A stretch of DNA of 39,469 nucleotides from Gammaproteobacteria bacterium (GCA_020053945.1 JAGVME010000121.1:1-39469), one strand, 5' to 3'; positions 1 to 39,469 are shown, counted from the stretch's first letter. The notes: generated by a model from the letters alone, not told the origin. A program made the numbers and translations.

Positions 1-572
1 AGTGGTTTGATGTTCAGGTTACGCGCTTCCTGCAGGATCAATTCCAGTTCCGAAAGTTTTTCCACGACGATGTAAACGCGGTGGCCGATCTGCTTGCCGA
101 TCAGCGCCAGGCGAATGTATTCGCGGTCTTTATAACCATTGCACACCACCGTGCCGCCATTGGGCGTGACCAGCGCCAGCACCGCCAGCAATTCGGGTTT
201 GCTGCCCGCTTCCAGCCCCACACGCTCGCCACCGCTGGCGATAATCTGCTCGACCACGCTACGCTGTTGGTTGACCTTGATGGGATAGACTGCCGTAAAG
301 CGTGCCTGGTAATTATCTGTGGCCATGGCCTGGGTGAACGCGTTGCACAGCGTATCGACCCGGTCATGGAGGATGTCGGTAAAGCGCACCAACGTTGGCA
401 AAGTCAGGCCCGCTTGGCGAATCTCCTGTGTCAATTGGTACATGTCGATGCCAGCGTGTTTGCGGTCTGGGCGGGCGGTGGCGTGCCCCTGCGCATTCAC
501 ATCAAAATAACCACCGCTCCAATGGGCAATGTTATAGGTGTCACGCGCTTGTTCTATAGTCCAGGTGGTCAT
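1..572 (-). CDS. speA: Biosynthetic arginine decarboxylase, N-terminal part (cut by window start)
   Basis: This is the first ~190 residues of the PLP-dependent biosynthetic arginine decarboxylase, which converts arginine to agmatine, the first step of the agmatine route to putrescine. The protein starts MTTWTIEQARDTYNIAHW and carries the motif YPIKVNQ, whose lysine (about residue 99) is the PLP-binding lysine of the family. It then continues through the start of the alanine-racemase-like barrel (GGERVGLEAGSKPELL). The rest of the gene lies beyond the left edge. The ATG at 572 was chosen because the protein matches the family from its first residues; the ribosome binding site is weak. It is divergent from speE with about 220 bases between them, so polyamine genes flank a shared control region. 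The identification is secure; only the C-terminal part is unseen. Confidence 0.93.
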   Translation of the reverse strand, partial: MTTWTIEQARDTYNIAHWSGGYFDVNAQGHATARPDRKHAGIDMYQLTQEIRQAGLTLPTLVRFTDILHDRVDTLCNAFTQAMATDNYQARFTAVYPIKVNQQRSVVEQIIASGGERVGLEAGSKPELLAVLALVTPNGGTVVCNGYKDREYIRLALIGKQIGHRVYIVVEKLSELELILQEARNLNIKP

Positions 573-752
573 GGGAATCCATTAATGTGATGAATGTGGG
601 ATGTGCTTACTATAAGATAGGAATGGCAATTGTATTAATAAAAAATTGGGGAGGGGCAGGGTTTTTTGGTGGGATAAACTGTGCAAAAACCCCTTCCGTC
701 CGCCGTTTGGGGGATTATGGAAGATTTGCGCCCGGAAGGAAACTAAAAGGGC

Positions 753-758
753 TATAAT
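753..758 (+). promoter_or_regulatory. Probable -10 box of the speE promoter
   Basis: A perfect TATAAT lies 36 bases before the speE start codon, inside the 222-base gap between speA and speE. The best upstream -35-like hexamer (TTGCGC near 725) is spaced too far for a classical sigma-70 promoter, so only the -10 element is claimed. I see nothing else in this gap apart from G-rich runs near 650-680. Confidence 0.4.
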
Positions 759-794
759 TTTGCTATCTCTCTACTTTGCTATGGACTCTACAGC

Positions 795-1637
795 ATGACA
801 CTGGACAAAAACTGGTACACCGAAATCTACCCCGCCGATGGCGCCGCTTTCTCATTGAAAGTGAAAAAGAAGCTGCATGATGTGCAAACGCCTTACCAAC
901 ACATTGAAGTGTATGAAACGGAAGGCTTTGGCACCTTGATGACCATCGACGGGTTGGTGATGGTGACCGACCGCGATAATTTCATTTATCATGAAATGAT
1001 GTCACACCCGGTATTGTTTACCCACGCCAACCCCAAAAATGTGCTGATTATTGGCGGTGGTGATTGCGGTACCTTGCGCGAAGTGCTCAAGCACCCCGGG
1101 GTTGTCCAGGCACAGCAGGTAGACATCGACGAAGGCGTGACGCGTGCCGCCGAATTGCATTTTCCTGACCTGGTGGATTCCAACAGCGATCCCCGCGCCG
1201 AACTGTATTTTGATGACGGCATCAAGTGGGTGGCTGATGCCGCGCCGGGCAGCTATGACATCATCATTGTTGACAGCACAGACCCGGTGGGTCCCGCTGA
1301 AGGATTATTTTCCGAAGCGTTTTTCCGCAGTTGCCACCGTGCACTGCGTGACGGTGGGCTGATCGTGCAGCAAAGCGAATCGCCTTTATTCCATCAAAAG
1401 ATTATCAATGACATGCACAGCGCCATGCGCCGCGCCGGATTTGACAGCACGCTCACGCTGAACTTTCCGCAGTGCAGTTATCCCTCGGGATGGTGGTCTG
1501 CCACGCTGGCGGGCAAGGGTATGGCGCCCACCAGTTTCCGTGAACAGGACGCCGCACGCAAGCCCTTCAAGACGCTGTATTACAACGCCGCCATTCATCG
1601 GGCCGCCATGGCCTTGCCTGAATTTATGCTGCGTTAA
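795..1637 (+). CDS. speE: Spermidine synthase (polyamine aminopropyltransferase)
   Basis: The 280-residue enzyme transfers the aminopropyl group from decarboxylated S-adenosylmethionine to putrescine in the cytosol. The family motifs are in order: an N-terminal beta domain ([23 protein letters not shown]), the SAM-binding loop [16 protein letters not shown], and the catalytic DSTDPVGPA segment with the conserved aspartate. A C-terminal [15 protein letters not shown] block follows. The cysteine in GGGDCGT replaces the glycine of many homologues. Length matches the usual 280-290 residues. It faces speA, so the two could be controlled together. No speD or speB is visible here. Confidence 0.95.
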
Positions 1638-1662
1638 ACCTGAAATCAACAGGAACATTTCT

Positions 1663-4368
1663 ATGCGGTTCTCCCCCGATGGGTTTCAATGGCGTTTCAG
1701 GCTTTTGCTGGGCGCGGCATTACTATGCGTTACGCTACCTGCCAGCGCAAACTACACTATTACCGATCTGGGCGCTAATATCCGCCCTTACGATCTCAGC
1801 AATAATGGCATTATTGCCGGGAGTAACGCCAGCACATCGCCCTTTATTGGTTTTGTCGGGACTGCCGGGGCGCTCCAGCCACTTTCTTCATCGGGTCTCG
1901 AAAGCCAAGCCAACGCGGTAAACAGCAATGGTTTGGCGGTAGGCTACAATTTTATTGATGGTACCCAGCGCCGCGCTTTCCTGCGCGCCCCCGGCGCCGC
2001 CTTAAGTAACTTTGATGCCACTGCCATTGAAGCGAATGATGCCGACGAGTTTGACCACATTACCGGCACAGCTTTGGTTGAGGGGCGGCGCCTTGGCTTT
2101 GTATATAACCTGCAAAACCAAAGCATGCTTTTTCTGCCGACGTTTGGTGGCGCAGCAAGCAGAGCGAATGGGATCAGTAATATGGGTCATGCCGTGGGCA
2201 CCGCCCAAAACGCCAGTGGGGCATTTATAGGGTTCAGGGTCTTGTATGGCAGCAATAACATCACCAATCTGGGCACCTTAACCGGCTTCACTGATAGCGA
2301 AGCCAGCGCGGTGAATGACTCCAGCCACGTTGTGGGATGGGTGTCTAAAACCCCCGCTTCGGCGCTGCCACTGGATGTGGCCAGCAGTAAGCGTGCGTTT
2401 GTGTGGGTGCCCGTAACGGGCGCTACCGGAGTTCAAGACCTGGGCACGGTGGGCGCAGATGTGGGCAGTGTTGCCAATGATATCAATAACGCCGGTTATG
2501 TCGTAGGCCATTCAACCGCGGCCGATGGCAGCACCCGCGCTTTTTTTCATGACCGCAAGGCCACGGATATCCGCGCCATCACGGGTAATGCCACAGATCT
2601 TTACCTGGGAACCTCCAATGGGGTTTACCGTAGCAATGACGGTGGTGTTACCCTCGCCGCGCGCAGTAATGGGCTCACCGAGTTGAGGGTTACGGCATTA
2701 TCGGCCACCAATGATCCGCAGATTATCTACGCAGGTACCGCCCAGGGCGTATTCAGGACGGGCGATGCGGGCGCGTCATGGCAAGCGGTTAACACGGGCC
2801 TGATGTTCACCGACAACACCGTCAGCCCGGCGGTGGAAAGGGCGCGGGAAATTACGAGCTTGGCTGTGCATCCTGCTAATCCGGCAATAGTTATGGCCGC
2901 AACCTCGAATGGGGTGTACCGCACTACCGATAGTGGTGCTAGCTGGACGTTGTTTAACTCCGGAATGGGTGAAACAGCGGTGAGTGTGAATGAACTGCGG
3001 GCTGTTCCTGTAAACGCAAATGTATATGCGGCAACCAACAGCGGTATTTTTGCGAGCACCTTTGGTGGGCAGACCTGGGACAATATCAGCGGCACCGGAC
3101 TGTCAACCTCGGCTGCGGTCACCACGGTTGATGTGGAATATACCTCATCAGGTGTAACGGCTATTTATGCGGGCACGTCGACAGGTGTATTTAAAATCCC
3201 CAACACTACCAGCCCTATCCTATGGACAAGCGCCAATGGCACTGGTGCCACGGGCTTGCCTGCCGCCCGCGTGATACGCCGCTTGAAGTTTCATAGACCC
3301 ACCAACAGCACTATTATTACCCTCTATGCCGCACTTGCCGGGCTGGGCATATACAAGACCACGGACGGCGGCCTCAATTGGACAGCGGTCGCCACAGCCG
3401 GTTTAACCAACCTTGACGCCCTGGCCTTTACAGCTACGCCGGTCGCGCCGCCCACCCTCTATATGGGCACGCTGAGTGGCCTGTTCCGCTTTACCGACCC
3501 CACCAGTACCCGTTGGACGCCCACCAACAACATGCAAGACTTGAATGCCCTGATCCCCGCCGGAACAGGCTGGGTATTGCGGAACGCCACCGCCATTAAC
3601 AACGCCGGTCAGATTGTCGGTTGGGGTGACTTGGGCACCGAATCGCATGGTTTTCTTTTAACGCCAGCTACCGGCATTCCCACCGCGCAACTGACGGTGG
3701 TCAAAAGCTTGCCTGCGCCCCCCTATCAACAGTTTGTGCCAGTCAACTATTCCCTGACGGTCACTAATAATGGCCCCGATACCGCCACATCTATTTTGCT
3801 AACGGACTGGTTGCCCAAAGAGGCGATATTCCGTACTGCCCAAGGCGCGAGCTGCACCAATACAGACAGCGTTACGCTTACCTGCCAATTAGGAGACCTG
3901 GAGGCAGGTAAAAGCCGCAAAATAACCATTATCGTCTCACCCGATGCGCCGAACGTATCCTTGAATAATGTCGCGCGGGTAGTGGCAAATGAGTCTGATC
4001 CCGCTTTTTCAGATAATACTTCCGCCGTCGAAGCCAAAACCAACCAGTGTTTCATTGCCACCGCCGCGTATGGCTCATTTCTCGACCCCCATGTGCAAGC
4101 CTTGCGCCATTTCCGGGACGAATATTTACTGACCCACGCCGCAGGCCGTATGTTTGTCGAATGGTATTACCATGCTTCCCCACCACTCGCCGCATTTATC
4201 GCACAACATGACAGCGCCCGTATGCTCACACGGCTATTATTGGCGCCCGTGGTGTATGCGGTGAAATATCCCGTGATGGCATGGGTAGTGATGATAGCGC
4301 TAATGGCAGGAGGCATCAGGCACTGGCGGCGGCGTAGCCACCGTGCTGGGGTAATAGCCGGAATGTAA
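1663..4368 (+). CDS. Secreted HAF-repeat / BNR-like repeat / DUF11 protein with CFI-box C-terminus
   Basis: A protein of about 901 residues. The start at 1663 follows a good AGGAAC site, and an N-terminal signal peptide ([19 protein letters not shown]) comes next. Residues ~30-300 hold HAF-type repeats (units such as [31 protein letters not shown]). Residues ~305-630 hold repeats of the BNR/YCF48-like propeller kind (units such as [36 protein letters not shown]). One more HAF unit follows ([13 protein letters not shown]), then a DUF11-type domain (~685-785; [21 protein letters not shown]). The end has the CFI-box ([10 protein letters not shown]), a family tail and a hydrophobic segment with RHWRRR basic residues, fitting membrane anchoring or sorting. 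It is likely surface-associated or periplasmic; function unknown. It follows speE by only 25 bases but need not be functionally related. Confidence 0.85.
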
Positions 4369-4433
4369 GGGTTTAGGAAGCGCGCATTGAAGCGCGAAAG
4401 GAAGATGTTTTAAACCGGATCCCCCAATCTATT

Positions 4434-4907
4434 TTAGGTCCAATTACACCAACGCTCAATATCCTTGCGTGCCGCTTCCGTGTTTTTGTTACGCTCTTCC
4501 GGCGGCATTAAACGATCGGTGCCGTCCTTATCTTTTTCAATCAGGAAAAGGCCGCTATTTTCCAATTGGGCGAGATTCTGTTTGGCGATGGAACAATTCC
4601 TTTTCGCCACTTCTTTGTTGGATTCAGGCGCGCTCCCTGCCTTGGCATCAGCTTCTTTTTTGCTTGTGTTATTCTTGTCCTGTTTCTTTAACGCTTCCAG
4701 ACGTTGTTGCGATGCTGTATCAACCGGTGGTGCGGGAACAACGCGCAATGTTTGTGTGGGGCTGCCCTGCGGGCGGTCGCCATAATGGATGTTGCCTTGG
4801 GCATCCACCCATTTATAGACACTTTCCGCATAGGCTGGAGCCAACAAAAAACTGGTAAAAAAGCTTGAAAAACAAATTAATAACGTTATTAATGGACGAT
4901 ATTTCAT
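4434..4907 (-). CDS. DUF4124 domain-containing periplasmic protein
   Basis: A 157-residue protein with a clear signal peptide (residues 1-27, ending APAYA). Directly after it is the DUF4124 signature ESVYKWVDAQGNIHYGDRPQG (residues ~28-48). The middle is lysine-, alanine- and glutamate-rich and probably extended or coiled. The C-terminus has two cysteines (NCSIAKQN and RWCNWT) that could form a disulfide. DUF4124 proteins are common in Gammaproteobacteria and their role is not known. It converges with the large repeat protein; the 65-base gap holds only a weak GCGCG hairpin near 4380-4395. Confidence 0.8.
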   Translation of the reverse strand: MKYRPLITLLICFSSFFTSFLLAPAYAESVYKWVDAQGNIHYGDRPQGSPTQTLRVVPAPPVDTASQQRLEALKKQDKNNTSKKEADAKAGSAPESNKEVAKRNCSIAKQNLAQLENSGLFLIEKDKDGTDRLMPPEERNKNTEAARKDIERWCNWT

Positions 4908-5112
4908 GTTCGGGCAGCTTTCGGGGTGGGTGGCTATAAGTAAAATAGCGGCCAGCCGGACATGAAACTTGAGGGTGCGTATACCTCCCCTTATGAGCGG
5001 GGGGCAGGATAGATACCCTAGTTATGTAGACGGAAACGGATTGGCATGTTTCACCGGATGACGCATCATCAAGTTTTTTGCCATGAGGATACATTCCCCA
5101 TAAGCGTGCCGC
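4908..5112. other. Non-coding stretch upstream of the DUF4124 gene
   Basis: About 200 bases with no supported gene. It contains short G/C-run hairpins near 4985-5010 (CCCC/GGGG arms with an 8-base loop). It should hold the promoter of the DUF4124 gene, but I could not pick one. No known riboswitch consensus was recognised. Confidence 0.5.
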
Positions 5113-5259
5113 TTACTCAGGTAAGCCCGAATCCAATACATCCTTAGGTAAACTAAGGCGGGGGGTTTTATGACTGGCTAACTTTAGCGAAACAAGACCG
5201 CCTACCAGTCCGCCCAATGTAAAAGAAATAATAACGGCTTCCACAAGAAATTCCATCAT
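5113..5259 (-). CDS. Small membrane peptide, 48 residues, unknown function
   Basis: A short open frame (MMEFLVEAVIISFTLGGLVG...) preceded by a textbook ribosome binding site: AAGGAG six bases before the first ATG at 5259. Residues ~4-25 form one hydrophobic segment with GGLVGGLV glycine-zipper-like spacing. A short polar tail rich in Lys, Ser, Pro and Asp follows (HKTPRLSLPKDVLDSGLPE). It looks like a single-pass small inner-membrane protein. I do not recognise a family. The strong ribosome binding site and the clean membrane segment are the evidence that it is real. It is isolated, about 200 bases upstream of the DUF4124 gene on the same strand. Confidence 0.55.
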   Translation of the reverse strand: MMEFLVEAVIISFTLGGLVGGLVSLKLASHKTPRLSLPKDVLDSGLPE

Positions 5260-5451
5260 GACCATCTCCTTATTATTTATAATCGCCATCCGTGGCGTGT
5301 CGATAAAAAGTCCGTTGTTAAACCTGGGGTGGCTAATTTACTTAATAATAAATACGCCACAGATAGAAATTAAAAATAATTACTATCTTCGGGAGAACCT
5401 ATAAAAACCACTCCCGCCAAGTCTTTCATCTTATAATCCTTTATTTAGTAA

Positions 5452-5468
5452 TGAGGCATCCTGCCTCA
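5452..5468. repeat. Perfect short hairpin TGAGGCA-TCC-TGCCTCA
   Basis: A 7-bp stem with a TCC loop in the non-coding region. Its core GGCATCCTGCC is the same as the core of the 48-bp intragenic repeat family found at 23.7-28.0 kb, but the flanks do not match. It may be a distant relative or chance. Confidence 0.45.
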
Positions 5469-5623
5469 CATGTAGTCCATTACATAACGAGACTCCCTGT
5501 CCCGCAGCTTGTCAATAATCAGCATTTAATCTAATAATTGAGTAAGCTTGGGTCAATTGTAAATAGAACCTATAACAAAGTCGGTGCGCCGCCGAACATT
5601 AGGGGAAAAATTTTCTTACCCTT

Positions 5624-5663
5624 CGTAAAACCAGCGTGCAAAAGTCGGGGGGCTGGTTTTACG
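5624..5663. repeat. 12-bp perfect inverted repeat, 16-base spacer
   Basis: CGTAAAACCAGC (5624-5635) is the exact reverse complement of GCTGGTTTTACG (5652-5663). A T-rich tract lies to the left. It could be a terminator read leftwards, a structured RNA, or an operator-like site upstream of the YqiB-like gene. No function can be assigned. Confidence 0.5.
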
Positions 5664-5832
5664 GGAGATTTCATGGCTTTACCCCTGATGTAGAAGCTTG
5701 CTGGGCATGATATTTTCTGAAGGGGGATGAAGAGGGGTGGTTACGCAATAAAAGTTTTGTGGTGACTGGACGCTATTATTAATGACAGGTCATAATACAG
5801 CCGAAGAACTTAACCGCAGGGACCCAAGGACT

Positions 5833-6264
5833 ATGAAGTACGATGTAAGCCAACAAGCCGATTACTATGAAACCAATTTTGAGCGGTTGGCTTGGCTGGT
5901 GCCCAGGCTTGCGTCAGTGCACGGGGTATTATTGTCGCACGGGACAGACGGGATGAGCCTGCAGTTAACTATTGTGGAGCGCAGTAAATACACCACGACT
6001 ATTGCATTGACGCATCATCTTCGCAGCAAGGATGCCATAGTCACTGACCCGTTCATGAAGATCCGCATTTATCATGACGCGCGGGTGGCTGAGGTTTTGA
6101 GTTATCAATGCCAGTCACAGCTACAAATATTCCACCCGGACGCCACGTTGAATATTCCCAATCTGCGGGAAAAATGCCGTATTAACCGGTTTCTGGGCGA
6201 GTGGCTGGATTATTGTATTGCCTACGGTTATAGGTTTGCGCAACACCACTGCTCAAGCGCCTAA
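5833..6264 (+). CDS. DUF1249 (YqiB-like) protein
   Basis: A 143-residue soluble protein matching the DUF1249/YqiB family. Family features are the N-terminal NFERLAWLVPRL segment, the strand pair QLTIVERSKYTTTIAL, the IRIYHDARVAEVLS motif, and the C-terminal INRFLGEWLDYCIAYGYRF block. The ATG at 5833 was preferred over the ATG at 5782 because an AAGGA precedes it and the family's proteins begin about 15 residues before the NF motif. The upstream ATG has no ribosome binding site. The biochemical role of the family is not established. In E. coli yqiB sits near a NUDIX gene and cpdA; a NUDIX gene follows here too, but convergent. Confidence 0.85.
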   Translation: MKYDVSQQADYYETNFERLAWLVPRLASVHGVLLSHGTDGMSLQLTIVERSKYTTTIALTHHLRSKDAIVTDPFMKIRIYHDARVAEVLSYQCQSQLQIFHPDATLNIPNLREKCRINRFLGEWLDYCIAYGYRFAQHHCSSA

Positions 6265-6338
6265 TCCCCACATTTTCCATTATCCCTCCCGGGTCGCCGC
6301 TCGCCTGGAACGCGCATCCACACACCCTGGACAACGGC

Positions 6339-6878
6339 TCACCCACGCCGCATCTTATGCGCCATGCGCATGATTGAATCATCGACGCTGTATTTCGCAA
6401 TATCCGCAACCGGCACCCACGCGAGGTCTTTTGATTCGCCGCTAATGATGAGTGGCGTGTGGCGGTTTGCCGTAAATAAAAAACGCACATCATAATGGAA
6501 ATGCGCGGGTTCTTTTGATGAAGCGGGAATGGCGTGGACATCCACGTCATAAATATTTTCTGACGCTGGCTTTACCTGCTCCAATCCTGATTCTTCACGC
6601 GCTTCACGCCATGCGACATTTAAAATATTTGGGTCGCCATCGGCATGGCCGCCCAGTTGCAACCAGCGATCCAGCTTGCGGTGGTGCGTGAGCAAGACAT
6701 GGGTTTTGTCCATGTCAACAATCCATGCTGAACCGGTGATGTGGCCGATGTCCAGCGAGCGCTCGAAGCAGCGGGGATTGGCCTGTACAAAGCGCTCAAG
6801 AATGGTATACATGCGCGCTTCGGCTTGATCAAAACTGGTATAGGCGTCGAGTTTTTCAAGTAATGCAGCTCTGTGCAT
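6339..6878 (-). CDS. NUDIX hydrolase
   Basis: A 179-residue NUDIX-fold pyrophosphohydrolase. The Nudix box region is GGHADGDPNILNVAWREAREESGL (~residues 76-99). The catalytic REAREESGL half, with its metal-binding glutamates, is intact. The first glutamate position of the classical box is not a Glu here, as in the GGHADGD-type subgroup. Substrate unknown. The ATG at 6878 has a GGGGAG site upstream. It lies 105 bases downstream of the DUF938 gene on the same strand, with a large palindromic repeat between them, so co-transcription is uncertain. Confidence 0.85.
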   Translation of the reverse strand: MHRAALLEKLDAYTSFDQAEARMYTILERFVQANPRCFERSLDIGHITGSAWIVDMDKTHVLLTHHRKLDRWLQLGGHADGDPNILNVAWREAREESGLEQVKPASENIYDVDVHAIPASSKEPAHFHYDVRFLFTANRHTPLIISGESKDLAWVPVADIAKYSVDDSIMRMAHKMRRG

Positions 6879-6890
6879 GAATAGGCTCCC

Positions 6891-6956
6891 CTCTCCCTAA
6901 CCCGACCCCTCGCTACGCTCTCCCCACACGCGGAGAGAACGTAGCGAGGGGTCGGG
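6891..6956. repeat. Intergenic palindromic repeat, CTCTCCCTAACCC family
   Basis: It starts CTCTCCCTAACCC. It then folds as a long inverted repeat, with CCCGACCCCTCGCTACG-type arms closing on a short loop around 6923-6928. It probably works as a bidirectional terminator between the DUF938 and NUDIX genes. Related palindromes occur at 11987 and 28177. Confidence 0.7.
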
Positions 6957-6983
6957 GATGTGTTTATCCCAGAGTTTCAATTC

Positions 6984-7577
6984 TTAAATTTTACGCCACA
7001 CCAACGTGCGGTTATTCGCGGGCATTGCGTGATCCTGCGTTAATGCCATGCCAGCATTACGCGCCAATAGATCAAGCGCTTCAAAATCACGCACGCCACT
7101 GGCGGGATCACGCGCCTTCAACCACGCATCAAAGCGCGCGTTGCTGGGGCTCGTGAAGGCGCCATTGTAATTGAAGGGGCCATACAGGCAGAATACGCCG
7201 CCTTGCGCCAACACATTACCGATGCCGGAAAACATGCATTGTACTTGCGGCCATCCCATAATGTGTACGGTGTTGGCGCTGAATACGGCCTCCACTTTAC
7301 TGGTCGGCCACGGATCATTTTCTACATCCAGCGCCAACGGCGGCAAAACATTGGGTAAGGCGGCTTCATCCAACCAGGCGCGAATTCCGGAGTGATAAAT
7401 GACGATATCGCTGGTCTGCCAGGTAAGATGCGGCAAATGTTCACCAAAATAAATCGCGTGCTGGCCTGTGCCACTACCGATTTCCAGCACCCGTTGCACC
7501 GGCGTGAATTCTCTGCGCAGCACCTCAAGAATCGGGGTTTTGTTCTGGTCACAGGATTCGGAATAAGGTTTTTCCAT
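6984..7577 (-). CDS. DUF938 family SAM-dependent methyltransferase-like protein
   Basis: A protein of about 197 residues starting MEKPYSESCDQNKTPILEVLRREF, which is the conserved opening of DUF938 proteins. Motif I of a Rossmann methyltransferase follows (VLEIGSGTGQHAIYFG), then HLTWQTSD, then FSANTVHIMGWPQV and the LYGPFNYNGAFTSPSN block typical of the family. The ATG at 7577 was chosen over an upstream in-frame start at 7700, which would overlap uvrA. It begins 16 bases after the uvrA stop, suggesting a uvrA-DUF938 transcription unit. The substrate of this family is not known. Confidence 0.85.
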   Translation of the reverse strand: MEKPYSESCDQNKTPILEVLRREFTPVQRVLEIGSGTGQHAIYFGEHLPHLTWQTSDIVIYHSGIRAWLDEAALPNVLPPLALDVENDPWPTSKVEAVFSANTVHIMGWPQVQCMFSGIGNVLAQGGVFCLYGPFNYNGAFTSPSNARFDAWLKARDPASGVRDFEALDLLARNAGMALTQDHAMPANNRTLVWRKI

Positions 7578-7593
7578 GGCATGTATCAACTCT

Positions 7594-10464
7594 TTATCCC
7601 ACCCGCCCTTCAGCGCGCCGTGGCTTTGTATGATGCCCGCTCTTCTCCAGAACCGGCCGCAAAAACCGCCCGGTATGCGAATCAGAATAAGCGGCGACAT
7701 CTTCAGGCGTACCCACTACCAGAACTTCACCGCCCTTGTCGCCACCTTCTGGCCCCATATCAATGACCCAGTCGGCGGTCTTGATGACATCGAGATTATG
7801 TTCGATGACAACAATAGTATTACCGTGGTCGCGCAATTGATGCAACACCACCAGCAGTTGTTTGATGTCGTGAAAATGCAGGCCCGTGGTGGGCTCGTCA
7901 AGAATATACAGGGTGGTGCCGGACTCGCGTTTGGAAAGCTCGCGTGACAGTTTGACGCGCTGCGCTTCGCCGCCAGACAGCGTGGTGGCATTTTGCCCGA
8001 GACGCACATACGATAAGCCGACATCCATCAAGGTTTGCAATTTGCGCGCGATCACCGGTACGGCCTTGAAAAACGCCAGTGCGTCTTCAATGGTCATGTC
8101 CAGCACTTCGTGGATATTTTTACCCTTGTAGCGCACCTCCAAAGTTTCGCGGTTGTAACGCTTGCCCTTACAGATGTCACACGGCACATAAATATCCGGT
8201 AAAAAATGCATTTCGACTTTCAGCACGCCATCGCCCTGGCACGCTTCGCAACGCCCGCCCTTGACGTTAAAGCTGAAACGGCCGGGGTTATAACCCCGCG
8301 TGCGCGCCTCTTGCGTGCCGGAAAATAATTCGCGGATCGGCGTGAACAAACCAGTGTAGGTAGCCGGGTTAGAACGCGGCGTACGGCCGATTGGGCTTTG
8401 GTCGATGTTCACTACTTTTTCAAATTGCTCCAGGCCAATGATTTCGGCACACGGTGCAGGCTCATCACTGCTACCGTACAGGGTACGCGCGGCCTGGCGA
8501 TACAGCGTGTCGTTAATCAAGGTGGATTTACCGGAACCTGACACGCCCGTCACGCAGGTCATGAGTCCCACGGGAATATCGACATTCACGTTTTTCAAGT
8601 TGTGGCCGCTGGCGCCACGCAAACGCAACTGGCGCGCCGGGTTGACGGGTACGCGCACCACAGGCACGTCGATTTCACGATAACCTGCCAAATATTGCCC
8701 GGTGAGCGATGCGGGATTAGAGATAATTTCCTGCGGCGTACCCTGCGCGACAATGTGGCCGCCATGCACGCCCGCGCCGGGGCCGATGTCCACCACATAA
8801 TCGGCGAGGCGAATCGCATCTTCGTCGTGCTCGACGATGATCACGGTGTTACCGAGGTCACGCAGATACAACAAGGTTTTGAGCAGGCGTTCGTTGTCAC
8901 GCTGATGCAGGCCTATCGACGGTTCGTCGAGCACATACATGACGCCCACCAGCCCTGCGCCGATTTGGCTGGCGAGCCGGATACGTTGCGCTTCACCGCC
9001 AGACAAAGTGTCGGCGCTACGCTCCAGCGTTAAATAATCCAGCCCGACATTAATCAGGAAATCCAGCCGCTGACCCACCTCTTTGACGATCTTAGCAGCG
9101 ATTTCACCGCGCCAGCCGGGCAACACCAGATCAGTGAAAAATTCATACGCCCGACCCACTGGCATCTTCACCGTCTCGGGTAAAGTTTTTCCGGCCACAA
9201 ACACATGCCGCGCCTCGCGGCGCAAACGCGTACCTTTGCAATCGGGGCAATGCTGGGTACTTAAATATTTAGCCAGTTCTTCACGCACCGCGCCCGATTC
9301 GGTTTCGCGGTAACGGCGCTGCATATTGTTGATGACACCTTCAAACGCATGGCGACGCTTGGCCGCTACACCACGCTCATTAAGATAGGAAAACTCAATC
9401 TCTTCTTCGCCGCTGCCAAACAGCACCAGATCCTGCAACTTTTTCGGCAACTCTTGAAATGGCGTATCAATATCAAATTGATAATGCCCAGCAAGCGCGT
9501 TGATCATCTGAAAATAATAGGCATTTCTACGATCCCAGCCGCGCACTGCGCCACCGGCCAGGCTTAATTCAGGGTGAGATACCACCCGCGCCGGATCGAA
9601 AAATTGTTTGACGCCCAAACCATCGCAGGTCTGACACGCCCCGGCGGGGTTATTGAATGAAAACATGCGTGGCTCAAGCTCAGTGATGCTGTACCCGCAT
9701 TGGGGGCAGGCAAACTTGGCGGAAAACACCACATCGGGCGAGCCTTCGTCATCCATAAATGCCACCCGTGCCAGCCCGTCGGACAGGCGCAACGCGGTTT
9801 CAAACGATTCTGCCAGACGCTGTTGCACATCAGGCCGCACCTTGAAGCGGTCAATCACCACTTCAATGGTGTGTTTCTTACGTAGATCGAGCTTGGGCGC
9901 CTGATCCAGCTCCACCACCGCACCGTTGATACGCGCCCGCACATAACCCTGCGCACGCAGCTCCTCCAGCACCTCCACATGCTCGCCCTTGCGCCCGTCC
10001 ACCACCGGCGCCAGCAGCATCAGGCGCGTTTCCGGGGACATGGCCAGCACATGGTCAACCATCTGGCTGACCGTCTGGGCGTCCAGCACCACGTCATGAT
10101 CCGGGCAACGCGGCTCGCCCGCACGCGCAAACAGCAGGCGCAGATAGTCATAAATTTCCGTCACGGTGCCGACTGTGGAGCGCGGATTGTGCGACGTTGA
10201 CTTCTGTTCGATGGAAATCGCCGGAGATAAGCCCTCAATGTGATCAACGTCGGGCTTTTCCATCACCGACAAAAACTGCCGCGCATAGCTCGACAGCGAC
10301 TCCACGTAGCGCCGCTGGCCTTCCGCATAAATGGTATCAAAGGCCAGCGAAGACTTACCGGAACCTGACAGGCCGGTAATCACAATCAATTTGCCACGCG
10401 GCAAATCAACATCAATGTTTTTCAGATTGTGGGTGCGGGCGCCGCGAATGCGGATCATATCCAT
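7594..10464 (-). CDS. uvrA: Excinuclease ABC subunit A
   Basis: A 956-residue DNA-damage sensor of nucleotide excision repair, which loads UvrB onto lesions. It has two ABC ATPase modules: Walker [15 protein letters not shown] near residue 32 and [14 protein letters not shown] in the second half. Both ABC signatures are present ([16 protein letters not shown] and [15 protein letters not shown]), as are Walker B segments [10 protein letters not shown] and [10 protein letters not shown]. The zinc modules are visible: [24 protein letters not shown] and CEACQGDG...CDICKGKRY. Length is slightly above the ~940 of E. coli. An AGGAA site lies before the ATG. It is divergent from the transporter gene; I found no clear LexA box in the 89-base gap. 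Confidence 0.97.
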
Positions 10465-10553
10465 GCTGATTTCCTAGGGCTTAAGTAACCTGCTAATATA
10501 CGCCTTTTGAGCGTCTTTAGCCAAATTCCAGACCCCCATACTCAGGATATACC

Positions 10554-11966
10554 GTGCGCAAGCCAGCCAATTCCTCCACCCCACAATCCAGCATGAATTC
10601 AGGCGAACGCACCGCCGCACTCTCACTTTCCAGCATTTACGCACTGCGCATGATGGGACTGTTCATGATTTTGCCGGTATTTTCGCTCTACGCCCACGAT
10701 CATCTAGCAGGCGCTACGCCCCTGCTGATCGGACTGGCGATCGGCATTTACGGGTTAGCCAATGCGGTATTCCAGATTCCCTTTGGCATGCTGTCTGACC
10801 GCTTTGGCCGCAAACCGATCATTGTCTTTGGCCTGCTGCTGTTTGCCATCGGCAGCGTGGTAGCGGCGCTCTCGGACACCATCACTGGTGTGATTATCGG
10901 CCGCGCCATCCAGGGCAGTGGCGCGATTGCCGCCGCCGTGATGGCGCTGGCCGCCGACCTGACCCGCGAGGAACATCGCCTGAAAATCATGGCCATGATC
11001 GGCATGACCATCGGCCTGTCGTTCTCCAGCTCGCTGGTGCTGGGGCCACTGTTGAATGACTGGATTGGCGTGCCCGGCATCTTCTGGCTTACCGCCGTGC
11101 TGGCGCTGGCAGGCATTGGCGTGCTGCATTTGTGGGTACCACAGCCCGTCGCCAGCACCTTCCACCGTGACGCCGAGGCCGTGCCTGCACAGTTCACCGA
11201 TATCCTCAAAGACACCCAGTTGCTACGCCTTAACTTCGGCATTTTTGCCTTACACCTGATTCTCACCGCCAGCTTCGTGGTGGTGCCCCTGGCGCTGCGT
11301 GACCATGCCGGCCTGGCGGGCAACCAGCATTGGATAGTGTATCTGGGCGTACAATTACTCTCGATGGCGATAATGGTTCCCTTCATTATCTATGCAGAAA
11401 AATACCGCCACATGAAACAAGTGTTCTTTGGCTGCGTGGTCGCCGTTGCCCTGGCACAGGCCGGACTCGGTTTTGCGCACACCTCAGTCATTGGCATTTC
11501 ATTGTTATTACTGCTATTTTTTATCGCCTTTAATGTGTTGGAGGCCACCTTGCCCTCGCTGATCGCCAAAACCGCACCCTCCGAAAAAAAGGGCACGGCG
11601 ATGGGCGTTTACACTACCACCCAATTCCTCGGCGCTTTCACCGGTGGCATCATGGGTGGCTGGCTGTATGGCGCCGTGGACGTAACCGCCGTGTTTGCGA
11701 TGTGCGCCGGGGTAGCCACCGTGTGGGCAGTGATCGCCGCCAGCATGCGCGAGCCGCGCTACCTGAGCAACCACCTGCTCAAAGTCAGCCAGGCCGATGC
11801 CCCGCTTAGCCCAGAACAAGCCCAGGCACTCGCCCAGCGCCTGCGCCAGGTGCGCGGCGTCGCCGAAGCCACCGTGATTGCGGAAGACGGCATCGCCTAC
11901 CTCAAGGTGGATACCCAAACCCTGGATAATGACGCGCTGGGTGAATTTTCAGTGGCAAAGGCGTAA
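10554..11966 (+). CDS. MFS transporter, YajR-like, with C-terminal soluble domain
   Basis: A 470-residue major facilitator protein with 12 predicted membrane helices. The MFS motif A-like loop GMLSDRFGRKPIIVFG is near residue 78. After the last helix a soluble tail (~residues 400-470, ALAQRLRQVRGVAEATVIAEDGIAYLKVD) looks like the ferredoxin-fold YAM domain described for E. coli YajR. The GTG at 10554 is preferred over the ATG at 10593 because AGGATATACC precedes it. Substrate unknown. A transporter between uvrA and ssb is a common arrangement in Gammaproteobacteria. Confidence 0.85.
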   Translation: MRKPANSSTPQSSMNSGERTAALSLSSIYALRMMGLFMILPVFSLYAHDHLAGATPLLIGLAIGIYGLANAVFQIPFGMLSDRFGRKPIIVFGLLLFAIGSVVAALSDTITGVIIGRAIQGSGAIAAAVMALAADLTREEHRLKIMAMIGMTIGLSFSSSLVLGPLLNDWIGVPGIFWLTAVLALAGIGVLHLWVPQPVASTFHRDAEAVPAQFTDILKDTQLLRLNFGIFALHLILTASFVVVPLALRDHAGLAGNQHWIVYLGVQLLSMAIMVPFIIYAEKYRHMKQVFFGCVVAVALAQAGLGFAHTSVIGISLLLLLFFIAFNVLEATLPSLIAKTAPSEKKGTAMGVYTTTQFLGAFTGGIMGGWLYGAVDVTAVFAMCAGVATVWAVIAASMREPRYLSNHLLKVSQADAPLSPEQAQALAQRLRQVRGVAEATVIAEDGIAYLKVDTQTLDNDALGEFSVAKA

Positions 11967-11986
11967 GATAATTATCAGACTAAACT

Positions 11987-12030
11987 CCCCCTCTCCCACC
12001 CTCGTGGGAGAGGGCTAGGGGAGAGGGCAA
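11987..12030. repeat. Intergenic palindromic repeat, CCCTCTCCC family
   Basis: The 11-bp stem CCCTCTCCCAC / GTGGGAGAGGG (11989-11999 and 12004-12014) has a 4-base loop, followed by CTAGGGGAGAGGG. It is related to the repeats at 6891 and 28177. It lies between the transporter stop and ssb and may terminate transporter transcription. Confidence 0.7.
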
Positions 12031-12070
12031 CCTCTATGACCAGATCAACACTTAAATACAGAGGTCCATT

Positions 12071-12553
12071 ATGGCAAGAGGCGTTAACAAAGTTATTCTC
12101 ATCGGCAATCTCGGCAAAGACCCCGAGGTGCGTTACATGCCCAGCGGTGGCGCGGTCGCCAACATCACTGTCGCCACCACTGACTCGTGGAAAGACAAGC
12201 AAACCGGCGAAAAGAAAGAAACCACCGAATGGCATAGCGTGGTGTTCTTTAATCGCCTTGCGGAAATTGCCGGCGAGTACTTGAAGAAAGGCTCCAAAGT
12301 CTATATTGAAGGCTCGCTGAAAACTGAAAAGTATCAGGACAAAGCCACCGGCGCGGACCGCTACAGCACCAAGATCATCGCCAATGAAATGCAAATGCTC
12401 GACGGCAAAGGGGGTAGCGCGGATTACTCAGCCGCACAAGGAAGCTCAGCAGCACCCAGCGGCGGCTCCCAGCAACGCTCCAGCGAAAACCGGAGCAGCC
12501 CGGCAGCGCAGGACAATAAGTTTGAGGACTTTGACGACGACATTCCGTTTTAA
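12071..12553 (+). CDS. ssb: Single-stranded DNA-binding protein
   Basis: A 160-residue SSB that coats single-stranded DNA in replication, repair and recombination. The OB fold spans residues 1-~113 ([46 protein letters not shown]). A Gly/Ser/Ala-rich linker and the acidic tip [10 protein letters not shown], which binds partner proteins, follow. The length is normal. A strong terminator lies 16 bases after the stop. The last bases of this gene are repeated at 18692, on the far side of the island. Confidence 0.97.
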
Positions 12554-12568
12554 TTACCACCATCCTAT

Positions 12569-12604
12569 GAACCCTAAAAACGGCAGTCACCGTTTTTAGG
12601 GTTC
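12569..12604. terminator. Bidirectional terminator after ssb
   Basis: A perfect 15-bp stem (GAACCCTAAAAACGG / CCGTTTTTAGGGTTC) with a 6-base loop lies between ssb and a convergent EAL fragment. A/T-rich stem ends give T-runs on both strands. It is duplicated, with a GU-type change at the base, at 18720-18753. Confidence 0.85.
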
Positions 12605-12823
12605 TATCAGCTTCGGTAACTTCTCGGCCACATCCACTCACTGCGGGCAAGGGTCTCGCGAAATAATAACCTTGGCATTCGTCGCAGCCATGCCGCCTGA
12701 GAAAAGCAAACTGTTCTGCTGTCTCAACACCTTCTGCCACCACCTTCACGTCAAGACTGTGCGCCATAGCGATAATGGCCACTACGATGGCAGCATCATC
12801 CGGGGCCGTAGCCACATCAGGCA
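12596..12823 (-). pseudogene. 3' fragment of an EAL-domain gene
   Basis: The minus strand reads PDDAAIVVAIIAMAHSLDVK and onward to GCDECQGYYFARPLP. This is the last ~70 residues of an EAL phosphodiesterase domain, nearly the same as the C-terminus of the intact gene at 18746. Relative to that gene there are four extra bases near 12637, which throw the end out of frame. The 5' side stops abruptly near 12823, where similarity ends. It is a remnant, not a gene. Confidence 0.85.
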
Positions 12824-12944
12824 GTACTACTAAATATAGGTCGGAGTATTTACCGAACGTTTCAGATGTCTCCGCAAGTTAGGTGCAAGTGGGTCTCAGA
12901 AGAGTTAGGTGCCGCGTAGGTTTCTCGGGAAACATGGATAAAGA
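12824..12944. other. Left junction of the island
   Basis: A 121-base non-coding stretch between the EAL fragment and the first island gene. It holds a 10-bp direct repeat, AGTTAGGTGC, at 12877-12886 and 12903-12912. No recognisable transposase remnant is seen. Confidence 0.45.
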
Positions 12945-13820
12945 TTACCCAAAGGCTGCGAAATACTCCTGGATATCCCGACAAGCACGGTGATCATTTA
13001 CTGACTTTTTTGTGAATATATCACCTGACAGGAGATCGATCATCTGGGGCATGAAATCAGGATGCCTGGACAATGCATGCAACGTATCCTTTAGCCGTTC
13101 TCCAGTTAGGTGAAGAACCGCTGTACGGATTGCATTATAGGTAAAACTCGCATACGGTACTTCGAAGGGTTGGCAAGTTCTGAACCAATGCTCGATACGA
13201 GATGCTGGCACGCCCAAGAGTCGTGTACCCAGTCGCCATGCACGAAGGCTAAATTCGACATCCTCAAAACCGTAATGTCTCATTGTATCGAAGCCGCCAA
13301 TGTTTTCAAATAGTTCACGTGACAACGCCATACATCCACCCGGAATAATCCCAATTTCTGTCGGATACTTATTTTGAACTGGGTTCCATTCATATCGTAA
13401 CTCTCGACCAACAAGCCTTGCGCCACAACCGATGTAGTCGGGTTCATTTCTGTCTCGGACAGCGGGTCCGACGATATTTTGTTGGCCCGTTTCGATAACA
13501 TCCACAAGGCTTGCAAGCCATCCGGAATGCACAAGGCAATGAGCGTCAAGGAATACCAGGAAAGGCTGTTTAGCGATCGATGCGCCGACATTACGTGCCC
13601 CGGAAATGCCGAGTCGTTTCTGTGTCACTAGCACGATGTTCATAGGTGATGTATTAACATTATTCGGTAATTCGTCGCAACACCCATCTATACTTCCGTC
13701 GTCGACTACTACAATTTCTTGTGGTAAATCAGTTGTCGCGCCTATTGAATTAATGGTTTCCGCTAACGATTTTCCCTCGTTGAGCGCAGAAATTACAATT
13801 GTTACTGGAAGACGGTTCAC
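12945..13820 (-). CDS. Family 2 glycosyltransferase resembling polypeptide GalNAc-transferases
   Basis: A 291-residue GT-A fold enzyme without a signal peptide or membrane helix. Residues 1-~100 carry the nucleotide-sugar fold: TIVISALNEGKSLAETINS, then EIVVVDDGSIDG, then GISGARNVGA. The metal site reads FLDAHC (D92, H94), the DxH form typical of polypeptide GalNAc-transferases rather than the usual DxD. Further on, GGFDTMRHYGFEDVEFSLRAWRLG (~175-198) parallels the WGGEN-E-S-R-W block of those enzymes. The GTG start overlaps the previous gene by four bases (GTGA), so translation is probably coupled. It is the last gene of the island operon. Donor and acceptor are unknown; a protein or peptide acceptor is inferred from motif style only. 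Confidence 0.75.
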   Translation of the reverse strand: MNRLPVTIVISALNEGKSLAETINSIGATTDLPQEIVVVDDGSIDGCCDELPNNVNTSPMNIVLVTQKRLGISGARNVGASIAKQPFLVFLDAHCLVHSGWLASLVDVIETGQQNIVGPAVRDRNEPDYIGCGARLVGRELRYEWNPVQNKYPTEIGIIPGGCMALSRELFENIGGFDTMRHYGFEDVEFSLRAWRLGTRLLGVPASRIEHWFRTCQPFEVPYASFTYNAIRTAVLHLTGERLKDTLHALSRHPDFMPQMIDLLSGDIFTKKSVNDHRACRDIQEYFAAFG

Positions 13821-14569
13821 CGGAGATCGGCCGGCAATAAATGAGCAATGTCGGATGGGCTACAGCCCCGCCCCCAGAATTGAACGCACGGCCAGTTCAC
13901 CAGAGATTCGGTTCCGCTTTCGATCCATGTAAAACAATATTTCATGTATTGAAATGCGTATGCGCCTAATATACTAAACTCAGAAAATTGATCCGGCCGT
14001 TGAGCAAGAATTAAATCACTCATTTTTAGACCATGACGAATCATGACGAACTGCCGTAGTGCCACGTAAATGCCTCGCGGATATACGGCTGGTAAAGTGA
14101 CCATAAATTCCTTATCGGTATCTATTCCCAAAACATTGGGTATCGAATTTCTCCAGCCATCGATAATTGGTCGTATACTCCTGTTTCGATAGATATGAAT
14201 AGGTTTTTCTTCACGGAACAGATCTTCCCATACGAGAGTGTGCCGAACGAATACACAGTCTGAGTCCAAATGAATAAGGTAGTCTGCGTCGGAGATCTCA
14301 TCAGCGTAAAGCTTGCTTATCTGTTGGCCTAAGTAATCATCAATGTAGTCTTCGCAGATCACTAGTCGTAAGGGCAGTCCATTGGGTACCAGCGATTCTT
14401 TCCATCGATCAGCGCTTGATTCTGGAATGATTAGTAGTACTTGTCTGTATCCTCGCAAGAAAGCGTGAATAGACGCTAACGCTAACCGCAGCCAATTAAA
14501 GTCGCGAAAGTAGCTACGAATAACTACATCAATGCATGGTATCATCCAACGTGTGTCATTCAGCACCAC
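13817..14569 (-). CDS. Probable DUF6492-type glycosyltransferase-like protein
   Basis: A 250-residue protein with a DxD motif (LIHLDSDCVFVR, D102 and D104). It follows an N-terminal DVVIRSYFRDFNWLRLALASI segment and a DYIDDYLGQQISKLYADEI segment, a pattern I associate with the DUF6492 glycosyltransferase-like family. It has no membrane segments. It starts with GTG at 14569, inside the end of the preceding gene (14-base overlap), with AGAGGTG as the likely ribosome binding site. It ends in a 4-base overlap with the GalNAc-transferase-like gene. Codon use looks less GC-rich than that of flanking core genes. Substrate unknown. Confidence 0.65.
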   Translation of the reverse strand: MVLNDTRWMIPCIDVVIRSYFRDFNWLRLALASIHAFLRGYRQVLLIIPESSADRWKESLVPNGLPLRLVICEDYIDDYLGQQISKLYADEISDADYLIHLDSDCVFVRHTLVWEDLFREEKPIHIYRNRSIRPIIDGWRNSIPNVLGIDTDKEFMVTLPAVYPRGIYVALRQFVMIRHGLKMSDLILAQRPDQFSEFSILGAYAFQYMKYCFTWIESGTESLVNWPCVQFWGRGCSPSDIAHLLPADLR

Positions 14570-15326
14570 CTCTAAAATCTACCCCACGGATCTTTGGCCC
14601 CGGTGTTCCTCCAATGCCTCCCGGTGGCAGTGTCGCTACCCAATCAATTAATCCCGGTAATAGAAAAACCTCATCAATTCGATCTTTCCAAAAATTCTGG
14701 ATTGCAGCTGACAGTCCCCAGTGGTAAAGGGATAGTTGCGATATTTGGCTTGGTTCAATCGACAAAGATAGCAGGTCACCAATACGCCGTTCTGCCAATC
14801 CAAGCCGTTTTAGACCTTCCACTGGATGTGCAGCGAAGTGCACAAAGTTAGCCCTTTCGGTAATGACGTGCTCGCCAGAGGGTTCAAAACCCGCTTGTGT
14901 CAGAATATGTGCCAATAGTGCTGAATCGGCACGGGCAAGATATATCATTGATTGCACGGATTCTTTATTCATCGTTTCAAACAGCTTTTTTGTTAAGACG
15001 GCCACGAGCCCGACATTGGTGACGTTCTGTGGACTTGCGAGAACAGGGGTGAGAAAAGCACGGTTACCTTCGCCAATAACAGCGATGGCAAGCCCTTCAA
15101 TCACTTGCGCTCCTACTCCGCGAGGCGGCCAAGGTCTGTCGGATACTGCCGCGACGAAAATGGTTCTTGCCGAGCATGTCAGCGGTTCTATGATTTCGCG
15201 CATTACGTGAGGGGCGCCAATTTCGCGAAAGAATTTTGCCACCACCGCTTTCATGTCCGTCGAAAACTCAGTGATGATTTCAAACCGTATGAACTCATTT
15301 CTTGACGAGCAGTTATCTATATGCAT
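14556..15326 (-). CDS. Acetyltransferase-like (GNAT-like) protein with Pro/Gly tail
   Basis: A 256-residue protein I cannot assign firmly. Residues ~55-165 look like a GNAT fold: strand-helix NVGLVAVLTKKLFETMN, then MIYLARADSALLAHILTQAGFEPSGEHV, resembling the late GNAT motif where an (F/Y)-x-P-x-G-E segment follows a helix. The end (231-256) is different in kind: ATLPPGGIGGTPGPKIRGVD then FRGGAE, a flexible Pro/Gly tail. The ATG at 15326 has a strong AGAGGAAA site. It sits between a prolyl-hydroxylase-like gene and two glycosyltransferase genes and overlaps the next gene. The tail could therefore be the substrate of its neighbours (inference). Confidence 0.55.
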   Translation of the reverse strand: MHIDNCSSRNEFIRFEIITEFSTDMKAVVAKFFREIGAPHVMREIIEPLTCSARTIFVAAVSDRPWPPRGVGAQVIEGLAIAVIGEGNRAFLTPVLASPQNVTNVGLVAVLTKKLFETMNKESVQSMIYLARADSALLAHILTQAGFEPSGEHVITERANFVHFAAHPVEGLKRLGLAERRIGDLLSLSIEPSQISQLSLYHWGLSAAIQNFWKDRIDEVFLLPGLIDWVATLPPGGIGGTPGPKIRGVDFRGGAE

Positions 15327-15349
15327 GTTATTTTTCCTCTAGGTTACTA

Positions 15350-15973
15350 TCATTGTTTCAAAAACCAGCACAGAATCGCATAGCGAACACCTTCGTGAAT
15401 CGTGAGGACCTCATGTAAACATTTAGATTTGAAGGCAACTAAAGTGCCTACTTGTGGTATCACGATCTGCCGCCCACTCAAGCCAGGACATGACGGGTCA
15501 TAAACGGCAAGAGCACCCCCATCGAACGAGGGAGTTTCAGTAGTCGCCTCACGCCCATTGAGATAGAGGACAATTGTTAGCACCCGGTCAGTCACACATT
15601 GTGGGTCACTCATGTGGGTCGCTATGTCTTGATGAAGTCGAAAAAAAGCTCCGCGCCGGTAGCTCACAAAATAAGGACCGTTGGTAACACAAAACGGTAA
15701 ATTAAAGCATTCGAGAAGATCCTCTTGCAGATGCAATATGTGCCCGAGGACGTAATCAAACATTGCTTGTGGCACTTGATGGACACTACAAATCCGGGTA
15801 TCAAGATCTAAAGTTTCAATCCCATTTCTAAGGATCAAACCGTCTGTGTGTATTGATGTCTGCATGCATGCAATGATTCGCCCACATGCCTCTGGCGTGA
15901 GCACACTGTCCCTCCGCTGGAGAGTCGGTATCGAGTACTCGATCGTAGAAGGTTGGTCAAAAAACAGATTCAC
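15350..15973 (-). CDS. 2-oxoglutarate/Fe(II) dioxygenase, prolyl-4-hydroxylase-like
   Basis: A 207-residue double-stranded beta-helix dioxygenase. The iron ligands are visible: H114 and D116 in FRLHQDIATH, and H187 in KCLHEVLTIHEG. R197 in GVRYAILCWF is the 2-oxoglutarate anchor. The ...DRVLTIVLYLNG... and FDGGALAVYD strands are typical of the P4H class, which hydroxylates prolines in proteins or peptides using oxygen and 2-oxoglutarate. The GTG at 15973 is preceded by GAGG, with an in-frame stop just upstream, so the start is well fixed. It is the first gene of a four-gene, tightly spaced minus-strand operon. Confidence 0.85.
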   Translation of the reverse strand: MNLFFDQPSTIEYSIPTLQRRDSVLTPEACGRIIACMQTSIHTDGLILRNGIETLDLDTRICSVHQVPQAMFDYVLGHILHLQEDLLECFNLPFCVTNGPYFVSYRRGAFFRLHQDIATHMSDPQCVTDRVLTIVLYLNGREATTETPSFDGGALAVYDPSCPGLSGRQIVIPQVGTLVAFKSKCLHEVLTIHEGVRYAILCWFLKQ

Positions 15974-16208
15974 AATGCCTCACCCCGATAATCTGACGTA
16001 CGCTGAAGTTTTGGATTGGGTGCTCCGTAGCACAAACCCTGGTATTCAGCATTGCGGTACAGGAAGAATTACATGCGATAACCTTTTCTCCTTACTACTC
16101 ATAACTCATAAGATGAAGGTGAATCGCAGTGCCCTCTTTAATATTATTTCTTATGTCATTCACATCCCGTTTGTGAGAGGAGATTTAAATACCTGCAACG
16201 GTAGTCGA

Positions 16209-18044
16209 TTACTCAATCAATCCCTCGAACTTGCTGTAATGTGTGCCATGTCGCGTATTGTACCCTTTAACGACCGCAGCTTTGAGGCGAGTGAGATCGA
16301 TGGCATCACTGTTCGGCTGGCTAGCCGCATGTCCGTAGTTCCACGCAATTACGTCGATGTAAACCGGCAGTTTGAGTCGTTTACCATTCAGAGTCTCTAG
16401 AAGTGCATGGGCAAGCCCTGGGTAGGGGGTGGCGCGATCACTGAGCCATTGTCGGAGATCGGTCTCGTTCACACTAAAATCAATCCGCGCCGCTCGGAGT
16501 GCTAGGATGGTGTCCTGCGTCGTGATCTGTTTGATCGACAATGAGCGGGTGGACAGTCCCGCCGGAATCACAATATCCAAGATACCTCCATTAGCGCTGC
16601 CCTTGAAGGCAAACTGCTGTTTGATACACCCGAGAATGGTGGGATCATTCCGACCCTCGCATCCGATGCCCACCGGATCGACCGCGACCACGTCGTAGAG
16701 GTGACCATCAGTCAAGTTGAGGGTGAACGGTGCGTCATTGGGGTCGGGACAGAAGCCCGTTTCAGAGTACATAGCATCAATGGGCGCATTGGAGTCCTTC
16801 GTCCCCTCAGTAGCATCGCCTACCCAGTAGTACAGCCGACGTTGATCAGGATCGCAATTGAACAGATTGACCTGGCGCAAGCCATCAACGGGCTTTTGGG
16901 GGGCGGGTTGCCCTGATCCAGAAGCTGGTGCTTGGTCGGTAACGGCGAAGACTAATAGCCGGGTTCCACGCGTGCGCCCAAGGGCGTCAGATAAGATCTC
17001 AGTTAAAACTAAGTCACTTCGCCCATCCCCGGTAACATCGGCCAAATAGAAGGCACCCCAACCTGTGGTGTCGGCTGAGCGCCGTATATTGCGCCAGTTG
17101 AACGGTGTTGCGTTGATGAATTTATCGCCATTTGACAAGGAAGCAAGAACCTCTGCAGGTTGGGGTACATCTGAAGACATCCCCTTAACCAACAACACAT
17201 CGGTTTTTCCGTCAGCGTTGAGGTCACCTACCAAGCAGCGCTCATTATCGATGCAGAAGAATCCGTGACCGTATCGAACGGTTCCAAATTTTGTGCCATT
17301 CGATGGGGAAATCAAGACATTACCTTTTTCCCCTCCATTAGCCACGGGCTTGAACAGCAAAATATCGCCCTTACGATCACCGTCGACATCACCAACGTCA
17401 CACAACTCACCGCGAATGCAGAAGAAATTATGCCAAATGCCATTAGCCCCAAAGCGATTTCCCTCGGACAATGAAGCCCAGACCAAGCCCGTAATGGGTG
17501 TAAAGGCAACTAAATCGGCCTTACCGTCGCCGTTAAGGTCGGTAACCTTGCAAACCTGTTCCGTAATACAAAAACCGTCGTTCCAGACTGGCTGAACAGT
17601 GTATTGGAAGTTGGCCCCATTCGACAACGCCACATAGACATCGGCCGATCCGGCAGTTTTGCCCTCACCGTGTTTAAATACAATCAAGTCTGCCTTTCGA
17701 TCGGCATTGACATCGGCCATTGCAAACAAAAGCGTGAGGGTTGTCGAAGCTGCATCAATGGGTAGGCCACTCGCCCAAAGCTTAGGTACTCCGAACGCTT
17801 GCCCGTTGGATAACGCCACATGCGCCGTACCGCGGAACTGGTTGTAGTCGACCAAGTCGGCTTTACCGTCACCATTGACATCGGCAAACTGAAAGTACGA
17901 CCCAAGATTAGTCGGAAAGGGCAATTCCAGCCAGGAACGTGGTTCCCCGAAATGCAATGGTGCAGCCAGTGCCACAGGAGGAATCAGCGTCAAAAGGATA
18001 GCCACTGCCACTAGCGTTAATCGTCTAATGAAGATATCCAACAT
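16209..18044 (-). CDS. Secreted FG-GAP/VCBS-repeat protein with novel C-terminal domain
   Basis: A protein of about 611 residues. The signal peptide (RRLTLVAVAILLTLIPPVALAAP) is followed by about seven repeats carrying calcium-binding-like cores: DVNGDGKADLV, DVNADRKADLI, DLNGDGKADLV, DVDGDRKGDIL, DLNADGKTDVL, DVTGDGRSDLV. This is the FG-GAP/VCBS propeller pattern, residues ~50-370. A separate C-terminal region (~395-611) starts VNLFNCDPDQRRLYYWVGD and has four or more cysteines; I do not recognise it. It is probably exported. The ATG at 18044 was chosen; a GTG at 18053 is an alternative. A 235-base gap separates it from the dioxygenase operon downstream, so it may be a separate unit. Confidence 0.8.
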   Translation of the reverse strand: MLDIFIRRLTLVAVAILLTLIPPVALAAPLHFGEPRSWLELPFPTNLGSYFQFADVNGDGKADLVDYNQFRGTAHVALSNGQAFGVPKLWASGLPIDAASTTLTLLFAMADVNADRKADLIVFKHGEGKTAGSADVYVALSNGANFQYTVQPVWNDGFCITEQVCKVTDLNGDGKADLVAFTPITGLVWASLSEGNRFGANGIWHNFFCIRGELCDVGDVDGDRKGDILLFKPVANGGEKGNVLISPSNGTKFGTVRYGHGFFCIDNERCLVGDLNADGKTDVLLVKGMSSDVPQPAEVLASLSNGDKFINATPFNWRNIRRSADTTGWGAFYLADVTGDGRSDLVLTEILSDALGRTRGTRLLVFAVTDQAPASGSGQPAPQKPVDGLRQVNLFNCDPDQRRLYYWVGDATEGTKDSNAPIDAMYSETGFCPDPNDAPFTLNLTDGHLYDVVAVDPVGIGCEGRNDPTILGCIKQQFAFKGSANGGILDIVIPAGLSTRSLSIKQITTQDTILALRAARIDFSVNETDLRQWLSDRATPYPGLAHALLETLNGKRLKLPVYIDVIAWNYGHAASQPNSDAIDLTRLKAAVVKGYNTRHGTHYSKFEGLIE

Positions 18045-18110
18045 AGGAATCACCGTTAATTTATCGTAACTAGAAGAGTCAGGACATTTATCATTGATAT
18101 CAATAAAAAT

Positions 18111-18130
18111 CCCCGCAGCAAGCTGCGGGG
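18111..18130 (-). terminator. Strong terminator-like hairpin read leftwards
   Basis: The perfect 9-bp stem CCCCGCAGC / GCTGCGGGG has a 2-base loop. On the minus strand it is followed by ATTTTT, as in an intrinsic terminator. It lies upstream of the FG-GAP gene, so it would end a transcript coming from 18131-18690, where no clear gene is seen. Confidence 0.7.
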
Positions 18131-18691
18131 AATCAAACCGAAGCGATTCAAATATGATGAATTATTGTATTCTGCCAATAATTCGCCAGATAACTAAATC
18201 CTAACTTCTAGTTAGTTACAAATTGGATACATAATCAAATTAAAGGCAAAAAATGACAAGTGCAATTGACCCCAAAGAGGGAATGGGGCACCCACAGCAA
18301 TATGAGGGAAGACGATGAGGGCGAATGGCTATCGGTGGGACTCGCGTTTCCATGAACCGCCCAAATAAAGTGGGAATATTCATATGGAAGTTTTACGATT
18401 ACCTGGAACGATCAAAGATATTGGGTTCCAGGCATGGATGCCTCCGCGAGTTAAGTTGTAGAAGTCTCGACTTGACCTGACAATCGGGACTGTGCGGCGG
18501 TCGTCTGTGCGGTGGACGTAAATATACACGCTGAGCCGGGGCGTCCAAGGATCGTCGTACCTAACAGCGTGTTGTGGCTTGCATAATTTAAGTACAATGG
18601 GTTTATGAGCAGGTAGCTCGACCAACAACCAACGAATCGGTAGTAAGCATTGGGAGTCAGAGTTTATGTACACCTACGCTGATATTTACTA
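18131..18691. other. Right end of the island, no convincing gene
   Basis: About 560 bases. The only sizeable open frame (97 codons, minus, 18380-18673) lacks family features. An inverted repeat CCTGGAAC / GTTCCAGG surrounds 18400-18431, and GGCATGGATGCC follows. The last ~25 bases (ACCTA...ATATTTACTA) loosely mirror the left island edge (ACCTATATTTAGTA on the minus strand near 12824-12840), a possible but weak terminal inverted repeat. Confidence 0.4.
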
Positions 18692-18970
18692 CCGTTTTAA
18701 TTACTACAACCCATTCTATGACCCTAAAAACGGCAGTCACCGTTTTTAGGGTTCTATCAGCTTCGGTAACTTCTCGGCCACATCCAGCGCTGGCAATGGC
18801 CTGCTGAAATAGTAGCCCTGACATTCATCACAGCCATGCTGTTTGAGGAAATCATACTGCTCTACGGTTTCAACGCCTTCCGCCACCACCTTCACATCCA
18901 GGCTGTGCGCCATGGCGATGATAGCCACCACAATGGCGGCGTCATCCGGGTCGGTGGCGACATCACGGAC
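18692..18970. repeat. Direct repeat, copy B, flanking the island
   Basis: It carries the same order as 12545-12823: the last nine bases of ssb (CCGTTTTAA), the terminator, then the 3' end of the EAL gene, here intact. Having an ssb tail with no ssb in front of it shows that this copy was separated from a real ssb/EAL junction by the inserted DNA. Confidence 0.8.
18720..18753. terminator. Terminator of the GGDEF-EAL gene (second copy)
   Basis: The ACCCTAAAAACGG / CCGTTTTTAGGGT stem overlaps the stop codon of the GGDEF-EAL gene. It is identical to the post-ssb terminator except for the outermost pairs. Confidence 0.8.
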
Positions 18971-21397
18971 AAAGGATTGGTCGATTTTCAATTTATCAAT
19001 CGGAAACCGCTTCAGGTAACTCAGGCTCGAATAACCCGTGCCAAAATCATCAATGGAAATGCGGATGCCCATATCGCTCAATGCCTGTAATTTGCTGACC
19101 GCTTCATCGGCGCGCTCCATGAGCAGGCTCTCGGTGATTTCAACCTCAACATGCCGCGCGTCAATTCCCGCCCCGGATATGATTTGCGCAATCACCTGAA
19201 TGAGGTCACCCTGACGAAATTGCCGGGTAGATAAATTGATGGCGACACGCGGCGCGGTATGCCCTGCGTCCAGCCATGCCCTGACTTGCAGGCACGCCGT
19301 TTTGAACACCCACTCCCCCAAAGGACCAATCAAGCCGGTGTCCTCGGCCACAGGAATAAATTTCGCCGGGGATACCCAACCTAACTCAGGCTGTTGCCAA
19401 CGCAACAACGCTTCCGCGCCCACCACATCCCCACTCCCGCAGAGCACAATGGGCTGATAATAGAGCAAGAATTCATCGCGCTCTAACGCATGGCGCAAGT
19501 TGGTTTCCAGCAAGAGCCGCTCGGCCGCTATAACATTCATCTGGGCCGCAAAAAACTGGTAATTATTGCGTCCACTTTCTTTGGCGTGGTACATCGCCGT
19601 ATCGCTATTTTTCATTAGCGTCGCGACATCTTCCCCGTCATGGGGATAAATGCTGATGCCAATGCTCGCGCCCGTATGCAATTCATAGGTTTTCACCATG
19701 AACGGTTCAGATAATGAAGCAAGCAACTTTTGCGCGATCACCGCGGCGTCTTCCGGGTGGTCAAGCCCCGGCACCACTATGATAAATTCATCACCCCCTT
19801 GGCGCGCCACGGTATCTGCCTCGCGCAGGTTCAGGGCAAGTTTTGTGGCGACGGCTTGCAACAACAAGCCACCCGTATCATGGCCCAACGAATCATTAAC
19901 GACCTTGAATTTATCCAAATCAATAAATATCACGGCGATGCAACTTCCACTGCGGTGCGCCTGGGCAATGGCTTGGTTAATGCGGTCGTGCAACAAGGCG
20001 CGATTGGGCAGGTTGGTTAAAACATCGTGCGTTGCCAGGTGCAAAATGCGTTGTTCCGCTGCTTTGCGTTCGGTGATGTCGCGGACTGTCCCAATAAACA
20101 AACGCCGCTCCTCCAGGCGCATTTCGCTCATCCGCAGGTCCACGGGAAAATACGAACCATCCTTGCGCAATCCGGTGACTTCACATTCCACGCCAACACT
20201 AGCGGCGGGTTCCGCATCGCGATAATTATTGGCTTGGGCGCCGCCGCAAGGTTCAGGTATCAGGGAGGAGATATTTTTGCCGATGGCATTAACAGCGGCA
20301 TATCCAAAAATGCGTTCCGCCGCAGGATTAAATGATTCAATGATGCCTTCTTCATTAACCACCAGAATACCTTGGTCGACGCTGTCAACCACGGCACGCA
20401 CACGGGTTTCGCTGCCCTGTAGTTGTAGATTAGCGGCGCGAGCTTCACGCTCAGACAACACTAATTTACCCACCAGGGGCGCGACCTGCCAGCGCAGCAG
20501 CAAACCACCTATTAATACCGTCAGGATTAATAATGGCAGGATATAATAAAATTGCTCGCGTACTGGCTGATACAATTCAGCGGTATCTATTTTTAACACC
20601 ATGCCCAAGCCCAGCGCCCCAATCGGGCTATAAGCGGCCGCCACATCCTGTTTACGGTAATCCCGTGCGTAAATGATGCCGCTCTCGCCACGCAATGCAT
20701 AACTCATAGGCAAAAGTTTACCGTCCGCGCCCACCGACTGGGCCGTAAATACTCGAGGATTCAGCGTGGTTGGGAAACATCGCATATCTTTTGCCAACGG
20801 TGCGCAGACCGCCAACTCCCCGCTCCGCCCCAACGCCCGCGCCTCCGCAAACAGGGTGGCCAATGTCGGCAAAAACCTTTCTGTTATTACCCGGCCGATC
20901 CGCTGGCCACCATGAACGATATCAGCCTGCGTACGCAGCACCATGCCATGATTCCACAGCAACTCTGATTTATGGGACGTCTTCAGTGGCACGGTTAACT
21001 GCGGTTGCTGCACAAAGCTGCCAACCCTGGCCACCTCCCGGCCGCTTTGGTCGTACAGGACAGCCGCGGAAAATCCAATGGGCAAAAAGGATCGGACCAT
21101 GTCTTTCAGGGATTGTTGTATGGCCAAATTATCGGGATGGGAGTTACGGTTCTGTAACTGCTGAATAAGGAAAGGCCGGGTCGTAATCACGGTAACGTCG
21201 GAAATACTGTCGCCAATCAGATGCTCGAATTCATGCACATGATTTTTCAAAAAAAGCTTCAGGCCGGCATTCAAAATCTGCTCTGTCTGGCGCTGCATGA
21301 CCAAAAATACACAAACACCCGCAATCAAAGTAACGGCAATCAAAATAAGACTTCCGATCAAATTTATTTTTCGCGCTTGCGTCCTGATAAACAACAC
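18746..21397 (-). CDS. Membrane sensor GGDEF-EAL protein with PAS domain
   Basis: An 883-residue cyclic-di-GMP turnover protein. Membrane helix 1 (~11-34) and helix 2 (~282-302, YYILPLLILTVLIGGLLL) enclose a periplasmic Cache-like sensor. A PAS domain follows (VDQGILVVNEEGIIESFNPAAERIFGY), then a GGDEF domain with the intact motif RQGGDEF. The EAL domain has EALLRW, NLSTRQF, EITESLL, DDFGTGYSS, KIDQSFVRD and EGVET. The catalytic residues of both domains appear present, so it could make and/or degrade c-di-GMP. Its 3' end, including the stop codon inside a terminator, is duplicated at 12596-12823 across the island. Confidence 0.92.
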   Translation of the reverse strand: MLFIRTQARKINLIGSLILIAVTLIAGVCVFLVMQRQTEQILNAGLKLFLKNHVHEFEHLIGDSISDVTVITTRPFLIQQLQNRNSHPDNLAIQQSLKDMVRSFLPIGFSAAVLYDQSGREVARVGSFVQQPQLTVPLKTSHKSELLWNHGMVLRTQADIVHGGQRIGRVITERFLPTLATLFAEARALGRSGELAVCAPLAKDMRCFPTTLNPRVFTAQSVGADGKLLPMSYALRGESGIIYARDYRKQDVAAAYSPIGALGLGMVLKIDTAELYQPVREQFYYILPLLILTVLIGGLLLRWQVAPLVGKLVLSEREARAANLQLQGSETRVRAVVDSVDQGILVVNEEGIIESFNPAAERIFGYAAVNAIGKNISSLIPEPCGGAQANNYRDAEPAASVGVECEVTGLRKDGSYFPVDLRMSEMRLEERRLFIGTVRDITERKAAEQRILHLATHDVLTNLPNRALLHDRINQAIAQAHRSGSCIAVIFIDLDKFKVVNDSLGHDTGGLLLQAVATKLALNLREADTVARQGGDEFIIVVPGLDHPEDAAVIAQKLLASLSEPFMVKTYELHTGASIGISIYPHDGEDVATLMKNSDTAMYHAKESGRNNYQFFAAQMNVIAAERLLLETNLRHALERDEFLLYYQPIVLCGSGDVVGAEALLRWQQPELGWVSPAKFIPVAEDTGLIGPLGEWVFKTACLQVRAWLDAGHTAPRVAINLSTRQFRQGDLIQVIAQIISGAGIDARHVEVEITESLLMERADEAVSKLQALSDMGIRISIDDFGTGYSSLSYLKRFPIDKLKIDQSFVRDVATDPDDAAIVVAIIAMAHSLDVKVVAEGVETVEQYDFLKQHGCDECQGYYFSRPLPALDVAEKLPKLIEP

Positions 21398-21454
21398 TTT
21401 CTCCCTAAGCTTGGCGACGTTTTATCAGGTTCCGCCACTTAATCTGCACAACCC

Positions 21455-22237
21455 TTATGATTTATTCTCATCCAACAACTTACTTAGGCGTTGCGCCGGA
21501 ACGTAACCGGGCATCAGGCGGCCATCTTCCAGCATCAACGTTGGGGTGCCTGTGAGGCCGAGGCGCTCAACCAGCGCCATGTGCTGATCGACTGGATTTA
21601 CGCAGGTTTTCTTTTCAATGTTACCCGTCGCCTTGGCACGTGTCAGCGCCGCGTTGCGGTCTTTGGAACAGAACACCGACACGGCTTTGTCGTACGAAGG
21701 CGAATTTTTGCCCGCACGGGGAAACATCAGGTAACGCACTTTGATGCCGTGGCGATTCAGCTCCGCCATTTCACTGTGCATCTTGCGGCAGTAGCCACAA
21801 TCAACATCCGTAAACACGGTGATGGTATGTTTTACTGGCTGGTTCTTTGGCGCAAATACGATCATGGCGTTTTCGCTGAGGGCATTCACCAACTTAAGGC
21901 GCCCCGTGCCACGCTTGGCCTCGGTAAGATTTTTTTGGGCTTGCACATCCACTAGGTCGCCTTGCAGCATGTAGCGTCCATCTTTGCTAATATAGACTAT
22001 CTCAGTACCCACTATTACCTCATATAATCCTGGGAGCGATGTGGCGGTAATGCTATCGGCCTTCGCGCCAGGCGCCATTGATTCCAGCGCTTTTTTCACC
22101 TGAACGATGTCTGCATCATCTGCAAATGCAATCGGCATGCTGAACAGCGCGTACATCAACCCTGCGACCGCCAGGGATGGCGGAAGTGCTGAAAACGCAG
22201 GAGCAGTTTTTCGGCCAATTATTTTGCGCATATTCAT
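21455..22237 (-). CDS. dsbC: Thiol:disulfide interchange protein DsbC
   Basis: A 260-residue periplasmic disulfide isomerase. An N-terminal dimerisation domain follows the signal peptide. The thioredoxin-fold domain has the active site TDVDCGYCRKMH (C147, C150) and a second cysteine pair (VFCSKD, KKTCVNP). The cis-proline loop is GTPTLML. Oddity: residues 9-25 (RKTAPAFSALPPSLAVA) are encoded by a 51-bp repeat that also occurs in ogt. Here it lies between the normal start (MNMRKIIG) and the hydrophobic core of the signal peptide (LMYALFSMPIAFA). The gene begins 2 bases after yajQ ends, within an ogt-xerD-yajQ-dsbC run; xerD-dsbC linkage is common in Gammaproteobacteria. Confidence 0.92.
   Translation of the reverse strand: MNMRKIIGRKTAPAFSALPPSLAVAGLMYALFSMPIAFADDADIVQVKKALESMAPGAKADSITATSLPGLYEVIVGTEIVYISKDGRYMLQGDLVDVQAQKNLTEAKRGTGRLKLVNALSENAMIVFAPKNQPVKHTITVFTDVDCGYCRKMHSEMAELNRHGIKVRYLMFPRAGKNSPSYDKAVSVFCSKDRNAALTRAKATGNIEKKTCVNPVDQHMALVERLGLTGTPTLMLEDGRLMPGYVPAQRLSKLLDENKS
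22164..22214. repeat. 51-bp intragenic repeat (family 2), in dsbC
   Basis: The plus strand begins GCGACCGCCAGGGATGGCGG and ends GTTTTTCGG. It matches 24195-24245 in ogt with about six differences in 51 bases, in the same orientation and frame. In the sense strand CCGCCA-TCCC-TGGCGG forms a perfect hairpin. The length is 17 codons. Confidence 0.85.
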
Positions 22238-22239
22238 CC

Positions 22240-22722
22240 TTAATCCCGGAAATTGTTATATTGCAGCGGTAAACCAACATCTGCCTTGCGTAACATGGCG
22301 ATCGCTTCCTGCAAATCATCGCGTTTTTTACCGGTAATGCGCACCTGCTCTCCCTGTATCGACGCCTGTACCTTAACTTTTGAGTCTTTTATCAATTTTA
22401 CAATTTTGCGCGCAATATCAGCATCAATACCCTGGCGCACGGTCAGCGCCTGACGGGCTTTATTTCCCGCCACCTCGACTTTGCCTTTGTCCATGCAGGC
22501 AATATCCACTCCGCGCTTGGCGAGCTTGGCGTATAAAATATCCAGCATTTGATTAATCTGGAATTCGCTGCTGGCATGCAGGGTCAGCACATTTTCCGCC
22601 TGCTCCACATGCGCATCGCTGCCCTTAAAATCAAAGCGATTGGTGATTTCGCGGTTGGATTGATCTACCGCATTAACCAGTTCATGCATATCAACTTCAG
22701 ACACTACATCAAAAGATGGCAT
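22240..22722 (-). CDS. yajQ: YajQ family nucleotide/c-di-GMP-binding protein
   Basis: A 160-residue protein matching YajQ from end to end: [21 protein letters not shown] opening, [15 protein letters not shown], the central [18 protein letters not shown] block, and the closing [34 protein letters not shown]. It is cytosolic; homologues bind c-di-GMP or nucleotides and affect gene expression. It carries no inserted repeat, unlike several neighbours. It sits between xerD (18-base gap) and dsbC (2-base gap), so it is probably co-transcribed. Confidence 0.95.
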
Positions 22723-22740
22723 ATCGTTTACAACTCCCGG

Positions 22741-23718
22741 TTAACCACGTGGATGATGCTTGGCGTGCAGGCTCTTCAGCCGTTCTTTCGCCACATGGGT
22801 ATAAATTTGCGTGGTGGATAAATCACTGTGCCCTAGCAGCATTTGCAATACGCGCAAATCAGCGCCGTGATTGAGCAAATGCGTCGCAAAGCAATGCCGC
22901 AAAGTATGCGGGGAAAGCTGGCGGCTGTCGATACCTGCGATGATGCCATAGCGTTTGATGATGTGCCAGAATGCCTGACGCGTCATTCCTGCACCGCGCT
23001 GTGTCACAAACAGCGTGTCACACTTCTGGGTTAGCAACATCTGCGGCCGCGACTCGCGCAAATAGCGCTCCAGCCACGTCAACGATTCTTCACCCACCGG
23101 CACCAGGCGTTCCTTCCCTCCCTTGCCGGTAATACGCACCACACCCTGGCTAAGGTTTACCTGCGCTACCTGTAGCAACACCAGCTCCGACACACGCAAA
23201 CCACTGGCATACAGCAGCTCCAGCATGGCACGATCACGCAATCCCAATACTTCATCCGTCACCGGCGCGGCCAGCAGCGCCTCGACCTGAGACTCAGTCA
23301 GCGATTTAGGCAAAGGCCGACCCAGCTTCGGCGAGTCGATACGTGCTGTCGGATCAACCGGCATACGCCCTTCGCGCACCTGGTATTGATAAAAGCGGCG
23401 CAGGCAGGACATCAAACGCGCCACCGACGCCGGGGAGGATGCCCAAGTGCGGTGAGCGCAGGGATGCGCAGGAACCGCCCGCGCACGCGCCTGTGTCTTG
23501 GCGCGCGCTGACAAATATTCCAGCACATCACTATGCTGCACGGTTAATAAGGTCTGGTGGCGTTCTCCCAGCCATGCGGCGATACCAGTAAGATCGGAAC
23601 GGTAGGCTGATAAGGTATTGGCGCTCAGGCCGGACTCCATCCAAACCGCGTCCAGAAATGCCTCGATGGTTGCCTGATCCTGCTCACAGGGGAGCAGGGT
23701 GCCCTCAACTGCGCTCAT
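22741..23718 (-). CDS. xerD: Site-specific tyrosine recombinase XerD, with in-frame insertion
   Basis: A 325-residue recombinase that resolves chromosome dimers at dif with XerC. The catalytic residues are visible: Arg in ASGLRVSEL, Lys in TGKGGKERLVP, H-x-x-R in SPHTLRHCFATHLL, and His/Tyr in LGHSDLSTTQIYTHV. The family is usually near 298 residues. The excess is explained by a longer N-terminus and about 18 extra residues at ~80-97 (RAVPAHPCAHRTWASSP), just before the SVARLMSCLRRFYQY helix. That segment is encoded by repeat-like sequence (23435-23479). The gene overlaps the end of ogt by 14 bases. Confidence 0.93.
   Translation of the reverse strand: MSAVEGTLLPCEQDQATIEAFLDAVWMESGLSANTLSAYRSDLTGIAAWLGERHQTLLTVQHSDVLEYLSARAKTQARARAVPAHPCAHRTWASSPASVARLMSCLRRFYQYQVREGRMPVDPTARIDSPKLGRPLPKSLTESQVEALLAAPVTDEVLGLRDRAMLELLYASGLRVSELVLLQVAQVNLSQGVVRITGKGGKERLVPVGEESLTWLERYLRESRPQMLLTQKCDTLFVTQRGAGMTRQAFWHIIKRYGIIAGIDSRQLSPHTLRHCFATHLLNHGADLRVLQMLLGHSDLSTTQIYTHVAKERLKSLHAKHHPRG
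23435..23479. repeat. Intragenic repeat (family 3), in xerD
   Basis: It contains the hairpin GCGCA-GGGA-TGCGC (23456-23469) followed by GGAACCGCC. The 24-base right part matches 27003-27024 at the start of trmD with a few changes and one gap. It coincides with the extra residues of XerD. The exact ends are uncertain. Confidence 0.6.
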
Positions 23719-24283
23719 GGTCTAATAGCCAGCGCTTGATCGCAAGCGCTGCACAGGGATGTGCAAGTGTCGCCAGAGGCAGGATGCCGGAAGCGACCTC
23801 CGTGCTCAGCCCCTGCGTCACACCCGAATAACCCCCGAGGCCGGTTGCGCTCACCACACGATGACACGGCACCACGATCGGCACCGGATTAGCGCGACAC
23901 GCGCCTCCCACGGCGCGCGCCCCACTGGACAAACGTCGCGCCAGATCGCCATAGCGACACGGCTGGCCGACCGGTACTTCACGCAACGCCTGCCACACCC
24001 GTTGCTGAAATGGCGTGCCTGTACAGGCTAACGGTATTGAAAACACATAAGCAGGATCAGAAAAATAACGCATCAATTGTTGCACCACATTCGCAGCATC
24101 CGGGTTTTCAGCAGGCTGATCGTTAACCTCAGGCGCCACAAAATCCAGCGCGCACAACGCCTCACCTTGCATGCGTATACCCAGCTTTGGCCATGCGACC
24201 GCCAGGGACGGCGGCAGTGTGGAAAATGCAGGAGGAGTTTTTCGGTCAAAAGGGGCGGTCAATATGGCATGATAATGTTGCAT
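23705..24283 (-). CDS. ogt: Methylated-DNA--protein-cysteine methyltransferase with two inserted repeats
   Basis: A 192-residue suicide repair protein that removes alkyl groups from O6-alkylguanine. The active site IVVPCHRVV (C140), the GTPFQQRVWQALREVP helix and GGYSG loop are intact. Two in-frame insertions are obvious. Residues 14-30 (RKTPPAFSTLPPSLAVA) split the N-terminal TAPF...LGIRM strand region. Residues 162-177 ([16 protein letters not shown]) split GGYSGVTQG from ALAIKRWLLDHE. Without them the protein would be near 159 residues, close to normal. Both inserts are DNA repeats shared with other genes here. It starts 6 bases after the upstream TPR-like gene and overlaps xerD. Confidence 0.92.
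   Translation of the reverse strand: MQHYHAILTAPFDRKTPPAFSTLPPSLAVAWPKLGIRMQGEALCALDFVAPEVNDQPAENPDAANVVQQLMRYFSDPAYVFSIPLACTGTPFQQRVWQALREVPVGQPCRYGDLARRLSSGARAVGGACRANPVPIVVPCHRVVSATGLGGYSGVTQGLSTEVASGILPLATLAHPCAALAIKRWLLDHERS
23751..23798. repeat. 48-bp intragenic repeat (family 1), in ogt
   Basis: The plus strand begins GCACAGGGATGTGCAAGTGT and ends GCCGGAAGCGACC. It is identical over 48 bases to the reverse complement of 26697-26744 and differs by one base from 26199-26246. It has two hairpins: GCACA-GGGA-TGTGC and GGCA-GGA-TGCC. It is read in ogt as a 16-residue insert. Confidence 0.92.
24195..24245. repeat. 51-bp intragenic repeat (family 2), in ogt
   Basis: Second copy of the element seen in dsbC at 22164-22214, in the same orientation. 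It encodes RKTPPAFSTLPPSLAVA. The central sense-strand hairpin CCGCCG-TCCC-TGGCGG keeps pairing through a G-U at the loop-closing pair. Confidence 0.85.
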
Positions 24284-24289
24284 GTCGGG

Positions 24290-25543
24290 CTAATGAAAAC
24301 GATCCAGCTTGACATATAACGCACGCATCAACGCAGCACCCTGCGGCAACTGGCCTAACAGCGTAATCAACTGCTGATGCGCGCGCACCCGGATTTCCAC
24401 AGTAGTCGCTCCCGGCATCCTGCCTCCTGCGACACTAGCACCTCCCTGTGCGTCGTCAGCGCGCATAGCTAAAAATGCAAACAGGGCACGGGCGCGTATC
24501 GGATGCTCTTCCGCCAACGACTGCGCCACCGCAACCCACGGTGCAAAATCGCCCATCAATAATTGCTGCTGATTACTCAACACCTGCGCGTACGCCACAT
24601 AAGCATCCCACACACTGTCATCAGTGATACTAAACAACCCCGCCAATGCAGGGGGCGTCACACCCCCATATAATGCCAATACATACTCCACTGCTTCCAC
24701 ATGGCGCTCATGATCTCCAATCATCTGCGCCACTTCAGCCTGCGCCACGGCTGCCAACCCCTGTGATGTGGTGAGAGGCTGCTGCGTTAATGCCTGACGC
24801 GTTTCCCGCAAAATATTTTCAGGGCGGTCGCCGCTGCGCAACCGCGCCAGCAAAGATAGCGCGGCTGCGGTCGGCTCCTCGTGGGTGCCCGCCAATAACA
24901 TCGCCCCCTCCGTAGCACGCCCAGCCAAGAGCAAGACATGCGCTTGCAGCAGCCGTGTTTGCGCGTCCGCACTGGCATTGACATAGTCCTGCTGATAGCG
25001 CAGTAACGCCGTGTAGGCATCATCCACCCGACCTTCCACAATATAGCTATGAATGACCATGCGGCGCCATTCGCTGAATAACTGACCATCAACATTGGCA
25101 TGTTGCCAGATCAAACGTAACAACCACGCGCGCGCGGCAGCGCCTTGGCCTAATTCAAGTTGCGCGGCAGCGCCTTGAGTTAAAACCCAGCGTGTAAACA
25201 TAAGGGGTAAATTATCGGGTAGCGCCTGCGTGCGACGCACTACCGACGCCCAGTCACGACGCTGCTGATAAATTAAAATACGCGCTTTTTCCCATGCAGC
25301 CCACTCAACGACAAGTGGATCAATAGCCGTTTGTTGCTGATCTATTATATGAAGAGCAAGCTCGGGGACACCTTGTTCGGCAAGGGCGATAACGTCCTGG
25401 AAGGGGTCGGCATGGGCGGGGGCTGCAAATAATCCTAACGCAGCACAAACACCAATGAGAAGCCGCCGCGCATGGGCGGGGGATAATAAAAAGCGGGGGA
25501 TAAAACGATAGGGGTGCTTATCTGTAACGCGGTGTCTCGCCAC
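24290..25543 (-). CDS. Exported alpha-helical (TPR-like) protein, unknown function
   Basis: A 417-residue protein with a signal peptide region (RRLLIGVCAALGLFAAPAHADP, ~residues 27-48). A long run of helix pairs follows (EQGVPELALHIIDQQQ, WEKARILIYQQRRDWASVVRRTQ, GAAAQLELGQGAAARAWLLRL, VEGRVDDAYTALLRYQQDY, LLQAHVLLLAGRATEGAML), typical of TPR or related repeats. Near the end, about residues 365-380 (QGGASVAGGRMPGATT) are encoded by a 48-bp repeat. The start is taken as GTG at 25543 with GAGG upstream; a later start nearer the signal peptide is possible. I do not recognise the family. It leads the ogt-xerD-yajQ-dsbC run, with 6 bases to ogt. Confidence 0.7.
   Translation of the reverse strand: MARHRVTDKHPYRFIPRFLLSPAHARRLLIGVCAALGLFAAPAHADPFQDVIALAEQGVPELALHIIDQQQTAIDPLVVEWAAWEKARILIYQQRRDWASVVRRTQALPDNLPLMFTRWVLTQGAAAQLELGQGAAARAWLLRLIWQHANVDGQLFSEWRRMVIHSYIVEGRVDDAYTALLRYQQDYVNASADAQTRLLQAHVLLLAGRATEGAMLLAGTHEEPTAAALSLLARLRSGDRPENILRETRQALTQQPLTTSQGLAAVAQAEVAQMIGDHERHVEAVEYVLALYGGVTPPALAGLFSITDDSVWDAYVAYAQVLSNQQQLLMGDFAPWVAVAQSLAEEHPIRARALFAFLAMRADDAQGGASVAGGRMPGATTVEIRVRAHQQLITLLGQLPQGAALMRALYVKLDRFH
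24404..24451. repeat. 48-bp intragenic repeat (family 1), in the TPR-like gene
   Basis: Opposite orientation to the ogt copy. Aligned without gaps, 42 of 48 bases agree with the ogt element. It is read in a third reading frame, giving a Gly/Ala-rich insert. Confidence 0.85.
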
Positions 25544-25583
25544 AACATCACATCCTCACTATGTTGCGGAATTCCTGATGCGC

Positions 25584-25667
25584 GTCATTTCGACCGTAAG
25601 GAGAAATCCTGGACGTTCAAATTTAGAACAAACCAACACAAAGATCTCTCCCTACGGTCGAAATGAC
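25584..25667. repeat. MITE-like inverted repeat upstream of the TPR-like gene
   Basis: The arms GTCATTTCGACCGTAAGGAG... (25584-25608) and ...CCTACGGTCGAAATGAC (25643-25667) pair at 23 of 25 positions around a 34-base spacer. It lies in the 190-base gap between rplS and the TPR-like gene. It may terminate rplS transcription. It looks like a miniature mobile or REP-type element. Confidence 0.8.
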
Positions 25668-25733
25668 AACACGCTAATTAATCACGAGATCACCAGGACG
25701 CGATTACAATTTTGTCTTGCTATACCGAAAAAC

Positions 25734-26075
25734 CTAGAGTTTTTCCTTGATACGCGCGGCTTTGCCGGTCAGGTCACGCAGGTAATACAGTTTGGCGCGG
25801 CGCACATCACCGCGGCGTTTTACGGCCAGTGACTCAAGGCTCGGGCTGTAGGTCTGGAACACGCGCTCCACGCCTTCGCCGTGCGACACCTTGCGCACCG
25901 TGAACGATGAGTTCAGGCCACGGTTGCTTTTGGCGATGACGACGCCTTCAAAGGCCTGCAAACGCTCGCGGGTACCTTCTTTGACCTTCACCTGCACGAC
26001 GACGGTATCACCCGGCGCAAAGGGCGCCAGTTCGCGCGTCATCTGTTCGGCTTCGATTTGTTGAATAATGTTCAT
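25734..26075 (-). CDS. rplS: 50S ribosomal protein L19
   Basis: A 113-residue ribosomal protein located at the subunit interface of the 50S particle. The sequence is typical throughout: [25 protein letters not shown], then [27 protein letters not shown], then [34 protein letters not shown]. The ATG at 26075 has a strong GAGGAG site; an upstream in-frame extension of five codons is not needed. It is last of the rpsP-rimM-trmD-rplS block, 14 bases after trmD. Confidence 0.97.
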
Positions 26076-26089
26076 GTTATCACTCCTCA

Positions 26090-26992
26090 TTAACTATTGG
26101 CTGGCAGATCTGTATCGCTAACAGAACTGCCGTAATACTCCCGGATAAATTCATCCAGTAATTTTTTCTGCGCGGGATTTAATATCCCCGCTTCCGCCGC
26201 ACAGGGATGCGCAAGTGTCGCCAGAGGCAGGATGCCGGAAGCGACCAGCAAATCTGGCCGCCGCAGCCAGGTTCGCCCTAATGCCTGTTTTTGCCGCCAG
26301 CGCGCGATCGCCTGGTGGTCGCCGCTCAACAACACCGCCGGCACCCGCGCCCCATCAACTTCTTCGGGGCGCGTGTAGTGCGGATAATCGAGCAGTCCAG
26401 GACCATCGACACCCCCATTAGATGAGCCAAATGAATCCTGCTGCGCGGAATCTTCGTGCCCCAACACGCCGGGCAGCAACCGCGCTACGGCGTCAATCAT
26501 CACCATGGCCGCCAGCTCACCGCCGCTCAATACATAATCGCCGATCGACCATTCTTCGTCGATGTTCGCCTGCAATACGCGCTCATCAACGCCTTCATAA
26601 CGGCCAGCCACTAATATCAGGCGCGGCACAGCGGCCAACTCACGTACGCCCGCCTGATCAAGGCGCCGCCCTTGCGGTGACAGATAAATCACCCGCGGTC
26701 GCTTCCGGCATCCTGCCTCTGGCGACACTTGCACATCCCTGTGCGGCGCTGGCGTGGCATCTGCGATAGTCGCCGCATGTATCGCATCGCGTAGCGGCTG
26801 CACTTGCATGACCATACCGGGGCCGCCACCGTAGGGGCGGTCATCGACGGTGCGGTGCCGGTCATGCGCGTAATCCCGCACATTCCACAGACCCAATTGC
26901 AACATGCCGCGCTGTATCGCCCGACCCGTAACGCCGTGCTGCGTCAATGCATCAAACATCGCGGGAAACAGTGTGACGACATCAACGCGCAT
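26090..26992 (-). CDS. trmD: tRNA (guanine-N1)-methyltransferase with two inserted repeats
   Basis: A 300-residue SPOUT enzyme that methylates G37 of tRNAs. The knot region is complete: [44 protein letters not shown]. The family is usually ~250-255 residues. The excess includes residues 84-99 ([16 protein letters not shown]) just before the VIYLSPQG strand and 250-265 ([16 protein letters not shown]) after RRPDLL. These are two copies of one 48-bp element in opposite orientations and different frames. A further ~7-residue loop (SSNGGVDGP) is also long. The ATG at 26992 matches the family start ([10 protein letters not shown]). A TTG at 27037 overlapping the rimM stop would add 15 repeat-derived residues. 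Confidence 0.95.
26199..26246. repeat. 48-bp intragenic repeat (family 1), in 3' part of trmD
   Basis: Same orientation as the ogt copy, with one base different in 48. It encodes [16 protein letters not shown] in trmD, in the same frame as in ogt. Confidence 0.92.
26697..26744. repeat. 48-bp intragenic repeat (family 1), in 5' part of trmD
   Basis: Reverse orientation. Its reverse complement is identical to the ogt copy (48 of 48). It is read in trmD as [16 protein letters not shown]. Confidence 0.92.
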
Positions 26993-27002
26993 CACATGCG
27001 CC

Positions 27003-27024
27003 GGGCAGGATGCACAAGAACCGC
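27003..27024. repeat. Repeat fragment (family 3) at the rimM-trmD junction
   Basis: GGGCAGGATGCACAAGAACCGCC resembles the right half of the xerD element. It lies between a GGAGGCGG sequence and the trmD ATG, so it has displaced or replaced the normal ribosome-binding spacing. Confidence 0.5.
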
Positions 27025-27033
27025 CTCCAAAAA

Positions 27034-27579
27034 TCAATAATCTATGTCCCAGTCAACCCGCAAAACCCTGGCATCCAGGTCAACACTGACAATCACGCCG
27101 TCAACATAGGGAATCAGGTGTTTTTTTCCAAGGGCGTCAGATTCCTGCACCACCAGCACATCATTCGCGCCCGTCTCCATAAGAGACTCTACTGTACCCA
27201 GCAGCGTGTTATCCACACCCTGTTTAATGCCAATCACCTGCAAACCGATCAGGTCGCTCCAGTAATACTCACCCTGGGCTAACGCGGGCAGTTGCGTGCG
27301 CGGCATGGCAATTTCTGCGCCTACCAACGATCGCGCCGCTTCCGGCGTATCCCAGCCTTCAAGCCGGGCGACGATGCCTTTGCCCTGAATGCGCCCTTCA
27401 AGCACAGTGACGAGGCGCCACGATTGCGCCGACGCCATCCCTGGCGGTCGTATTTGCCAGGGAGCATAATTCAAAATATTTTCACGCGGCGCGGTATAAG
27501 AGTGGATCTTCACCCAACCACGCACACCATAGACGCCCGAAATCTGCCCTAAAACGATCAAAGCCGAACTGTCTATCAT
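27034..27579 (-). CDS. rimM: Ribosome maturation factor RimM
   Basis: A 181-residue 30S maturation factor that acts on the 16S 3' domain with S19. The N-terminal beta-barrel has [20 protein letters not shown], and the PRC-barrel half has [15 protein letters not shown] and [25 protein letters not shown]. Length is near normal (~175-182). A short extra segment in the first domain (PPGMASAQS) coincides with a GCCA-TCCC-TGGC hairpin at 27434-27445, similar in form to the repeats in neighbouring genes, but this one is too short to call. The stop overlaps a possible TTG start of trmD. Confidence 0.95.
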
Positions 27580-27640
27580 GACGCGCTATTACAAGCCAAG
27601 GCGCCGCACACTACGGTGCGCGCCCTCACCACAACAGTGC

Positions 27641-27886
27641 TTACGCTGCAGCCTGTTGACCAAGCAACATCGCAACACGATCAGAGGTTTGCGCACCTTT
27701 GCCAACCCAGTATTTGACGCGCTCGCGGTCTACATTCAGCTTGACTTCGCCACCGGTGGCGATGGGATTGAAAAACCCGATGCGCTCGATATAGCGGCCA
27801 TCACGCGGGTTACGCGAGTCGGTGACAACGATGTGATAAAACGGGCGTCTTTTTGCGCCGCCACGAGACAAACGAATGGTTACCAT
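27641..27886 (-). CDS. rpsP: 30S ribosomal protein S16
   Basis: An 81-residue ribosomal protein matching S16 throughout: [21 protein letters not shown], then [19 protein letters not shown], then [22 protein letters not shown]-type block. First gene of the rpsP-rimM-trmD-rplS block. AAGGAAGCAGG lies upstream of the ATG. Confidence 0.97.
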
Positions 27887-27956
27887 TTATACCTGCTTCC
27901 TTTGAATCAATACCAATAATGAGGCGCCACCCGCCCTTTTGTCACAGGCGGCGGCG

Positions 27957-28022
27957 GTCGTTCACGGCATCCTGCCTCCCACGACACTTGCAAAACCCTT
28001 CGCTTCCGCTCTTCCCTGTGCA
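27957..28022. repeat. Degenerate, longer family 1 repeat in the rpsP-ffh gap
   Basis: It has GGTCGTTCACGGCATCCTGC, then ACGACACTTGCA, an extra ~18 bases, then TCCCTGTGC. All the landmarks of the 48-bp family are there in reverse orientation, but this non-coding copy is longer. The 354-base gap otherwise holds a GAGGGT/ACCCTC inverted repeat near 28085-28110, the palindrome at 28177, and presumably the rpsP promoter. Confidence 0.7.
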
Positions 28023-28176
28023 GCGGAATAAAACAGAGTATTTTACGCGAATTGGCGAAAAAGGGAAGGCTTCAATTGGGGTTTTGAGGGTGACGTATTT
28101 ATATACCCTCAGCGGCTTTACGGAAAAAAGCGGGGAAAGCTGTAAAATTAATTAAAAATCATTATGTTACATCACA

Positions 28177-28214
28177 CCCCCTCTCCCTAACCCTCTCCCG
28201 CATGCGGGAGAGGG
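28177..28214. repeat. Intergenic palindrome downstream of ffh, CTCTCCCTAACCC family
   Basis: CCCCCTCTCCCTAACCC is followed by a perfect palindrome with 12-bp arms, CCCTCTCCCGCA / TGCGGGAGAGGG (28191-28214). It is a likely terminator of ffh. Related to the repeats at 6891 and 11987. Confidence 0.75.
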
Positions 28215-28240
28215 GAGATACCGTACAGTGCCGCTACCGC

Positions 28241-29587
28241 CTAAAAAGGCAGCTTTCCTTTCATGCCGCGCAGCATTTTGGCCATGCCACCGCTTTTAGT
28301 GACCTGTTTCATGACACGCTGCATCTGGTCAAACTGCTTGAGCAGGCGGTTGACATCTTGCACCTGGGTGCCGGAACCGGCGGCAATGCGGCGTTTGCGT
28401 GAGCCTTTGATGACGTCCGGAAAATGCCGCTCTTGGGGGGTCATGGAGTTGATGATGGCTTCGATGCGGCCAAAATCCTTGTCACCTACTTGATCTTTGA
28501 CCTTTTGCGGGACGTTGGCCATGCCGGGCATTTTGTCCATGATGCTGGCCATGCCACCCATTTTGCGCATTTGCTGGATCTGGCTGCGGAAATCATCGAG
28601 GTCGAAGCCTTTGCCTTTTTTCATCTTGCCAGCAAATTTTTCGGCTTCGGCACGGTCGATGCTACGTTCCACCTGCTCGACCAGGCTCAGCACATCACCC
28701 ATGCCGAGAATGCGCGAGGCGATGCGGTCGGGGTGGAAAGGTTCGAGGGCGGCGGTTTTTTCGCCCATGCCGATAAACTTGATGGGTTTGCCAGTAATAT
28801 GGCGAATCGACAACGCGGCGCCGCCGCGTGCGTCGCCATCGGCTTTGGTAAGCACCACACCAGTGAGCGGCAGGGCATCGTTAAAGACTTTGGCGGTGTT
28901 GATGGCGTCCTGGCCGGTCATGCTGTCGACCACGAACAAGGTCTCGGTAGGTTGCAGCGCGGCGTGCAGACGCTTGATTTCGTCCATCATCTGTTCGTCG
29001 ACGTGCAGGCGACCAGCGGTGTCGATAATCACGACATCGATCATATGGCGGCGGGCGTGATCTACGGCAGCCCGGGCAATCGCCACCGGGTCTTGCGTGA
29101 TGTCGCTGGGATAAAATACTGCGCCGACTTCTTTGGAGAGGGTTTCAAGCTGGTCGATTGCGGCGGGGCGGTAGATGTCGCAACTGGCGACCAGCACGCT
29201 CTTTTTGCGACGCTCTTTGAGCAGCCGCGCCAGTTTGGCGACGGTGGTGGTTTTACCGGAGCCTTGCAGCCCGGCCATGAGGATGATGGCGGGCGGCGGC
29301 ACATTCAGGTCAAGGTCGGTAACACCACCCATGATGGCGATCAATTCATCATGCACCACTTTGACCAGCGCCTGACCGGGCGTGAGGCTTTGCAGGACAT
29401 CCTGGCCGACGGCGCGCTCACGCACCCGCTCGATGAAGTCGCGCACCACGGGTAGCGCGACATCGGCCTCCAGCAGCGCCATGCGCACTTCGCGCAGGGT
29501 GTCCTTGATATTGTCTTCAGACAGGCGGCCTTGTCCGCGCAGGCGCTGGATAACGCCATTGAGCCGCTCGGTAAGATTATTGAACAT
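28241..29587 (-). CDS. ffh: Signal recognition particle GTPase Ffh
   Basis: A 448-residue protein that binds 4.5S RNA and signal sequences and targets nascent membrane proteins to FtsY. The N domain is MFNNLTERLNGVIQRLRGQG onward. The G domain has GLQGSGKTTTVAKLA, DTAGRLHVD, TKADGDARGG and GMGEKTAALEPF. The methionine-rich M domain has MRKMGGMASIMDKMPGM and ends MAKMLRGMKGKLPF. Length is normal. Minus-strand sequence about 30 bases before the ATG contains TATAAT, a likely -10 box. Confidence 0.97.
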   Translation of the reverse strand: MFNNLTERLNGVIQRLRGQGRLSEDNIKDTLREVRMALLEADVALPVVRDFIERVRERAVGQDVLQSLTPGQALVKVVHDELIAIMGGVTDLDLNVPPPAIILMAGLQGSGKTTTVAKLARLLKERRKKSVLVASCDIYRPAAIDQLETLSKEVGAVFYPSDITQDPVAIARAAVDHARRHMIDVVIIDTAGRLHVDEQMMDEIKRLHAALQPTETLFVVDSMTGQDAINTAKVFNDALPLTGVVLTKADGDARGGAALSIRHITGKPIKFIGMGEKTAALEPFHPDRIASRILGMGDVLSLVEQVERSIDRAEAEKFAGKMKKGKGFDLDDFRSQIQQMRKMGGMASIMDKMPGMANVPQKVKDQVGDKDFGRIEAIINSMTPQERHFPDVIKGSRKRRIAAGSGTQVQDVNRLLKQFDQMQRVMKQVTKSGGMAKMLRGMKGKLPF

Positions 29588-29644
29588 GGTGTGTTACTTC
29601 TATAACAAAGAGACGGGGCTTATTATAGCCGAAGGCTTGTGATA

Positions 29645-30430
29645 TTACAGCCGAATAACCTCACCGCCCCGCAAGGGATGCAAGCGTCGCCCCGGCATGG
29701 CGGCCTGGCATTCGGCAAAGATCAGGTCTTCGCTGCCGGGTTTGTTGTGGGTGATGTAAATCAGTGGGTCGTGGCGTAACTTCGCCATATCCTGCGCCAG
29801 TAAGGACGGACAGTAATGGCGAGCCATCTGGCTTAATGCGAGGCTTTCGTTGGGAAACGCGGCTTCGACGATCAACACGTCCAGCCCGGGCCGCGCATTA
29901 AGCACGTCCCAGAAACTGTCATTGCTGGTGGTGTCACCGCTGATGGCGATGGCGCCCGTGGGGCATTCTATGCGATATCCCACGCCGGGCACGGCATGGT
30001 TGACCGGGATCATCTCCAGGGTGCGCTCAGCCATCCCCGGGGCGCTTCCGCCCTCGGTATAAATATCGCCAGGCGCCATGATTTCATAGCGCAGCACCGG
30101 CTGGTCAGGGTGTGGCAGGCGGGCGAAATCGGGCCAGATGATCCAGTTGAAAATATGTTCCTGCAAAGCACGCAGCGTGACGGCTTGGCCATGCACCACC
30201 AGCGGTTGCTGAATGCGGTCAAAGATGCTGTCGAGCAATAGCGGCAAAAAAGCGATGTGGTCCAGATGGGAGTGCGTGAGGAAAATGTGGCGAATTTCCA
30301 GCATCTCATCCAGCCGCAATTCACCCACGCCACTGCCGGCATCAATCAAGATGTCGTGATCAATTAACAGCGAAGTGGTTTTCAGCCCTTCACCCACCCC
30401 GCCACTTGCCCCCAACACGCGCAAATTCAT
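29645..30430 (-). CDS. Metallo-beta-lactamase-fold hydrolase, class II cyclic-nucleotide phosphodiesterase-like
   Basis: A 261-residue MBL-fold protein. The metal motif THSHLDHIAFLPLLLDS (~residues 52-68) fits the H-x-H-L-D-H signature of class II 3',5'-cyclic-nucleotide phosphodiesterases. VNHAVPGVGYRIE, AISGDTTSNDSFWD and YITHNKPGSED supply the later histidine and aspartate ligands. It has no signal peptide. It probably acts on cAMP or a related phosphodiester in the cytosol; the substrate is not proven by sequence. It lies upstream of ffh on the same strand with a 57-base gap that appears to hold the ffh promoter. Confidence 0.8.
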   Translation of the reverse strand: MNLRVLGASGGVGEGLKTTSLLIDHDILIDAGSGVGELRLDEMLEIRHIFLTHSHLDHIAFLPLLLDSIFDRIQQPLVVHGQAVTLRALQEHIFNWIIWPDFARLPHPDQPVLRYEIMAPGDIYTEGGSAPGMAERTLEMIPVNHAVPGVGYRIECPTGAIAISGDTTSNDSFWDVLNARPGLDVLIVEAAFPNESLALSQMARHYCPSLLAQDMAKLRHDPLIYITHNKPGSEDLIFAECQAAMPGRRLHPLRGGEVIRL

Positions 30431-30555
30431 GTGTGCTATTCCGAAATAATTTCAAGCGCCCTGGTTAACTATACCTGACATGCCAGGAAATTCCCAAGCA
30501 TCACTAATCATCGGCTGACTTTAAGGCGGACATGAGCCTTTTCAGGCGCTGCCTT

Positions 30556-30603
30556 GGCAGGATATTGAAAAAGCCTTTCCATGGGCTTTTTCAACAGCCT
30601 GCC
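30556..30603. repeat. REP-like inverted repeat upstream of the ypjD-like gene
   Basis: TTGAAAAAGCC (30565-30575) and GGCTTTTTCAA (30584-30594) form a perfect 11-bp stem. GGCAGG/CCTGCC extends it further out. It is non-coding, between the divergent phosphodiesterase-like and ypjD-like genes. Confidence 0.65.
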
Positions 30604-30672
30604 AGCCATGACCCTTTCACTCAAAGGCACAGATGTGCGATGATTCTGCTTATTCACCACGACTCAGGATCC

Positions 30673-31482
30673 ATGACTACGATTATTGTTGGTTTTACCG
30701 CCATCGCCCTTTATTGCGCAACCGGTTTTCTGCTGGCCTTTTCGCTGTACAAAAGAAGCCAGTCGCCGGTAAGCCGGGGGCAACTCATTGCGCTGGGCAT
30801 GGCAGCGACGCTTCTGCATGCCTTTGAGTTGCAAGAAGGCCTATTTACCAGCCAAGGCTTGAACCTGGGGTTTTTCAATGCTTTTTCGCTGTTTTCGTGG
30901 CTGATCGCGCTGTTGGTATTGATGGCTGCGCTTAGCAAGCCCATTGAAAACCTGGGCATTATGGTGTTCCCTTTGGCGGCGATATCCATCGCCTTGGAGA
31001 TGCTGTTCCCTTCCCAACATCTGCTGCTGCTGGAAAAGGCGCCGCCGGGCTTGCAAGCGCATATCCTGATTTCAGTGCTGGCCTATAGCCTGCTGAGCAT
31101 TGCGGCGGTGCAGTCCATTTTATTATGGGTGCAGGATCGGCAATTGCGCAGTAAACATCCTGGGGGGTTTATCCGCGCGCTACCGCCGCTACAAACCATG
31201 GAGACGCTGCTGTTTCAGTTGATTGGCGTGGGGTTTATCCTGCAAAGCATATCATTGATCAGTGGCGCGGTTTTTCTGGAAAATCTGTTTGCGCAACATC
31301 TGGCACATAAAACCGTGTTGTCGATTATCGCCTGGCTGGTGTTTGCGGTGCTGTTGTGGGGGCGCTGGCACTTTGGCTGGCGCGGACGCACGGCGATCCG
31401 CTGGACATTAAGTGGGGCGGTAGCGCTGATGCTGGCGTATTTTGGCAGTAAACTGGTGCTGGAGCTGGTGCTGCACCGTTGA
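30673..31482 (+). CDS. CcsA/HemX-like inner-membrane protein (YpjD family)
   Basis: A protein of about 269 residues with about eight membrane helices. The opening TTIIVGFTAIALYCATGFLLAF, the LHAFELQEGLF loop, the HILISVLAYSLLSIAAVQSILL helix pair and the closing WHFGWRGRTAIRW segment match the YpjD/CcsA-HemX group near ffh in many proteobacteria. It is related by fold to cytochrome c assembly proteins but its job is not established. The ATG at 30673 follows AGGATCC and begins at the first membrane helix; earlier in-frame ATGs would add a tail read through an inverted repeat. Confidence 0.85.
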   Translation: MTTIIVGFTAIALYCATGFLLAFSLYKRSQSPVSRGQLIALGMAATLLHAFELQEGLFTSQGLNLGFFNAFSLFSWLIALLVLMAALSKPIENLGIMVFPLAAISIALEMLFPSQHLLLLEKAPPGLQAHILISVLAYSLLSIAAVQSILLWVQDRQLRSKHPGGFIRALPPLQTMETLLFQLIGVGFILQSISLISGAVFLENLFAQHLAHKTVLSIIAWLVFAVLLWGRWHFGWRGRTAIRWTLSGAVALMLAYFGSKLVLELVLHR

Positions 31483-31488
31483 AGGCTC

Positions 31489-32529
31489 CTAAATCACACC
31501 TTTCACGGTGGTGTTTTCGGAAAGGCACAACTGGTTGCGCCCACTCTCCTTGGCTTTATACAAGGCTTCATCAGCCATTTCAATGAGCGCGGCCGGAATG
31601 CCCCCGTCGCGGGGCAAGGTGCTGGCTACGCCGAGGCTGATGGTGACGTGCGGCGCGGTTTTGGAGTTGGCATGTTCTATATGCAATGCTTCCACGGCGT
31701 TACGTAACTTTTCAGCGATAACGCCCGCGCCTTGTAAATCAGTATCAGGTAACACGATCACAAACTCTTCGCCGCCGTAACGTGCCGCCACATCCGCCGC
31801 ACGTTTAAGCTCACTATCCAAGACGCGCGCCACCTGTTTGAGGCAGAGGTCGCCCCCTTGATGCCCATAGTTGTCGTTATACGCTTTGAAATGATCAATA
31901 TCAATCAGGATCAAGGCCAGCCTTTTGCCATCACGGGCGGCTCGCAACCATTCTTGTTCCAGGTATTCATCAAAGCGCCGCCGGTTGGCAATGCCGGTCA
32001 GGCCATCTAGGCTGGACAGGCGTTGCAGTTCGCTATTCTTTTTTTCAAGTTCGACCTGCAAATCACGCAATTCGCGGTAAGCCTCGTCACGCTGCTGCTG
32101 GGCCAGGTAACTGCGGGAATGGGCGCGGATGCGCGCCACCACCTCAAGCTGATCAGGAAACTTGACCAGATAATCGGTGGCGCCCAATTTAAACGCTTCC
32201 TGCTTAGTCCTGGGGTCTTCCTTGCTTGACAACACCACGATCGGCGTTGTCTTGGTGATCGGGTTGGCGCGGAAGAAACGCAGCAACACCAAACCATCCA
32301 CATCCGGCATTATCAGGTCTTGCAAAATAACCGTAGGGCGGAATTCAATCGCTTCATTCATGGCGCGGGTAGGATCCATGCAAAAGCGCAATTCGATGTC
32401 GGGCTCACTTTCCACCATGCGCTTCAACGCCTCACCCACAATGGCCTGGTCGTCTATGAGCAAGACCCGCGCCACGTCGATGGATTCAGGCGCCGTGACT
32501 TGCATACCTAACCTTCTCCCATTACTCAT
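31489..32529 (-). CDS. wspR: Diguanylate cyclase response regulator WspR
   Basis: A 346-residue output protein of the Wsp surface-sensing pathway. The receiver domain (~20-140) has phospho-acceptor D71 in VILQDLIMPD. A coiled linker follows (AYRELRDLQVELEKKNSELQRL), then a GGDEF domain with GGEEF at 252-256. The I-site RAAD (243-246) matches the product-inhibition RxxD, in positions almost the same as in Pseudomonas WspR. When phosphorylated by WspE it should make c-di-GMP. It overlaps wspF by four bases (ATGA) and is the last gene of the cluster. Confidence 0.93.
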   Translation of the reverse strand: MSNGRRLGMQVTAPESIDVARVLLIDDQAIVGEALKRMVESEPDIELRFCMDPTRAMNEAIEFRPTVILQDLIMPDVDGLVLLRFFRANPITKTTPIVVLSSKEDPRTKQEAFKLGATDYLVKFPDQLEVVARIRAHSRSYLAQQQRDEAYRELRDLQVELEKKNSELQRLSSLDGLTGIANRRRFDEYLEQEWLRAARDGKRLALILIDIDHFKAYNDNYGHQGGDLCLKQVARVLDSELKRAADVAARYGGEEFVIVLPDTDLQGAGVIAEKLRNAVEALHIEHANSKTAPHVTISLGVASTLPRDGGIPAALIEMADEALYKAKESGRNQLCLSENTTVKGVI

Positions 32530-33599
32530 AATGCGTGTACCCTCGCGTCTATAGTGCTAGTATCTATATCGGCACTGCACGGGAAATGCTTGATCAACGT
32601 GGGCGCTATATTGGCAATGGGCAGCACCTCCACGGCCGCCTTGAGATCGGCGGCTGCTTTGGGCATGCCATACACGATGCAGCTTGCCTCGTCCTGTGCG
32701 ATCGTATGCGCGCCACGCCCACGTAACCGTAGCAACCCCTGCGCGCCATCCCGCCCCATTCCCGTCAGCAACGCGGCCACTACCCGGCCTTTCCAGTGCT
32801 TGGCCACGCTATCAAAAAAAACATCGACCGAGGGGCGGTATACGAGTTCGGTGGGGGAGTGCGTATAACTTAAATATTGATTGGCATGCATTACCAGATG
32901 GTTATTGGTTCCCGCCAGCAATACCGTGCCCACTTCGGCGCAATCACCTTCCTTGGCGAGGCGCACATTCAGGGGACATTGCTTGTTCAGCCACGTGGCT
33001 AACTCCCCGGCGAATTGCGCATCCACATGCTGCACAATAATCACGGGGGCGGGATAATCCGCAGGTAACCGGGACAATATTTGCGCCAAGGCTTGCGGCC
33101 CTCCCGTCGATGAGCCGATAACCACCAAACCACCGGCCCGTTGGCTCTTAATATCAGCGGGCTGTTTCATATAGACCGGACGCGCCGGAAGCGTGGCCCG
33201 GGTTAATTTCTCGATGGTTTTCAGCTTGGCCTGGAATGTTTCACAGCTATCGCAAGCATAGATCTCAGACTGCGGATCAAGCACCGGGGTATTTACCGCA
33301 TCCAATGCTCCCGCACCCATAGCTTCAAACACACGCGCCGATTGGCTATCTATTGAAGTGGTCACAATCAAAATCGGGCAGGGGGTATTTGCCATGATGC
33401 GCCGCGTGGCTTCCACACCATCCATTTCCGGCATGAGCAAATCCATCAAAATCAAGTCTGGCCTGTCTTCAGCGCAACGCCGCACCGCTTCAATGCCATC
33501 ACGGGCTATCCACGCCACCTGATGCACACCCATCGTCAGGACCCCACGGCGCAGGCTTTCTATGGCCAGCGGCATATCATTTACGATCGCTATTCTCAT
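32526..33599 (-). CDS. wspF: Wsp-pathway methylesterase WspF (CheB-like)
   Basis: A 357-residue CheB-type protein. The receiver domain has D53 in LILMDLLMPEMDGVEA. The methylesterase domain has catalytic residues in IGSSTGGPQAL (Ser ~163/164), IIVQHVDAQFA (H191) and LTGMGRDGAQGL (D284). It removes methyl groups from WspA and so damps the pathway; in Pseudomonas its loss locks WspR on. Start and stop both overlap neighbours: TAATG with wspE and ATGA with wspR. Confidence 0.93.
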   Translation of the reverse strand: MRIAIVNDMPLAIESLRRGVLTMGVHQVAWIARDGIEAVRRCAEDRPDLILMDLLMPEMDGVEATRRIMANTPCPILIVTTSIDSQSARVFEAMGAGALDAVNTPVLDPQSEIYACDSCETFQAKLKTIEKLTRATLPARPVYMKQPADIKSQRAGGLVVIGSSTGGPQALAQILSRLPADYPAPVIIVQHVDAQFAGELATWLNKQCPLNVRLAKEGDCAEVGTVLLAGTNNHLVMHANQYLSYTHSPTELVYRPSVDVFFDSVAKHWKGRVVAALLTGMGRDGAQGLLRLRGRGAHTIAQDEASCIVYGMPKAAADLKAAVEVLPIANIAPTLIKHFPCSADIDTSTIDARVHAL

Positions 33600-36313
33600 T
33601 ACACGGCCTCGCCAATCAAGTCACGCACTGCCTGCAGCAATGTATCATCATGGAAATTTCCTTTGGTCAGGTAATAATTGGCGCCGGCGTTCAATCCCCG
33701 GTGCCGGTCTTCTGCCCGGGCTTTGTACGACACGATCATTACTGGGGTATTTTTTAGCTTGATGTCTTTTTTGATCATGTGGACCAGCTCTATCCCATCC
33801 ATGCGCGGCATGTCTATATCCGTGATAACCAGGCCATACGTTCCGCTGCGTACGGCATTCCATCCATCCATGCCATCTACGGCGACATCAACTTTATAAC
33901 CATGATGCTCCAGGAGCTTGCGCTCCACTTCGCGCACCGTAATGGAATCATCGACCACGAGGATGCTTTTTGCCGGACGCGCCTGGGCGGCGGTGTCATC
34001 ATCGATGCGGTTAAGGCGTCCTTCCTTAATCACCATCTCGATCGAATGCAAGATACTGTCAACGTCAATGATTAATATGGGAGAGCCATCTTCCATGAGC
34101 GCCGCGGCACTGATGTCATTCACCATGCCCAGCTTTTGCGGTAAAACATGTACCACCAGGTCACGCTCACCGATAAAATTTTCCACCACCAACCCGTAGC
34201 AATGGTCCCGGTCGCCTATAACTACGACGGGAAGGCTACCTTGATGGTCCATGCCGCCCTTCACATCAAGGATCTGCGCCGCCGACACCAGGCCGATACG
34301 TTGCCCTTCAACGCTCGCATACTGATGTCCTTCAATGGATTGAATGTGTGGCTTTTCCAGGCGCAAAATGCGCTGGATACGCACCAGGGGGAACGCATAG
34401 GGTTCGCCGGCGATATCAACCAGCAATGCCGGAATAACTGACAAGGTCAACGGCAATTGCATTTGGAAACGCGTGCCCTTACCGAACCGTGAGGTCACGC
34501 GCACCATGCCACGCATTTTTTGTACCGTATCATGCACGACATCCAGGCCCACGCCGCGCCCGGATATTTCCGTGACCGCATCGCGCGTGGTAAATCCCGG
34601 CAGGAAAAGAAACGCGAGTAACTCTTCTTCACTAAGGTTGGCCGCCATGTCCGGCGTGACCAGCCCGCGGGCCAATACTTTGGCACGCAATTTTTCTAAA
34701 TTTACGCCACGCCCATCATCCTCAATGACAATGGATAACATGCCCGCCTGGTGATAGGCGGACAAACGCAGCGTACCTTTAGCGGGTTTTTCTGCCGCGG
34801 CGCGCTCTTCAGGGGACTCAATGCCATGGTCAACCGCGTTACGCAACAGATGATTAAGGGGCGCCTCGATTTTTTCAAGGATTTCCCTATCCACCATGGT
34901 TTCCTGTCCCTTGATATCCAGGTTCACATCTTTGCCCAAGGAACGCGCCACATCACGCACCATGCGCGCGAAACCATGCACGCCATCACCAAACGGGCGC
35001 ATACGGCTGGTGACCACTTCACGCCGTAAACGCCATGACAGATTACTTAAGCGGTGGTCAAAAGCTTCGATTTCAGACAAGCGTTCCGCCAAAAATTCGC
35101 GGCAGGATGACACTTTATGCTGAATCTCACGCAAAGAGGCATGCGCTTTCTTACCATGCCCGTTAAGCTCCAGGCTTTCCGACAACTTGTCAATCAACCC
35201 TACCAACTCCACCTGTTTACGCTTCAGGCGCAACATAGATTGGGTGTAAGGCCGCAACCAGTTTGACTCGATCATGGCTTCACCGGCCAGGCCCATGAGA
35301 CGATTCAACTGTTCTGCGCTTACCCTCAATACCCGGTCTTTAGGAGCGTCATCTTGAGCCGGGTTTTTCGCCCCTCCACCGGTGTTGGCGATGGGCGCTG
35401 TGGGAGCAATTTTTTCCAGCGGCAGCGCTTCGCCAGAAAGAATCGCCCGCAGCGCCACCAGCAAACTGTCGTAGGTTGATTGATGCTGACCCACCCATGC
35501 ATCAACTGACCCATCAAGCGCGGCAATACGCGAGATCATATCAACGCCTTTCAGGAAAGCGTCGATATGGCCGGATTGCAAAATCAATTTTCCGGCCTGC
35601 GCCGCGACAAAACTGTCTTCCATCAAATGCGCCACATTCACTATCGGCGGTATGCCGACAAGACGTGCCGCACCCTTAACGGAATGCGCCGCGCGCATCA
35701 AAGATTCAAGGTGTTTGGTAAGCGTAGGATCTTGCTCAAGGGACAGCAACCCTTCAGTTAAAACAGCCGCCTGTTGTTCAACCTCGGTTCGGAATAAGGC
35801 CAACAATGAGGGGTCGACCGGGGTAGCATCTTTTGGACGGGGCGCTTGGTGGGAAGGGGCATGTATAAATTCCGGTTCCCCAAGAGTGTTTATGTTTTCT
35901 TGCGGGGCAGGGGATGCAGTAAGAAAAACCCCTTTCAAGGCATTTAATACGGAATCAAATTCATTTTTATGCTGGGCCAGCCATAAGCTTGGCGTGTCTT
36001 GTAAAGCGCCAATCTGGGCAAGCATGTCCGTGCCCTGGAACAGTACCTCGATATTATTTGTATTAAGCGACAGCTTACCCCGCTGCGCCGCGACAAAGAC
36101 ATCTTCCATAACATGCGCAATCTGGGCCGCCGGGGGCACATCCACCAAGCGCGCCGCGCCTTTTATGGAATGGGCGGCGCGCATTAAATCATCGAGGCGC
36201 CCCTGTTGCGCGGCATCTTGCTCCAATGCCAATAAGTTGTCAGATAAAACGGTGGTTTGCTGTTCCACCTCAATGCGGAACAAATCAAACATGGAAAAAT
36301 CGCCGGCATCCAT
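33599..36313 (-). CDS. wspE: Wsp hybrid histidine kinase WspE with two Hpt domains
   Basis: A 904-residue CheA-type kinase. It has two Hpt domains in tandem: MRAAHSIKGAARLVDVPP with H48, and MRAAHSVKGAARLVGIPP with H210. They are similar to each other over ~95 residues. A dimerisation region follows, then the ATPase with HLLRNAVDHGIESPEERAA (N box), IEDDGRGVNL, and SGRGVGLDVV. A CheW-like regulatory domain is next, then a C-terminal receiver (KSILVVDDSITVREVERKLL, phospho-acceptor in LVITDIDMPRMDG). The usual WspE has one Hpt and is about 150 residues shorter. It phosphorylates WspR and WspF. It overlaps wspD by one base (TAATG). Confidence 0.93.
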   Translation of the reverse strand: MDAGDFSMFDLFRIEVEQQTTVLSDNLLALEQDAAQQGRLDDLMRAAHSIKGAARLVDVPPAAQIAHVMEDVFVAAQRGKLSLNTNNIEVLFQGTDMLAQIGALQDTPSLWLAQHKNEFDSVLNALKGVFLTASPAPQENINTLGEPEFIHAPSHQAPRPKDATPVDPSLLALFRTEVEQQAAVLTEGLLSLEQDPTLTKHLESLMRAAHSVKGAARLVGIPPIVNVAHLMEDSFVAAQAGKLILQSGHIDAFLKGVDMISRIAALDGSVDAWVGQHQSTYDSLLVALRAILSGEALPLEKIAPTAPIANTGGGAKNPAQDDAPKDRVLRVSAEQLNRLMGLAGEAMIESNWLRPYTQSMLRLKRKQVELVGLIDKLSESLELNGHGKKAHASLREIQHKVSSCREFLAERLSEIEAFDHRLSNLSWRLRREVVTSRMRPFGDGVHGFARMVRDVARSLGKDVNLDIKGQETMVDREILEKIEAPLNHLLRNAVDHGIESPEERAAAEKPAKGTLRLSAYHQAGMLSIVIEDDGRGVNLEKLRAKVLARGLVTPDMAANLSEEELLAFLFLPGFTTRDAVTEISGRGVGLDVVHDTVQKMRGMVRVTSRFGKGTRFQMQLPLTLSVIPALLVDIAGEPYAFPLVRIQRILRLEKPHIQSIEGHQYASVEGQRIGLVSAAQILDVKGGMDHQGSLPVVVIGDRDHCYGLVVENFIGERDLVVHVLPQKLGMVNDISAAALMEDGSPILIIDVDSILHSIEMVIKEGRLNRIDDDTAAQARPAKSILVVDDSITVREVERKLLEHHGYKVDVAVDGMDGWNAVRSGTYGLVITDIDMPRMDGIELVHMIKKDIKLKNTPVMIVSYKARAEDRHRGLNAGANYYLTKGNFHDDTLLQAVRDLIGEAV

Positions 36314-37008
36314 TAAATAATGCCCCGCTCTAATGCAGGAAATAACAGCGCTTCATCCAGGCAGCCAATATGGCGTTCCTCATCGCCCTCTTTCCAGGAC
36401 ACCAGTCCGGACAGGTAATCTTTGGCGCTATGTGTTACGGTCGCCGGAGGCGCTAACAACTCCTTATCAGGATAACGGCGGATACCGCGCACTTCACCCA
36501 CCGGAAAGACATAACGTACCCCGTCTTTGGCTATCACAATCATCCTCTCATAAATGCCCTTTGCGATATTGGTCCCTTGGATTTCACCTTTTTTGATATC
36601 CAGCAATTGGCCGAGGGAGACGCATAATTGCAATTCACCGCGTATATTCACCAGGCCGCGCAATATTTTACCGCGCCGGTGTGGAATGCTGTGGACACTG
36701 CGAAATTGCACCACCTCTTGGAATAAATGGGTGGGCAAGCCCAACCATTCTTCCCCGATCCTGAATATCACAATTGACGTAGTGTCAGTGTTTTTAGTGG
36801 TTTCTTTGCGTTGCGCCAACGTTATGGCGGCTTCTTGCATATATTCAGGAGAAATTTCCCGGTCCAGCAATTGACGCGCCGCGGCCGAATAAACTTTGCA
36901 ATTAGCGCAATGGATGATTTTTTCCAATTCCGGGCACCGCGGCCTGACATGGCCCCATACGCCGATTTTATTCCAGCAATCGTCAATTTTTATATTTATG
37001 TCGGCCAT
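36313..37008 (-). CDS. wspD: Wsp CheW-like coupling protein WspD
   Basis: A protein of about 231 residues. The N-terminal region (MADINIKIDDCWNKIGVWG, with CPELEKIIHCANCKVYSAAARQLLDR) is the cysteine-bearing WspD lead. A CheW domain follows from ~95 (IVIFRIGEEWLGLPTHLFQEVVQF, then RGKILRGLVNIRGELQLCVSLGQLL). It couples WspA to WspE. The ATG at 37008 was chosen because GGGGAC precedes it and it clears wspC by 22 bases; an upstream in-frame start at 37116 would overlap wspC deeply. Confidence 0.9.
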   Translation of the reverse strand: MADINIKIDDCWNKIGVWGHVRPRCPELEKIIHCANCKVYSAAARQLLDREISPEYMQEAAITLAQRKETTKNTDTTSIVIFRIGEEWLGLPTHLFQEVVQFRSVHSIPHRRGKILRGLVNIRGELQLCVSLGQLLDIKKGEIQGTNIAKGIYERMIVIAKDGVRYVFPVGEVRGIRRYPDKELLAPPATVTHSAKDYLSGLVSWKEGDEERHIGCLDEALLFPALERGII

Positions 37009-37030
37009 ATTTTTGTCCCCGATCTCGCCA

Positions 37031-38314
37031 TCAATCCGCTTCAACCAAGCGCTTGGCGCGTGTCCGGTAAGTCGCCGCGGCCGCCAAGTTACCTTGGCGT
37101 TCGGCATGTCCCGCAAGATGGATCAATGCCTGGTAGTGTTTTGGATCAAGATATAGCGCTTTATGAAACAATTCTTGGGCAAACTGAAGGTGCCCCTGGG
37201 CTTCACGGATTACCGCCAATAAATAGTAGGCATCAGCGGAACACGCGTCCAATCCCAATTGTTTCTCGCACAGCCAGCCCGCCTCATCCAATTCACCACG
37301 GTCAGCAAGTTGGGCGGCCTTTGCCAGGAAGTCCTCTTCATTTCCTCCCGGAACCGCCTCGGCCAAAGTTGTTTTCATGGCTTTTATGGCGGGAGGCCCT
37401 GCGGCGGGCCCGCTGCGCGCGGAACGCTTGATATTTTTTTTATAATTTGACCCCTCTTTAAAGATCGGCTTGTTGGCATCTTTTTCCTCAGAAGACGCCG
37501 TATCGTTGTCTCCCTTGGGACCGATACTTTTCCTGTAGGCAAACGCCCCTTCCCGCCGCACTATGGAAAATAATGCATTATCCACACAACCGGACTCGGC
37601 ATGCCCCACAAAAAGCATGCCCTGGACAGCCAATAAACCATGCAGCTTCATCAACGCCATGGTTTGCGTGGGCCGGTCAAAATAGATCAATAAATTTCTG
37701 CAAAATATCGCGTCGTATGTCTGCATGCCACATAAAAAATCTTTATCCATTAAATTTTTGTGCATGAAGTTAACGGAGCCACGAACAATATCGTTGATGG
37801 CATATCCATTTTCAACCTCATGAAAGTAGCGGCCTACGACATCCCCTTCGTCACCGCGGAAAGAGTTCCGTCCATACACGCCCAATTTGGCCCGGTCGAT
37901 GATCTTGGTGTTAATATCTACGGCATCAATATTAAATTGGTCTTTTGCAAGGCCAATATCCATAAGCACCATGGCGATGGAATAAGGTTCCTCGCCACTG
38001 GAACAGGGGACGCTAAGGATACGGAAGACCTTGCCAGGATTAGCTGCGCGCCATTCTGCTGATACGTATTCGGCCAATAAGCGGAAGGGTTCAACACCCC
38101 GGAAAAACCATGTCTCCGGAACCGTAACCTCGTCAATCAGCGCCTGTAATTCTGGGGGGGATACCGTTAATAATTTAAAATAAGCTTCCTCATCGGGCAG
38201 TTTGCATTCCACCATGCGCCGGCGAACAGATCGGTCTACCGTGACGGACCCTATGGAGGTGCTGTCCAAGCCTATGGCATTTTTCAGGAATTCCTCAATT
38301 ACCTTGGTCGCCAT
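37031..38314 (-). CDS. wspC: Wsp methyltransferase WspC (CheR-TPR)
   Basis: A 427-residue protein. The CheR methyltransferase domain covers ~1-270, with TVPETWFFRGVEPFRLL, RILSVPCSSGEEPYSIAMVL (SAM site), DINTKIIDRAKLGVYG and AIFCRNLLIYFDRPTQ. A linker and C-terminal TPR units follow (~330-427; AQLADRGELDEAGWLCEKQ, AYYLLAVIREAQGHLQFAQELFHKALYLDPKHYQAL). It methylates WspA. It starts 3 bases after wspB ends, so is tightly coupled. Confidence 0.93.
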   Translation of the reverse strand: MATKVIEEFLKNAIGLDSTSIGSVTVDRSVRRRMVECKLPDEEAYFKLLTVSPPELQALIDEVTVPETWFFRGVEPFRLLAEYVSAEWRAANPGKVFRILSVPCSSGEEPYSIAMVLMDIGLAKDQFNIDAVDINTKIIDRAKLGVYGRNSFRGDEGDVVGRYFHEVENGYAINDIVRGSVNFMHKNLMDKDFLCGMQTYDAIFCRNLLIYFDRPTQTMALMKLHGLLAVQGMLFVGHAESGCVDNALFSIVRREGAFAYRKSIGPKGDNDTASSEEKDANKPIFKEGSNYKKNIKRSARSGPAAGPPAIKAMKTTLAEAVPGGNEEDFLAKAAQLADRGELDEAGWLCEKQLGLDACSADAYYLLAVIREAQGHLQFAQELFHKALYLDPKHYQALIHLAGHAERQGNLAAAATYRTRAKRLVEAD

Positions 38315-38317
38315 GCG

Positions 38318-38818
38318 TCAACATTCCATGGCATTAGGGGCTACGTCTGTTTCTTTCCCATTGGCAAATAACATGGCCTTCATGGAATCAGGCAACACTT
38401 TTTTTATGTCAATCACCTGGACCATATTACCCGCATGTATGGCGACATCCCCCAGAAAGGGCGCATTACCTGTTTCGACGCCAGAACGGGTAAAAGCCAC
38501 ATCCGGAATCCTCACGGTTTCCGTAACTTTCTCAACCCGCAATCCCAGGGCATGGCTATCGCCACTCCCAGTAAAATAATCCACCAGGATGATACGGGAG
38601 CTGATCCTGTCCCGGGAAGCGTGCGCTGACATCAACAAGGTCAAATCAATCACTGGAACTGCCAAGCCACGGTAATTCAACAGTCCCGCCACATATCCGG
38701 AACCCTGCGGGAAATGCTTTAACGCCACACTGGGCAACACTTCAATTATGCCGCTGACGTTAATGCCATAACTGTCGCCGCCCACATTAAACAATAAAAT
38801 CATCATGTTTTTATTCAT
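38318..38818 (-). CDS. wspB: Wsp CheW-like coupling protein WspB
   Basis: A 166-residue CheW-type adaptor: ILLFNVGGDSYGINVSGIIEVLP opening, GLLNYRGLAVPVIDLTLLM centre, RIILVDYF, and GLRVEKVTETVRIPD. A central GVETGNAPFLGDVAIHAGNMVQVIDIKKVL end is typical of WspB. The ATG at 38818 was chosen with GGGAT upstream; a TTG one codon earlier is also open. A stem-loop in the 5' gap ends right at the ribosome binding site. Confidence 0.9.
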   Translation of the reverse strand: MNKNMMILLFNVGGDSYGINVSGIIEVLPSVALKHFPQGSGYVAGLLNYRGLAVPVIDLTLLMSAHASRDRISSRIILVDYFTGSGDSHALGLRVEKVTETVRIPDVAFTRSGVETGNAPFLGDVAIHAGNMVQVIDIKKVLPDSMKAMLFANGKETDVAPNAMEC

Positions 38819-38825
38819 CAATATC

Positions 38826-38844
38826 CCGCCGCTGGTGGCGGCGG
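38826..38844. promoter_or_regulatory. Stem-loop in the wspA-wspB gap touching the wspB ribosome binding site
   Basis: On the minus strand, CCGCCGC-CACCA-GCGGCGG forms a perfect 7-bp G/C stem with a 5-base loop. It ends directly before the GGGAT ribosome binding site of wspB. It could set the WspA:WspB ratio by limiting wspB translation or by trimming or stabilising RNA. It lacks the T-run of a terminator. Confidence 0.5.
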
Positions 38845-38886
38845 CAAAACCATGGGGCGAAATCCAAATTGATTTTTATGCCCATC

Positions 38887-39469
38887 TCATTGGGACGCAA
38901 TAACCTTGAAACGCGAGACGCCATTCTGCAGTCCATGGGCCGCTTCGTTTAAGCGCTCAATAACAATATTGGATTGCCTTAAGGAATCCACGGTTTGTTG
39001 GGCTGACTCACTAAGTTGAACGATTGCTTGTTTAATCTGGTCTGCGCCTTGCGCCTGGAAATGCATGCCTTCATTGACGCTGTCAAAGCGTGGGGTGAGT
39101 TCGCGCACTTGCGCTATAATATGGTTCAGTTGTGAGCTGACTTGCCGTACGTCATTGACGCTGTGCCGCACTTCTTCGGAGAATTTATCAACGCTCATGA
39201 CCCCTGCCGTCACCGCAGATTGCATTTCCTTGATCATTTGCTCAATATCCCAGGTGGCCACCGCCGTTTGATCCGCCAAGCGGCGGATCTCAGTCGCTAC
39301 GACAGAGAAACCGAGGCCATATTCACCGGCTTTTTCGGCTTCGATGGCTGCGTTGAGCGACAACAAGTTTGTCTGGTCGGCCACTTTTGCGATAGTGGTT
39401 ACGACAGTATTGATGTTGTTTGCTTTTTCGCTCAACACTTCAAGCTTGGCGGCGATGGACGAGGAAGCA
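38887..39469 (-). CDS. wspA: Wsp chemoreceptor WspA, C-terminal part (cut by window end)
   Basis: The reading frame runs off the right edge (…ASSSIAAKLEVLSEKANNINTV). What is visible is ~193 residues of a methyl-accepting chemotaxis signalling domain. It includes the conserved hairpin tip VADQTNLLSLNAAIEAEKAG, then GFSVVATEIRRLADQTA, the descending coiled coil and the tail ending RFKVIASQ. The AEKAGEYGLGFSVVATEIRRLADQTAVAT style is that of WspA. The periplasmic sensor and membrane helices would lie beyond the window. First gene of the wsp operon. Confidence 0.92.
   Translation of the reverse strand, partial: ASSSIAAKLEVLSEKANNINTVVTTIAKVADQTNLLSLNAAIEAEKAGEYGLGFSVVATEIRRLADQTAVATWDIEQMIKEMQSAVTAGVMSVDKFSEEVRHSVNDVRQVSSQLNHIIAQVRELTPRFDSVNEGMHFQAQGADQIKQAIVQLSESAQQTVDSLRQSNIVIERLNEAAHGLQNGVSRFKVIASQ

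Follow-up and report, generated by a model that had tools for sequence, protein, structure and literature searches.

A conserved four-gene bacterial operon suggests a possible hydroxylation and glycosylation system with a built-in protein tail

Genes of the operon and the surrounding island

The window, meaning here the whole stretch of 39,469 nucleotides that was analyzed, comes from a Gammaproteobacteria bacterium and carries four minus-strand genes within 15973-12945, in the order 2OG oxygenase, GNAT-fold protein, DUF6492 protein, and family-2 glycosyltransferase (GT2) (Table 1). All four open reading frames were found where an earlier reading, made from the sequence alone, had placed four packed genes. 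Of the two overlaps described there, that of 4 bases (13817-13820) is present, and that of 14 bases holds only if the DUF6492 gene starts at the GTG at 14569. Homologues of this gene start near an in-frame ATG at 14545, and a start at that codon leaves a gap of about 10 bases instead.

Table 1. Features of the operon and its flanks, in window coordinates
Feature	Position	Strand	Residues and remarks
2OG-Fe(II) oxygenase, P4H superfamily, 207 aa	15350..15973	-	H114, D116, H187, R197
GNAT-fold protein with Pro/Gly C-terminal tail, 256 aa	14556..15326	-	Proposed carrier and substrate
Tail core LPPGGIGGTPGP of the GNAT-fold protein	14595..14630	-	Residues 233-244; X-Pro-Gly at P235 and P242; T241 is the Thr of TPGP
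Loop RPWPPxGxG of the GNAT-like domain	15105..15137	-	Residues 64-74; near-invariant, weakly modelled
DUF6492 protein	13817..14569	-	HxDxD = H100, D102, D104; start possibly ATG at 14545
Family-2 glycosyltransferase like polypeptide GalNAc-transferases, 291 aa	12945..13820	-	No lectin domain; DxH at 92-94
Left flank, duplicated 3' end of GGDEF-EAL gene	12545..12819	-	
Right flank, 3' end of intact GGDEF-EAL gene	18692..18965	-	

The operon and a secreted FG-GAP protein encoded upstream of it lie between the two copies of the GGDEF-EAL 3' end, and together they form an island. The view of this segment as an island is borne out by a genome of the same genus, in which ssb is followed directly by the EAL gene. 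In a sister genome, the same site holds a different and unrelated insert of about 8.8 kb, encoding a metallo-beta-lactamase-fold protein, a DNA ligase, and an Lhr-type helicase. Because one genome of the genus has an empty site and another a different insert, the ssb/GGDEF-EAL interval is taken as an insertion hotspot (the window, L085, and L086). The FG-GAP repeat protein (16209-18053) was not found in the loci that carry the operon elsewhere; it was considered as a substrate and rejected, since the homologous loci have only 2OG, GNAT, and GT genes in common. An anti-phage role was also considered and is unsupported, as a defense-system library returned only a generic 2OG match.

Enzyme families of the encoded proteins

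The first protein matches Pfam 2OG-FeII_Oxy_3 (PF13640; E 3e-15) and has the HxD...H iron site and the Arg for 2-oxoglutarate. The P4H-type catalytic residues had been assigned correctly, as H114-x-D116, H187, and R197, and they are invariant among five homologues. In a profile comparison with solved structures, the oxygenase matched the PKHD-type PiuC at 1e-8, a Dictyostelium P4H at 2e-4, and an algal P4H at 0.009. As the best of these matches is a PKHD-type enzyme, proline is not fixed as the substrate of the window oxygenase, which weighs against the explanation favored below.

For the second protein, no Pfam match at E<1 was found, but the best Foldseek matches of its AlphaFold model are GNAT acetyltransferases (E 2e-5), in support of the GNAT-like label that it had been given. 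The CoA pyrophosphate-binding signature Q/RxxGxG/A is absent across the family, with TNxG[LM]x in its place, and this degeneracy was counted in favor of a carrier role for the GNAT-fold protein. TNxG, K113, and H202 are further invariant residues. The RPWPPxGxG loop is near-invariant family-wide yet weakly modelled by AlphaFold, and could be a second target or a loop of the active site. Since this loop and the other invariant residues could form an active site, the GNAT-like protein may itself be an enzyme.

The third protein belongs to DUF6492 (Pfam E 4e-9) and carries an invariant H-x-D-x-D; a profile search found no solved relative. Of its earlier description as a DxD glycosyltransferase-like protein, the motif stands, in the form HxDxD, and is the basis for calling the protein a putative glycosyltransferase.

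The fourth protein matches a family-2 glycosyltransferase plus Glyco_transf_7C in Pfam. The DxH and the GalNAc-transferase-like blocks ascribed to it are confirmed: the DAH (92-94) and EHWFR align to GALNT blocks and are kept in homologues, and the alignment to GALNT enzymes (residues 4-285) spans DxH, a GG block, E-[DN]-x-E-x-S-x-R-x-W, and a distal H-x-F-R. The protein therefore shows a GT-A catalytic domain with DxH and the distal metal-binding His. Among solved structures, the GT2 alone matched polypeptide GalNAc-transferases 12, 10, 4, and 2 best (E 3e-24 to 3e-20; up to residues 4-286), compared with 2e-11 for chondroitin synthase and 2e-4 or worse for other GT2 enzymes. Two control GT2s from the same genome behaved differently, with chondroitin synthase or generic enzymes as best matches and GalNAc-transferases reached at only 1e-4 and 6e-3. 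The sequence-only reading had considered that the transferases might fall into polysaccharide-synthesis clades; for the GT2, checked against a reference set consisting of the PDB only, the grouping is with polypeptide GalNAc-transferases. By sequence comparison within that set, the window GT2 is closer to these than to other GT2 enzymes. No match to a C-terminal ricin-type lectin domain was found in this protein, which ends at 291 aa, and for this reason it is called GALNT-like here and not filed in GT27. Its best NCBIfam match, MftF, scores 84 bits, the cut-off of that model being 280 bits.

Homologous operons, fusion relatives, and conservation of the tail

A total of 1,768 sampled genomes was searched. 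The GNAT-like protein is rare, occurring in 0 of 397 other genomes drawn from the phylum of the window. An unrelated actinobacterium (L062: 2OG 7813-8670, GNAT 8667-9425, DUF6492 9429-10163, GT2 10079-11050) has all four genes, arranged as in the window and with 35-40% identity, and its GNAT-like protein bears the tail LPPAGVPPGTPGPSFGPQTDIEQ. A sample from the Streptomyces order yielded standalone GNAT-like genes, of which six, in as many genomes, lie in the arrangement 2OG-GNAT-GT2, with identities to the window genes of about 35, 41, and 37%, respectively. A DUF6492 gene was sought elsewhere in the Streptomyces-order genomes and not found, which weighs against the explanation favored below. 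In a further locus, L058, the order is GNAT-DUF6492-2OG and the tail is CLPPGGPPALEQ. The window groups with the Streptomyces-order forms in the tree of the GNAT-like protein (100/98) and with L062 in the tree of DUF6492 (100/98). The check proposed in the sequence-only reading, a search for the gene set in other genomes and for conservation of the tail, thus returned the complete set in L062 and a tail in every homologous operon found.

The PPGGIGGTPGP tail exists as described in that reading, and it is conserved. The six Streptomyces-order GNAT-like proteins end in [LV]LPGLIDx[VI]AT[LS]PP[GA]GVPPGTPGP plus three variable residues, and the segment LPP[GA]GVPPGTPGP is carried by L062 as well as by all six. 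P235 and G237, of the P-[GA]-G motif, are invariant in 21 aligned family members, and this conservation holds although the models show disorder there: the last 24 residues of the window protein, containing most of PPGGIGGTPGP, are predicted to be disordered. The window tail reads GGTPGPK where the other tails read PGTPGP, and it is one Pro short in the VPPG segment, which weighs against the tail as substrate. Among the six Streptomyces-order genes, 8 of 13 codons of the tail core are variable and the residue is changed in only 2, compared with 70 of 135 variable codons that alter the residue in the GNAT-like body; the last three tail residues all vary. This codon pattern supports selection on the tail, within a small sample of six genes that falls short of proof.

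The motif TPGP is present in 8/8 loci with a GALNT-like gene and in 0/16 without one, the latter being 14 fusions, L013, and L058. Because the eight loci are close kin in one clade, the association amounts to about one evolutionary event, which weighs against the favored explanation. The peptide PGPTPGPR is a good to ideal acceptor for a snail ppGalNAcT (PMC6994419), and GalNAc-T4 uses TTPGP-containing glycopeptides but not the naked peptide (PMC5716993). The Streptomyces-order loci have no genes in common except 2OG, GNAT, and GT; the module therefore appears to move as a unit of its own, and with no other gene accompanying it, the tail is the sole candidate substrate that it carries.

Most of the relatives of the GNAT-like protein are more distant and join two of the module's components in one polypeptide. 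A single-sequence scan of genome contigs found no relative, and the phage, plasmid, and viral collections yielded nothing but a homologue (32%) on a plasmid of Eleftheria terrae, where it makes up the N-terminal half of an annotated 2OG-Fe(II) oxygenase. A profile built from two sequences added a further 14 loci, in Actinomycetota, Acidobacteriota, Myxococcota, Pseudomonadota, and Planctomycetota. With the exception of L013, each of these encodes a single protein in which a near-invariant RGGHxxKPGGVPxGTGR segment lies between the GNAT-like domain and a C-terminal 2OG domain, a fusion that is covered by no NCBIfam model. The linker, KPGGVPxGTGR, keeps P-[GA]-G at the tail position; it is disordered in the model (residues 219-256, pLDDT below 50) and nearly invariant in sequence. 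The best structural matches of the C-terminal domain are PHD2, a Dictyostelium prolyl hydroxylase, and the P4H of P. putida. In L013 (9962-11460, from an Acidimicrobiaceae MAG), two genes whose stop and start codons overlap take the place of the fusion, and the GNAT part has a tail of its own, SPPGGAPVHIRPEEEEE....

In nearly every such locus the fused gene is surrounded by the same partners. The resulting seven-gene cluster (L002:7753-15461 and L003-L016), which has no given name and is common to five phyla, encodes an AspH-type hydroxylase, a polysaccharide pyruvyl transferase-like protein, DUF6492, DUF1826, a GT-B-like protein, the GNAT-linker-2OG fusion, and a sulfotransferase. No description of this combination was found in the open-licence literature. 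The sulfotransferase bears a long C-terminal extension whose motifs (HVD...HW) suggest that it, too, may be a 2OG oxygenase. On the Eleftheria plasmid, a long CG-rich repeat (L002:15425-16042) that reads as His-Pro or Val-Arg repeats adjoins the sulfotransferase gene.

Proposed tail modification, alternatives, and known systems

The observed gene set and order, the conservation and predicted disorder of the tail, the family relationships of the enzymes, and the co-occurrence of TPGP with the GT2 are brought together by an explanation toward which we lean modestly: the operon would be a self-contained protein-tail modification module in which the tail is hydroxylated and O-glycosylated as a dedicated substrate. 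The earlier proposal, that this tail or a small peptide is hydroxylated and glycosylated, is partly supported; we infer the modification itself, which residues and sugars it involves, the sequence of steps, and whether the tail is retained or released. The GNAT-fold protein would act as carrier and offer its flexible C-terminal tail LPPGGIGGTPGP. X-Pro-Gly is what P4H enzymes use, and the 2OG oxygenase would hydroxylate at least one proline in this context (P235 and/or P242). The GALNT-like GT2 would glycosylate the Thr of TPGP, or else hydroxyproline, and DUF6492 would attach an additional sugar or the hydroxyproline-linked one. The module lacks a protease and an exporter, which weighs against this explanation. 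Because it spreads between phyla without another candidate substrate, the module most likely brings its own, for which the tail is the only candidate, and the fusion relatives, in which the equivalent segment is tethered to a domain with a prolyl-hydroxylase fold, also favor the tail as substrate. In the seven-gene relatives, that segment could be modified further by sulfation, pyruvylation, and more hydroxylation. The broader claim, an undescribed and widespread bacterial system in which a GalNAc-transferase-like enzyme and a dedicated proline hydroxylase act on the conserved PPGG(V/I)..TPGP tail of a GNAT-derived carrier, is held more tentatively, as a reasonable possibility.

The strongest alternative to the tail as substrate is that it is a docking or tethering motif holding the oxygenase and the transferases, the real substrate being another protein or a universal cell component. 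Disordered conserved segments often serve as binding motifs, the segment of the fusion relatives joins two enzyme-like domains, and the AspH-type, sulfotransferase, and pyruvyl transferase enzymes of the seven-gene cluster could share a common target. However, TPGP, a known acceptor motif, tracks the GALNT-like gene, X-Pro-Gly fits P4H usage, and the modules bring no other candidate substrate; docking is considered unlikely. It is also quite unlikely that the GNAT-like protein works as an acyl- or aminoacyltransferase that helps to build a glycosylated hydroxy-amino acid or small peptide, with the tail as a linker or regulatory element. The GNAT fold with its invariant RPWPPxGxG, TNxG, K113, and H202 and the resemblance of the seven-gene cluster to a biosynthetic gene cluster would fit such an activity, but every member has a degenerate pyrophosphate-binding signature, the four-gene form has no ligase or carrier, and it would be left unexplained why the tail is selectively conserved. 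A horizontally acquired island with two genes resembling glycosyltransferases might also suggest an ordinary surface-polysaccharide or O-antigen locus. Conservation of the tail across phyla, the absence of a flippase, polymerase, or export gene from the homologous modules, and a GT2 that is GALNT-like, whereas the other GT2s of the genome best match chondroitin synthase or generic enzymes, make this origin highly improbable.

Altogether, the conserved operon suggests that bacteria have a tail hydroxylation and glycosylation system of their own, with its substrate built in; the module is undescribed in the open-licence literature, Pfam, NCBIfam, PHROGs, and PADLOC. If true, it would be a compact, portable hydroxylate-and-glycosylate system, would bear on the origin of hydroxyproline-linked and mucin-type glycosylation, and could provide a simple tool for producing glycosylated protein tails. 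The work also points to the seven-gene cluster that five phyla have in common.

Several known systems share parts of this arrangement. Mycofactocin MftF is likewise a GT2 in a peptide-derived pathway, but the window GT2 lies far below its cut-off and the operon has no mycofactocin genes. In NHLP/Nif11 (proteusin-type) RiPP precursors, a short C-terminal peptide, the target of partner enzymes, comes after an enzyme-derived folded N-terminal region (PMC2887384). The module differs from these in its GNAT-derived leader of about 230 aa, in having no peptidase or exporter, and in a tail core that is highly conserved instead of hypervariable after a Gly-Gly cleavage motif. The likeness to prolyl 4-hydroxylases (PHD2/EGLN, P. 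putida P4H, and collagen P4H) consists of the fold of the fused relative and of HxD...H...R in the window enzyme; identity is low, and the closest sequence match is PKHD-type (PiuC/YbiX) and not P4H proper. The polypeptide GalNAc-transferases of mucin-type O-glycosylation (CAZy GT27) share their catalytic blocks with the GT2, and their acceptor peptides contain TPGP as does the tail; unlike them, the window GT2 is bacterial, cytoplasmic, divergent in sequence, and without a lectin domain. The Skp1 pathway of Dictyostelium (PhyA, Gnt1, PgtA, and AgtA) also combines a cytoplasmic P4H-type oxygenase and sugar-adding enzymes with a dedicated protein, and Gnt1 is distantly related to ppGalNAc-transferases. 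In Skp1, hydroxyproline is the site of sugar attachment (PMC3515798). No homologues of Skp1, PgtA, or AgtA are among the operon proteins and the proposed substrate is a GNAT-fold protein, so that the likeness is a functional analogy only. If true, the module would be the bacterial equivalent of both hydroxyproline-linked and mucin-type glycosylation and would bring its substrate with it.
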